From contig CANQAY010000009.1 in the NCBI GenBank assembly GCA_947589025.1, forward strand, positions 1 through 40,241: DNA of 40,241 bases. The letters are read 5' to 3'. The notes below the pieces were generated by a model. The model was given only the letters and a program-made list of their open reading frames with translations. It was not told the origin of the DNA and ran no database searches. This DNA is from an uncultured Clostridia bacterium (lineage in GTDB: Bacteria > Bacillota > Clostridia > Christensenellales > UBA1242). Positions 1-40,241 of the stretch are shown here, in pieces. The position numbers and the translations under genes were made by a program. Each line of letters begins with the position of its first letter. Within the stretch, counting starts at the first letter, position 1.

Positions 1-2
1 CC

Positions 3-3000
3 CATAACACAGATGCAGGACAAGCAAGTTACACCATAAAACTAACCGGCAACTACACCAGTGACGAGTTAACATACACGTTTATAATTAACCCTAAACA
101 GTTAACTTATGATATGGTAGAAAGCATTACACCTAAAGTGTTCACCGGCGTACCTTATAATAACATTAAGCCAAAACTTAGCTATTATGGGGTAGACTTA
201 GATGCAGATTTGTTCACTTATTCTTATGGCGAAAATATTAATGTTGGTGGCGAAAACTATGTTAAAATTACTGCAAAACCAGATACTATCAACTTTACGG
301 GCGAAGTTACAGTTTACTTTACAATTGAAGCCAGAACAATAACCGACAGTGAAGAAGATAAGGCATTGTTTGATATAACCTATGAAAAACAATTCACTTA
401 CACAGGAAAAGAAATTAGGCCGGAAGTTGAACTTAAGATTCATGGCTTGGCAGAAAATCAAAACCTTGTTAAAAATACAGATTTCAGTTTGATGTATGAC
501 AACAACAAGAATGTTGGCACAGGCACAATTACAGTAATATTTACGAAAAATTTTGGAGGCCAATTTACACTTGAATTTACTATCAACCATGCAACTTTAA
601 CCAAAAATAATGTTACAAACTTAGATCAATTTACCGCAGGGTTTACTTATGATAGGGAAGAGCATAAACTTGCACCTAAATTAACATTTGAAGGCGAAAC
701 TTTAACTGAAAACGAAGATTATACGCTAAAATATTCAGAAAATTTAACCGATGCGGGAACAGTTACATTAACAATTGCAGGTATGAACAACTTTAACCCA
801 ACATCATTTGAATTGACCTATGAAATTGCAAAACGTAAATTAACCGATGGCGAAGTGGCAATCATGATTGCGGTTGATGCCGACCTTACTTACACAGGCT
901 CACAAATTATGCCAGAGGTAACCACTTCGTTTAAAGGGCAAAGTTTGTCAACCGACACTGAAATTGACATCAGTTACGGCACAAACACAAATGTTACTGA
1001 CGATGCATATGTGCTTGTAACCGCAAAAGGGCAGAATTTTGAAGGCGAAGTAAAACTTCCATTCAGCATTCTTCAAGCGCAAATTTCGCTAGATATGGTT
1101 CAGGCTGAACATGAAGAAGGTGTGCTTGCAGCAGAAAATTATAGGGCTGAAAACATCTCTAAAGAGTTTAGCTTGGAATATAAAGGCATTCAACTAGAAG
1201 AGCATAACGACTACACAGTAACATATCGCAATAACTTTGGCATAGGCGAAGCAACCATTATTATTGAAGGATTAGGCAACTTTACAAGCTCAATAAACTT
1301 AACATTTACAATTAATCCATTGGATGTTTCTAACGATAGCCAAGTTAGAATTGAAGGCTTTGTTCCATCATTTACTTACAACAGGCAAGAGCAAACACAA
1401 AATTTGACATTGTATATAAAAGAAAATGACAAAGAGCTTGTTTTAAAGAAAGATTACGATATTAAATACACTAGAAATACTAACGAGCTAACAAATGATA
1501 GAACAAATGTTGGTGAAATAACCGTTACAATATCAGGGCAAGAAAACTTCATTGGCACCAAAGTGTTAACCTACAGCATTGAAGCTAAAGACATTCAAGA
1601 TTTTGATGTTACTGGCGTTAAAGATAAAGATTACAATTGGGGCAATGCAATCACACAAGAATTTGTTCTAAATTGGGAAGATTTTGTTGTTCCAGAATTG
1701 GATAACTACACTTATCGTTATGAAAATAACACCGATGCAACAGATAGTGCAAAACTTATTATTCAAGGCATAAACAACTATACCGGCACTAACGAAGTTA
1801 CATTCAAAATTTTCAAAATTGATCCTACTCTTACAGTTGATTATACTAATAAAGATAAAACTTTAGTTGTAGGTGATAAATTCGTTCAACAGCCAGAAGG
1901 CATTGAGGGCAGAACTTTCTCATTGATATTTAAAGATAACGATATTGATGGTACACTGTACATTGTTAAAGATGGCGAAAGGCTAGGTTTAAGTGAAGTA
2001 TTTGAGTTGTCGTTAGACACAAAAACAATAGATTGGTTATTTGAACCTGAAGAAAGCCGCAGACCTAACTTTAACAACCTAACTGGCACACTTGTGCTTG
2101 GAAAAGCAGTTGAACTGGAAAAATTTATTGAATTGCAAGTTGACCGAGAAAGTTACACAGGCAGATATTATGCTTATGATACACTTTCAATAGAAGACTT
2201 TAGATCGGTTGTGGTTAATGCAAAAACCAACAGCGAAAAAACAATTCCAGTTGATGTTGAAAACTATTTTGTGTTTGTAAATGACGAAAAATTGGTTGAC
2301 AGCATTCTTCTTCCAGCAGATGCTGTTGTAACCGTGCAATACGAGGGATTATCTTTACAGCTTGACATTACAGTTTATCATGTAAGATTGTTAATTTATT
2401 ATGATGAAGATTCATTAATTGAAAATAAAAATCCCGAATTTGATGCAAAAATTACTTATTCAGACCATAAACCAGAATTCGAAGCAAAACAATTAATTGA
2501 AACTTATGACCCAGAATTAACATTTACTTATGTGAAAGACGGCGAAGTTGTTTACGATATGTTGCAAGCGGGCACCTACACAGTAACAATGCATTTGGGC
2601 AATAAAAACTACGAGCTGGATGAGCGTACAACAACATTCACAAACTTATATGTAAGACCTATTGAAATTGGCTCTTCTACATTTGGTGATTTGTTTGTTG
2701 TTAAATGCGAACACGGCTTTGAATATGGCGCTAAACTTGTTATAGAACAAATTAGTGATGCCAATACCATTAAACAAATTATTGGTGAAAATGTTTATAA
2801 ACACATTAAACATATATCCTACATTTACACCATTAAATTAGTTGATCAATTTGGCGAGCCATATGTTTCAGACTATGAATACAAATTGTTTGTAAGGGTT
2901 AATGTGTTCTTCGAACAAGACATTGAATTGTTTACATTAATTAATGGAAATGTATCAGAGTTGGCAAAAGAGGGCGAATATGTAGAACTATCTACAGATT

Positions 3001-3173
3001 TGATAGCCTTAATTGTAACTAAACAAGCAGATTACACAATTTGGATTATAGTAGGCGTAATTTTATTGCTGTTATTAGTGCTTATAATTATGATTATCAT
3101 TTTCATAACTAGAAATAGAAGAAGGAAAAAGGTAATTAACAAGATGTTAGAACAAATGAGCACAGAAATTTAA
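3..3173 (+). CDS. Large MBG-like repeat surface protein, 5'-truncated by window edge
   Basis: The frame is open from the first bases of the window, so only the C-terminal 1056 residues are visible. Seven or more degenerate repeats of about 75-90 residues share a pattern: FTYTG followed by a Pro-x-Val strand, a D(Y/F)-x-(V/L)-x-Y-x-N-N step, a G-x-(A/V)-T-(V/I) strand, and a closing NYTG...FTI strand. This matches MBG/YDG-type immunoglobulin-like repeats of secreted adhesins. Near residues 1013-1035 there is one strongly hydrophobic segment, followed by the basic stop-transfer RNRRRKK and a short cytoplasmic tail. The protein is thus most likely a cell-surface stalk held by a C-terminal membrane helix, not by an LPXTG sortase signal. 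Only one cysteine is visible. The ligand is unknown. The first in-frame ATG (114) is internal to a repeat and is not the true start. Confidence 0.8.
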   Translation, partial: HNTDAGQASYTIKLTGNYTSDELTYTFIINPKQLTYDMVESITPKVFTGVPYNNIKPKLSYYGVDLDADLFTYSYGENINVGGENYVKITAKPDTINFTGEVTVYFTIEARTITDSEEDKALFDITYEKQFTYTGKEIRPEVELKIHGLAENQNLVKNTDFSLMYDNNKNVGTGTITVIFTKNFGGQFTLEFTINHATLTKNNVTNLDQFTAGFTYDREEHKLAPKLTFEGETLTENEDYTLKYSENLTDAGTVTLTIAGMNNFNPTSFELTYEIAKRKLTDGEVAIMIAVDADLTYTGSQIMPEVTTSFKGQSLSTDTEIDISYGTNTNVTDDAYVLVTAKGQNFEGEVKLPFSILQAQISLDMVQAEHEEGVLAAENYRAENISKEFSLEYKGIQLEEHNDYTVTYRNNFGIGEATIIIEGLGNFTSSINLTFTINPLDVSNDSQVRIEGFVPSFTYNRQEQTQNLTLYIKENDKELVLKKDYDIKYTRNTNELTNDRTNVGEITVTISGQENFIGTKVLTYSIEAKDIQDFDVTGVKDKDYNWGNAITQEFVLNWEDFVVPELDNYTYRYENNTDATDSAKLIIQGINNYTGTNEVTFKIFKIDPTLTVDYTNKDKTLVVGDKFVQQPEGIEGRTFSLIFKDNDIDGTLYIVKDGERLGLSEVFELSLDTKTIDWLFEPEESRRPNFNNLTGTLVLGKAVELEKFIELQVDRESYTGRYYAYDTLSIEDFRSVVVNAKTNSEKTIPVDVENYFVFVNDEKLVDSILLPADAVVTVQYEGLSLQLDITVYHVRLLIYYDEDSLIENKNPEFDAKITYSDHKPEFEAKQLIETYDPELTFTYVKDGEVVYDMLQAGTYTVTMHLGNKNYELDERTTTFTNLYVRPIEIGSSTFGDLFVVKCEHGFEYGAKLVIEQISDANTIKQIIGENVYKHIKHISYIYTIKLVDQFGEPYVSDYEYKLFVRVNVFFEQDIELFTLINGNVSELAKEGEYVELSTDLIALIVTKQADYTIWIIVGVILLLLLVLIIMIIIFITRNRRRKKVINKMLEQMSTEI

Positions 3174-3200
3174 AAAATGGTGGTTTATCCACCATTTTTT
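3172..3200 (+). terminator. Intrinsic terminator of the MBG-repeat gene
   Basis: Perfect 12-bp inverted repeat (AAAAAATGGTGG and its complement) with a TTTAT loop, ending in a T-run. It begins on the stop codon of the surface protein. Confidence 0.85.
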
Positions 3201-3248
3201 CTTTCACTTATTTTAATTTGGCATAAAATGATAGTGGAGGAGGTTAAA

Positions 3249-3572
3249 ATGTCATCACAAGAAATTATACAATTGATATCGGTAATCATCTCCAGTTTAG
3301 TTCCATTAATTGGCTTTATAACCGCACTTGTTAAAGTTATTAGAGAAAAGCAGTGGAACATTTTAAAATCTGCCCTTTGCGATTTTATGATTAGGGCAGA
3401 AGAATTGCCAAACAGCACAGGGGAAGAAAAAAAACAAGCAGTGCTAAAATGGTGTGAAAATTTTTGCAAAACCCAGGGCATAAATTTTGACGCCGAACAG
3501 GTTTCTAATGCCATTGAAACATTAATTAATTTAACCAAAAAGGTTAACAACAAATCTGCACAAGCTAGTTAG
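3249..3572 (+). CDS. Small membrane protein, phage holin LLH-like
   Basis: The 107-residue protein has one N-terminal hydrophobic segment (about residues 5-28), then a charged helical part including AEELPNSTGEEKKQAVLKW. That order, a helix followed by a Glu/Lys-rich segment with GEEKK and a closing amphipathic helix, resembles holins of the LL-H superfamily, which form membrane pores during phage lysis. The start is the ATG at 3249, which follows a strong GGAGGAGG Shine-Dalgarno; an in-frame ATG at 3177 lies inside the preceding terminator and is rejected. No endolysin or other phage gene is adjacent, so this may be a domesticated holin or an unrelated small membrane protein. The assignment rests on pattern only. 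Confidence 0.5.
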   Translation: MSSQEIIQLISVIISSLVPLIGFITALVKVIREKQWNILKSALCDFMIRAEELPNSTGEEKKQAVLKWCENFCKTQGINFDAEQVSNAIETLINLTKKVNNKSAQAS

Positions 3573-3586
3573 TCTATCGATATCTA

Positions 3587-3615
3587 AGCAAAATGCAAAA
3601 TAGCATTTTGCTTTA
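3587..3615 (+). terminator. Probable terminator of the holin-like gene
   Basis: Ten-base perfect stem (AGCAAAATGC) with a six-base loop, followed by a short T-run only, about 15 bp after the stop codon. The short T tail makes it a weaker candidate. Confidence 0.55.
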
Positions 3616-3711
3616 CATATTCAATATAAATATAAGTGTTTGTTGATATTCTAAAAGGCAACATGTTATTAAAATAAAAAACAGTAAAAATTAAAGCATT
3701 GCTTTGACAAT

Positions 3712-3741
3712 AAAAAACACCGCCTAAAAGGGCGGTGTTTT
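3712..3741 (-). terminator. Terminator of tRNA-Ser
   Basis: Eleven-base perfect inverted repeat (AAAACACCGCC and its complement, TAAAAG loop) directly after the tRNA 3' end on the minus strand, with flanking A and T runs. It could work in both directions. Confidence 0.8.
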
Positions 3742-3745
3742 GGTT

Positions 3746-3833
3746 TGGCGCAGGGCTAGGGATTCGAACCCCAGGAGGCTTTCACCTCGGCAGTTTTCAA
3801 GACTGCTGTATTAGACCACTCTACCAGCCCTGC
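3746..3833 (-). tRNA. tRNA-Ser (anticodon UGA)
   Basis: Reading the minus strand from 3833, the acceptor stem GCAGGGC pairs with GCCCTGC, followed by discriminator G and an encoded CCA (3748-3746). The anticodon stem GCAGT/ACTGC holds the loop CTTGAAA, giving anticodon TGA, which reads UCN serine codons. A long variable arm and the T-loop GGTTCGAATCC are present, as expected for a type II tRNA of 88 nt. It has its own promoter and terminator, so it is a single-gene unit. Confidence 0.96.
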
Positions 3834-3849
3834 ACATTAAAACTATTTT

Positions 3850-3878
3850 AATATAGCATAAATTTTTATTTTTTACAA
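3850..3878 (-). promoter_or_regulatory. Promoter of tRNA-Ser
   Basis: TTGTAA (3878-3873), 17-bp spacer, TATATT (3855-3850), about 16 nt before the mature tRNA 5' end. Confidence 0.6.
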
Positions 3879-3913
3879 GTATTTTTAAAAAATTATTTTG
3901 TTTTTTATCATTT

Positions 3914-4399
3914 TTAAAGATAATTAAAAATAATTTTATAATTTTTAAGCATAGTGTCAAAATTTAATTTGCAGTTTGCCGGGCTGGTGGATGGCAAATT
4001 GATGCAGCCATCATTAACATATTTTTTGTAAAGTTTGGTGGCGGTGTTGCCCAAGGTAAACACGGCATTTATTTTGCAAACTGCAAAAATTTTGTTAAAA
4101 TCGTTAACAACAACATTTTTTATGCTGTTATCACTTGCCCCAAAAATTTCGCAGCTTTTAATAACATCCCACAACGCAATTTTGTGTTTTGACAAAAAAT
4201 TAGTTTTTTCTTCAATTGTTGTTGGTGTTTTTTCGTTAAAAAGGGCACTCAAAATGGACCAAAATCTGTTTTTAGGGTGGGCAAAATAAAAGCCCTCTTG
4301 CCTAGATTTTGGTGAAGGGAAGCTGCCCAACATTAAAATTTTGCTGTTTTTATTGTAAACCGGTTTAAAGGGATGTTTGATTAATTTTAACTCTATCAT
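3914..4399 (-). CDS. DNA-deoxyinosine (hypoxanthine) glycosylase, UDG superfamily
   Basis: At 161 residues this fits the UDG family 6 (HDG) group, which removes deaminated adenine (hypoxanthine) from DNA and starts base excision repair in the cytoplasm. GSFPS (residues 25-29) takes the place of the family-1 GQDPYH water-activating motif and is followed by the HPKNRFW block (41-47). ALWDVI and the SD-x-SIKN segment follow, then LPSTSPAN (135-142) in place of the HPSP loop. The order and spacing match family 6, not families 1-5. A family-1 Ung and an OGG1-type enzyme lie elsewhere in the window. There is no Shine-Dalgarno; a TAAAAT box ends six bases before the ATG, so the mRNA is probably leaderless. 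Confidence 0.82.
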   Translation of the reverse strand: MIELKLIKHPFKPVYNKNSKILMLGSFPSPKSRQEGFYFAHPKNRFWSILSALFNEKTPTTIEEKTNFLSKHKIALWDVIKSCEIFGASDNSIKNVVVNDFNKIFAVCKINAVFTLGNTATKLYKKYVNDGCINLPSTSPANCKLNFDTMLKNYKIIFNYL

Positions 4400-4411
4400 A
4401 CCAATATTTTA
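4400..4411 (-). promoter_or_regulatory. -10 box for leaderless transcription of the deoxyinosine glycosylase gene
   Basis: TAAAAT at 4411-4406, then 6 nt, then ATG at 4399. No convincing -35 is visible. Transcription would start at or next to the A of the start codon. Confidence 0.5.
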
Positions 4412-4483
4412 ACAAAATTTTACAGTTTTTATCATTTTTTTGCTATAATTTATAAAAAAAATAATTTAAAAACTAAAAAAGGG

Positions 4484-4519
4484 TTTAATTTTTATAAATT
4501 TAATGATATAATATAGTTG
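4484..4519 (+). promoter_or_regulatory. Promoter for the YiiX-like gene, probably leaderless
   Basis: TTTAAT (4484-4489), 17-bp spacer, and an extended -10 TGATATAAT (hexamer 4507-4512), then 7 nt to the ATG at 4520. No Shine-Dalgarno fits between them. Confidence 0.55.
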
Positions 4520-5050
4520 ATGGAAGAAAAAAGTTTGTACATAGTTTTAAGCCAAACGGGAACGGTGCTTTCAAAAGTGCTAAAATTTTTTACACGTGCA
4601 GAATACAATCATGCGTCTATTTCACTAACGCCAACGCTTGAAAAGATGTATTCTTATGGCAGGTTAAATCCTTACAATCCTTTTATTGGTGGCTTTGTGG
4701 AAGAGGGCAAAAACATTGGCACTTTTAAACGCTTTAACAAAACCATTGTTAAGGTTATGGAGATTAAAGTAACCGAGCAGGAATATGATGGCATTAAAAA
4801 TTACATAGAATATATGGCAAAAAATAAAATTAAATTTCATTATAACTATTCTGGGTTGTTTTTGGCAATGTTCAAAAAACACCATGCCCCTAAAAATAAA
4901 TTTTATTGCTCGCAGTTTGTTAAGGAGTGTTTAACTTCGCAAAACATTCAAAACTCGGCAACCTTGCCAAACATAATTAAACCAATAGATTTTTTAAAAT
5001 TGACTAACAAACGCATAATTTACACTGGCTTACTTACAAATTACAATTAA
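4520..5050 (+). CDS. YiiX-like permuted NlpC/P60 (papain-like) hydrolase
   Basis: This 176-residue protein shows the layout of YiiX/permuted NlpC-P60 enzymes. An N-terminal strand with SQTGTVLSKVLKFF leads to the histidine in NHASI (H31), and a cysteine follows in FYCSQFVKE (C130). In this superfamily His comes before Cys, the reverse of papain, and members cleave amide or thioester bonds in peptidoglycan or lipid-linked substrates. No signal peptide is visible, so a cytoplasmic role is likely; the substrate is unknown. The ATG at 4520 is preferred over the in-frame TTG one codon earlier. It is monocistronic and ends at a terminator shared with the convergent membrane-protein gene. Confidence 0.7.
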   Translation: MEEKSLYIVLSQTGTVLSKVLKFFTRAEYNHASISLTPTLEKMYSYGRLNPYNPFIGGFVEEGKNIGTFKRFNKTIVKVMEIKVTEQEYDGIKNYIEYMAKNKIKFHYNYSGLFLAMFKKHHAPKNKFYCSQFVKECLTSQNIQNSATLPNIIKPIDFLKLTNKRIIYTGLLTNYN

Positions 5051-5052
5051 AA

Positions 5053-5079
5053 AAACTAGCAACAGCTAGTTTATTTTTT
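5053..5079. terminator. Bidirectional terminator between convergent genes
   Basis: AAACTAGC, loop AACA, GCTAGTTT, flanked by A-run and T-run on either side. It overlaps the last codon of the minus-strand gene. A nearly identical hairpin lies at 6031-6050. Confidence 0.8.
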
Positions 5080-5736
5080 ATTGTTTTCATCGAGTTGGGC
5101 TTGTAAATTTAAACACTCGGTTTCCAAATCTTTGATTTTAATTTGATTTTTTAATTTTTGAATTTTATTCTTTATAGCAATTTCTTCCTCTGTTGCTTGC
5201 TCTTCCTTATCGCTTTCATCTTTATCATAAAAATCTTTAGAAAGCTTTAAACATAAAATGCCGTTAATCACGGACAAAATAAAGCTCGCTACTATATAAA
5301 GTAAATTAATAATTAAATGTCTTTTAAAATCATATAACGATACATCTGCTATTTCTTCGCTTGTAGAAAATGAACCTTGTAAATCCGCGGAATATAAATC
5401 TTTAATTGCAAAACGCAAAACGAAAAAGAAAACAATAAATAAAACCGAAATTGTTAATAATAAAATAAATAAATTTTTATTTAAATTAACGTCTTTTATG
5501 ACAAGTGAGACAAATGAAAAGATAAATGAAATAATAGCAAAAATAACCATAATAATAGATAAAACAATAATAAATTTATATTGATTGGATAAATTTAAAT
5601 TTTGCTGTACTAACCCTAAAAAATTACTGTGATTTACCAGTGTGACTATAAATTTCACAATACACAAAATGTTTACTACAGCCAAACAACAAACTAAAAA
5701 TAACAATTCGCGCTTTTCCAGTACTTGTTTTTTCAT
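5071..5736 (-). CDS. Four-helix membrane protein with C-terminal coiled coil
   Basis: I do not recognise this 221-residue protein. Four hydrophobic segments can be seen near residues 12-35, 55-80, 85-110 and 140-165. The protein then turns strongly acidic (DESDKEEQATEEE) and ends in a Lys/Glu/Leu-rich heptad stretch that should form a short cytoplasmic coiled coil. GGAGA is well placed before the ATG at 5736. It is divergent from the XRE repressor gene at 5828, and two 21-bp palindromes lie in its promoter, so the repressor almost certainly controls it. Such repressor plus membrane-protein pairs occur in mobile or stress-response modules, but no function can be read from the sequence. Confidence 0.7.
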   Translation of the reverse strand: MKKQVLEKRELLFLVCCLAVVNILCIVKFIVTLVNHSNFLGLVQQNLNLSNQYKFIIVLSIIMVIFAIISFIFSFVSLVIKDVNLNKNLFILLLTISVLFIVFFFVLRFAIKDLYSADLQGSFSTSEEIADVSLYDFKRHLIINLLYIVASFILSVINGILCLKLSKDFYDKDESDKEEQATEEEIAIKNKIQKLKNQIKIKDLETECLNLQAQLDENNKK

Positions 5737-5746
5737 AAAATCTCCA

Positions 5747-5767
5747 AATGTAACATATTGTTACATT
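5747..5767. promoter_or_regulatory. Operator 1 of the XRE module
   Basis: Perfect palindrome: arms AATGTAACA and TGTTACATT around a TAT centre. It lies just downstream of the predicted transcription start of the membrane-protein gene. The TGTAACA core is shared with operator 2, 24 bp away centre to centre. Confidence 0.75.
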
Positions 5768-5770
5768 TTT

Positions 5771-5791
5771 ATTGTAACACAATGTTACAAT
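5771..5791. promoter_or_regulatory. Operator 2 of the XRE module
   Basis: Perfect palindrome: arms ATTGTAACA and TGTTACAAT around a CAA centre. It covers the -10 box and much of the spacer of the minus-strand promoter, and overlaps a possible -35 (TTACAA, 5785-5790) for the repressor gene itself. Confidence 0.75.
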
Positions 5792-5799
5792 TAAGTCAA
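5771..5799 (-). promoter_or_regulatory. Promoter of the four-helix membrane protein gene
   Basis: TTGACT (5799-5794), 17-bp spacer, TACAAT (5776-5771). Operator 2 lies inside it, which fits repression by steric block. Confidence 0.7.
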
Positions 5800-5827
5800 C
5801 AATATTTTATAAGTATTTGGGAATAGT

Positions 5828-6030
5828 GTGATAGGGTTAAAAAAAATACGAAAGTTAAAAAATTTAAATCAACAAAAAGTTGCCATTGATTTAAACATAT
5901 CAAGGGAAGCTTTGTCTTATTATGAAAATGGGAAAAGAGAGCCGGGATTAAATTTACTTGTAAGTATGTCTAAATATTTTAATGTATCTATAAACTATTT
6001 GATTACGGGAGAAGAATTCAAAAAAAAATA

Positions 6031-6031
<1 letters not shown>
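5828..6031 (+). CDS. XRE-family repressor (Cro/C1-type helix-turn-helix)
   Basis: The 67-residue protein is almost entirely one HTH_3 domain. LNQQKVAIDLNISREALSYY is the helix-turn-helix, followed by the ENGKREPGL turn that marks this family and the helix LLVSMSKYFNVSINYLITGE. It should bind DNA as a dimer, and the paired 21-bp palindromes at 5747-5791 are obvious sites. Translation starts at a GTG (5828) with only a weak purine stretch upstream. It is transcribed away from the membrane-protein gene, the classic arrangement for a repressor controlling both promoters. A -35/-10 pair TTACAA-17-TATAAG (5785-5813) may serve it. Confidence 0.88.
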
Positions 6032-7080
<1,049 letters not shown>

Positions 7081-7089
7081 TCAAAAAAT

Positions 7090-7118
7090 ATTCTAGTAAA
7101 AGATAAATTTTTTGTCAA
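7090..7118 (-). promoter_or_regulatory. Promoter of gap
   Basis: TTGACA (7118-7113), 17-bp spacer, TAGAAT (7095-7090). Consensus -35 and a -10 with one mismatch, about 19 bp before the start codon. Confidence 0.8.
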
Positions 7119-7158
7119 ATATATTTTAAATTTTTTCCTACTGTTAAAAATTAAAACA

Positions 7159-7752
7159 ATGAACACATTTTTAAATCTTTCAATAATTTTTGTTTTTGCG
7201 TATAATTTTGGGTTAATTTTAGTGTTTTTTGCGTTATTTTTTAAAAAATATCACACAAAACCAATAAAAAATGCAAATTTTACTAAATATGGCGTAACTT
7301 TTAATTCAACATTCAAACACAAAATTAGGGCGGAAAATGTTAAGTTTATAGAAATTCAAAATGCAGTTTATTTAAAGCAAAACAACAAAACAATTGTAAT
7401 AAAAAACATAGAGCAACCCTTTACTAAGGGCAATTATTTCTATTTTAAAGGCAAAGGGGAAGTTAAAATAATTTTTAACGCTAAAAATTTTTATAAATAT
7501 TTTAACATACAAATAACTTCACCCACGTTTGATTTATCCGCCATTAAACAAAAGGCCGTTAACGATATTTTAAACAACCTTTTTAACCTAAACAATTGCA
7601 GCCAGCTAAAATATTATTTAAAAATTGTTACTCAAATTTTAAACATTACAATAACAGATAATAAAGTTGAAGTTAAAAAGAACAAATATAATTTAAATTT
7701 TCAATTAACATATAAGGTAAACAACACAATAAAAAAGATAAACATAGGCTAA
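7159..7752 (+). CDS. Hypothetical protein with N-terminal membrane helix
   Basis: I do not recognise this 197-residue protein. Residues 4-30 form one long hydrophobic segment followed by KKYHTK, so the rest probably faces the cytoplasm. The remainder is Asn/Lys-rich and alternates short beta-like stretches (FIEIQNAVYLKQNN, GNYFYFKGKGEVKIIF) with a helical part near residues 130-155. There is no visible Shine-Dalgarno; A/T-rich sequence with a TAAAAA box lies 8 nt before the ATG. The gap promoter runs the other way upstream, and the rarA promoter starts just past its stop codon, so it stands alone. Confidence 0.6.
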   Translation: MNTFLNLSIIFVFAYNFGLILVFFALFFKKYHTKPIKNANFTKYGVTFNSTFKHKIRAENVKFIEIQNAVYLKQNNKTIVIKNIEQPFTKGNYFYFKGKGEVKIIFNAKNFYKYFNIQITSPTFDLSAIKQKAVNDILNNLFNLNNCSQLKYYLKIVTQILNITITDNKVEVKKNKYNLNFQLTYKVNNTIKKINIG

Positions 7753-7765
7753 TGTTTTAGTTTGT

Positions 7766-7794
7766 TTGTAAAATTATTTGCAATATGTTATAAT
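7766..7794 (+). promoter_or_regulatory. Promoter of rarA
   Basis: TTGTAA (7766-7771), 17-bp spacer, TATAAT (7789-7794). Transcription would start near 7801, ahead of a GGAG Shine-Dalgarno. Confidence 0.7.
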
Positions 7795-7831
7795 TATAAA
7801 TAATAAGCTAATTGAAAAACAGGAGAAATAA

Positions 7832-9073
7832 ATGGAAAGTTTGTTTGAAAATTTACATAACGATAAAAAACCGCTAGCGGAAAGGATGCGCCCCAATACG
7901 CTAGATGATGTTGTTGGGCAGAAGCATATTCTTGGCAAAGGCAAACTTCTTCGCAGGCTAATTGAAGCAAAGCGGGTGCCAAGCGTAATTTTCTTTGGTC
8001 CGCCAGGCACAGGCAAAACCACATTGGCGCGCATAATTGCCGATACAAGCAATTCAAACTTTGTTAAACTTAATGCAATTTCAAGCGGGGTGGCGGAAGT
8101 TAAAGAAGTTATGGAAAAGGCAAAGTCCGACTTTGAAATGTTTGGCAAAAAAACTTATTTGTTGTTGGACGAGTGCCATAGGTGGACTAAGGCGCAAAGC
8201 GATAGTTTGCTTGCCAGCCTAGAAAATGGTTACATAATTTTTGTTGGTTGCACAACTGAAAACCCTGCCTATAGTATGACACGCGCAATTGTTTCGCGCT
8301 GCAGCGTGTTTGAATTTAAGCCACTTGAAATTGCGGACATTAGCGCAGTTTTAAAGCGTGCACTTGTTAAAGACGAAGTTTTAAGCAAATTTAAAGTTAA
8401 AATTGACGAAGATGCGTTAACTTATTTTGCAACTGCCAGCGGCGGCGATGTGCGCAGTGCCTTAAATGGGCTTGAAATTGGCGTTATAACCACAAAAGCG
8501 GGCAAGGATGGGCAAATTGTCATCACAAAGGAAATTGCAAGCGAGTGCCTGCAAAAAAAGGCGCTAACGCTAAATGACGATATTTATTACCACATACTTA
8601 GTGCCTTTTGCAAAAGCCTAAGGGGGAGCGACACAACAGCAGCCCTATATTATGCCAACAGGCTGATTGAAGCGGGCGTAGAGCCGCAAGTTATTGCCAG
8701 GAGGACTATTGCTCACGCCAGCGAAGATGTTGGTGTTTCCGCACCAAATGCATTAGTGCAAGCCTGTTGCGCGCTGTATGCACTTGATCATTTGGGCATG
8801 CCAGAGGGCAATTTGGCGCTTACACAGGCAATAATTTATGTGTGTGAAAGCCCAAAGGACAATCGCGTTGTTATTGCTAAGGATATGGCAGAAGATGATG
8901 CCCGAAACCACGCTGATGACCGCGTGCCAGACTATTTGAAAAATCACACCGAGGCCAGCAAAAATTATAAATATCCGCACGATTATGGCGGCTGGGTTGA
9001 GCAACAATATTTGCCAGATAGCCTAAAAAATAGGTGCTATTTTAAGCGCAAAAATAAGGACGACAAAAAATAA
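7832..9073 (+). CDS. rarA: Replication-associated recombination protein A (RarA/MgsA), AAA+ ATPase
   Basis: RarA is a clamp-loader-like AAA+ ATPase that acts at stalled replication forks. PLAERMRPNTLDDVVGQ opens the protein, as in RarA and RuvB. Walker A GPPGTGKT lies at residues 56-63, Walker B LLLDE at 110-114 and sensor 1 in FVGCTTENP. The C-terminal tetramerisation half includes ASEDVG, then SPKDNR and VPDYLKNHT. RuvB and DnaX lack that C-terminal part. A CAGGAG Shine-Dalgarno precedes the ATG. The walker B loop reads DECHRW, where HRF is more common. The TAA is followed after 10 bp by the next gene, so low-level read-through into the accessory block is possible. The length of 413 residues is normal. 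Confidence 0.95.
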   Translation: MESLFENLHNDKKPLAERMRPNTLDDVVGQKHILGKGKLLRRLIEAKRVPSVIFFGPPGTGKTTLARIIADTSNSNFVKLNAISSGVAEVKEVMEKAKSDFEMFGKKTYLLLDECHRWTKAQSDSLLASLENGYIIFVGCTTENPAYSMTRAIVSRCSVFEFKPLEIADISAVLKRALVKDEVLSKFKVKIDEDALTYFATASGGDVRSALNGLEIGVITTKAGKDGQIVITKEIASECLQKKALTLNDDIYYHILSAFCKSLRGSDTTAALYYANRLIEAGVEPQVIARRTIAHASEDVGVSAPNALVQACCALYALDHLGMPEGNLALTQAIIYVCESPKDNRVVIAKDMAEDDARNHADDRVPDYLKNHTEASKNYKYPHDYGGWVEQQYLPDSLKNRCYFKRKNKDDKK

Positions 9074-9083
9074 GGAGGGAAAA

Positions 9084-9836
9084 ATGAAAAAAATAACACA
9101 AGACGCAGGGAGAAAACAACTTGGAGATTTTGCCCCAAATTTCGCACATTTCAATGATGATGTGCTTTTTGGCGAGAATTGGAATAATGGAGACATTGAC
9201 CTTAAAACAAGGTGCATTATCACGGTTGTTGGGCTTATGTCATCTGGCATAACAGATAGTTCACTTATCTATCACTTGCAAAACGCAAAGAACAATGGAG
9301 TTAGCAAAAAAGAAATTGCAGCCATTATCACACACTGCGCTTTTTATGTTGGCTGGCCAAAAGCGTGGGCAGTGTTTAGGCTTGCAAAAGATGTTTGGGG
9401 TGAATTGGTTGACGCCAAAACCGAAAAAGAAATTTATCAAAACACAATTTTCTTCCCAATTGGCGAGCCAAATGACGCTTTTAAAGATTATTTTGTTGGG
9501 CAAAGTTATCTCGCCCCAATTTGCAAAGAGCAAGGCATTTTTAATGTAACTTTCGAGCCGAGATGTAGAAATAATTGGCATATTCATCGTGCAAAAAGTG
9601 GCGGTGGGCAAATACTTATTTGTGTTGGCGGCAGAGGATATTATCAAGAGTTTGGCAAAAAGGCCATTGAATTAAAGCCGGGCGATTGCGTGAATATCCC
9701 AGCAAATGTCAAGCATTGGCACGGTGCGGCAAAAGATAGTTGGTTTTCACATCTTGCCATTGAAGTGCCGGGAGTTAAAACTTCAAACGAGTGGTTAGAG
9801 CCCGTTGATGACAAACAATATAACAAATTAAAATAA
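9084..9836 (+). CDS. Carboxymuconolactone decarboxylase-cupin fusion protein
   Basis: Residues 20-105 form a CMD/AhpD-like domain: LKTRCIITVVG, EIAAIITHCAFYVGWPKA. Residues 150-230 form a single cupin barrel with WHIHRAKSGGGQILICVGGRGYY and GDCVNIPANVKHWHGAA, which carry the usual metal-binding His pattern. Such fusions are frequent in gut Bacillota, in clusters with flavodoxins and oxidoreductases. The real substrate is usually unknown; CMD domains can be decarboxylases or peroxide-linked disulfide reductases. C44 and the HC pair at 84-85 are not in a CxxC, which argues against AhpD-type redox chemistry. A strong AAGGAGGG site precedes the ATG. It is the first gene of the accessory block. 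Confidence 0.85.
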   Translation: MKKITQDAGRKQLGDFAPNFAHFNDDVLFGENWNNGDIDLKTRCIITVVGLMSSGITDSSLIYHLQNAKNNGVSKKEIAAIITHCAFYVGWPKAWAVFRLAKDVWGELVDAKTEKEIYQNTIFFPIGEPNDAFKDYFVGQSYLAPICKEQGIFNVTFEPRCRNNWHIHRAKSGGGQILICVGGRGYYQEFGKKAIELKPGDCVNIPANVKHWHGAAKDSWFSHLAIEVPGVKTSNEWLEPVDDKQYNKLK

Positions 9837-9847
9837 AACAAGGAGAA

Positions 9848-9871
9848 AATTATATCAAGGGTGATATAATT
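9848..9871. promoter_or_regulatory. Palindrome with embedded TATAAT after the CMD-cupin gene
   Basis: Ten-base perfect arms (AATTATATCA and its complement) around AGGG. No T-run follows, so it is not a typical terminator. Its right arm contains an extended -10 (TGATATAAT), so it may be a promoter/operator for the downstream gene. Confidence 0.45.
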
Positions 9872-9883
9872 GTCCTTATATTC

Positions 9884-9917
9884 ACACCGTGTTGTAAATT
9901 AAATTTACACACAGTGT
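9884..9917. promoter_or_regulatory. Imperfect palindrome, candidate TetR operator
   Basis: Perfect 17-bp core (TGTAAATT, A, AATTTACA at 9893-9909) extended by ACAC-GTGT arms on both sides with one mismatch and one bulge. It lies between an extended -10 and the alpha/beta hydrolase start, a suitable place for the TetR regulator encoded at 14009. Confidence 0.45.
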
Positions 9918-9937
9918 TCATTTAAAAGGGGGAATTT

Positions 9938-10921
9938 ATGGAAGAATTAAAAGTTACAAAAGTTTGGGATAAAACATTTAAAAAAAGTGAAAAAGTTAGC
10001 CACAAAAAAGTGCAGTTCGCAAATAGGTTTGGCATAACTTTGGTGGCGGATATGTATAAGCCTAAAAAAGCAAATGGGCTTTTGCCTGCTATTGCAGTTT
10101 GCGGACCATTTGGTGCGGTTAAAGAACAAGCTTCTGGTCTTTATGCACAAACAATGGCAGAAAATGGCTTTTTGACTATTGCATTTGACCCATCTTTCAC
10201 AGGTGAAAGTGGTGGACAGCCTAGATTCGTGGCAAGCCCAGATATTAACACAGAGGATTTTCAAGCGGCTGTTGACTTTTTATCCGTTCAAAAAGATGTT
10301 AACAAAGAAAAAATTGGCATAATTGGTATTTGCGGTTGGGGTGGAATGGCTTTAAATACTGCCGCTATTGATACACGAATTAAGGCGACCGTTGTTTCAA
10401 CAATGTATGATATGAGCCGTGTTAATGCTTATGGCTATTTTGACAGCGTTGACGAAAATGGCAGATACGAAATGAAAAAAGCCCTAAACGAACAACGCAT
10501 TAAAGATTTTGAAAGCGGAAAATATGAACTAGCTGGCGGTGTTGTTGACCCATTGCCAAAGGACGCACCTTTTTATGTTAAGGACTATTATGACTATTAC
10601 AAAACAAAGCGCGGATATCACAAGCGTTCGCTAAATTCAAATGGTGGATGGAATAAAACCTCGGCTTTATCATTTATCAACACAAAAAGTTTATCTTATT
10701 CAAACGAAATTCGCAGTGCAGTGCTAATTATTCACGGCGAAAAGGCACACTCTTGTTATTTTGGCAAAGATGCTTATGCAAATATGATAAAAAATAGTAA
10801 ATACAAGAAAAATAAAGAACTTTTGATTATTCCAAATGCCGTTCACACCGACCTTTATGATAGAGTTAAAATAATTCCGTTTAAAAAAATCGTTGAATTT
10901 TTCAATAAAAATTTGAAATAA
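9938..10921 (+). CDS. Alpha/beta hydrolase, dienelactone-hydrolase-like, with Cys nucleophile
   Basis: This 327-residue protein fits the COG1073-type alpha/beta hydrolases. ADMYKPKKANGLLPAIAVCG gives the first core strands, and DFLSVQKDVNKEKIGIIG leads to the nucleophile elbow GICGWGG (residues 130-136). The central residue is Cys132 rather than the usual Ser, as in dienelactone hydrolase. LIIHGEKAHS supplies the late strand near the acid, and the histidine is in NAVHTDLYD (about H303). It should hydrolyse a small ester or lactone in the cytoplasm. The Shine-Dalgarno AAGGGGG precedes the ATG. Its neighbours suggest a role in the same aromatic or electrophile pathway. Confidence 0.85.
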   Translation: MEELKVTKVWDKTFKKSEKVSHKKVQFANRFGITLVADMYKPKKANGLLPAIAVCGPFGAVKEQASGLYAQTMAENGFLTIAFDPSFTGESGGQPRFVASPDINTEDFQAAVDFLSVQKDVNKEKIGIIGICGWGGMALNTAAIDTRIKATVVSTMYDMSRVNAYGYFDSVDENGRYEMKKALNEQRIKDFESGKYELAGGVVDPLPKDAPFYVKDYYDYYKTKRGYHKRSLNSNGGWNKTSALSFINTKSLSYSNEIRSAVLIIHGEKAHSCYFGKDAYANMIKNSKYKKNKELLIIPNAVHTDLYDRVKIIPFKKIVEFFNKNLK

Positions 10922-10933
10922 GGAGTTATTTAT

Positions 10934-11884
10934 ATGACTATTGATTTTCATGCACACGCTATAACAAAAGAATATTTAGATTGGCTAAATTTGCTTAAAA
11001 TTGACCCCTTAAAAGTAGATGGCTTTAAAGTGCCAGATTGGAGTGCAAAAGACCACCTTGCGTTTATGAAAGAAGCAGGAATAGATTTTTCTATTCTTTC
11101 TTCGCCAACTCCACACCTTTATAATGGAGATAATAAGCAGAGCGCAAAGGCCAATAGACAAGTTAACAAATCTTTAAGTGAAATTTGCAAAGAATATCCA
11201 AATAAATTTGCTTTTGTTGCTTCTGTCCCACTTCCAGATGTCAAAGGTGCAATTAAAGAATATAAATATGCGGTGAAAAAGTTGGGTGCAGTTGGTGTAA
11301 AACTGACTTCAAACTCGTTTGGCGTGTATCTTGGCGACCCCGCTTTTGATGATTTTATGGCAGAATTAAACAAGAATAATGCACTTGTTATTATCCACCC
11401 ACAAAGAGCAACTGAATATCCTAAAAACAACATAACAGGAACGGTTGCAGCCATATTTGAATATCCAACCGACACCACTCGTGCGGTATTAAACATGATG
11501 TCAAACAAAATTATGACAAGATATCCAAACATAAAATTTGTTGTTCCACATACCGGCTCGTTTTTACCTTATATGTTGCAAAGATTTAAAGGGGTTTCAG
11601 GAATTCTCGCTTCGCTTGGCATGATGGATGTTGTAAATTTGCAAGAAGAATTCAAAAATCTATATTTTGATATTGCTGGCGACCCTGAACCTGTTGCGTT
11701 GGATATGCTTTTAATGGTGGCAGATAAAAATAAAATTGTTTATGGCAGTGATTATCCGCACTCGCCCGCAAAAGTTGTTGTCGCAAAAAAACAACATTTG
11801 GATAACAATGAAAAATATAAAGAATTGTTAAAAAATATATATAAAACTAATGCAAAAAAACTTTTAAAAGGAGCAAACAAATGA
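10934..11884 (+). CDS. ACMSD-like amidohydrolase/decarboxylase
   Basis: The protein (316 residues) belongs to the amidohydrolase_2 (COG2159) family, which includes alpha-amino-beta-carboxymuconate semialdehyde, 5-carboxyvanillate and 6-methylsalicylate decarboxylases. It starts with the metal-binding HxH in DFHAHA (H6, H8). Further motifs are a histidine in VIIHPQ, the metal-ligand segment VPHTGSFLP and the closing aspartate motif GSDYPHSP. These are the four places where this TIM barrel holds one divalent metal. An aromatic carboxylate is the likely substrate type, not proven. AAGGAG precedes the ATG, and its TGA overlaps the next ATG by 4 bp. Confidence 0.88.
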   Translation: MTIDFHAHAITKEYLDWLNLLKIDPLKVDGFKVPDWSAKDHLAFMKEAGIDFSILSSPTPHLYNGDNKQSAKANRQVNKSLSEICKEYPNKFAFVASVPLPDVKGAIKEYKYAVKKLGAVGVKLTSNSFGVYLGDPAFDDFMAELNKNNALVIIHPQRATEYPKNNITGTVAAIFEYPTDTTRAVLNMMSNKIMTRYPNIKFVVPHTGSFLPYMLQRFKGVSGILASLGMMDVVNLQEEFKNLYFDIAGDPEPVALDMLLMVADKNKIVYGSDYPHSPAKVVVAKKQHLDNNEKYKELLKNIYKTNAKKLLKGANK

Positions 11885-12413
11885 AAATTATAGTTTTGTT
11901 TGGTAGCCCTAATCAAAATGGCTCTACCAAATTGCTTGTAAAGCAATTTGAAAAAGGTGCGATTGAAGCAGGGCACAGTGTTGAAATTTTTGATGTAACA
12001 AAAGCAAAAATTGGTAGTTGTTTTGGTTGTGTCCATTGTGGATACGAAGGCCCTTGTGTGCAAAACGATGATATGCAAAATTTAAAGGCAAGCATATTAA
12101 ACGCGGATATGTTGGTTTTTGCAACTCCACTTTATTATTATGGAATGACCGCACAATTGAAGGCAACAGTTGATAGATTTTGCTTTTTTAACAGCAGCCT
12201 AACACGCAAGCACATAAAAAGTGCCTTAATAGCGGTAGCTTGGAATAGTGATAGTTGGACATTTGATGCGCTCACAACCATTATAAAACGCTTGTAAGAT
12301 ATTTGCAAATGCAAGATAAAGGTATGATTTTAGGCAAAGGGTGTGGAACACCAAGTATGACAGCCAACTCGAAATATATGCTAGATGCCTATAAGTTTGG
12401 CAAAAGTTTATAA
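11881..12413 (+). pseudogene. NADPH-dependent FMN reductase-like flavoprotein, frameshifted
   Basis: Positions 11881-12297 encode the N-terminal 138 residues of a flavodoxin-fold reductase: IVLFGSPNQNGSTKLLV (phosphate loop), the cysteine cluster GSCFGCVHCGYEGPCVQNDDM, and ATPLYYYGMTAQLKATVDRF. The frame then hits a TAA. A second frame from about 12276 to 12413 continues with the missing C-terminus (HYKTLVRYLQMQDKGMILGK, then CGTPS and a final helix). The two frames differ by one lost base between about 12255 and 12280. This is either a recent inactivating mutation or a sequence error, because both halves are well conserved. The cysteine cluster resembles that of iron-sulfur flavoproteins. 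The start overlaps the amidohydrolase stop (ATGA). Confidence 0.85.
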
Positions 12414-12432
12414 AAAACTAAAAGAGGTAAAT

Positions 12433-12759
12433 ATGAGTATAACAATTAACATTTTATACACAGGCAAGAAAGGAAGCGCAAAAAAGTTTGCTACCGAAAT
12501 GACAAAAAGCGGAATAGTTGATAAAATTCGCAAAACAAAAGGCAATTTAAGATATGAATACTTTTTGCCAATGGATGATAAAGAAAGTGTGCTTTTAATT
12601 GATAGTTGGACTAGCCAATCCACACTTGACAAACATCACGCTTCCGCTACAATGCAAGAAATTGCCGCTTTGCGTGAAAAATATGATTTGCACATGAGTG
12701 TTAAACGATATGTTGAAGATAATCCAAACGAAAACGATGATAAATTTATAAGAAAATAA
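12433..12759 (+). CDS. ABM-fold (antibiotic biosynthesis monooxygenase) protein
   Basis: The 108-residue protein matches the small ABM/quinol monooxygenase fold: a first strand ITINILYTGKKGSAKKFAT, the strand LRYEYFLPMDDKESVLLIDSW, then HHASATMQEIAALREKYDL and a last strand SVKRY. ABM proteins such as YgiN act on quinols or polyketide-like aromatics as dimers. The ATG at 12433 has an AGAGG Shine-Dalgarno. A longer in-frame start upstream lies inside the coding part of the reductase and is rejected. It follows the reductase remnant by 19 bp and precedes the flavodoxin, so it is co-transcribed. Confidence 0.8.
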   Translation: MSITINILYTGKKGSAKKFATEMTKSGIVDKIRKTKGNLRYEYFLPMDDKESVLLIDSWTSQSTLDKHHASATMQEIAALREKYDLHMSVKRYVEDNPNENDDKFIRK

Positions 12760-12782
12760 AAATAAGTTTAAAAGGTGGAGAA

Positions 12783-13292
12783 ATGACAGATTTAAAAAAT
12801 AAAAAAAGTATTGTAATTTATTTTTCGAGAGCAGATGAAAATTATGCTGTTGGATATATTGACAAAGGCAACACCGAAGTCATTGCTGAATATATTAAAG
12901 ATTTGACGGGTGCTGAACTTTTTAAGGTTGAAAGGAAAAAACCTTATGCAAAGGACTATAATTCTTGCATTAAAGAAGCGCAAATTGAACAAGAAAGAAA
13001 TGAACGCCCAGAACTTGTTAAAGTTTTGCCATCCATTGATGGTTATGAGGTTGTTTATGTTGGTTCGCCAATTTATTGGGGAGGTTTGCCACAACCAATG
13101 CTTACACAACTTGAAAAACTTAATTTTAAAGGCAAAATCGTTCGTCCTTTCACAACTCATGAAGGCTCAGGGCTTGGAAACATACCAAACCAATTAAAAT
13201 CAATATGCAAAGATGCAGAAGTTTTAGGTGGACTTGCAATTCGTGGATCTTCTGTTCATTCAGCAAAAAATAAAGTTGCAGAATGGGTATAA
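12783..13292 (+). CDS. Flavodoxin-like protein
   Basis: The 169-residue protein is a flavodoxin fold of the type common in Clostridia gene clusters. IVIYFSRADENYAVG marks the first strand and phosphate loop, with KGNTEVIAEYI after it. EVVYVGSPIYWGGLPQPM is the FMN-isoalloxazine loop, and KIVRPFTTHEGSGLGNI is the late strand and loop. It should carry FMN and shuttle electrons or reduce quinones in the cytoplasm. GGTGGAG is well placed before the ATG. It sits between ABM and membrane protein genes in the same direction. Confidence 0.88.
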   Translation: MTDLKNKKSIVIYFSRADENYAVGYIDKGNTEVIAEYIKDLTGAELFKVERKKPYAKDYNSCIKEAQIEQERNERPELVKVLPSIDGYEVVYVGSPIYWGGLPQPMLTQLEKLNFKGKIVRPFTTHEGSGLGNIPNQLKSICKDAEVLGGLAIRGSSVHSAKNKVAEWV

Positions 13293-13330
13293 ACCGTTTG
13301 AAGGATAGAAAATATTAAAAGGATAGAAAA

Positions 13331-13537
13331 ATGAAAAAAACCTTTCTAGTGATTTTTACAATCCTTTCAGTTTTACTTTTCATTTTTGGGCTATTTCATA
13401 TTCCTATTTTAAGTTCATTGGGTGTAGAATTCCCTGCAAGGAATGTTTTGTGGGGTTTAAGCATCATACCAACAGTAATTGTTAGCGCAATACCTTTAAT
13501 TATTTGCGGTCATTTGTGGATAAAATCAAAAAAATAA
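13331..13537 (+). CDS. Small two-helix membrane protein
   Basis: Sixty-eight residues with two hydrophobic helices (about 5-25 and 40-62) and a Lys-rich end (KSKK). I do not recognise a family. AAAGGATAG precedes the ATG, and the same GGATAGAAAA element occurs twice just upstream (13302-13331). It is the last gene before a new promoter, so it probably belongs to the flavodoxin transcript. Confidence 0.6.
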   Translation: MKKTFLVIFTILSVLLFIFGLFHIPILSSLGVEFPARNVLWGLSIIPTVIVSAIPLIICGHLWIKSKK

Positions 13538-13579
13538 CTCAAAAACTTTTTAAATCAACATATTTTGATTTTTGTGTTG

Positions 13580-13608
13580 TTCAATTTGAAATTTTGCCCT
13601 GCTATAAT
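13580..13608 (+). promoter_or_regulatory. Promoter of the small membrane protein-tetR unit
   Basis: TTCAAT (13580-13585), 17-bp spacer, TATAAT (13603-13608). The -10 is consensus and the -35 weak. Confidence 0.55.
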
Positions 13609-13637
13609 GATGTCGTAATTCATAAAGGAGGTAAAAT

Positions 13638-13991
13638 ATGAATACAGACAAAATTTATGCAGAGCATATTGCAAATGAATATGCACCAAAGGACACAACA
13701 AAGGTTAGACAATTAAAAAAACTTGACAATAAGGCAAAACTACCAGCAACAATTTTCGCTTACACATTTGGTATAATTAGTGCACTTGTGTTGGGCGTTG
13801 GAATGTGCTTGGCAATGAAAGTTATCGGCTCGGGCGTTGCGGCAATGGTTGCGGGAATAATTATTGGAGTTGTGGGCATTATTGGTTGTGCAGTAAACTA
13901 TCCAATCTATAAAAAAATGCGTGCAAATGGCAAGGCGAAATATGGCTCTGACATTATGAAACTTGCAAAAGAAATCAGTGATGAAGAATAA
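13638..13991 (+). CDS. Conserved two-helix membrane protein
   Basis: The 117-residue protein starts with a soluble, charged segment (IYAEHIANEYAPKDTTKVR) and then carries two glycine-rich helices near residues 35-60 and 65-92. A basic loop and an acidic C-terminus follow. Similar proteins in Clostridia are sometimes labelled dihydropteridine reductase, but I see no nucleotide-binding motif and regard that name as unsupported. AAAGGAGG is ideally placed. The gene lies 17 bp before the TetR gene and shares its promoter, so it may be a target or partner of that regulator. Confidence 0.7.
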   Translation: MNTDKIYAEHIANEYAPKDTTKVRQLKKLDNKAKLPATIFAYTFGIISALVLGVGMCLAMKVIGSGVAAMVAGIIIGVVGIIGCAVNYPIYKKMRANGKAKYGSDIMKLAKEISDEE

Positions 13992-14008
13992 AATTTAGGA
14001 GAAGTGCT

Positions 14009-14623
14009 ATGAATAAATCTGAAAGCAAATATTACAACACATCACTTTTAATGAATCAAGCACTTATTGAACTGCTTAACAAAAAGGATTACGCATTTAT
14101 AACTATTAAAGAAATTTGCAAAAAGGCGGGGGTTAATCGCTCCACCTTTTATTTGCATTATGATAACCAGGACGATTTACTCTGTGAAACAATTGAAAAT
14201 TTAAACAAAAACTTTGATGCTTGTTTTAATGAAGAAGATAAAAATTTTGTAAATCAAATTAATGGCAAACAAAAGGAAGATTTAATTTTAATTACGCCAA
14301 ACTATCTGCTGCCATATCTTAAACATGTTAAAGAGAACAAGGTAGTGTATCAAGTGTCGGCAAAACATCCAACTCTTATGCAATCCAACGAAAAATATAG
14401 TTATTTGCAAAACAAAATTTTATTTCCTATTTTTGACATTTTTAACATAAATAAAAATGCAAGAAAATATATTTCTGCTTATTACATAAGCGGTCTTTAT
14501 GCAATAATTGATGAGTGGATTAAGGGTGGATGCAAAGATGACGAAAACATGATTTGCGAACTCATAATAAACTGTGTTCGCCCTTATGAAAGTAAAAATG
14601 AGCCTAAAAGAGAAAATAAATAA
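14009..14623 (+). CDS. TetR/AcrR-family transcriptional regulator
   Basis: The 204-residue protein has a typical N-terminal TetR DNA-binding domain: LLMNQALIELLNKKDYAFIT, then the helix-turn-helix IKEICKKAGVNRSTFYLHYD and the closing NQDDLL. The remaining 140 residues are all-helical and should bind a ligand and dimerise; this part varies between members. It ends the accessory block, so it most likely controls the genes of the cluster in response to a small aromatic or electrophilic compound. The imperfect palindrome at 9884-9917 is a candidate site. AGGAG precedes the ATG. Confidence 0.88.
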   Translation: MNKSESKYYNTSLLMNQALIELLNKKDYAFITIKEICKKAGVNRSTFYLHYDNQDDLLCETIENLNKNFDACFNEEDKNFVNQINGKQKEDLILITPNYLLPYLKHVKENKVVYQVSAKHPTLMQSNEKYSYLQNKILFPIFDIFNINKNARKYISAYYISGLYAIIDEWIKGGCKDDENMICELIINCVRPYESKNEPKRENK

Positions 14624-14656
14624 AATAAACAACTTTAAAAATAAATTTTGCATCGT

Positions 14657-14685
14657 TTGACAAAAAAGTGAATATCTTGTAGAAT
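14657..14685 (+). promoter_or_regulatory. Promoter of the C1 peptidase remnant
   Basis: TTGACA (14657-14662), 17-bp spacer, TAGAAT (14680-14685), only 8 nt before the ATG at 14694. The promoter is near consensus although the gene is broken. Confidence 0.65.
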
Positions 14686-14693
14686 CATAATGG

Positions 14694-15514
14694 ATGAATA
14701 TTAAAAGACATATTTTGCCCATTATGATTTTTTGTCAAGTTTTTATTTTCTCGCTTGGCTTGGGCATTTTTTCGTTAAAAAGTGAGCAGCAGCCTAAGTT
14801 AACTGCAACGCGTTAACCCAAGAGGCTGAAATAGTTTATAAAAGCGAGCCAGAAAGTTTAGACGACCTTCAAACTGCAAGCACCGAACAATTAAATTATT
14901 GGGCACAAAATCTTTCTAGTTATGATGGGCGAGATTACGGCATTGTTACACAAACCAAAAATCAGGGTCAAAAAAACATTTGCTGGGCATATGCGGCCGT
15001 TGGCGCGGTGGAAACCAGCATTTTGCGTGAAGGCATTGACGAAAACGCCACAAAATCAAATTTAAATTTTGATGAAATTATGGCTGCCTATACTCGATAT
15101 TTTCGCGATGGAAAACAAGATCCACTTATGCTAACAAACGATACATATTCTTCAACAACTTGGAATGCTGGCGGCCATGCTGCCGATGCCTTTGCTGCTA
15201 TGACGCAAGGCTACACGCTTAACAACGATAACTATTTTAGTCAAAATGCAACCAACAGCGAAATAAACAACAAACTTGGGCAATCAAAATATTTTGTTCA
15301 AAATTATTTTAACATTCAAAATAATAAAGATGCAATTAAACGAGCAATCATTCAATATGGCGCCGTAACATTTAGCTATAGAGCCCCTGAAGGCTATGTA
15401 GATTATTATTACACTAACAATTCCGGCACCAATCACGCATCGCTTATTGTTGGGTGGGCTTTGCCATTTCAAGGCGTATACGCAAAAAGTGGTGGAAGCT
15501 TAAATAACACCTAA
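14694..15514 (+). pseudogene. Papain-family (C1) secreted cysteine peptidase, frameshifted and truncated
   Basis: The ATG at 14694 opens a 40-codon frame with a signal-peptide-like start (MNIKRHILPIMIFCQVFIFS) that ends at TAA 14814. A second frame, open from 14798, carries the peptidase core. It shows the oxyanion glutamine in KNQGQ, the catalytic cysteine in ICWAYAAVGAVE, and the catalytic histidine in TNHASLIVGW. The frame ends 20 residues later, before the conserved Asn-Ser-Trp part. One base appears lost near 14798-14816, and the 3' end is missing where sodC begins. With both lesions the gene is almost certainly dead, though the core is still recognisable, so the decay is recent. Confidence 0.82.
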
Positions 15515-15966
15515 ATTTTAACAATTTTTCCGCATGCAATTTTTTCACCTGCATTGCCAGCTGGCTGCGTTGTAAAATCGTCAACTTGCAAGTGCACAAC
15601 AACTAGCCTGCCAATAATGTCATTAATGTTAAAGCGCTCGGTGTAAAAGGCAAACCATGCCTGCCCGTTGTTGCTAAAAAGGGGCGGCAAATCGCCCGCG
15701 TGGTTGGGGTGTTGTGCGGTTGGGTTAAAATGCCCGCCCGTGTTTAAAAAATTGTTGTCACAATTGTCGCCCTCGTGTATGTGAAAGGCAAAAATGTTGC
15801 TGCTGGTGTGCGGCAAACCTTCAACATCCGCCATAACAATAACCCCGGCAGGCAATTTAAAAAAATAAACATAGCCAAAAACTTGTGCATAACTGCCTCC
15901 ACCTTTAATTTGGGCATAAGCATAAGGGGATAGCGAACAAAGTTTTTTAAAAATATCATTTTGCAT
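15511..15966 (-). CDS. Cu/Zn superoxide dismutase family protein
   Basis: From the ATG at 15966 the protein has 151 residues. Copper ligands would be H62 and H64 in [10 protein letters not shown]79 in GGHFNP and H125 in VVVH. Zinc ligands fit H79, H86, H89 and D92 in [11 protein letters not shown], and C69 and C145 (GEKIACG) can form the conserved disulfide. All active-site residues are present. No signal peptide or lipobox is visible with this start or the upstream ATG at 16014, which is unusual because most bacterial SodC are exported. It would convert superoxide to peroxide, and the divergent neighbour encodes a rubrerythrin peroxidase. No Shine-Dalgarno is seen, so a leaderless mRNA is possible. 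The stop overlaps the C1 peptidase remnant by 4 bp. Confidence 0.88.
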
Positions 15967-16008
15967 ATTGTTAAATATGTAAAAATTAAAAATTGTGTTT
16001 ATAAACAT

Positions 16009-16037
16009 TTGCATTTAATTTTAAAAAAATATAAAAT
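16009..16037 (+). promoter_or_regulatory. Promoter of rubrerythrin
   Basis: TTGCAT (16009-16014), 17-bp spacer, TAAAAT (16032-16037), ahead of a GGAGG Shine-Dalgarno. Confidence 0.6.
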
Positions 16038-16059
16038 AACTTTATCAAATGGAGGAATT

Positions 16060-16605
16060 ATGGAAAAATCATTAAAAGGCACAAAAACCGAGCAAAACTT
16101 AATGTATGCTTTTGCTGGTGAAAGCCAAGCACGAAACAAATATACATATTTTGCAAGCCAAGCCAAAAAGGAAGGCTATGAGCAAATTGCAGAAATTTTT
16201 TTGCAAACAGCAGATAATGAAAAGGAGCACGCTAAATTGTGGTTTAAAGCATTAAACGGCGGGGCAGTGCCAACCACTGTTGAAAATTTGCAAGCCGCTA
16301 TTAATGGAGAAAATGAAGAGTGGACTTCTATGTATAAAGGCTTTGCAGAAACCGCTAAAAAAGAAGGTTTTGTTGAACTTGCAAAACAGTTTGAGGGCGT
16401 TGCTAAAATTGAAGCTGAGCACGAGGCAAGATATAAAGCTTTGCTAGAAAATGTTAAAAAGAAAAAGTGCTTTGTTAAAAAAGAAGTTGTTGTTTGGGTT
16501 TGCCGCAATTGTGGTCACAAACATGTTGGCAAAACAGCACCAGCCGTTTGCCCAGTTTGCAATCACCCACAAGCTTACTTTGAATTGGAAAAGAAAAATT
16601 ATTAA
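16060..16605 (+). CDS. rbr: Rubrerythrin
   Basis: Rubrerythrin (181 residues) reduces hydrogen peroxide in anaerobes, using a diiron site and a rubredoxin-type iron. Diiron ligands are visible in E21, E54/H57 (DNEKEH), E87 (NEEW) and E120/H121 (EAEHEARY). The C-terminal rubredoxin part has C148-x2-C151 and C164-x2-C167. All are present. The ATG at 16060 is chosen for its GGAGG site; a longer in-frame start lies within the promoter. It is divergent from sodC, so the two likely form a superoxide-to-peroxide-to-water detoxification pair. No PerR box was found in the gap by eye. Confidence 0.96.
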
Positions 16606-16606
16606 T

Positions 16607-16636
16607 AAAAAAGAACTTATTTTAAGTTCTTTTTTT
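16607..16636 (+). terminator. Terminator of rubrerythrin
   Basis: Thirteen-base stem (AAAAAAGAACTTA and its complement) with a TTT loop, followed by a T-run. Confidence 0.85.
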
Positions 16637-16641
16637 ATTGC

Positions 16642-16671
16642 AAAAAAAAGATGACCTTATTATAGGTCACC
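16642..16671 (-). terminator. Terminator of the 836-residue membrane protein gene
   Basis: On the minus strand GGTGACCT, loop ATAATA, AGGTCATC, then eight T. It begins inside the coding sequence and contains the stop codon. Confidence 0.8.
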
Positions 16672-19170
16672 TGAATGTTCTAAAGCTTTTAATGCTTCGC
16701 GGTCTGCCGCATCTAATTCTGCAAGTAAATCGCCATCATTAAAATTTGTTTGTGCATCTGTTTGTTGTGCATTAACAGGGTAATAAAGGTTTTTGTATTT
16801 TCTGCGCAAACTTATTAATTTTTTTGCATCACTAATATCGCGGCCTTCGCCAACCTGAATTCCTAACAAAATTGCAAGTTTATCTCCTGTTTTAGCAGCA
16901 AGGAAGTCTTGTTCAGAGATGGTCCATTCTTTCTTGGTTTTCAATTTTTTAACTGTAACTGTACCATCCTCGTTCTTTACTACTTCAAACTTTTGAGTGT
17001 CATTAGTTGTAAGGTTTTGAGGTCTTACTGGCTGAACTGGTTGTGCAGGCTGAACTGGTTGAGTTTGTTGAGTTTGTTGAGCAGGTTGAACAGGCTGAAC
17101 TGGCTGAACAGGCTGAACTTGTTGATTAAATCCTTGGTTTTGTTTCCTTGATCTTAAAAATCCCCCTACTGTTCGTTTTTGAGTTGCTTCAGCTGGAGTC
17201 TGTTCTTCAGTTGGTTTCTGTTCTTCAGCTGGTTTCTGTTCTTCAGCTGGTTTCTGTTCTTCAGCTGGAGTTTGTTGTTCAGCTGGCTGGCTAGCAGCAG
17301 CTTTTTGTTCCGCCTGTAATTTTTTCAACTGTTCATCACATTTTTTTGCTGTTGCAGTGTCGCCTTTTATTAAAGCCAATATTTTTGTTGCTTTAATTAA
17401 TTTTTCTTTGTCTTTATCTGTGCGTTCATCTTTAGGTTTCTTTGTAATTGTTGTAATTGTTTTTTCAGTGTCTTTTTTAAGTTTTTCTAATTCATCATCG
17501 CACTTTTTAACATCTTTTTCATTGTTATCAATTTTAGCAACCATTTTTTTAGCTAAAAGGCGTTCAACTGTAGTTTTGCCTTTATTAGATAATGTGATTT
17601 GTGCTTCTTTTATTTTATCTAATTCTTTTTCATAAGCAGATGTGTCTTTTTTACGTAATTCGGCAAGTTTAATTTGTGCTTTAAGCATGGTTACTTTATC
17701 TTCAACAGTGTCAGATTTTTTTAATTTTTTAATTTGACTATTTAATTGTTTTTCTTGTGCTGCCAAAGCTTTTGCGTCTTTTCTATCTGCAGAAGCATCT
17801 TCGCTGGCAACGGATTTAGCTTCTTCTGCTGCAAGTTTTCTAATATCTTTAGGGGTCATAGAGCCTTGTTGTGTAAAGCTTAATTGCAATTCTTCAGCAG
17901 TGTGGCCAGTAAGGGCTTTAATTGCATAGCCTTCAGTTATAGCCAAAACTCTCTCGGCATAGGTCATAAGGTCTTTTTTAGATTTAACTCTTGTTTGAAG
18001 AACTTTGCCTCTTTTGTTGGTTTTAGGTTTATCATCATTAATTATGCGAAGCAAAATATCCCAATATCTTGCAGGTTTTTCTTTTTGGGCATTAACACGC
18101 CTGCTAATTAAACCTATGTAAGAATCTGCAGCTTTCCTTTCGCAGAATTGTTTAATTAAAGTTTTAACACTTTCAAATTGTGCTAAAGCAGCGTTTTTCT
18201 TTGCATTAGATTCATCGTTGTTTGCCTCATCGTTACTATATTTAGCAGCTTCTTTTTGCATATCATATAAGAAACTTTGCAAAGCGTGAAGCCTGTTACG
18301 ATTGGTTTTCTTTTTTGCGTAAGCGGTTATGTGATGTGGATGTTCTTTTAAAAATTTATCAGTTTCATCAATTTTCTTTAACAAATCAGCAATAGGCAAA
18401 TTTAAATTGTCTAAATTTTCTAAGTTAATGTTTTCAATCTTGTCACCATTAACCAACATTGAATATAATTTGTGAGCATTGCCATATTTCTTTTTGTAAT
18501 GCCTTCTGGTTGCAACATCCTTAATTCTAATTAATGCAGTTGTTACTAAAGCACCGCCGCCAAAGCCAATTATGCCAAGGTTAATTAAGTCACTAAGCAA
18601 ATGGCCGGTTAAGAAACCGCTAACACCAATAGGTGAGAAAGCCAAAGCTGTAACGGCTGCAAATGTTAAAGCACCAATAGAAACGGCTGGAACAACAAAT
18701 TTTTTAAAGAACCTAGACCATCTATCATGACGCCTTTCCAACTTAACATTTTCGTCATGAAGGATAAAGTGTTCGTTTAAAGATTTTGCAGTGTTTTCAT
18801 CAACACCCAAATTTACGTTGTTCATGATGCAAACATCAATAATATCTCTTATTAAAGCAGAAACGCGCTCCATCTCATCATTTTTAATTTCTTCTGCAGC
18901 AGAGTAATATTGATTAATAAATTCAACAATAGATTTGCATTTTTCTTGCGCAAATTTATTATCTTTTAACAAAACTTCATGATCTAAGGTTGCAGATTTA
19001 GAAGCCTTAATTTGCCTTAATGCTTTTTCATTAAAAACAACAGAACCATCAGTTGCTTCCAATAAATTTGGTTGTGCGGCTAAAAAATCGTTAAAACTAT
19101 TGTTAGTTTCTGCAGCTAGGTATTCATTAAATAAAGTAATAAGTTTTTGTAAATTAATGGTCTTTGCCAT
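16660..19170 (-). CDS. Large membrane protein with Glu/Pro/Gln repeats, unrecognised
   Basis: I recognise no family. From the ATG at 19170, which has a GGGAGGGG site and is preferred over the in-frame start at 19245, the protein has 836 residues. Residues 1-150 are soluble and helical. Two hydrophobic helices follow (about 158-178 and 195-215) and then a long charged helical part (about 225-625) with coiled-coil-like Lys/Glu/Leu patterns. Five PAEEQK-like hexads lie near 629-662 and QPVQPVQPAQ-type repeats near 684-717. A folded-looking C-terminus of about 110 residues has FEVVKNEDGTVTVKK and an acidic end. The architecture suggests a membrane-anchored scaffold. The repeats are perfect enough at DNA level to change length by slippage. 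Confidence 0.7.
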   Translation of the reverse strand: MAKTINLQKLITLFNEYLAAETNNSFNDFLAAQPNLLEATDGSVVFNEKALRQIKASKSATLDHEVLLKDNKFAQEKCKSIVEFINQYYSAAEEIKNDEMERVSALIRDIIDVCIMNNVNLGVDENTAKSLNEHFILHDENVKLERRHDRWSRFFKKFVVPAVSIGALTFAAVTALAFSPIGVSGFLTGHLLSDLINLGIIGFGGGALVTTALIRIKDVATRRHYKKKYGNAHKLYSMLVNGDKIENINLENLDNLNLPIADLLKKIDETDKFLKEHPHHITAYAKKKTNRNRLHALQSFLYDMQKEAAKYSNDEANNDESNAKKNAALAQFESVKTLIKQFCERKAADSYIGLISRRVNAQKEKPARYWDILLRIINDDKPKTNKRGKVLQTRVKSKKDLMTYAERVLAITEGYAIKALTGHTAEELQLSFTQQGSMTPKDIRKLAAEEAKSVASEDASADRKDAKALAAQEKQLNSQIKKLKKSDTVEDKVTMLKAQIKLAELRKKDTSAYEKELDKIKEAQITLSNKGKTTVERLLAKKMVAKIDNNEKDVKKCDDELEKLKKDTEKTITTITKKPKDERTDKDKEKLIKATKILALIKGDTATAKKCDEQLKKLQAEQKAAASQPAEQQTPAEEQKPAEEQKPAEEQKPTEEQTPAEATQKRTVGGFLRSRKQNQGFNQQVQPVQPVQPVQPAQQTQQTQPVQPAQPVQPVRPQNLTTNDTQKFEVVKNEDGTVTVKKLKTKKEWTISEQDFLAAKTGDKLAILLGIQVGEGRDISDAKKLISLRRKYKNLYYPVNAQQTDAQTNFNDGDLLAELDAADREALKALEHSGDL
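17020..17285. repeat. In-frame tandem repeats inside the 836-residue gene
   Basis: Two blocks. Positions about 17020-17118 hold 9-bp units encoding Q-P-V and Q-P-A (GGCTGAACA-like on the plus strand). Positions about 17185-17283 hold 18-bp units encoding PAEEQK (TTCAGCTGGTTTCTGTTC). The 18-bp units are nearly identical, which suggests recent expansion. Confidence 0.75.
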
Positions 19171-19209
19171 AATCCCCTCCCTGAAAGATATTTCTTTATC
19201 TTTCTTTTG

Positions 19210-19238
19210 ATTATAATACACATTTATAATTTTGTCAA
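19210..19238 (-). promoter_or_regulatory. Promoter of the 836-residue membrane protein gene
   Basis: TTGACA (19238-19233), 17-bp spacer, TATAAT (19215-19210): a perfect consensus, so strong expression is expected. Confidence 0.85.
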
Positions 19239-19350
19239 TACCCATTTTAAATTTTTTTTAAAATTTTTGTAAAATGGGCAAAAAGTGGCAATTTTTGCTT
19301 AAATTATATATGTATAATATGAAAATAAACTAATTTTAATTAACAAATTA

Positions 19351-19376
19351 GCAAAAAACCGCTTAACTTAGCGGTT
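19351..19376 (-). terminator. Terminator of the eno-cmk operon
   Basis: On the minus strand AACCGCT, loop, AGCGGTT, then a T-run. It overlaps the cmk stop codon. Confidence 0.75.
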
Positions 19377-20025
19377 AAATTTTTACAATTTGCAAAATTT
19401 TTTTAACAACTTGGGCTATGGTTAAATTTGTGCTATCAATAATAACGGCGCCATTGGGCACAACAAGTGGGGCATAAAGTTTGTGTTTATCAATTTCGTC
19501 TCGCGCTTTAAGTTGCGCTTTAATTTCTTTTAAAGTTATGTTGGGGTTTTTTAATTTTTCTTCTTTAAACCTTCTTAAAGCGCGCTCATTTAAGCTGCAA
19601 TCTAAATAAAACTTAAATTCCGCATTAGGGAAAACAAAACTGCCAATATCCCGCCCATCCACAACAAGATTGTGCTTTTTTGCAAAATTGCGTTGAGCTT
19701 TATCCACAACCGCCCTAACAAATTTATTGGTGCTAACAATAGGGCACAAAATGCTAATCAAATTGTCCCTAAACCTAGCGGAATAATCCTTACCATTAAC
19801 CAGCACAATTTGTTGGTTGTTTTTATATTCAATTTTTAATGTAAAATGCGGCATTTGGTCATCGGGTTTAATTTGGTTAATATCAAAATTAATATCAAGC
19901 AAATAACAGCACACTGCGCGGTATAATGTGCCCGAGTTAAAATGAATAAAATTTAATTTTTTGCTAACTTCTTCCGCCACGGTGGATTTTCCGCTTCCTG
20001 CTGGGCCGTCAATTGAAATAATCAT
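19375..20025 (-). CDS. cmk: Cytidylate kinase
   Basis: Cmk (216 residues) phosphorylates CMP and dCMP in pyrimidine salvage and DNA precursor supply. The P-loop GPAGSGKST lies at residues 7-15, followed by the CMP-binding stretch [14 protein letters not shown] (SGxxYR motif). [15 protein letters not shown] is the mid-protein nucleotide motif, and the lid is [27 protein letters not shown] replaces the common GTVVFPxA but keeps the essential RDIG. Its ATG overlaps the enolase stop by 4 bp (ATGA), so the two are translationally coupled. The length is slightly short but complete. Confidence 0.95.
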
Positions 20026-21278
20026 AAATTAAATTTTGCCTTTTTGTTTAAATTGTGTTCTATGCGCAAAAGTTGATTATATTTGCAAACTCTATCCGTT
20101 CGGCAAATTGAACCGGTTTTAATTTGGCCCGCATCCACTGCCACGGCAAGGTCGGCAATAAAGCTATCTTCCGTTTCTCCACTGCGGTGGGAAATAACTG
20201 TGTTATATCCATTTTCTTTGGCAAGGCGGATTGTTTTAAGTGTTTCACTAAGCGTGCCAATTTGATTAAGTTTAATTAAAATTGCATTTGCAACGCCCTT
20301 TTTAATGCCCTCTAACAAAATTTTTGGGTTGGTAACAAAAACGTCATCGCCCACAAGCTGAATTTTTTTGCCCAATTTTTTGGTTATTTTAACCCAGCCG
20401 TCCCAATCGTTTTCGCTCAATGGGTCTTCTATAGAAACAATAGGGTAGGTTTTAATTAGTTCAGCGTACCAGTCAATCATTTCCGCCGTGGTTTTTTGCC
20501 CGCCATTGCTTTTGGTTAACTCATATTTTTTGGTTTTGGCATTATAAAACTCACTTGCTGCCACATCCATTGCAATGGCAATATCTTTTTTAGGGGTATA
20601 GCCAGCATTTTTAATTGCCTCAACCAGCACTTGCAATGGCTCTTCATTGCTTTTAAAGTTTGGGGCAAAGCCGCCTTCATCACCCACGCCAGTTGAATAG
20701 CCGCGCGCTAGTAGGCACTTTTTTAAGGCAGCAAAAGTTTCACTTGCCATTTGCATTGCCTCAATAAAGGTTTTTGCACCCACCGGCACAATCATAAACT
20801 CTTGAAAATCTACATTAGAACTTGCGTGTGCACCGCCGTTAATAACGTTCATCATAGGCATTGGCAGGGTGGTGCCGCCCCCTAGCTCTTTAAATAAAGG
20901 TTTGTTTTTATTTACTGCGCGTGCCCGTGCAACAGCCAAACTAACTGACAACATTGCATTTGCACCCAAATTTGTTTTAAATTCAGTGCCGTCTAACTTA
21001 AGCATGGCATTGTCAATTTTTTCTTGATTAGAAACATCCATGCCAACAAGCGCTTTGGCAATAATTTTGTTTACATTTTGGCAGGCCTTTAACACGCCTT
21101 TGCCGTTAAAACGCTTGCCGCCGTCTCTTAACTCTAATGCTTCCTTTTCGCCAGTGGAAGCACCGCTTGGCACCATTGCAGTGGCCTTTATGCCGTTATC
21201 TAGCGTAACCTCACATTCAACAGTTGGGTTGCCGCGGCTGTCAATAACCTCATAAGCCACAATATTTTTAATTTTCAT
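20022..21278 (-). CDS. eno: Enolase
   Basis: Enolase (418 residues) converts 2-phosphoglycerate to phosphoenolpyruvate in glycolysis. The N-terminal [13 protein letters not shown], the mobile loop [27 protein letters not shown] and the metal and catalytic motifs [21 protein letters not shown] and [11 protein letters not shown] are all present. The final [18 protein letters not shown] is complete. An AAGGAG site precedes the ATG. The gene is the first of an operon with cmk. It is about ten residues shorter than most bacterial enolases, mostly at the C-terminus. Confidence 0.98.
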
Positions 21279-21296
21279 AACATTCTCCTTAAATGT

Positions 21297-21302
21297 ATTA
21301 TA
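21297..21302 (-). promoter_or_regulatory. -10 box of the eno-cmk operon
   Basis: Consensus TATAAT at 21302-21297, with only poor -35 matches upstream. The mRNA leader would be about 13 nt and include the AAGGAG site. Confidence 0.5.
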
Positions 21303-21372
21303 ACTTATAAAAAAAAATAGTAAAACAAATTTAACCTATTTGCGGCAAATATTTGTTTTTATTTTATATTAT

Positions 21373-21400
21373 TTGATTTTTATTAAAAATGTGTTAAAAT
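21373..21400 (+). promoter_or_regulatory. Promoter of recX, probably leaderless
   Basis: TTGATT (21373-21378), 16-bp spacer, TAAAAT (21395-21400), then 6 nt to the ATG at 21407. There is no room for a Shine-Dalgarno. Confidence 0.6.
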
Positions 21401-21406
21401 GAGCAT

Positions 21407-22015
21407 ATGAAAATTTTAACAATTAATTTAAATAACAAGCGCAATGCAAACATATTTACCGTGCAAACGGACGAGGGCAATTACCTCTTGCATGGTGATA
21501 TTATTGTTAAATATGGCATAAAATTGGGCGAGGTGGAAAATAAAATTTTTAACACCGCTTTATTTGAAAGCAACACGCTAATTGCCAGTGAAAAGGCAAT
21601 GAAATACCTTTCAAGCAAACTTAAAACCGAACAACAAATTAAGGACTATTTATTTAAGCAGGGCTTTAATAAAGGGGCAGTTATTTCGGCAATAGAAAAA
21701 CTAAAAAATTATGGCCTTATTGACGACCAAAAATTTGCCCTTAGTTACATCCGCTCCAACCCAAAATTTAGCAAAAATAAGTTAAAACAAAAGCTTATTT
21801 CATTTGGCGTAAAACAGGCTGTGGCAGATGATGTTTTGTGCAATTTAGATGATGCAGATAACTGCATTGCCGATGCACAAAAATATTTAAAAAACAAGTC
21901 TAAAGACAACGCAACAATGCAAAAACTAACCCGCCATTTAATGGGCAAGGGATATAATTATGAAACAATTAGGCAGGCTTTAAATAAATTAAAATTTTTT
22001 GTAGAAATTAATTAA
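21407..22015 (+). CDS. recX: Regulatory protein RecX
   Basis: RecX proteins bind RecA filaments and limit RecA activity. This 202-residue member shows tandem three-helix repeats: ASEKAMKYLSSKLKTEQQIKDYLFKQGF, then ISAIEKLKNYGLIDDQKFALSYI with the conserved GLIDD-x-x-(F/Y)A pattern, then SKNKLKQKLISFGV and a last repeat with MGKGYNYETIRQALNKL. An N-terminal beta-like segment of about 60 residues is usual for Bacillota RecX. No recA gene is nearby. The gene has its own leaderless-type promoter and lies just upstream of acpS, which has its own. Confidence 0.88.
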   Translation: MKILTINLNNKRNANIFTVQTDEGNYLLHGDIIVKYGIKLGEVENKIFNTALFESNTLIASEKAMKYLSSKLKTEQQIKDYLFKQGFNKGAVISAIEKLKNYGLIDDQKFALSYIRSNPKFSKNKLKQKLISFGVKQAVADDVLCNLDDADNCIADAQKYLKNKSKDNATMQKLTRHLMGKGYNYETIRQALNKLKFFVEIN

Positions 22016-22020
22016 AATAA

Positions 22021-22049
22021 TTTACTTTTGCAATTTTTTGTGTTATAAT
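22021..22049 (+). promoter_or_regulatory. Promoter of acpS, probably leaderless
   Basis: TTTACT (22021-22026), 17-bp spacer, consensus TATAAT (22044-22049), then 6 nt to the ATG at 22056. Confidence 0.7.
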
Positions 22050-22055
22050 GCCTAT

Positions 22056-22391
22056 ATGTTAGGCATTGATATTGAGCAGTGCGATAGATTTACCGACTGG
22101 GCCACTGGCAAACTAAAACGCATTTTTACAGAAAATGAAATTAACTATGCCACAAAGCAACAAAATGTTAGCCAGCATTTATGTGGGTTTTACTGTGTTA
22201 AAGAGGCAGTTGTTAAGGCAACAAACAATAAAACAATTAAATTTAATAAAATTGAAGTTTTGCATGAAGCTTCGGGCAAGCCCTTTATTAATAAAACGCA
22301 ATATGTTAGCTCAATATTAAATGGCAAAGATGTTGAAATTAGCATTTCTCACACGGCAAATTTTGCGGTGGCGGTGGTGCAAATTAACTAA
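22056..22391 (+). CDS. acpS: Holo-[acyl-carrier-protein] synthase
   Basis: AcpS (111 residues, typical) transfers 4'-phosphopantetheine from CoA to acyl carrier protein for fatty acid synthesis. MLGIDIEQCDRF carries the magnesium-binding aspartate (D5) of the GxDxx motif, and GFYCVKEAVVKA holds the (F/W)xxKEA motif with the second acidic ligand. ASGKPFI and SISHTANFAVAVV close the fold. An upstream in-frame ATG (22038) overlaps the -35/-10 region and is rejected. The next gene starts 9 bp after its stop with a good Shine-Dalgarno, so both are on one transcript. Confidence 0.95.
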   Translation: MLGIDIEQCDRFTDWATGKLKRIFTENEINYATKQQNVSQHLCGFYCVKEAVVKATNNKTIKFNKIEVLHEASGKPFINKTQYVSSILNGKDVEISISHTANFAVAVVQIN

Positions 22392-22400
22392 GGAGAAATT

Positions 22401-22949
22401 ATGAATCAAAAACAAATTATAACAAATTATTTAAAAAATTTAGGCAATAAAGATACTAGAACAAATCGTAGGGAGCGCGTTTTCCCAAATGTTGATAAAA
22501 TGACCAAAACCGTAAACGGCAAAAAGGTGCCATTAACTGAGGAAGAAAAAGCTGAGCTTAAAAATATTGTTTTCTTTAACTTTTTTAAATTGCACATCAA
22601 TTATGGTGGGGAATTTGAATTCTTTTACGGCTTAAGGGATGATTTCTTTGACGAGGCCGTTAGCAAGCGCATTTTATCTTATGGCGAAAATTATTTTAAC
22701 ACTTTAACCGGCAAAGTTAAAAGGTTTGAAAAAATTATAACCGGCAATATTAAAAACGATGTTGCCATGGTTAAAAGATATAATGACGAATTGCATGTTC
22801 AATTAAAAGCCAAAATGAAAGAAGTTCGCAAAAGCAACCGCAAGGCAAAAAAATCAACAGAAGGGCTAATTAGCCGTTGTGAAACTATTAATAATTTTTA
22901 TTTCTATAACTCTTCGGCTTCGGCACCTGCTTTAACTTACAACATTTAA
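22401..22949 (+). CDS. Hypothetical soluble protein
   Basis: I do not recognise this 182-residue protein. It is basic, has no membrane segment, and seems mostly helical. It includes VPLTEEEKAELKNIVFFNFFKLHINYGG and a Lys/Arg-rich stretch near residues 130-160 (KAKMKEVRKSNRKAKKS), which might bind nucleic acid. AAGGAG precedes the ATG, and it follows acpS by 9 bp. It ends at the terminator shared with ileS. Confidence 0.6.
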   Translation: MNQKQIITNYLKNLGNKDTRTNRRERVFPNVDKMTKTVNGKKVPLTEEEKAELKNIVFFNFFKLHINYGGEFEFFYGLRDDFFDEAVSKRILSYGENYFNTLTGKVKRFEKIITGNIKNDVAMVKRYNDELHVQLKAKMKEVRKSNRKAKKSTEGLISRCETINNFYFYNSSASAPALTYNI

Positions 22950-22954
22950 AAATA

Positions 22955-22982
22955 AAAAGATGCGTAGTTTTACGCATCTTTT
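22955..22982. terminator. Bidirectional terminator between the acpS unit and ileS
   Basis: Twelve-base perfect stem (AAAAGATGCGTA and its complement) with a GTTT loop. It contains the ileS stop codon. Confidence 0.85.
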
Positions 22983-25900
22983 CTTTGCATTTTTATTGTT
23001 ATTTTTTCATCGGCAATGTCAACCGTTTCAGCAATTTCTGGCGCGGTTAGTTTTTTAATTTCAAGGCACAGAAGTTCGCTCTTAATTTTGCTGGCGTACT
23101 TGGTTATAATTTCATTTAAATCGGCACTATCAGTGCTAAATTCAATATAAATTCGGTCCTCCACCTTAAAATCTGCCTTTTTCCTTAGCACTTGCGCGGC
23201 GCGGATAAGTTCACGCGATAGGCCCTCAAGCATAAGTTCGCGGTCAATTGTAACATCCAGCACAACGGTAATGTCACCATCGTTGGAAATAACATAATCC
23301 TGCTTTGGCTTGGTGGCAAGGGTAAATAGCCCGCTATCAAGGTTATTAAATTCCTTAATATTTACTTTGCCGGATTTAAAGCCTGCAACATATGCGCGCA
23401 TTTCAGTTTCAGTTGCGTTTGCTAAATAGTTTTTAACCTTTTGCACATCGCCTTTAAGCGCTGCACCCGCACGCCTAAAATCTAACGCCAAATATTCATC
23501 ATTGAATTTGGAATTATCATGCTCCAAAACCACATTTTTAATGTTAAGTTCGCTTTCAATAATGCCGGCATAAAGTTTAACCGCCTTAGCAACATTTTGG
23601 TTGCCGTTTATATATAAAGTTTTAAGCGGCTGCTTAACTTTAATTTGATTTTCGTTCCTTAGTTTACTTACCATTGTAAAGATATTTCTAACAATGTTGG
23701 TGTACAGGGTTAAATTTTCATCTTTAACTTTAAATTCGCCTATAACATAGCCGTTAAGGGCAACGCTTTCTGCCGCGCTTTTGTCCAATTCCCTTACCGC
23801 ATTTTGCCACAAATATTCAGTTATAAAAGGAATTATTGGGAACATAACCATGCAAATGTTTTTAATTGCGTAGTTAAGGCAGAAATAAGCGTTTAATGTG
23901 TCAGTATCATTTTCGCTTTTATAAAACCTGCGGCGGTTGTTGCGGATGTACCAGTTGGTCAGTTCGTCAATTAGCAGTTCAAAATCCTTGCTAACCGCAC
24001 CAAATTGAATGTTGGAGTAAGCCGTGTGCGCGTTTTTAACAAACTCATTAACGCGGTTAATTAGCCATTTATCCATAAAGGTCAATTTGTTTTCATCCGG
24101 CTTAAAGTTGGTTAAATCCGGCCTATCTATAACCGCATACGTGTTTAAGAAAATATACGCATTCCAAAGCCCCAATAATTTACGCTTAACCTCATCGCAA
24201 GTATCCCGCCCAAACTTAACATCGTTAATTAGCGGAGTGCAAACAAAGTTGTAACGGATAATGTCCGCACCAATCTCTTTAAAGGCGGTGTCCAGCGGAA
24301 TGTTGTTAGGGCTGGATTTAGATAACTTTTTGCCATCCTGCGCAAGCAACATTGGGGTTGTGCCAATGCGCTTGTAAGGCGCTTTGCCTGTTAAAACAAC
24401 ACTCATAACAAGCAATGAATAGAACCACAAACGGATTTGTTCCTTTGCTTCAATAACGCACTCAATAGGGAAATTTTTGTTAAAGAATGCTTTATCAGTA
24501 AAGTATTTTTTAGTGCTAAATGGGGTAATGCCCGCATCAAGCCAACAATCACCAACTTCTTTAATGCGCTCAACCTTGTTGCCGCAATGTGGGCAAGTTA
24601 TTTTAATTTTGTCAATATAAGGGCGGTGCAAATGAGGCAGAGAGTCAACTTCTTGTTCGCTAGATAATTTTTTAAACTCATCAAGGCTGCCAACCACCGT
24701 TAAATGGCCGCATTTCTTGCATGGGTAAAAAGGCAATGGCAAGCCATAATAACGGGAGCGGGATATTGCCCAATCCCCCATATTGTTAAGCCAATCCAAC
24801 ATGCGTTTTTTCATGAAATCTGGGTTAAATTCAACGCCATCAATGGCTTTTATTAGTTCTGGCCTAATTTCATCCATCTTAATAACCCATTGAGTTATAA
24901 GCCTATAAAGAAGTGGCTTTCCGCACCTATAGCAGTGAGGGTAACGGTGGGTGTACTTATGAGTGTAATAAACTTTATTTCGTTCTTTTAAAATGTCAAA
25001 AATGAAATCGCGCGTTTCGTCAGTGTTGGCGTCTTTTCCTGCAAGCACGCCAAAGTTAGAGTAGAACAAGCCGGCCTCGTCAATGGGCACAATTTTGTTT
25101 AGGCCTAGGCGTTCACCCAACTCAAAGTCCTCAACGCCACAGCCGGGGGCAATGTGCACAGCACCGCTGCCTTCGGTTTCGTCAACTTGCTCCCATGCAA
25201 CAATTTTATGCTCAAATTGTTGCTCCTCGAGTTCATTAAAAGGTGTTTCATAAATTTGCCCAACAAGTTCGCTGCCTTTAATGGTTTTTATGACTTCCAC
25301 CACATCGTCTTTAAGCACTTTCATTGCGTTTGCGTGAACAATTAAATTGCGGTTTGAAGACTTAATTTTAACAATATTGTAGTTCATTTCTGGGTTCACA
25401 GCCACAGCCACATTGGCGCATAGTGTCCATGGGGTGGTTGTCCAGACGAGCATATCGTTGTTGCTGTTTAAAATTGGGCATTTAAAGAATATCGCTTGGC
25501 AGGTATCGTCACGATAAACGCCATCACTTGCCATATCATGTTCTGCAATTTGTGTGCCGCACCTTGTGCACCATGGCATAGGGCGGTGGGAAAGTTTAAG
25601 CCAACCCTTTTCATCACATTTTTTTAAGAAATACCAAATAGCAGTTATGTTATCGTCACTATTTGTAAAATAACTATCATCCCAATTCATCCATTGACCA
25701 AGCCTAATTGAAGATTTTGTCATGGACTTTGCGTATTTATCAACTGTTTTAAGGCAGGTTTCAACAAATTTGTCAATGCCATATTGCTCAATCTCTCTTT
25801 TGCTGTCAATGCCCAACTCGCGTTCAACACGTTGTTCAACAGGCAAACCGTGACAGTCAAACCCGTTTTGGAAGTGCTGGTCGCATCCGCAAAGGGCGTT

Positions 25901-26113
25901 AAACTTAAACATTGCATCTTTAAAAGTGCGGTTGTAAGCGTGGTGTAAGCCCATATCGTAATTGGCAGTAACCGGGCCGTCAAGCGTGGCAAAATATTTG
26001 CCAGTTTTTTTGTTTTTGGCCTTCATTTTTTCAAAAATATCGTTGGTTTGCCAAAAGGATAGCACTCCTTCTTCCATTTTAACATAATCTAAATTGCCTT
26101 GTTCTTTTTTCAT
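22970..26113 (-). CDS. ileS: Isoleucyl-tRNA synthetase, IleRS2-like with GXHH signature
   Basis: IleRS (1047 residues) charges tRNA-Ile. The nucleotide-binding motif reads GLHHAY (G55-L-H-H58), not HxGH: first and third positions are swapped. The KMSKS loop is KLSKS in DGKKLSKSSPNN. The editing domain is complete (ETEGSGAVHIAPGCGVED). Two Cys pairs lie in the catalytic region (MPWCTRCGTQ; HRYPHCYRCG), and another zinc-like set follows (YPCKKCGH, CPHCGN). The long C-terminal extension after the anticodon-binding domain is typical of the eukaryote-like IleRS2 type. The SD AAGGAG precedes the ATG. It follows the phosphatase gene by 10 bp. No T-box motif is seen upstream. Confidence 0.96.
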   Translation of the reverse strand: MKKEQGNLDYVKMEEGVLSFWQTNDIFEKMKAKNKKTGKYFATLDGPVTANYDMGLHHAYNRTFKDAMFKFNALCGCDQHFQNGFDCHGLPVEQRVERELGIDSKREIEQYGIDKFVETCLKTVDKYAKSMTKSSIRLGQWMNWDDSYFTNSDDNITAIWYFLKKCDEKGWLKLSHRPMPWCTRCGTQIAEHDMASDGVYRDDTCQAIFFKCPILNSNNDMLVWTTTPWTLCANVAVAVNPEMNYNIVKIKSSNRNLIVHANAMKVLKDDVVEVIKTIKGSELVGQIYETPFNELEEQQFEHKIVAWEQVDETEGSGAVHIAPGCGVEDFELGERLGLNKIVPIDEAGLFYSNFGVLAGKDANTDETRDFIFDILKERNKVYYTHKYTHRYPHCYRCGKPLLYRLITQWVIKMDEIRPELIKAIDGVEFNPDFMKKRMLDWLNNMGDWAISRSRYYGLPLPFYPCKKCGHLTVVGSLDEFKKLSSEQEVDSLPHLHRPYIDKIKITCPHCGNKVERIKEVGDCWLDAGITPFSTKKYFTDKAFFNKNFPIECVIEAKEQIRLWFYSLLVMSVVLTGKAPYKRIGTTPMLLAQDGKKLSKSSPNNIPLDTAFKEIGADIIRYNFVCTPLINDVKFGRDTCDEVKRKLLGLWNAYIFLNTYAVIDRPDLTNFKPDENKLTFMDKWLINRVNEFVKNAHTAYSNIQFGAVSKDFELLIDELTNWYIRNNRRRFYKSENDTDTLNAYFCLNYAIKNICMVMFPIIPFITEYLWQNAVRELDKSAAESVALNGYVIGEFKVKDENLTLYTNIVRNIFTMVSKLRNENQIKVKQPLKTLYINGNQNVAKAVKLYAGIIESELNIKNVVLEHDNSKFNDEYLALDFRRAGAALKGDVQKVKNYLANATETEMRAYVAGFKSGKVNIKEFNNLDSGLFTLATKPKQDYVISNDGDITVVLDVTIDRELMLEGLSRELIRAAQVLRKKADFKVEDRIYIEFSTDSADLNEIITKYASKIKSELLCLEIKKLTAPEIAETVDIADEKITIKMQRKDA

Positions 26114-26122
26114 AATTTCTCC

Positions 26123-26686
26123 TTAAATTATTTCGTTATAATCGAATATTACTGGTTTGCCGTTAGGCAGTTCAAAATTTAAATAATTTCCATCTTTAGG
26201 CTCGCCCTTAAAGTAACTCATTAACACACATCCAACACCACCATGCGAAACCAATAGAATGTTTTTATCTTTATATTGTTTCAATTCCTCTAACAAATTA
26301 AAAACGCGTTTTTTTAATTCGCTAATAGATTCAGCCCTTTTAAAATGTTGATTAGAATTTTTGTTCCAAAACCCATTAAAGTCAAATTCACTTCTAGTCA
26401 ATCCTTCAAATTCGCCAAAATCTCGTTCAATCAATCGGTCATCAATTTTAATAGGGGTTTCCCCCTTATAAACAATTTCGCACGTTTGTTTTGCTCTAAT
26501 TAGCGGGCTGCACAACACAATATCAAATTTAATTTTGTTAATTGTTTTTGCTGTTTCTTTTGCTTGTTTAATTCCATTTTTATTTAAAGTAATATCCGCT
26601 CTGCCTTGCGCTTTTGGGTCTTTAACGCCTAAGGAATTTACATTATCATTCCAATCAGTTGCCCCGTGCCTTATAAAGTAAATCAT
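26123..26686 (-). CDS. Histidine phosphatase superfamily protein (phosphoglycerate mutase-like)
   Basis: From the ATG at 26686 the protein has 187 residues. RHGATDWN holds the catalytic RHG with His7 as phosphate acceptor, LIRAKQTCEI is the second arginine motif, IERDFGEFEG is the family's ERxxG motif, and LLVSHGGVG carries the second catalytic histidine. This is the cofactor-dependent mutase/phosphatase branch 1; the exact substrate is not clear. The AAGGAG site lies 12 nt before the ATG, longer than usual, with no alternative start in between. It is the first full gene of a gpm-ileS operon and follows a leader ORF and terminator. Confidence 0.88.
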   Translation of the reverse strand: MIYFIRHGATDWNDNVNSLGVKDPKAQGRADITLNKNGIKQAKETAKTINKIKFDIVLCSPLIRAKQTCEIVYKGETPIKIDDRLIERDFGEFEGLTRSEFDFNGFWNKNSNQHFKRAESISELKKRVFNLLEELKQYKDKNILLVSHGGVGCVLMSYFKGEPKDGNYLNFELPNGKPVIFDYNEII

Positions 26687-26704
26687 AGTTAAAATTTTCT
26701 CCTT

Positions 26705-26733
26705 AAATAAAAATGCCAGCCCAAGTGCTGACA
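26705..26733 (-). terminator. Intrinsic terminator/attenuator between leader ORF and phosphatase-ileS
   Basis: On the minus strand TGTCAGC, loop ACTTGG, GCTGGCA (7 bp, one G-U), then TTTTTATTT. It lies 21 nt after the leader ORF stop and 28 nt before the phosphatase ATG. Confidence 0.75.
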
Positions 26734-26753
26734 CGTTTGCATCAAAACACCTT

Positions 26754-26822
26754 CTACAACTTAATTGGTAGAATAATGTAACCAATAATTACAACTGCAA
26801 ATACAAAACTAAGTATATTCAT
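26754..26822 (-). CDS. Ile-rich 22-residue leader peptide or small membrane protein
   Basis: ATG at 26822, TAG at 26756-26754, 22 residues. Isoleucine is found at positions 3, 12, 13, 16, 17 and 20, so six of 22, with two tandem pairs. The rest is mainly Val, Leu, Phe and Ala, so it could also span the membrane as one helix. A TATAAT box lies 6 nt before the ATG, which indicates leaderless translation. The ORF stands between a strong promoter and an intrinsic terminator, with the phosphatase-ileS pair following. This is the layout expected of an attenuation leader peptide that senses charged tRNA-Ile. A KdpF-like small membrane protein is the main alternative. Confidence 0.6.
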   Translation of the reverse strand: MNILSFVFAVVIIGYIILPIKL

Positions 26823-26828
26823 ATTGTG

Positions 26829-26857
26829 ATTATATAAATAATGCAAAAAAAAGTCAA
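26829..26857 (-). promoter_or_regulatory. Promoter of the leader ORF-phosphatase-ileS operon
   Basis: TTGACT (26857-26852), 17-bp spacer, TATAAT (26834-26829). Transcription would start at about 26822, the A of the leader ATG. Confidence 0.8.
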
Positions 26858-26869
26858 TAGATTTTTAAC

Positions 26870-26892
26870 AAAAAACTTGCACACGGCAAGTT
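26870..26892 (-). terminator. Terminator of the ung-esterase operon
   Basis: On the minus strand AACTTGC, loop CGTGT, GCAAGTT, then a T-run. It lies about 30 bp past the esterase stop. Confidence 0.7.
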
Positions 26893-26921
26893 AAATTTGC
26901 TAAGTTTTTAGTTTAGTGTTT

Positions 26922-27965
26922 TCATTTTGTTTTAATTAAACTTATAGTGTTAAGTGTGTTTAAAAGGGCTATGTTCCAACTAACATAGTCGTGCCCGCCC
27001 TTAAAAATTGAAGTGTGGGCAGGCTTAATATATTCTGCCAAAATTTTTGTTTTGTTTTGAATAGGTTTAAAATCCGCATTGCCATAATTTAAATAGAAAT
27101 TTGTTTTTGTTGGGTTTTCTTTATAATAATCTAAAAACTTGTTGTTTTTAAACCAAAGCGATGGCGAGGAACAAATAACATTACCTATATAGTTACTAAA
27201 AAATTCATCAATATAAAGGGAAGTTATGCCTCCAAAACTTTGCCCCCAAAAATAGAAATTGTTTTTGTTAGGCTCAACAAACTTTTTGTTTGTTAAATAT
27301 GCTGTAAGTTCGCATGCAATAAACTCGGCAAAGTTTTTGTATGGCAATTCCTTACTTCTATCTTGTTGCATTATAAAACAAACTAAAAAATCGTCTTTTT
27401 CATTAATTTGCTCTGCCAAACGCATAGAATAATGCCAAACTCCACCATCGGTTACTATAAGGCATTTTTTATGCTTAATTTTGCCAAAATTTTTAGGGCA
27501 AGCAATTAAAATTTCATATTTTTTGTTTAAAATGTTGCTGTAAACTTTGTGGGTTTCAGTTTTTAAACTAAAATTAGGGATTTTGGGCACAGGCAAAATG
27601 TAATTTTGTTCAAAATATACTTTTCCCGTATCATTATAAAATTTTAGTTTGTTTTTAGCGTAGGGGTCATCAATAATATTGTTCTCTTTATCTGCACCTT
27701 TTAAATTTTGGCAATTTTTAAATAGATAATAGCAAATATTATCAACAAAATCCCGTGTATATTCTAAAAACCAAACATCTTTTTTAATTTGCGTGAATTG
27801 TAACCTGTTTGAAATCTCTAGTGTTTCAACATCCCCATTTGAAACATAAAGGTGTTGAATTTTTAATTTTCCCCCTTGGTTTTTAACAAAAACACTGCCA
27901 TTTTGCTTTAAAAAGGCTTTAATTTCTTCAATAGATTTTGTTTTCAATTCGTTAATATTTATCAT
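26922..27965 (-). CDS. Esterase of the enterochelin-esterase/esterase D type (alpha/beta hydrolase)
   Basis: The 347-residue protein has an N-terminal part (about 1-135) without a clear family, possibly a carbohydrate- or early-set-like domain, then an esterase D domain. HKVYSNILNKKYEILIACP begins the core, followed by CLIVTDGGVWHY. The nucleophile serine is in FYFWGQSFGGITSLY, and the histidine is in FKGGHDYVSW, as in Fes and related feruloyl esterases. No signal peptide, so it is cytoplasmic and may release intracellular esters such as siderophore iron. The ATG at 27965 overlaps the ung stop (TGATG), following GGAG. A longer TTG start is less likely. There are no siderophore genes nearby. 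Confidence 0.78.
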   Translation of the reverse strand: MININELKTKSIEEIKAFLKQNGSVFVKNQGGKLKIQHLYVSNGDVETLEISNRLQFTQIKKDVWFLEYTRDFVDNICYYLFKNCQNLKGADKENNIIDDPYAKNKLKFYNDTGKVYFEQNYILPVPKIPNFSLKTETHKVYSNILNKKYEILIACPKNFGKIKHKKCLIVTDGGVWHYSMRLAEQINEKDDFLVCFIMQQDRSKELPYKNFAEFIACELTAYLTNKKFVEPNKNNFYFWGQSFGGITSLYIDEFFSNYIGNVICSSPSLWFKNNKFLDYYKENPTKTNFYLNYGNADFKPIQNKTKILAEYIKPAHTSIFKGGHDYVSWNIALLNTLNTISLIKTK

Positions 27966-28630
27966 CACGTTCTCCAATCAATTGGTGTTAGGTTATGCTC
28001 AACTAAAAATGCATTGCACTTGCTAAAGTGGTGGTTGCCAAAAAATCCACTGTAAGCGGAAAATGGGCTGGGGTGGGCGGATTGCAAAATTAAATGATTA
28101 GGGTTGTTTAGCAGCGGCAAAAAACTTTTTGCGTGGCTGCCCCAAAGCATAAACACAATGGGCTGGTTAAGTTCGTTTAAAATTTTAACCACTTCGGTTG
28201 TAAAAGTGTGCCAAAGTTCGTTTGCGTGGCTGGCAGGCTGATGCTCAATAACCGTCAAACTTGTGTTCAAAAGCAGCACGCCCTGTTTTGCCCAAGCGGT
28301 TAGGTCGGTGTTGCCGGTCATCTCAATATGTAAATCATCAGCAATCTCTTTAAAAATGTTTTTAAGGCTGGGTTGCGGAGTTCCATTGTGGCAACTAAAA
28401 GCAAGCCCGTCCGCTTGTCCGCGGGTGTGATAAGGGTCCTGCCCAATAATAACAACTTTAACATTGTTAATTGGCACCAGATTAAGCGCGTTAAAAATTA
28501 ATTGTTTGGGCGGATAAATTGTTTTGGTTTTATATTCATTATCCAGCCAGCCAAAAAGTTTGCGCTTATAATCTAGTTCAAATCTTGTAGAAAGTTTTTC
28601 ACTCCAACTTTTATCTAACACATATTCCAT
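27965..28630 (-). CDS. ung: Uracil-DNA glycosylase, family 1
   Basis: Ung (221 residues) removes uracil from DNA and begins base excision repair. GQDPYHTRGQADGLAFS includes the catalytic aspartate D65 and uracil-binding part, LLNTSLTV follows, and AHPSPFSAYSGFFG is the leucine-loop histidine motif. The start is the ATG at 28630; an earlier in-frame ATG at 28648 overlaps the -10 box. No Shine-Dalgarno is present, as TATAAT ends 6 nt before the ATG. It is the first gene of a two-gene operon with the esterase. Confidence 0.97.
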   Translation of the reverse strand: MEYVLDKSWSEKLSTRFELDYKRKLFGWLDNEYKTKTIYPPKQLIFNALNLVPINNVKVVIIGQDPYHTRGQADGLAFSCHNGTPQPSLKNIFKEIADDLHIEMTGNTDLTAWAKQGVLLLNTSLTVIEHQPASHANELWHTFTTEVVKILNELNQPIVFMLWGSHAKSFLPLLNNPNHLILQSAHPSPFSAYSGFFGNHHFSKCNAFLVEHNLTPIDWRT

Positions 28631-28636
28631 AATTAA

Positions 28637-28665
28637 ATTATAGCACAAAAATTTTTGCTTAGCAA
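28637..28665 (-). promoter_or_regulatory. Promoter of ung, probably leaderless
   Basis: TTGCTA (28665-28660), 17-bp spacer, consensus TATAAT (28642-28637), then 6 nt to the ATG at 28630. Confidence 0.7.
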
Positions 28666-28730
28666 ATAAAAGGGCACAACAAAAAATTAATAAAAAATTT
28701 TTTAAATTTTAATAAAAACGCGCAAAAAAA

Positions 28731-28760
28731 CAAAAAAAATTACATGTTTTTTATGTAATT
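28731..28760 (-). terminator. Terminator of glmM
   Basis: On the minus strand AATTACAT, seven-base loop, ATGTAATT, then eight T. It contains the glmM stop codon. Confidence 0.75.
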
Positions 28761-30008
28761 TTTTAAATTTTCTAAAATTTTTTCTGCTTTTTCTTTATTT
28801 TTATCTTCAACCATAATGCGCAAAACTGGTTCTGTTCCGCTTGGGCGAATTATAATGCGAGTGTTTAATTTAGAATATTTTTCAATTAAATTTTTAAGTT
28901 CGGCTGTTAACTCAAACTTGCCTTGCAGTTTTATGTTTAAGTTAACTTGGCAATATTGCTCATAACCTTTTAACAGCTCGGCAAAGCTAAGTTTTGTTCT
29001 AACCAAAATGTTAATTAAGCTAATGGCATTAAGCAAGCCATCGCCCGTGTTGGAAAGGTGCTTTAAAATTATGTGGCCAGAATTTTCCCCGCCCAAAATT
29101 GATGAATGGGTTTTCATTTCGTTATAAACATTTTTATCTCCCACATTCGCCCTTATTAATTTAATTTTGTTTTTGGCAATAGATTTTTCTAACCCCATGT
29201 TTGTGTAAATTGTTCCAACTAAGCAATCTCCCGCATGCAAATAGTGATTGGATAATATAAACAAAATTTTATCCCCATCCACAATTTCGCCATTTTCGGT
29301 TACGGCAATCAGCCTATCCGCATCACCATCAAAAGCAAAGCCAACCATGTGGTTTTTTATGCAAGCGCTTTTTAACATTTCCAAATGAGTGCAACCCGCG
29401 TTTAAGTTTATGTTGTTTCCGTTTGGCTTGCAATTTAATTTTTCATTGGCACTAAACACTTGCTTGCAAATTTCACTAACTCCGCCATTTGCGCAGTCAA
29501 ACAAACAAGGGTAGTTATATTTTTTTTGCTGTTTTAAAAACAATACATAATAGTCAAGCAAATAATGTGCGTCAATTAAATGGGCGTAGTTGGCAGATTT
29601 TAGCTTTAAATGCCCATCCATTAACTTTTCTATTTCAACTTCCGTTTGTTCACTAATTTTTTCCCCAAAGCTATTAAAAAATTTAATTCCGTTATATTCA
29701 TGTGGATTGTGAGATGCACTTATCATCATTGCAAGCGGATAGTTAAATTTTTGGGCAATAAAGGCAAGTGATGGGCTGCTGCAAACGCCAACATTATGAA
29801 TTTCAATGCCATATTTTAATAACCCGCTTGCCACATTTGCCAAAATGTAATCACTAGAAATGCGGCTATCGTTGCCTACAAGCAAAATTTTTTTATAGCC
29901 CTTTAATTCATAAAATTTTGCCAAAGCCTTAGCCAATTTTTTAAAAATGGTGCAGTTTAAATTATTATCGACAATGCCTCTTATGCCGTCTGTTCCAAAA
30001 TATTTCAT
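28740..30008 (-). CDS. glmM: Phosphoglucosamine mutase
   Basis: GlmM (422 residues) interconverts glucosamine-6- and glucosamine-1-phosphate for peptidoglycan precursor synthesis. FGTDGIRG opens the protein. The phosphoserine is in MISASHNPHEYNGIK (S99), the magnesium loop is DGDADR (227-232), GGENSGHI is the sugar-specific loop, and RPSGTEPVLRIMVE (about 393-406) binds phosphate. The set GGENSGH favours glucosamine mutase over phosphomannomutase. It is some 25 residues shorter than the usual 445-450. No Shine-Dalgarno is seen; CATATT lies 7 nt before the ATG, so leaderless initiation is possible. It is divergent from lgt. Confidence 0.95.
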   Translation of the reverse strand: MKYFGTDGIRGIVDNNLNCTIFKKLAKALAKFYELKGYKKILLVGNDSRISSDYILANVASGLLKYGIEIHNVGVCSSPSLAFIAQKFNYPLAMMISASHNPHEYNGIKFFNSFGEKISEQTEVEIEKLMDGHLKLKSANYAHLIDAHYLLDYYVLFLKQQKKYNYPCLFDCANGGVSEICKQVFSANEKLNCKPNGNNINLNAGCTHLEMLKSACIKNHMVGFAFDGDADRLIAVTENGEIVDGDKILFILSNHYLHAGDCLVGTIYTNMGLEKSIAKNKIKLIRANVGDKNVYNEMKTHSSILGGENSGHIILKHLSNTGDGLLNAISLINILVRTKLSFAELLKGYEQYCQVNLNIKLQGKFELTAELKNLIEKYSKLNTRIIIRPSGTEPVLRIMVEDKNKEKAEKILENLKNYIKNM

Positions 30009-30086
30009 ATAATTTAATATGACAAATTAACAATTTTGTTTAATTCTGTAAAATTTTGTATAAATCAACTATTTCAATTAAATTGG

Positions 30087-30115
30087 TTGCATTTTTTTTT
30101 GTTTTAAATTAAAAT
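30087..30115 (+). promoter_or_regulatory. Promoter of the lgt operon, probably leaderless
   Basis: TTGCAT (30087-30092), 17-bp spacer, TAAAAT (30110-30115), then 6 nt to the ATG at 30122. Confidence 0.7.
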
Positions 30116-30121
30116 ATAAGC

Positions 30122-30919
30122 ATGAAATCATATTATTTGCCGCCCAAAGGTTTTTTCATATTTGGCTTTGAAATTCGTTTTTATGGCGTTATTATTGCAG
30201 TTGCCATGTTGTTGGGCATATTGCTTGCATGCAAACTTGCCCAAAAAAAAGGCATTAAAAGTGATGACATATTATTGCTTGCCATAATTTGCTTGCCACT
30301 TGCAATAGTTGGCGCAAGGCTATATTATTGTTTGTTTTATGAGGAAAGTTACACCTTTTTGCAGCTGTTCAATTTAAAAAATGGCGGGTTAGCCATTTAT
30401 GGCGGCGTAATTGGTGGGCTAATTGGCGTTTTAATTTTTTGCCTTGTTAAAAAAGATTTTAAAATTTTGGGTGCAATTTGCGATGTTTGTGTGCCATGCT
30501 TACTTCTTGGCCAAGCAATAGGGCGATGGGGCAATTTCTTTAATCAAGAGGCGTATGGCAACCTTATAACCAACCCAAATTTGCAATGGTTTCCGTTTGC
30601 CGTGTTTATAGAAGCAAAAAACGCATGGTTTCAGGCCACATTCTTTTATGAAAGTTTGTGGAACTTAATTGGCACCGCCGTTTTGCTTGTGGTGTTTCAT
30701 AAATCTCATTTTAATTGGACAACTTCTTCAATTTACTTAATTTGGTATGGCATTGGCAGGGCAATGATAGAAGGCCTAAGGTCGGATAGCCTTTATATAG
30801 GTGGCAGTTCAATAAGGGTTTCTCAAGCTTTAAGTGTGGTTTTAATAATTATAGGTTGTGCAATTTTGGTTTATAATTTAATAAGAAGGAAAAAGGAATC
30901 AAATGACCAAAAAATCTAA
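30122..30919 (+). CDS. lgt: Prolipoprotein diacylglyceryl transferase
   Basis: Lgt (265 residues) adds diacylglycerol from phosphatidylglycerol to the lipobox cysteine of prelipoproteins at the cytoplasmic membrane. Seven hydrophobic helices can be seen. The signature GRWGNFFNQEAYG begins at residue 134, NGGLAIYGGVIGG (about 87-100) holds the residues around the conserved glycines, and a late YGIGRAMIEGLRSD carries the conserved arginine. These are the expected catalytic parts. The mRNA is probably leaderless. The gene overlaps the next by 17 bp and they form an operon of three. Confidence 0.96.
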   Translation: MKSYYLPPKGFFIFGFEIRFYGVIIAVAMLLGILLACKLAQKKGIKSDDILLLAIICLPLAIVGARLYYCLFYEESYTFLQLFNLKNGGLAIYGGVIGGLIGVLIFCLVKKDFKILGAICDVCVPCLLLGQAIGRWGNFFNQEAYGNLITNPNLQWFPFAVFIEAKNAWFQATFFYESLWNLIGTAVLLVVFHKSHFNWTTSSIYLIWYGIGRAMIEGLRSDSLYIGGSSIRVSQALSVVLIIIGCAILVYNLIRRKKESNDQKI

Positions 30920-31403
30920 AATTTTATACTATTCATGTTTAATAGTTAATGTGGTATGTTTTATACTAGATTTTTTGCCTATCGATTTTGAATTTTTTAG
31001 AACCAGTTTCCCTATAACCTTAATATTAATAGGGCTGTGGCTAATGGTCCGTGCCTTTTCGCTAAAAATTGATAGCAGTTTGTTTATTGGCACCACGCTT
31101 ATGCTTTGCGGCGTGTTAAATTTTGTAATATTTATATTAGACTATTTTGCAAAAATTAAATTTTACAATCAATCGTGGCCTTATTATCTGTTTAGTTTGG
31201 CAATTGCAAGTTTGTTTACGGCCATTTATTTTAAAGATAAAATGCAGGCCAAATTATTTGTGTTATTTTTAGGTTTAGGTTTAATTGTGTTGCTTTTTAT
31301 TCAAAATTTAATTAATATTTGGTGGACAGTGGCACTTGCAATAACTTGGTTTGTAATTTATTTTGCTATTAACTTAATTGTTTTTAAAAGGAGAAATAAA
31401 TGA
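30903..31403 (+). CDS. Multi-pass membrane protein of unknown function
   Basis: The 166-residue protein has five to six closely spaced hydrophobic helices and ends in the basic FKRRNK. I see no catalytic motif. It could be a small DUF-type membrane protein of the wall or stress category, but nothing proves it. AAGGAATC is placed before the ATG. It overlaps lgt by 17 bp and the next ORF by 4 bp (ATGA), so it is translated in a coupled way and is likely to work with them. Confidence 0.65.
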   Translation: MTKKSKILYYSCLIVNVVCFILDFLPIDFEFFRTSFPITLILIGLWLMVRAFSLKIDSSLFIGTTLMLCGVLNFVIFILDYFAKIKFYNQSWPYYLFSLAIASLFTAIYFKDKMQAKLFVLFLGLGLIVLLFIQNLINIWWTVALAITWFVIYFAINLIVFKRRNK

Positions 31404-32008
31404 GCGTAGAAGATGAAAAATTTAACGAATTAACAAAAACGGTGGCGGAACAGCGCTTGGAAATTTCGCGCTTGCGCGCCATTGTGGAAGATTATAAGAA
31501 AAAGGAGCAATCTATTTCAAGTGCCATAATTGCCAGCATGGAGCATGCCAATCAGCTTGAAGCCAGCCGCAAAAAACTTTATTTGTTGGATATTCAGCGC
31601 AGCAGATTAATGTATTTAAGGATGGAGCAAATAATAAACGAACTTTATATTCGTTACCCAGAACTTAAAAAAGACACCGTGCTTAAAGATATGAGCGAGA
31701 AGTTTAGAACAATGGTTTATAGCAATTTAAATGAAAAGGATAACGAGTTTACTCAAACCAGCCTTAAAAAACCAGTGGTGGATGACCCCATTAAAAAGCT
31801 TTTGCGCAACATTATAGATTGTTTTGATAGCAAAAAAGCGGGCGGAGATGTTAAGCGTGGCGGCCCTAGTGAAGATTTAATGAACAATGTTTCTTCCAGC
31901 GGGTTTGATTTTAATGAGGCACTTAACCCAACTATGGAATTAAGTGAAATATTAAAATTCTTTAATTTGGGCAATAAAGACGAAGGAAGCGAAAGCGCTA
32001 AAATGTAA
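31400..32008 (+). CDS. Coiled-coil protein, DivIVA-like N-terminal part
   Basis: This 202-residue protein starts with a long charged helix with heptad pattern: RLEISRLRAIVEDYKKKEQS and then SAIIASMEHANQLEA, residues about 15-60. That resembles the coiled coil of DivIVA/GpsB-type division proteins, though the N-terminal membrane-binding motif is not obvious. The middle (about 60-120) is helical, and the rest is low complexity with short hydrophobic stretches. AAAGGAG precedes the ATG. It closes the lgt operon, suggesting a cell-envelope role. The DivIVA link is a guess from pattern. Confidence 0.6.
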   Translation: MSVEDEKFNELTKTVAEQRLEISRLRAIVEDYKKKEQSISSAIIASMEHANQLEASRKKLYLLDIQRSRLMYLRMEQIINELYIRYPELKKDTVLKDMSEKFRTMVYSNLNEKDNEFTQTSLKKPVVDDPIKKLLRNIIDCFDSKKAGGDVKRGGPSEDLMNNVSSSGFDFNEALNPTMELSEILKFFNLGNKDEGSESAKM

Positions 32009-32029
32009 ATGGCTTAATGCCATTTTTTT
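32007..32029 (+). terminator. Terminator of the lgt operon
   Basis: AAATGGC, loop TTAAT, GCCATTT, then T-run, starting on the last base of the stop codon. Confidence 0.8.
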
Positions 32030-32106
32030 GTTAATTTAACATTATAAAAACTAATATATTATATAATAAGGTATATAAAAAATTAAAAAAATTTTTAATT
32101 TACCTA

Positions 32107-32135
32107 TTGACAAGCTTGCTCATCTGTGTTAAATT
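32107..32135 (+). promoter_or_regulatory. Promoter of the WG-like protein gene
   Basis: TTGACA (32107-32112), 17-bp spacer, TAAATT (32130-32135), ahead of an AAGGAG site. Confidence 0.65.
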
Positions 32136-32158
32136 AAAAAAAGCAAAAGGAGTTTATT

Positions 32159-33061
32159 ATGTTTATAAGAAAAAAAACTACCATTTTTAAAGGTGAAAAA
32201 AGTTATTTAGTAGATAATAGTGGTGAAAACATCGTAGATTTAGGCTTTGATGAATTGGAATTTTTAAATGGCGGCAATTTGGTTAAATATGTGCTTGCCG
32301 GCAAAACCAACATCGTTACAGTTGATTTTATTAATCAAAACAAGAAAAAGAGCGCTTACACTTCCGCTTGCGTGTGGGATGAGAAAACAGATTTTAATGG
32401 TTTCTATCTTTTAAGCAACAAGCAAAAAGATGGCTTAAAGTTTGTTGATAATTCTGGCACAATAAAGCTTTTCAAAAATGGATATGTTTATTCTGTAGGG
32501 CAGGATAGATCTGTTATTTTTGTGGAGGATAGATTTGACGCAGCTGCAAGTTGTAAAATGGCTTATACCGAGGCGGGTCACTTAAGTTTAAATTTTGCCG
32601 ATGTGCCAGATTTAAAAGTTAAAGGCGGCATTAATCCATCTTTATTTTCAATTGTTGGCTCTTTTGCAGATGGCGATAACCTTGTAGATAATGACGATTT
32701 GCAGGCCCTTATAGATTTATTTAAAAAGATTTTGTTAGAAGATATTAGAAACTTTAATAAACCAACTAAAAAATATATACTATCCAATTTTGGCAGCCTA
32801 ACTTTTGCCAAAACTTTAAATGATAAATTGCTTGATAGTTACATAGTTCGTTTTGACGAAAAGACATTCGATACAGTTGAAGAAGCTAAGCAAAATGCAA
32901 TAAATGTGCTTGCCTTGTTAAAGAAAAAGGTTACAAAACGTTTTGAAAATGAAAAACTTGCAGCTCAAAGAATTGCTGCCGAGCAAGAATTGGCAGACAG
33001 CTTAAAAATTAAGGAAGTAAAAGCAGTTGCTTCAGCATGTGATGAATTAAACAAATTTTAA
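32159..33061 (+). CDS. Hypothetical protein with WG-like repeats
   Basis: The 300-residue protein has no clear signal or membrane segment. Two stretches, SYLVDNSGENIVDLGFDELE and GLKFVDNSGTIKLFKNGYVY, look like degenerate WG/KWG beta-propeller units (a V-D-x-x-G-x-I pattern). Residues 200-300 are helical, with a charged coiled coil near 245-285 (KKKVTKRFENEKLAAQRIAA). A function cannot be named. AAGGAG precedes the ATG, and it has its own promoter and terminator, immediately upstream of spoIVA. Confidence 0.6.
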   Translation: MFIRKKTTIFKGEKSYLVDNSGENIVDLGFDELEFLNGGNLVKYVLAGKTNIVTVDFINQNKKKSAYTSACVWDEKTDFNGFYLLSNKQKDGLKFVDNSGTIKLFKNGYVYSVGQDRSVIFVEDRFDAAASCKMAYTEAGHLSLNFADVPDLKVKGGINPSLFSIVGSFADGDNLVDNDDLQALIDLFKKILLEDIRNFNKPTKKYILSNFGSLTFAKTLNDKLLDSYIVRFDEKTFDTVEEAKQNAINVLALLKKKVTKRFENEKLAAQRIAAEQELADSLKIKEVKAVASACDELNKF

Positions 33062-33087
33062 ATGCGGTTATCCCGCATTTTTTTTAT
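33060..33087 (+). terminator. Terminator of the WG-like protein gene
   Basis: AAATGCGG, loop TTATC, CCGCATTT, then T-run, overlapping the stop codon. Confidence 0.85.
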
Positions 33088-33097
33088 ATCCATTTTG

Positions 33098-33127
33098 GTT
33101 ATATTTTAATTTCTTCCATCATAAGTT
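33098..33127 (+). promoter_or_regulatory. Candidate sigma-E-type promoter of spoIVA
   Basis: GTTATATT (33098-33105), 14-bp spacer, CATAAGTT (33120-33127). This resembles the Bacillota mother-cell sigma-E pattern (ATATT / CATACA-T). No sigma-A -35/-10 pair is evident here. Confidence 0.45.
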
Positions 33128-33147
33128 AAACTAGATTGGAGGAGATA

Positions 33148-34626
33148 ATGGAAAAAAATTCAAGCATCTATTCTGACATTGCAATGCGCACAAATGGCGA
33201 TGTTTATATTGGTGTGGTAGGGCCGGTTAGATGCGGAAAATCTACCTTTATTCAAAAGTTTATTCAAAATTTTGTGCTGCAAAACATAACCAATAAGCAC
33301 GACCGCACGCGCGCTAACGACGAACTTCCACAGGCAAGTGAGGGCACAATGGTTATGACAACCAAACCTCAATTTGTGCCTAACGAGGCAGTAAAAATTA
33401 AGGTTGGCTCAACATCAATGTCGGTTAGGCTTATTGATAGCGTTGGCTTTATGGTGGATGGAGCCACGGGCGCATATGAAAACGACAAACCCCGCCTTGT
33501 TAAAACCCCATGGAGCAATGAGGCAATTCCGTTTGTTCAAGCGGCTGTTATTGGCACAGAAAAGGTTATTAAAGAGCATTCCACAATAGCCATAGCGCTA
33601 ACAACAGATGGCAGTTTTACAAACATTCCGCGCGCAAATTATGTGGATGCAGAAAAACGCACAATAGCCACCTTAAAGCAAACGGGCAAACCCTTTGTTG
33701 TGGTGCTTAACACAGTTAACCCAACCGATGAACAAGTGCTTTCGTTAAAAGAAAGCATGCAGCAAGAATATTCAGTGCCAGTTATTGCAATGAATGTAAA
33801 TGAATTAAATAAGGATAGTGTAGATAAAATTATGACAGAAATTTTAAAAGAATTTCCACTTGAAGTGGTTAACATAAAAATGCCAAAATGGTTAAAGCCA
33901 TTAAGTGAAGATAACGCCACCATAAAAGAAATTTTGGATACAGTTAGCGATGCCATTGGCGAAAGTTTAAGAGTGGGCGAATATAATTCAAACAAAGTGC
34001 TTTTTGAAAACAGCGATAATTTTGAACCAATTTTAAACAGCAACATAGAGCTGGGCAGTGGTGCAGTTACATTTGAAATTGTGCCAAAAAACGGCTTGTT
34101 TTATAGGGTTTTAAGCGAGCAATGCGGCACCGAAATTAAAGACGATTTTGAACTTGTTAACTGCCTTAAAGATTTAACCTATGCAAAACATAAATTTGAT
34201 AAACTTAGTTCAGCATTAGAGCAAGTAAATGAAACCGGTTATGGCGTTGTTGTGCCAACCCTTGACGAACTTGAATTAAAAGAGCCAGAAATTGTTAGGC
34301 AGGGTGGCAGATGCGGGGTTAGGTTAAAAGCCACTGCACCAAGTTTGCACATTATGAAAGTGGATGTTGAAACGGAAGTTAGCCCAATTGTTGGTGGCTA
34401 TGAACAGAGCGAAGAATTGGTTAAACATTTAATGCAACAGTTTGAAAGCAACCCACAAGAAATTTACAAAACAAATATGTTTGGCAAAACGTTGGAAAGT
34501 TTGGTTAGCGATGGCTTAAACACAAAACTAAATTCCATGCCAGTAAACTTGCAAAATAAATTAAGAAAAACTTTATCTCGCATAGTTAACGAAGGCAAGG
34601 GCGGCATACTTTGCATCTTGCTTTAA
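33148..34626 (+). CDS. spoIVA: Stage IV sporulation protein A, spore-coat morphogenetic ATPase
   Basis: SpoIVA (492 residues, the same length as in Bacillus subtilis) hydrolyses ATP to polymerise on the forespore surface and form the coat basement layer. The N-terminal SIYSDIAMRTNGDVYIGVVG leads into Walker A GPVRCGKST (25-33). IDSVGFMVDGATGA is the TRAFAC-type switch region, and VVLNTVNPTDEQV follows. The C-terminal GGILCILL resembles the conserved membrane-associated end. The ATG at 33148 has a GGAGGAG site; an in-frame upstream start at 33136 lies within the Shine-Dalgarno region. Finding it shows that the organism, or a recent ancestor, forms endospores. Confidence 0.97.
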   Translation: MEKNSSIYSDIAMRTNGDVYIGVVGPVRCGKSTFIQKFIQNFVLQNITNKHDRTRANDELPQASEGTMVMTTKPQFVPNEAVKIKVGSTSMSVRLIDSVGFMVDGATGAYENDKPRLVKTPWSNEAIPFVQAAVIGTEKVIKEHSTIAIALTTDGSFTNIPRANYVDAEKRTIATLKQTGKPFVVVLNTVNPTDEQVLSLKESMQQEYSVPVIAMNVNELNKDSVDKIMTEILKEFPLEVVNIKMPKWLKPLSEDNATIKEILDTVSDAIGESLRVGEYNSNKVLFENSDNFEPILNSNIELGSGAVTFEIVPKNGLFYRVLSEQCGTEIKDDFELVNCLKDLTYAKHKFDKLSSALEQVNETGYGVVVPTLDELELKEPEIVRQGGRCGVRLKATAPSLHIMKVDVETEVSPIVGGYEQSEELVKHLMQQFESNPQEIYKTNMFGKTLESLVSDGLNTKLNSMPVNLQNKLRKTLSRIVNEGKGGILCILL

Positions 34627-34650
34627 AGTGCATTTTATTTGCACTTTTTT
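34625..34650 (+). terminator. Terminator of spoIVA
   Basis: AAAGTGCA, 7-nt loop, TGCACTTT, then T-run; overlaps the stop codon. Confidence 0.8.
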
Positions 34651-34720
34651 GTTTGTTAAAATAAAAATAAAAAATTTTTAAAAAAATTTAAAAAAATTTT
34701 AAAAAACTATTAAAAATCGT

Positions 34721-34749
34721 TTGTATTTATTTTTTAATAGTGATAAAAT
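34721..34749 (+). promoter_or_regulatory. Promoter of the histone-H1-like membrane protein gene
   Basis: TTGTAT (34721-34726), 17-bp spacer and extended -10 TGATAAAAT (hexamer 34744-34749), ahead of an AAGGGGGAG site. Confidence 0.65.
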
Positions 34750-34780
34750 GCTTATATATACTTTTAAGGGGGAGACTCAT

Positions 34781-35326
34781 ATGATGGAATTCATTTCTCA
34801 AAATTGGTGGTGGATTGTAATAATCATTGCAGTCATCATCGTCGCTTTAATCATCGTTCTTGTTCTTATGAATAAGCGTGATAAAAAAATCATGTCTGAT
34901 TTCCAAGAAAAAGTATTGGCTGTTGAAAGCGAACAAATGGAGGTGAACACCGTTCCAGAGACAAATGCTATTGAAGTACAAAAGGAGGATAAAATGAAAC
35001 AAGTACAAAAAGCGAATGTCACCAGCACTGCAACAACAAAAGTTGCTCCTGCTAAAACTGCAGCTAAACCAGCTGCAAAGAAAACTGCTGCTAAACCTGC
35101 AGCAAAAACTGTAGCTGCTAAAGCTCCAGCTAAAAAAGTTGCAACAAAAACAACTGCAACTAAAACAACTACTACAAAAACTGTAGCAACAAAAGCTCCA
35201 GCTAAAAAAGTTTCAACAAAAACTGTAGCAACTAAAGCTCCTGCTAAAACTGCTGCTAAACCAGCTGCAAAGAAAGTTGCTGCTAAACCAGCTGCTAAAA
35301 AAGCTCCAGCTAAAAAAGCTAAATAG
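34781..35326 (+). CDS. Membrane-tethered Lys/Ala/Pro-rich histone-H1-like protein with an internal start
   Basis: The full-length form has 181 residues: a helix at 9-30 after WWW, a short acidic linker (about 40-70), then a tail from about 85 made of AAKPAAKK, KAPAKK and TKTT units, similar to the C-terminal tail of histone H1 and bacterial H1-like proteins. Such tails bind DNA without sequence preference. A perfect AAAGGAGG lies five bases before an in-frame ATG at 34994, residue 72. Starting there gives a soluble 110-residue tail-only protein. The gene may therefore encode both a membrane-tethered and a free DNA-binding form. The tail might instead bind acidic wall polymers. Confidence 0.75.
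   Translation: MMEFISQNWWWIVIIIAVIIVALIIVLVLMNKRDKKIMSDFQEKVLAVESEQMEVNTVPETNAIEVQKEDKMKQVQKANVTSTATTKVAPAKTAAKPAAKKTAAKPAAKTVAAKAPAKKVATKTTATKTTTTKTVATKAPAKKVSTKTVATKAPAKTAAKPAAKKVAAKPAAKKAPAKKAK
34981..34996 (+). promoter_or_regulatory. Internal Shine-Dalgarno and in-frame ATG
   Basis: AAAGGAGG (34981-34988), 5-nt spacer, ATG (34994-34996) in the frame of the H1-like gene. It encodes QKEDKM in the long form, and is as strong as any Shine-Dalgarno in the window. Confidence 0.7.
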
Positions 35327-35330
35327 TAGT

Positions 35331-35358
35331 AAAAAAGTTCCCATTAGGGAATTTTTTT
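35331..35358 (+). terminator. Terminator of the H1-like gene
   Basis: AAAAAAGTTCCC, loop ATTA, GGGAATTTTTTT (one G-T pair). Confidence 0.8.
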
Positions 35359-35375
35359 ATGCCCTTAACATTTTG

Positions 35376-35404
35376 TTTACAAATAAAATTTAATGTGCTA
35401 ACAT
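35376..35404 (+). promoter_or_regulatory. Promoter of rsmD, probably leaderless
   Basis: TTTACA (35376-35381), 17-bp spacer, TAACAT (35399-35404), then 7 nt to the ATG at 35412. Confidence 0.6.
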
Positions 35405-35411
35405 AGTTTAT

Positions 35412-35951
35412 ATGAGAGTAGTATCAGGTAAATATCGCGGCAAAAAACTAAAAGAATTTGACATCTCTTCCACCCGCCCAACATTGGATAGGGTTAAAGA
35501 GGCCATGTTTAACTTAATTCAGTTTGATGTGCAAAATTCAGTTGTGTTAGATTTGTTTTCTGGCACAGGGGCTTTGGGGTTGGAGGCAATTTCTCGCGGC
35601 GCAAAAATAACTTATTTAATTGATAGCAATGCAGAAGCAATAAAACTTATTAAGCAAAATTTGGCAAATGTTACTGAGCAATATAAACTTATTAAAGAAG
35701 ATGCAATTACTTTTTTAAACAAATGCAATTTAAAATTTGATATTGTGCTGTTAGATCCTCCTTTTAATTCCAACTTGGGCATTGAAGCAATTAACATTAT
35801 TATAAAAAACAACATGCTAAACAACAATGGCATAATTGTGTTTGAAACCAGCATAGATAAACCATTTGTGTTAGAGCATAAAAACTATAGCGTAAAATTT
35901 AAAAAATATGGCAGCGTGGCGCTTTACAAAATTTCAAAAGAGGAAGAATGA
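35412..35951 (+). CDS. rsmD: 16S rRNA (guanine966-N2)-methyltransferase RsmD
   Basis: RsmD (179 residues) methylates G966 of 16S rRNA during 30S assembly with S-adenosylmethionine. The N-terminal RVVSGKYRGKKL and STRPTLDRVKEAMFN are family hallmarks. The SAM motif I is VLDLFSGTGALGLEA, and the catalytic motif IV is VLLDPPF. FETSIDKP and the last strands are complete. It probably has a leaderless mRNA. The TGA overlaps the next ATG by 4 bp, so rsmD and the glycosylase gene are coupled. Confidence 0.95.
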   Translation: MRVVSGKYRGKKLKEFDISSTRPTLDRVKEAMFNLIQFDVQNSVVLDLFSGTGALGLEAISRGAKITYLIDSNAEAIKLIKQNLANVTEQYKLIKEDAITFLNKCNLKFDIVLLDPPFNSNLGIEAINIIIKNNMLNNNGIIVFETSIDKPFVLEHKNYSVKFKKYGSVALYKISKEEE

Positions 35952-36781
35952 AGATAGATTTGCAATTTAATAAAATAATTATCTATGATTTATCCGATTT
36001 TAATGTTGAACAAACATTAAATTGTGGGCAAATTTTTCGTTACACAATAAATGGCAACAGTGCGGTTGTAAATTCGCTAAACAAACAGGCCCATTTAAGT
36101 TGGGATGATGACAAAATTGTTATAACAACTAAAGATGTAAATTATTTTTACAATTTTTTTGATTTAGATCGTGATTATTCTTCAATAAAGCATCAGCTTG
36201 CTAAGGATAAATTTTTAAAAAAGGCAGTTAATTATGGATATGGCATTCGCATAATAAATAACGACGCTTTCGAAATGCTTATAAGCTTTATAATATCTGC
36301 CAACAACAACATTGCAAGAATTAAAAAATCTATTGAATATCTTTGCACCCGCTTTGGCAATTATTGTGATGGTTATTATGCTTTTCCCACACTTGACGCA
36401 TTAAAGCTTGCATCCGTGCAAGATTTTCGCACTGCAGGTTTAGGCTATAGGGCAGAACAGATGTTTGACACCGTGCAAAAATTGACATATAACGATATTG
36501 AAAATTTAAAAAACATGGATGCTGGCGCCCAATTTAAGTTTTTAGTGTCGCTTAAAGGGGTTGGTGAAAAGGTTGCCAATTGCATAATGTTGTTTGGTTT
36601 GGGGGTTAAAAATGTTTTTCCGGTTGATACTTGGATTAATAAAGTGTATAACAATCTAACCCACACCAACACTAAAGATAGAAAAAAGATAACCGCCGAG
36701 CTGGTTTCCCGCTACGGCAATTTAAGTGGATATGCCCAACAATACTTCTTTTACTATTATAGGGATAATAAAATTAAATAA
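35948..36781 (+). CDS. 8-oxoguanine DNA glycosylase/AP lyase (OGG1 type)
   Basis: The 277-residue protein matches bacterial OGG1 (as in Clostridium acetobutylicum), which removes 8-oxoguanine opposite C. The N-terminal domain has TLNCGQIFRY (as OGG_N). The HhH-GPD core has ISANNNIARIKKSI, GLGYRA, SLKGVGEKVANCIMLFGL and FPVDTWINKVY. The Schiff-base lysine is K208 and the catalytic aspartate D227, 19 residues apart as in human OGG1 (K249/D268). Its coupling with rsmD is conserved in neither model organism I know, and may be just compactness. Confidence 0.92.
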   Translation: MKIDLQFNKIIIYDLSDFNVEQTLNCGQIFRYTINGNSAVVNSLNKQAHLSWDDDKIVITTKDVNYFYNFFDLDRDYSSIKHQLAKDKFLKKAVNYGYGIRIINNDAFEMLISFIISANNNIARIKKSIEYLCTRFGNYCDGYYAFPTLDALKLASVQDFRTAGLGYRAEQMFDTVQKLTYNDIENLKNMDAGAQFKFLVSLKGVGEKVANCIMLFGLGVKNVFPVDTWINKVYNNLTHTNTKDRKKITAELVSRYGNLSGYAQQYFFYYYRDNKIK

Positions 36782-36795
36782 AATATTTATTTTAA

Positions 36796-36823
36796 TTGAC
36801 TTTTTTTAAAAAAGTGGTATAAT
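36796..36823 (+). promoter_or_regulatory. Promoter of the 213-residue hypothetical gene
   Basis: TTGACT (36796-36801), 16-bp spacer, TATAAT (36818-36823), ahead of an AAAGGAG site. Confidence 0.7.
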
Positions 36824-36846
36824 AATATAAACAAAGGAGTAAGGTT

Positions 36847-37488
36847 ATGGAAGAAAATGCAACATTGTTATCGTGCAAAAATGATTTTGCAAAGGATTTA
36901 AGGATTGTTCAGCAGGAAGAGGGCTTTATTTATGTTATGCCGGGCAAAAGCAAAAAATTGGCTAATATGCCTAAAACAGAGGTGTATAAAAACACTATTA
37001 AATTGCCCACCGTGCTAGAAACCATAACAATTAAAGGCAAAACTTATGCTAGGGATGGTGAGGCACTAACTTATGGCAAAGGCAAATATTCAATTGGCAA
37101 AATTTATGAATGCTCGGGCGATAATGAATTGTTTTTCAATGCCGTGTTCCCAATTTCAAATAACGAAGGCGTGGTTGCGTATATGGATTGGCTTGGCAGG
37201 GTGGTTAAACAAAAAAATGCATCGTCTTACTCATATTTAGGTTATTTATTAAATTATGCCGTTAAAGATGGCTATTCGTTAAAAGATATTCCAGCTAAAT
37301 ATTTTAAAGACGAAACTTTTTACGCTACCATTGTTGAAGAAGAGCGCAGGCGTTGGTTACGCCAAGTAAAAGCCTTGGGTGAAAAGCGCGGCAAAAAATT
37401 TGATGATACTATTAGAAGATATGTTAAAGCAAAAGAGATAATAGAAAATAAACACAACGAAGCTTTGCAATCTAGTTTAACCGAATAA
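36847..37488 (+). CDS. Hypothetical soluble protein
   Basis: This 213-residue protein is not recognised. It has no signal peptide or membrane helix. The first 110 residues look beta-rich (GFIYVMPGKSKKL, TITIKGKTYARDGEALTYG). The second half is helical with a basic, Arg-rich stretch (EEERRRWLRQVKALGEKRGKKF) that might bind nucleic acids. An AAAGGAG site lies 10 nt before the ATG. It stands alone between its own promoter and terminator. Confidence 0.6.
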   Translation: MEENATLLSCKNDFAKDLRIVQQEEGFIYVMPGKSKKLANMPKTEVYKNTIKLPTVLETITIKGKTYARDGEALTYGKGKYSIGKIYECSGDNELFFNAVFPISNNEGVVAYMDWLGRVVKQKNASSYSYLGYLLNYAVKDGYSLKDIPAKYFKDETFYATIVEEERRRWLRQVKALGEKRGKKFDDTIRRYVKAKEIIENKHNEALQSSLTE

Positions 37489-37489
37489 A

Positions 37490-37514
37490 AAATCCGCAAT
37501 TATGCGGGTTTTTT
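37490..37514. terminator. Bidirectional terminator between convergent genes
   Basis: Stem CCGCA/TGCGG with ATTA loop, flanked by an A-run and a T-run that pair further (with one G-T). Confidence 0.75.
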
Positions 37515-37846
37515 TAAAACTTTTTATGTTCAATTTTGCGCAGCATAATGTGCTTTATTGTTAAAGAAACAAAAAATAAAAGTAAGCACACAAGCGCAAA
37601 AATAAGCAAAGTTATTTTAACCCCATTAACAGTGGCAAAGCTTATTATTGTAAACAATATGCCCAATGTTAAAAAGAACCCCATTAAAAAATTAAACATG
37701 CTTCTAACATTGTTGCGTTTGTTGGCAAGCATTTTGGTTTTTTCAATTTCTTTAAGCGTTGCAATGTGCGTGGTTTGGTTGGCGCCACAATATTCACATA
37801 GGGTGGAATTTTGGGCAATTTTTTTACCACAATTAAAACAAATCAT
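37514..37846 (-). CDS. Zinc-ribbon membrane protein
   Basis: The 110-residue protein opens with a zinc-ribbon: CFNCGK, a 10-residue spacer, then CEYCGA (C3, C6, C17, C20). After a charged helical linker two hydrophobic helices follow near residues 50-70 and 77-100, ending with a Lys-rich tail. Zinc ribbons joined to membrane helices are widespread in Bacillota, without a shared function. An AAGGAA site is about 11 nt from the ATG. It converges on the hypothetical gene at 36847 and is divergent from nfeD. Confidence 0.7.
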   Translation of the reverse strand: MICFNCGKKIAQNSTLCEYCGANQTTHIATLKEIEKTKMLANKRNNVRSMFNFLMGFFLTLGILFTIISFATVNGVKITLLIFALVCLLLFFVSLTIKHIMLRKIEHKKF

Positions 37847-37927
37847 AATTAATTATTCCTTAAATTTAATATAACATACTAATAAATAATAGTCAAATTA
37901 ATAATATTAGTATTTTTAAAAAGGGTA

Positions 37928-37955
37928 TTGACAATATTAAAAAAAGTGATATAAT
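37928..37955 (+). promoter_or_regulatory. Promoter of the nfeD-floA operon
   Basis: TTGACA (37928-37933), 16-bp spacer, extended -10 TGATATAAT (hexamer 37950-37955), then an AAGGAG site. Confidence 0.8.
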
Positions 37956-37978
37956 TTCTCTAACGGAAGGAGAAATTT

Positions 37979-38494
37979 ATGGAGTTTGCAGAAATATTTA
38001 CACAAATGAATTGGCTGCCTGCCATATTGTTATGTGGGGGCATGGTGTTTTTAATGGTGGAAGCATTTGTGCCCGGCTTCGGCTTTTTTGGCATAACGGG
38101 CTCAATTGCAGTTATTGCCGGTGTGGTTATAAGAATTGTAAATGGCTTAAATTTAACCCAATCTTTAGTTTTAATTTTGTTAATTTTGGGCTTTTTCATC
38201 ATTGCCGGCGTGTTTATGACTTATAGTGCCCAGCATGGCATTTTGGGCAAAACGGGTTTGTTTGAAACAAAATCCACCCTAGATAAAGATTACGATAAAG
38301 TGGAAAAAGAGTTGCGCAAACTTGTTGGCAAGTCGGGCAAAACAGTGGGCGTGTTAAATTTGGGCGGAAAAGCCAAAATTAATGGCAAAATTTATGATGT
38401 TATATCTGTTAATTCGTTTGTTGAATCGGGCGCTCACATAAAAGTTATTGCAATTAAAGACCATAATATTATGGTTAGAAAATGGTTTGAATAG
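37979..38494 (+). CDS. NfeD-like membrane protein, short form
   Basis: The 171-residue protein lacks the ClpP-like serine protease part of long NfeD forms. It has three hydrophobic helices (about 12-30, 38-56, 60-82), with the typical FVPGFGFFGITG turn, and then a C-terminal OB-fold: VGKSGKTVGVLNLGGKAKINGKIYDVIS and GAHIKVIAIKDHNIMVRK. In Bacillus, NfeD (YqeZ) and flotillin FloA are encoded together and organise membrane microdomains. Here it precedes floA by 9 bp, so the pairing is conserved. AAGGAG precedes the ATG. Confidence 0.9.
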   Translation: MEFAEIFTQMNWLPAILLCGGMVFLMVEAFVPGFGFFGITGSIAVIAGVVIRIVNGLNLTQSLVLILLILGFFIIAGVFMTYSAQHGILGKTGLFETKSTLDKDYDKVEKELRKLVGKSGKTVGVLNLGGKAKINGKIYDVISVNSFVESGAHIKVIAIKDHNIMVRKWFE

Positions 38495-38503
38495 GAGGTT
38501 TAA

Positions 38504-39550
38504 ATGTTAAATTCTATGATACTTGCACTTCCCACTTGGGCAATTTTAACAATAGTGTTGGTTGTGGTTGCAGCTTTAATTATTGTTATGGTGTTGGTTG
38601 TGCCAATAAATGTTTGGTTTAGGGCGTTGGCATCTGGCGCGCATGTGTCAATGTTCCGCCTAATAGGCATGAAGTTAAGGAAGGTTGACTATAAAAGTTT
38701 AGTTAATATTTACATAATTTCGCAAAAGGCAGGGTTAAAAATTCCCATTGTGGAATTAGAAACTCACCTTATGGCGGGCGGGCATATAGAAAATGTTGTG
38801 GACGCACTTATTGCTGCCCACAGCGCCAAAATTAATTTAGATTTGCAGCAAGCCAAAGCAATTGACCTTGCTGGGCGTGATGTGGTTGAAGCCGTTAAAA
38901 CCAGTGTAACCCCACGCGTTATTAAAACTAATTGGATAGATGCTATGTGCAAAAACGGCATTCGCGTGCGCGCAATGGCTCAAGTTACCGTGCGCGCAAG
39001 GCTAGATAGGCAAATTGGCACGGCGGATGTGGAAACAATTCTTGCCCGCGTTGGCGAAGGCATTGTTACCGCAATAGGCAAGGCAAACACTCACACCGAA
39101 ATTATGGCAGACCCTAGCCTCATTTCCAAAACCATATTGGACGATAGGCTAGATAGGCAAACCGCATACGAAATTTTGTCTATTGATATTTGCGACGTGG
39201 ATATTGGGGACAACCTTGGCGCCAAATTAAAAATTGAAGACGCAGAAGCTAAAAAGAAAATAAGCCAAGCCGCAGCGGAAGAGCGTAAAGCACAAGCAAT
39301 TGCACTAGAGCAAGAAATGAAGGCTAAAACCCAAGAAATGAAAGCCATTGTGCTTGCCGCAGAAAGCGAAGTGCACAAAGCAATGGCACAAGCGTTAAAA
39401 TCGGGCAAATTTGGCGTTATGGATTATTACAAAATGCAAAACATAGTGGCAGATACCAACATGCGCAACGCCATTGGCACCCCTAAAGACGAAAATAAGT
39501 CTCGTGACGAACGCCCAAACGGTATGCCCGGCAGGCCTCCAATTAACTAA
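38504..39550 (+). CDS. floA: Flotillin-like protein FloA
   Basis: FloA (348 residues; 331 in B. subtilis) forms oligomers in functional membrane microdomains. A hydrophobic N-terminal hairpin (about 10-32) enters the membrane from the inside, then follow the conserved VPINVWFRALASG and a SPFLOTILLIN-like SPFH part with ARDVVEAVKTSVTPRVI-type features (GRDVVEAVKTSVTPR). VTVRARLDRQIGTADVETIL and ARVGEGIV follow. The C-terminal helices (AEAKKKISQAAAEERKAQAI) carry the EA repeats that drive oligomerisation. It ends with a Pro/Arg-rich tail. It has an AGGAGG site and is in an operon with nfeD and the ORF at 39570. Confidence 0.94.
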   Translation: MLNSMILALPTWAILTIVLVVVAALIIVMVLVVPINVWFRALASGAHVSMFRLIGMKLRKVDYKSLVNIYIISQKAGLKIPIVELETHLMAGGHIENVVDALIAAHSAKINLDLQQAKAIDLAGRDVVEAVKTSVTPRVIKTNWIDAMCKNGIRVRAMAQVTVRARLDRQIGTADVETILARVGEGIVTAIGKANTHTEIMADPSLISKTILDDRLDRQTAYEILSIDICDVDIGDNLGAKLKIEDAEAKKKISQAAAEERKAQAIALEQEMKAKTQEMKAIVLAAESEVHKAMAQALKSGKFGVMDYYKMQNIVADTNMRNAIGTPKDENKSRDERPNGMPGRPPIN

Positions 39551-39569
39551 TTTAAAATAAGGAGTAAAA

Positions 39570-40001
39570 ATGTCTACGGTTGAAATTGTTTTAATTGTAA
39601 TAGCTTGTTTAATACCAGTTGTTTCACTGATAATAATTTTGCCTAAGCATTTAAAGTTTGCCAAATCAAAGCCAGCCAGCGCCACACCAACTCCGGCTGA
39701 GCCCATAAAAACAGAGCAACCCAAAGTTGTTGCAAACAAAGCTCCGCTGCAAGATTATAACACCGACGAATTTAAAAGTTATTTAAACAAGCGTAAGGAA
39801 AAGTTAACCAAACCGGTCAGGAATAATAATGTTGCCAGCAACCTTCTTCCTAACGAAAATTATTTTCCAAGGCGCATAACTCGTGCAAGTGCAACCCAGC
39901 AGCCTCAAACCCTTATTGATGAAATAAGGAATTTAAGCCCCGAACTTAAAGCACTTATATTTTCTGGGGCACTAAATAGAAAAGATTATGACAAAGAATA
40001 G
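39570..40001 (+). CDS. Single-helix membrane protein of the floA operon
   Basis: I do not recognise this 143-residue protein. Residues 5-27 are hydrophobic, with a Lys-rich follow-up that places the rest in the cytoplasm. A Pro/Ala/Thr-rich linker (about 35-55) leads to a basic section (YLNKRKEKLTKPVRNNN) and a short helical C-terminus (TLIDEIRNLSPELKALIFSG). That end may be a protein-docking segment. AAGGAG precedes the ATG. Because it follows floA by 19 bp, it may be a flotillin partner, comparable in place to B. subtilis yqfB but not obviously similar in sequence. Confidence 0.65.
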   Translation: MSTVEIVLIVIACLIPVVSLIIILPKHLKFAKSKPASATPTPAEPIKTEQPKVVANKAPLQDYNTDEFKSYLNKRKEKLTKPVRNNNVASNLLPNENYFPRRITRASATQQPQTLIDEIRNLSPELKALIFSGALNRKDYDKE

Positions 40002-40019
40002 GCACTCCGCCTATTTTTT
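39997..40019 (+). terminator. Terminator of the nfeD-floA operon
   Basis: AATAGGC, loop ACTCC, GCCTATT, then T-run; includes the stop codon. Confidence 0.8.
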
Positions 40020-40069
40020 GTTTTATATTATTGCATTGCACAAAAGAATGTTATTGTGGCATCCATTTA

Positions 40070-40142
40070 TGTCATTGCGAGGAGCGATAGCGACGCGGCA
40101 ATCTCTACCTAATATGTCATTGCGAGGGGTCAATAATGACAT
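40070..40142. repeat. Dispersed-repeat elements beginning ATGTCATTGCGAGG
   Basis: Two copies of ATGTCATTGCGAGG start at 40069 and 40114. The first continues with AGCGATAGCGACGCGGCAAT, a sequence type found as an intergenic repeat in many unrelated bacteria, whose TTGCG...CGCGGCAA ends can form a hairpin. The second copy ends with AATGACAT (40135-40142), the complement of its own start. The open frame that crosses them is a translation of the repeat and not a gene. Confidence 0.7.
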
Positions 40143-40150
40143 ATCGGGGT

Positions 40151-40179
40151 CCCCGTTAAGAAGTAAGTTCTTAACGGGG
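40151..40179. repeat. Perfect 12-bp inverted repeat
   Basis: CCCCGTTAAGAA, loop GTAAG, TTCTTAACGGGG. No T-run follows. It is part of the repeat cluster and is followed at 40212-40225 by a second small hairpin (GCAGA, TATT, TCTGC). The remaining sequence to 40241 has no gene that I can see. Confidence 0.75.
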
Positions 40180-40241
40180 ATGCGCAGCCCGCAAGTGCTA
40201 ATCGAATAAGGGCAGATATTTCTGCACGGTGAGATATTAAC

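Follow-up and report, generated by a model that had tools for sequence, protein, structure and literature searches.

A probable ribosome-mediated attenuator upstream of ileS and related leaders of tRNA-charging genes in Christensenellales

T-boxes read tRNA charging, bind the tRNA directly and need no translation. In Firmicutes, the genes of tRNA synthetases are usually controlled by them, and no classical attenuator of these genes was known according to PMC1262725; the same paper lists classical attenuators of trpS and leuS in Streptomyces and of pheST in gamma-proteobacteria. A predicted His leader peptide upstream of hisS paralogues of bacilli and swaps between T-box and leader peptide are noted in PMC2965389, and his operons of some Firmicutes, Eubacteriales included, carry His leader attenuators (PMC9413887). 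For trpL of Sinorhizobium meliloti, the leader transcript begins at its ATG (PMC7298713). The ilv-leu operon of Staphylococcus aureus has a Leu-rich attenuator, and a T-box was sought there and not found (PMC5794164). A sequence-only reading of the locus described here had proposed an attenuator controlled by an Ile-rich leader peptide and had called such a peptide upstream of a synthetase gene unusual; it is indeed uncommon, but has precedents in PMC1262725 and PMC2965389.

The leader upstream of ileS in the window

The window is the whole stretch of DNA that was analysed (40,241 nt), contig C9 of a 962-kb genome. On its minus strand, a sigma-70-type promoter (TTGACT-17-TATAAT, 26829..26857, with the -35 element at 26857-26852 and the -10 element TATAAT at 26834-26829) matches the consensus in 11 of 12 positions and ranks best among 42 consensus-like sites in 10 kb, where shuffles average 33.8 sites. 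The leader ORF on the same strand (26754..26822) consists of 22 codons and a stop codon (26756-26754) and encodes MNILSFVFAVVIIGYIILPIKL with six Ile codons. Its ATG at 26822 lies 6 nt past the -10 element, i.e. at the expected +1, and the leader transcript probably lacks a 5' UTR, which would make the ORF leaderless. The promoter, the position of the 22-codon ORF behind it and the Ile residues in 6 of 22 positions, including two ATT-ATT pairs, had been reported before and were confirmed upon re-reading of the minus strand. A Pfam search of the leader peptide yielded no match. The chance of at least six Ile among 21 codons is P = 0.003 at an Ile content of 7.3% and P = 0.014 at 10%, so that the window alone is only suggestive and the relatives decide.

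The ORF is followed by a terminator hairpin (3:4, GUGUCAGC ACUUGG GCUGGCAU, 26713..26734, minus strand, -10.7 kcal/mol) with a T-rich tail at 26712-26705. The hairpin and T-run are thus present as described previously, but at a distance of 19 nt from the leader stop rather than 21 nt. From the ATG to the T-run, the leader measures approximately 115 nt. A gene of the histidine phosphatase superfamily (187 aa, 26123..26686, minus strand, Pfam PF00300, 3.9e-40) starts 26 nt past the terminator and is the first gene of the operon here. It precedes ileS (22970..26113, minus strand, NCBIfam TIGR00392, 6.4e-215), the presumed target, so that the gene order given by the sequence-only reading holds. 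The encoded isoleucyl-tRNA synthetase (IleRS), which we take to be what is named type 2, has 8c8w as its best solved relative. The only Rfam match of the window at the gathering score is a tRNA gene at 3749-3833.

The antiterminator 2:3 (26723..26752, minus strand) pairs AGGUGU (26752-26747) and UGAUGC (26744-26739) with GUGUCAGCACUU (26734-26723). Its 12 core pairs amount to -11.0 kcal/mol, compared to -10.7 kcal/mol for the terminator, and its duplex z is -2.28 against shuffled spacers, 2.3% of which were equally strong. The first reading had found only weak pairings (GAUGC with GUGUC); this pairing turned out to be part of the 12-pair antiterminator. In the minimum-free-energy fold, segment 2 of the free RNA is kept inaccessible by a pairing with segment 1 (26736..26807, minus strand): UUCUAC (26773-26768) pairs with GUAGAA (26757-26752), positions 26807-26794 pair with 26751-26736, and the stop codon TAG is paired with CTA, a Leu codon. 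This fold carries little ensemble weight (frequency 0.0003), and the leader folded by itself gains no support from overall stability (z 0.32). The signal in the window is one of alternative pairings rather than of overall stability.

Judged from its sequence, the element is very probably a ribosome-mediated transcription attenuator of ileS of the classical type. Its parts, their conservation, the mutually exclusive pairing and the match between codons and genes in sister operons were obtained by computation; the start site, the stalling, the efficiency of termination and the response to isoleucine are inferred. The transcript from the promoter would begin at the leader ATG or a few bases away. 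With Ile-tRNA(Ile) being scarce, the ribosome would stall on the Ile codons and leave segment 2, just past the leader stop, free to pair with segment 3; formation of the antiterminator 2:3 would then allow the polymerase to continue into ileS. With Ile-tRNA being plentiful, a ribosome at the stop codon would cover segment 2 and the 3:4 terminator would form.

A promoter -10 element followed by an ATG 5-7 nt further on was found at 28 sites in the same genome, compared to a single site for the reversed pattern, and 23 of the 28 sites open ORFs of at least 100 aa. Leaderless genes hence seem to be common in this genome, and the ileS leaders, as well as most of the gat leaders described below, are apparently leaderless.

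Ile leaders and their RNA switch in related ileS loci

The relatives obtained in the ileS search are uncultured Clostridia of the order Christensenellales, several of them from animal gut samples, and include two Candidatus Onthoplasma species. PMC12306168, which deals with reduced gut genomes, assigns Onthoplasma to the family UBA1242. Examined were 38 loci of the window's IleRS type, namely the window, 34 of 39 relatives and the loci L035, L039 and L028; the relatives L077, L084, L088, L093 and L096 were dropped since the ileS start is missing or since they are archaeal outgroup. An Ile leader is present in 31 of the 38 loci and a T-box in the remaining seven.

All 31 leader loci share the layout of a TTGAC-type promoter, a short ORF and a terminator. 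Among the codons past the start, 199 of 500 (39.8%) encode Ile in these leaders, which were kept only with at least three Ile, compared to 7.3% in the window's ileS. The Ile codons mostly occur in runs of 2-5, and ATT, ATA and ATC are all used. The promoter spacer is 17 in 27 of the 29 listed ileS leaders; the ATG is located 6 nt past the -10 element in 23 of them and 5-7 nt past it in 28. For L097 and L028, the leaders are manual additions with promoter entries that were typed instead of computed. Matches lost through the three-Ile filter comprise ORFs of two T-box loci (L081 and L089) as well as the LPIKF/LPVKF copies found in L066 and L085. For L066, L069 and L085 the ORF adjoining ileS was counted as the leader, and a second match in L087 was dropped. 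The leader of L039 (G002), MIELIVFVYFIGKLLLPTK, has only three Ile and carries three Leu codons in Ile positions of its relatives; the amino acid sensed by it may differ.

The phosphatase gene lies between leader and ileS in the window alone among the 31 leader loci, and in the other 30 the distance from the terminator's end to ileS does not exceed 319 nt. Because the phosphatase intervenes only in the window, the leader belongs with ileS. The expectation voiced in the first reading, that Ile codons and terminator would be kept while other residues vary, agrees with what was observed in the 31 leaders. With Ile codons and a terminator in all of these and the antiterminator found, its proposal of attenuation appears largely right.

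In a different view of the locus, the ORF is an independent gene for a small membrane protein, with a promoter of its own and an ordinary terminator, that lies upstream of ileS only incidentally. Peptides ending in LPIK appear hydrophobic and membrane-like by eye. Furthermore, L066, L069 and L085 harbour an extra promoter-driven ORF of the LPIKF/LPVKF kind with 2-3 Ile, approximately 300-240 nt before ileS, each copy being followed by a weak A + T-rich hairpin (-7 to -9 kcal/mol over this stretch), the sequence of which overlaps with the following promoter. A free-standing peptide away from ileS had been named beforehand as an observation that would speak against attenuation. This is partly borne out by the separate units in these three of the 31 leader loci, but within the upstream ileS regions searched they always adjoin an ileS leader; the ORF may be a duplicate that was retained and has its own function. 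Contrary to the membrane-protein view, many leaders are short and not membrane-like (e.g. MYKAIIIRNIIINI and MSFSTIIIGKIIISSKF), and 31 of 38 loci carry a leader before ileS together with a predicted, mutually exclusive antiterminator. Only 17-28 nt separate the end of the terminator from ileS in 8 of the 31 loci, too little for the promoter scan to place a site there. The Asn, Tyr and Trp versions before other tRNA-charging genes, described below, also speak against the membrane-protein view, which we regard as quite unlikely. Promoter-like sites (at least 10/12) between terminator and ileS were detected in L071, L080, L083, L086 and L101, and ileS would additionally be transcribed from them.

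The LPIK end recurs in the distant members G000, L070 and L092 with different synonymous codons, which is compatible with a nascent peptide whose conserved ...ILPIK end arrests the ribosome upon a small molecule or stress, instead of tRNA charging being sensed via the Ile codons. However, leaders of types B and C lack LPIK and still retain the Ile runs and the switch. The pairing of CTA with TAG in the window fold provides a reason at the RNA level for part of the motif, and an arrest peptide leaves the Asn, Tyr and Trp versions unexplained. Its probability is accordingly judged to be very slight, and attenuation through the Ile codons is kept as the preferred interpretation.

In 31 of 31 leaders there is a terminator, the 5' arm of which also takes part in a predicted antiterminator. 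Against dinucleotide-shuffled spacers, the antiterminator duplex has a mean z of -2.48 over the 31 leaders; it falls at or below 5% of shuffles in 20 leaders and is not stronger than that in 11. Pairing and covariation were analysed in an alignment of 28 leaders, with the three type C leaders left out. The 2:3 helix is paired in 85.1% of the alignment cells (23.9–43.9% when slid), and none of 500 shuffles attained its covariation score of 0.193. Changes on both sides are seen in six cells (0/500 shuffles), all of them at one pair, UA to AU or GC, while the number of double-sided pairs (437/500) and of further pair types (145/500) was no better than in the shuffles. For 3:4, 91.4% of the cells are paired, the covariation score was reached by 4/500 shuffles, and a double-sided change occurs at one pair. 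The three type C leaders feature another antiterminator, CGCUAUAUG with CAUAUAGCG, in which the logic is kept and the letters differ.

The effect of ribosome position was modelled with a ribosome covering 13 nt from the A-site codon. For the full RNA at equilibrium, the antiterminator exceeds the terminator in 0 of 31 free RNAs. When the ribosome occupies the first or the last Ile of the final run, it wins in 13/31 and 14/31 leaders, respectively; the numbers are 15/31 on the very last Ile and 5/31 at the stop codon. With the RNA cut before arm 4 (30 leaders, L097 left out), antiterminator occupancy averages 0.86 with a stalled ribosome, 0.53 with one at the stop and 0.61 in the free RNA; shuffling of the 5' part yielded a mean occupancy of 0.78. 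In this cut-RNA model, 11 of the 30 leaders keep an occupancy above 0.5 despite a ribosome at the stop, and in 8 of those 11 segment 2 begins at a distance of 13-15 nt, counted from the stop codon's first base. In these eight leaders, the ribosome would have to be released and segments 1 and 2 to fold anew. Sequestration of segment 2 by segment 1 exceeds that in the shuffles at the 5% level in only 11/30 leaders. The models thus suggest that, on average, the antiterminator is favoured by stalling and disfavoured by a ribosome at the stop, and that the free RNA would not always be protected.

The first reading had proposed folding the leader RNA with and without a ribosome on the Ile codons. 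At equilibrium the antiterminator never wins in the window's own leader, its value with the ribosome at the Ile codons being 0.12 compared to 0.84 for the terminator. The RNA cut before arm 4, which serves as a co-transcriptional model, does show a shift, with 0.91 stalled, 0.32 at the stop and 0.80 free. The window's own copy is therefore predicted to switch only modestly at equilibrium.

T-boxes, sister leaders and the exchange of controls

T-boxes lie directly before ileS in L075, L078, L079, L081, L082, L089 and L098. Their E values range from 4.7e-18 to 1.4e-4 and all are below the Rfam gathering score of 93 bits, the match in L075 being weak (36.8 bits). A different IleRS of the order (33–37% identity) has a T-box before ileS in 7 of 17 upstream regions. 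At G008:C11 (L051), in the same genus, the other IleRS type (33% identity) was found with no T-box match upstream. The window's genome has three T-box matches, among them those of thrS (a fragment, below cut-off; 88.9 bits) and of a pheS-like gene (Pfam PF02912; 78.8 bits); upstream of its valS, neither a T-box nor a leader was detected. Weak Rfam matches, one of Thr_leader at the G007 leader (E 0.35) and three others (E 0.17-0.54), are under the threshold and were not used.

The nearest IleRS relatives devoid of a leader carry T-boxes, as do thrS and the pheS-like gene of the same genome, which raises the alternative of a T-box or another tRNA- or metabolite-binding RNA missed by the models at the window. 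The first reading had seen no T-box motif, in agreement with the lack of an RF00230 match at the gathering score in the window and at E ≤ 1 upstream of ileS. The same holds at E ≤ 1 for all 11 leader loci tested, the window included. Moreover, a leader of approximately 115 nt is about half as long as the T-box model (219 positions), and the conservation of a short coding frame with its Ile codons disagrees with a missed T-box, which we consider extremely improbable.

The ileS tree comes from a quick method under LG+G4 alone, and a long branch connects its outgroup. Mapped onto this tree, the two states (T-box or leader) require a minimum of three changes, a number that the well-supported branches already impose. 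Therefore, the controls were exchanged repeatedly or ileS moved together with its regulator. The long branches (L075, L098 and the outgroup) leave the exact order unsure, and the state of L075 rests on the weak T-box match.

Leaders of the same design were also found before other genes. A predicted leaderless attenuator with the leader MKIKVNDNNNI (G000:C5:44573-44610, L118, minus strand) precedes gatC and gatA and has its own switch; gatC was identified by NCBIfam, and gatA scores slightly under its cut-off, the gene being cut. Five of seven other gatC loci of the same genus have Asn-rich leaders (MIILANDNNNNI, MIIKANNNDNNNN, MLILNNNDNNLD, MLIINDNDNNID and MIITIINNNNNNNLNHI). L136 has no Asn leader at its gatC locus, and in L135 the switch sequence is present and the locus is cut at the contig end. 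Asn accounts for 46.5% of the codons in the six gat leaders, which suggests that the tRNA amidotransferase is controlled by its own product.

One of two tyrS paralogues (NCBIfam) is preceded by the leader MIILFANTSYYYYYI (G000:C6:8418-8746, L182), which has a Shine-Dalgarno-like sequence. This leader came from 35 sites picked by eye among the matches listed of a relaxed scan, which gave 149 matches compared to 46 for the control. The run YYYYY is kept in L186 and L187; L185 begins at the contig end and is unreadable. Tyr makes up 35.7% of the codons in three tyrS leaders. The more distant tyrS paralogue has no such leader within 330 nt upstream in 11 loci. In L184, L186 and L187, the region between the Tyr attenuator and tyrS contains, as judged by eye, another terminator-like hairpin and another short ORF, the latter with the pattern Y-A-x-x-G-V-K.

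When 24 genomes were searched for the shared antiterminator pattern, eight of them matched. Two of these, G006 and G005, revealed the leaders MTININKNLNYWWNI, which precedes trpS (NCBIfam), and MKNKFNKNAKYWHCI, the trpS of which follows about 750 nt on; the leader L217 of G006 has WW before trpS. In G007 (L219), tyrS and trpS adjoin on one strand and the leader MTTILTSNLYYWWTY has both a Tyr pair and a Trp pair. The pattern also occurs in other families of the order (G025:C3:201709-201761 and G026:C17:14293-14339). Trp represents 12% of the codons in eight trpS leaders, a biased value since six of them (G020, G010, G018, G017, G002 and G016) were selected by Trp in the ORF; those of G006, G005 and G007 were found without asking for Trp. 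Terminator and antiterminator energies were computed for six gat leaders, three tyrS leaders, the G007 leader and three trpS leaders, with the values for the G000 tyrS leader referring to the second, later hairpin and not to that of the attenuator.

The leader codons match the downstream gene: Asn with gatCAB, Tyr with tyrS, Trp with trpS, and YY plus WW with the adjacent tyrS and trpS. Shuffling the labels between codons and genes reproduced the match in 0 of 20,000 cases, for a set that includes the Trp-selected leaders and in which related leaders are not independent. Besides the window leader, these genomes thus contain further switches of this sort. We consider it rather probable that in this lineage of Clostridia with reduced genomes ileS, gatCAB, tyrS and trpS constitute a small regulon in which tRNA charging is controlled by attenuators, and that these would have replaced T-boxes. 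One module (GCUAUAUG...CAUAUAGC) would be reused with Ile, Tyr and Trp runs, and at least three exchanges between T-box and leader would have taken place in one ileS family, unless ileS moved with its regulator.

Comparison with known systems

Titles and abstract openings of the open-licence literature yielded no leader-peptide attenuator before ileS, gatCAB or tyrS, and the main text of PMC12306168 does not contain the terms leader, T-box, attenuation or leaderless. The mechanism is already known, whereas its targets, the lineage and the reuse of a module appear to be undescribed, and the exchange of T-box and leader within one ileS family looks new. As each of the 38 loci has either a T-box or a leader, a swap between direct and ribosome-mediated sensing of tRNA becomes testable, and the match between codons and genes (Ile, Asn, Tyr, Trp and Tyr plus Trp) offers a ready natural set of codon swaps.

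The T-box RF00230 has the same target gene; it precedes ileS in seven sister loci and was not found upstream of ileS in the window. As in the window, a leader-peptide attenuator precedes an aminoacyl-tRNA synthetase operon in the case of pheST of gamma-proteobacteria, but it senses Phe and belongs to another phylum. The trpS and leuS candidates of Streptomyces are likewise classical leader attenuators before Gram-positive synthetase genes; they concern Trp and Leu in Actinobacteria. The transcript of S. meliloti trpL starts at the leader ATG, as we infer for the window, but controls a biosynthetic operon of an alpha-proteobacterium. The ilv-leu operon of S. aureus shares leader-peptide attenuation in a Firmicute, but is a biosynthesis operon with Leu codons. 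In bacilli, the His leader before hisS* and hisZ is similarly a leader peptide before a synthetase paralogue in Firmicutes and is discussed in PMC2965389 as a replacement of T-boxes. It is specific for His and is found with duplicated paralogues, whereas the leaders described here precede ileS, gatCAB, tyrS and trpS of a Christensenellales lineage.

Follow-up and report, generated by a model that had tools for sequence, protein, structure and literature searches.

Rv3852 (annotated 'H-NS') of M. tuberculosis is a membrane-tethered nucleoid protein that carries KAAKPAAK repeats. It stays tethered to the membrane as it binds DNA, and removal of its transmembrane (TM) helix results in condensation of the nucleoid (PMC8233713). 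Few nucleoid proteins are membrane-tethered, and the way in which bacterial chromosomes are tied to the membrane is an open question. Work in Salmonella has described proteoform pairs that arise from in-frame internal starts, SsaQ among them. Some of these pairs are predicted to differ in location; the short form of YdgA, for example, is predicted to lose its membrane attachment (PMC11005335). Since Shine-Dalgarno (SD)-like sequences are generally depleted within bacterial genes (PMC5100845), a conserved SD inside a gene is notable.

The window considered here, a stretch of 40,241 nucleotides, comes from the 0.96 Mb genome of a gut Clostridia bacterium. An original prediction held that one gene in this window, located just downstream of spoIVA, encodes both a membrane-tethered and a free histone H1-like protein. 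The analysis that follows makes this two-product reading of the gene likely.

Layout of the long form and character of its tail

The open reading frame at 34781-35326 on the forward strand (ATG at 34781, stop codon at 35324-35326) encodes a protein of 181 residues, the long form, which has orthologues in the genus. As originally predicted, it consists of a membrane helix, a linker and an H1-like tail. The TM helix, WWWIVIIIAVIIVALIIVLVLM (residues 9-30; 34805-34870), was assigned from a hydrophobic stretch with a positively charged flank and is kept in the orthologue alignment. It is followed by NKRDKK, and because the positive charges come after the helix, the positive-inside rule predicts that the tail lies in the cytoplasm. 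The linker (residues 31-71; 34871-34993) is acidic, with a net charge of -6 over residues 38-71. The remainder (residues 72-181; 34994-35326) is free of Asp and Glu, and it is exactly the 110-residue portion that the internal ATG would leave as a short form (10.9 kDa, calculated pI 11.5). Thus, the short form would be the H1-like tail by itself, while the long form has a predicted membrane anchor, as the original prediction had it. The earlier description of the tail as Lys/Ala/Pro-rich is correct for Lys (27%) and Ala (32%), but Thr (19%) exceeds Pro (8%). The tail is of low complexity, and it is not expected to fold.

The best curated NCBIfam match of the protein is NF038053, a histone H1-like DNA-binding protein (24.4 bits, E 3e-5, below the cut-off of 80 bits). 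The HC2 family profile (PF07382) gives 16.9 bits (E 0.007), which is likewise below its curated cut-off of 40 bits. Together with the composition, these sub-cut-off matches to H1 families suggest that the ligand of the tail is DNA. The leading alternative retains both products but assigns them a different main partner (RNA or ribosomes, polyphosphate, or acidic lipid or cell-wall polymers), which the long form would then tether. The H1-like protein AlgP acts in organising polyphosphate granules (PMC9239181), and HU is already encoded twice in this genome. In addition, ribosomal protein S9 of the same genome (G000:C6, around 22 kb; L140:1350-2121) has an N-terminal Lys/Ala/Pro/Glu extension of about 125 residues with PAKK repeats. 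H1-like segments are consequently present on more than one protein in the genome, and since S9 also has PAKK-type segments, RNA or a different polyanion is a conceivable ligand of the tail. Against a ligand other than DNA stand the resemblance of the composition to that of H1-type DNA-binding tails and the identity of the best curated match, NF038053, sub-threshold as it is; we consider such a ligand unlikely.

The internal start and its conservation

Inside the linker, the perfect SD sequence AAAGGAGG (34981-34988, forward strand) is separated by a 5-nt spacer, ATAAA, from an in-frame ATG at 34994-34996, which confirms the arrangement originally described; an SD and a start codon thus lie at a proper spacing, in frame, within a longer open reading frame. 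The internal SD has a duplex energy of -12.2 kcal/mol and an opening cost of 3.2 kcal/mol, versus -10.7 and 8.0 kcal/mol for the primary SD, AAGGGGGAG (34766-34774). (A stronger SD-like sequence, GGAGGTGA, at codons 54-56 is not conserved, and no start codon is suitably spaced from it.) The pattern AGGAGG-N3-9-ATG is seen five times in the window, where 0.5 is expected, and the other four occurrences are fitting starts of open reading frames. Genome-wide (0.96 Mb), AAAGGAGG-N4-6-ATG is found at 13 sites and a reversed control pattern at none. At 12 of the 13, no more than 25 open codons lie upstream; 11 of these open a reading frame of at least 90 codons and one opens an 11-codon frame. Only at ATG 34994 does the open frame extend far upstream, for 97 codons. 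Because it is the sole site of the 13 that lies deep inside an open frame, the internal site is not attributable to chance, as had been argued at the outset. Elsewhere in the window, an AGGAGG precedes ATG 3249, in frame with the open reading frame at 3177-3572 whose first ATG is at 3177; the real start of that frame may be 3249.

Conservation of the site was examined in a subclade of eight genomes (G000 and G022-G028; SpoIVA tree support 76/93, with two well-supported halves). The sequence GTA CAA AAG GAG GAT NNN ATG is kept in all eight, where NNN is codon 71, which lies between the SD and the ATG and varies among Lys, Asn and Glu. Among the invariant runs of the aligned anchor part, the longest is the 15-nt block GTACAAAAGGAGGAT (34976-34990, forward strand) within this sequence. 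Where five flanking genes are aligned (about 4.4 kb, 5-8 genomes), no invariant stretch reaches 12 nt. The synonymous positions of AAG, GAG and GAT are all fixed in 8/8 genomes. In four flanking genes represented in at least six genomes, codon identity is held at 18% of 300 invariant-residue columns, and it is never held as AAG at invariant Lys columns (0/25) or as GAG at invariant Glu columns (0/13). Because synonymous positions are frozen at the block and rarely in the neighbours, the simplest reading is that the nucleotides themselves are under selection, beyond what the peptide alone would impose. This fixation supports the claim of two products from one gene. Conservation of the SD at synonymous positions, which had been put forward as a check among homologues, therefore holds within the subclade, though not across the genus. 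The eight genomes form one lineage and include two near-copies, so that the subclade represents one strong case rather than eight.

Across the subclade, duplex energies calculated with an assumed Bacillus-type anti-SD, which may differ from the host's own, range from -12.2 to -14.3 kcal/mol for the internal site versus -10.7 to -13.5 kcal/mol for the primary site. The internal pairing is at least as strong as the primary pairing in seven of the eight genomes; the exception is G026, with the stronger duplex at the primary site. The predicted opening cost is 2.9-4.6 kcal/mol at the internal site versus 6.6-11.3 kcal/mol at the primary one, such that the internal site is predicted to be the more accessible in every genome. 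In half of the subclade (L003/L008, L009-L011), the basic tail also contains a Cys-rich insert (for example, SCGCKKAECKPAP) and an AMAVAK segment.

Orthologues of the anchored protein are present in 31 of the 34 genomes of the genus, a count that leaves out a weak match in G011; in G007, spoIVA is seen only as a fragment. In most regions that reach the neighbours, the order is spoIVA, the orthologue, and then rsmD or a glycosylase gene. The TM helix is conserved, the anchor region shows many synonymous changes, and tail lengths are very different; as judged from the alignment, the family evolves as a protein. Most of the genus has, in addition, a second small gene (about 60-90 residues) with a related TM segment, an MDKKDR motif and no basic tail, which is positioned between the H1-like gene and the rsmD/glycosylase gene (L062-L078 and others). 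It is missing in the eight-genome subclade and in some other members. A link between its loss and the internal start was considered, but some loci outside the subclade also lack the gene and no conclusion was drawn.

About 20 orthologues of the genus outside the subclade do not have the internal site. Since most other members are without it, the internal start is a lineage trait. Outside the subclade, internal sites are found in G021 (AAAGGAGGAGGGTAAAATG, -13.1 kcal/mol) and G002 (AAAAAGGAGAATGATAATATG, -10.6 kcal/mol), with a weaker one in G003 (-9.4 kcal/mol). In the whole non-subclade set, 3 of the 11 in-frame ATGs beyond residue 60 have a strong SD, whereas 1.1% of tail positions reach -9.4 kcal/mol (nominal P 2e-4, for a threshold picked after seeing the data). 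Past residue 40, G009 has a single ATG, at residue 60, with an SD energy of -8.6 kcal/mol. In G021 (121 versus 123) and in G003 (118 versus 113), the ATG lies 2-5 residues from the statistically placed change from acid-containing to acid-poor sequence, and in the subclade, too, the start coincides with the acid-to-basic changepoint. G002 has its global break away from the ATG (96 versus 234), but the part after the ATG has a charge of +0.27 per residue; after all of the strong internal sites, the tails carry +0.26 to +0.31 per residue. The start thus tends to coincide with the edge of the basic domain. The sites in G021, G002 and G003 could have arisen independently or could be what remains of an older site; they share [KQ]KE[DEN]..M. 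The site is absent from the sister of G002, which argues that it is easily gained or lost.

These comparisons also bear on explanations in which a single product is made. The SD-like block could act as an elongation pause that aids co-translational insertion of the helix, since it is located 38-41 codons past the helix, approximately the length of the exit tunnel, and pausing at SD-like sequences is a proposed effect (see the discussion in PMC5100845). However, a pause leaves the invariant ATG at 5 nt unexplained, the sites in G021 and G002 are 90-200 codons past the helix, and orthologues with the same helix do not have the block. SD pausing is itself disputed (Mohammad 2016, as cited in PMC5100845), and we regard this explanation as improbable. 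To much the same degree, it is hard to credit that the peptide VQKEDxM is kept for protein function, perhaps as a binding or cleavage motif, with the SD as a by-product. Although residues VQKED and M are also invariant in the subclade, the residue between D and M is variable, other genus members have no VQKEDxM, and the frozen synonymous positions specify the minority codons AAG and GAG, which are never invariant in the neighbours. A vestigial start left by fusion of a separate H1-like gene to an anchor gene would account for a strong, complete start at a domain boundary, but it is very improbable, given that anchor and basic tail already occur together, without the site, in orthologues throughout the genus, that a vestigial site would not remain invariant at synonymous positions, and that a search of the genome with a tail query and a Lys-motif pattern found no stand-alone tail gene, only the H1-like gene, the S9 extension and unrelated frames.

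The transcription unit and a proposed mechanism

Upstream of the H1-like gene, and outside its transcription unit, is spoIVA (33136-34626, forward strand; Pfam SpoIVA ATPase, middle and C-terminal domains, E 3e-101, 5e-57 and 6e-30). A sequence scan places a terminator-like hairpin with a T-run immediately after it (34625-34647). Alignment of the upstream regions of 8 and 13 orthologues reveals a σA-type extended -10 promoter at 34720-34749 (TTTGTA/TTGTAT, 17 nt, TG-A-TAAAAT), the form of which, TTTGTA-N17-TGnTAnAAT, is conserved genus-wide. The unit is closed before rsmD by a terminator hairpin at 35330-35358 (13 bp stem, -13.7 kcal/mol, T-run). By these signals, the H1-like gene is a monocistronic unit of the vegetative type. 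The original prediction had noted that the gene directly follows spoIVA and had imagined a role in the spore. The order stands, but with a σA-type promoter of its own and a terminator on each side, the link to spoIVA looks incidental; at the sequence level, neither a sporulation sigma promoter nor membership in a spoIVA operon was found, and the genus-wide promoter and intervening terminator speak against a spore role. No Rfam elements were found in 34500-35500. The one candidate internal promoter is a weak match (9/12) at 34795-34824, and the region has four promoter-like sites versus 2.3 (sd 1.5) in shuffled sequence.

We favor, with a probability of about 0.6, the following scheme for the gene. 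A housekeeping-type promoter would give a single mRNA that carries two starts in the same frame. The first, at 34781, would yield the 181-residue protein, held by its N-terminal signal-anchor helix with the basic tail in the cytoplasm, while initiation at 34994, at a predicted stronger and more open ribosome site, would yield the 110-residue basic tail only. The free tail would most likely coat or condense the nucleoid, as other bacterial H1-like proteins do, a role that is plausible for such a tail. At the membrane, the anchored form would retain the polyanion that the free tail binds, in all likelihood DNA, and how often each start is used relative to the other would then set nucleoid compaction or membrane attachment. 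We infer the use of start 34994 in cells, the DNA ligand and the balance of the two forms. A more general proposal, which we advance tentatively and at somewhat less than even odds, is that a selected nested start at the border between the anchor and acidic linker and the tail, arising perhaps several times in the genus, sets the membrane-tied share of a chromosome-binding tail.

In this scheme, a very small gut Clostridia genome, of about 1 Mb, seems to hold a tether and a free form in one gene. Simple synonymous mutations should remove one form and spare the other. More broadly, comparison of synonymous positions can expose nested products that gene callers likely overlook.

Comparison with known systems

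The TM-linker-DUF2188 proteins found in other genera of the family share the N-terminal TM helix and a charged, low-complexity linker. Unlike the H1-like protein, they have a DUF2188 domain at the C-terminus (E 2e-13 and 2e-7), although the one from G161 has a Lys/Thr/Ala/Pro stretch. No homologues of spoIVA, rsmD or other genes of the window were found beside the TM-DUF2188 loci, and a relationship to the H1-like protein is uncertain. Internal starts in these genes are only weak; the clearest, a GAGG-8-ATG in one genus (L116, L117, L118, L124), is just before the DUF2188 domain and is possibly another nested start.

HC2 (PF07382), the Burkholderia-type H1-like protein (NF038053) and AlgP have the same kind of Lys/Ala/Pro-rich, low-complexity basic tail. 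These proteins are soluble and have no anchor, whereas the Clostridia long form has a predicted one. With Salmonella SsaQ and YdgA, the H1-like gene shares the principle of one gene with two starts and a possible change of location; no H1-like protein is among the proteoform examples considered (PMC11005335), and the Clostridia pair is predicted from sequence.

The closest precedent is Rv3852, with which the Clostridia protein has in common, as read from its sequence, a single TM helix and H1-like Lys/Ala/Pro repeats. The original statement that membrane-anchored H1-like tails are rarely described is fair, with the proviso that Rv3852 had already been described as a membrane-tethered nucleoid protein (PMC8233713). 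The order of domains differs, as the TM helix is C-terminal in Rv3852 and N-terminal in the Clostridia protein. In addition, the TM-less Rv3852 is an engineered deletion and is not reported to arise from an internal start, whereas the Clostridia short form, predicted from sequence, seems a natural counterpart of that deletion. The two proteins come from unrelated lineages and homology between them is not shown. By analogy, then, the Clostridia protein would work like Rv3852 and yet not be a member of its kind.
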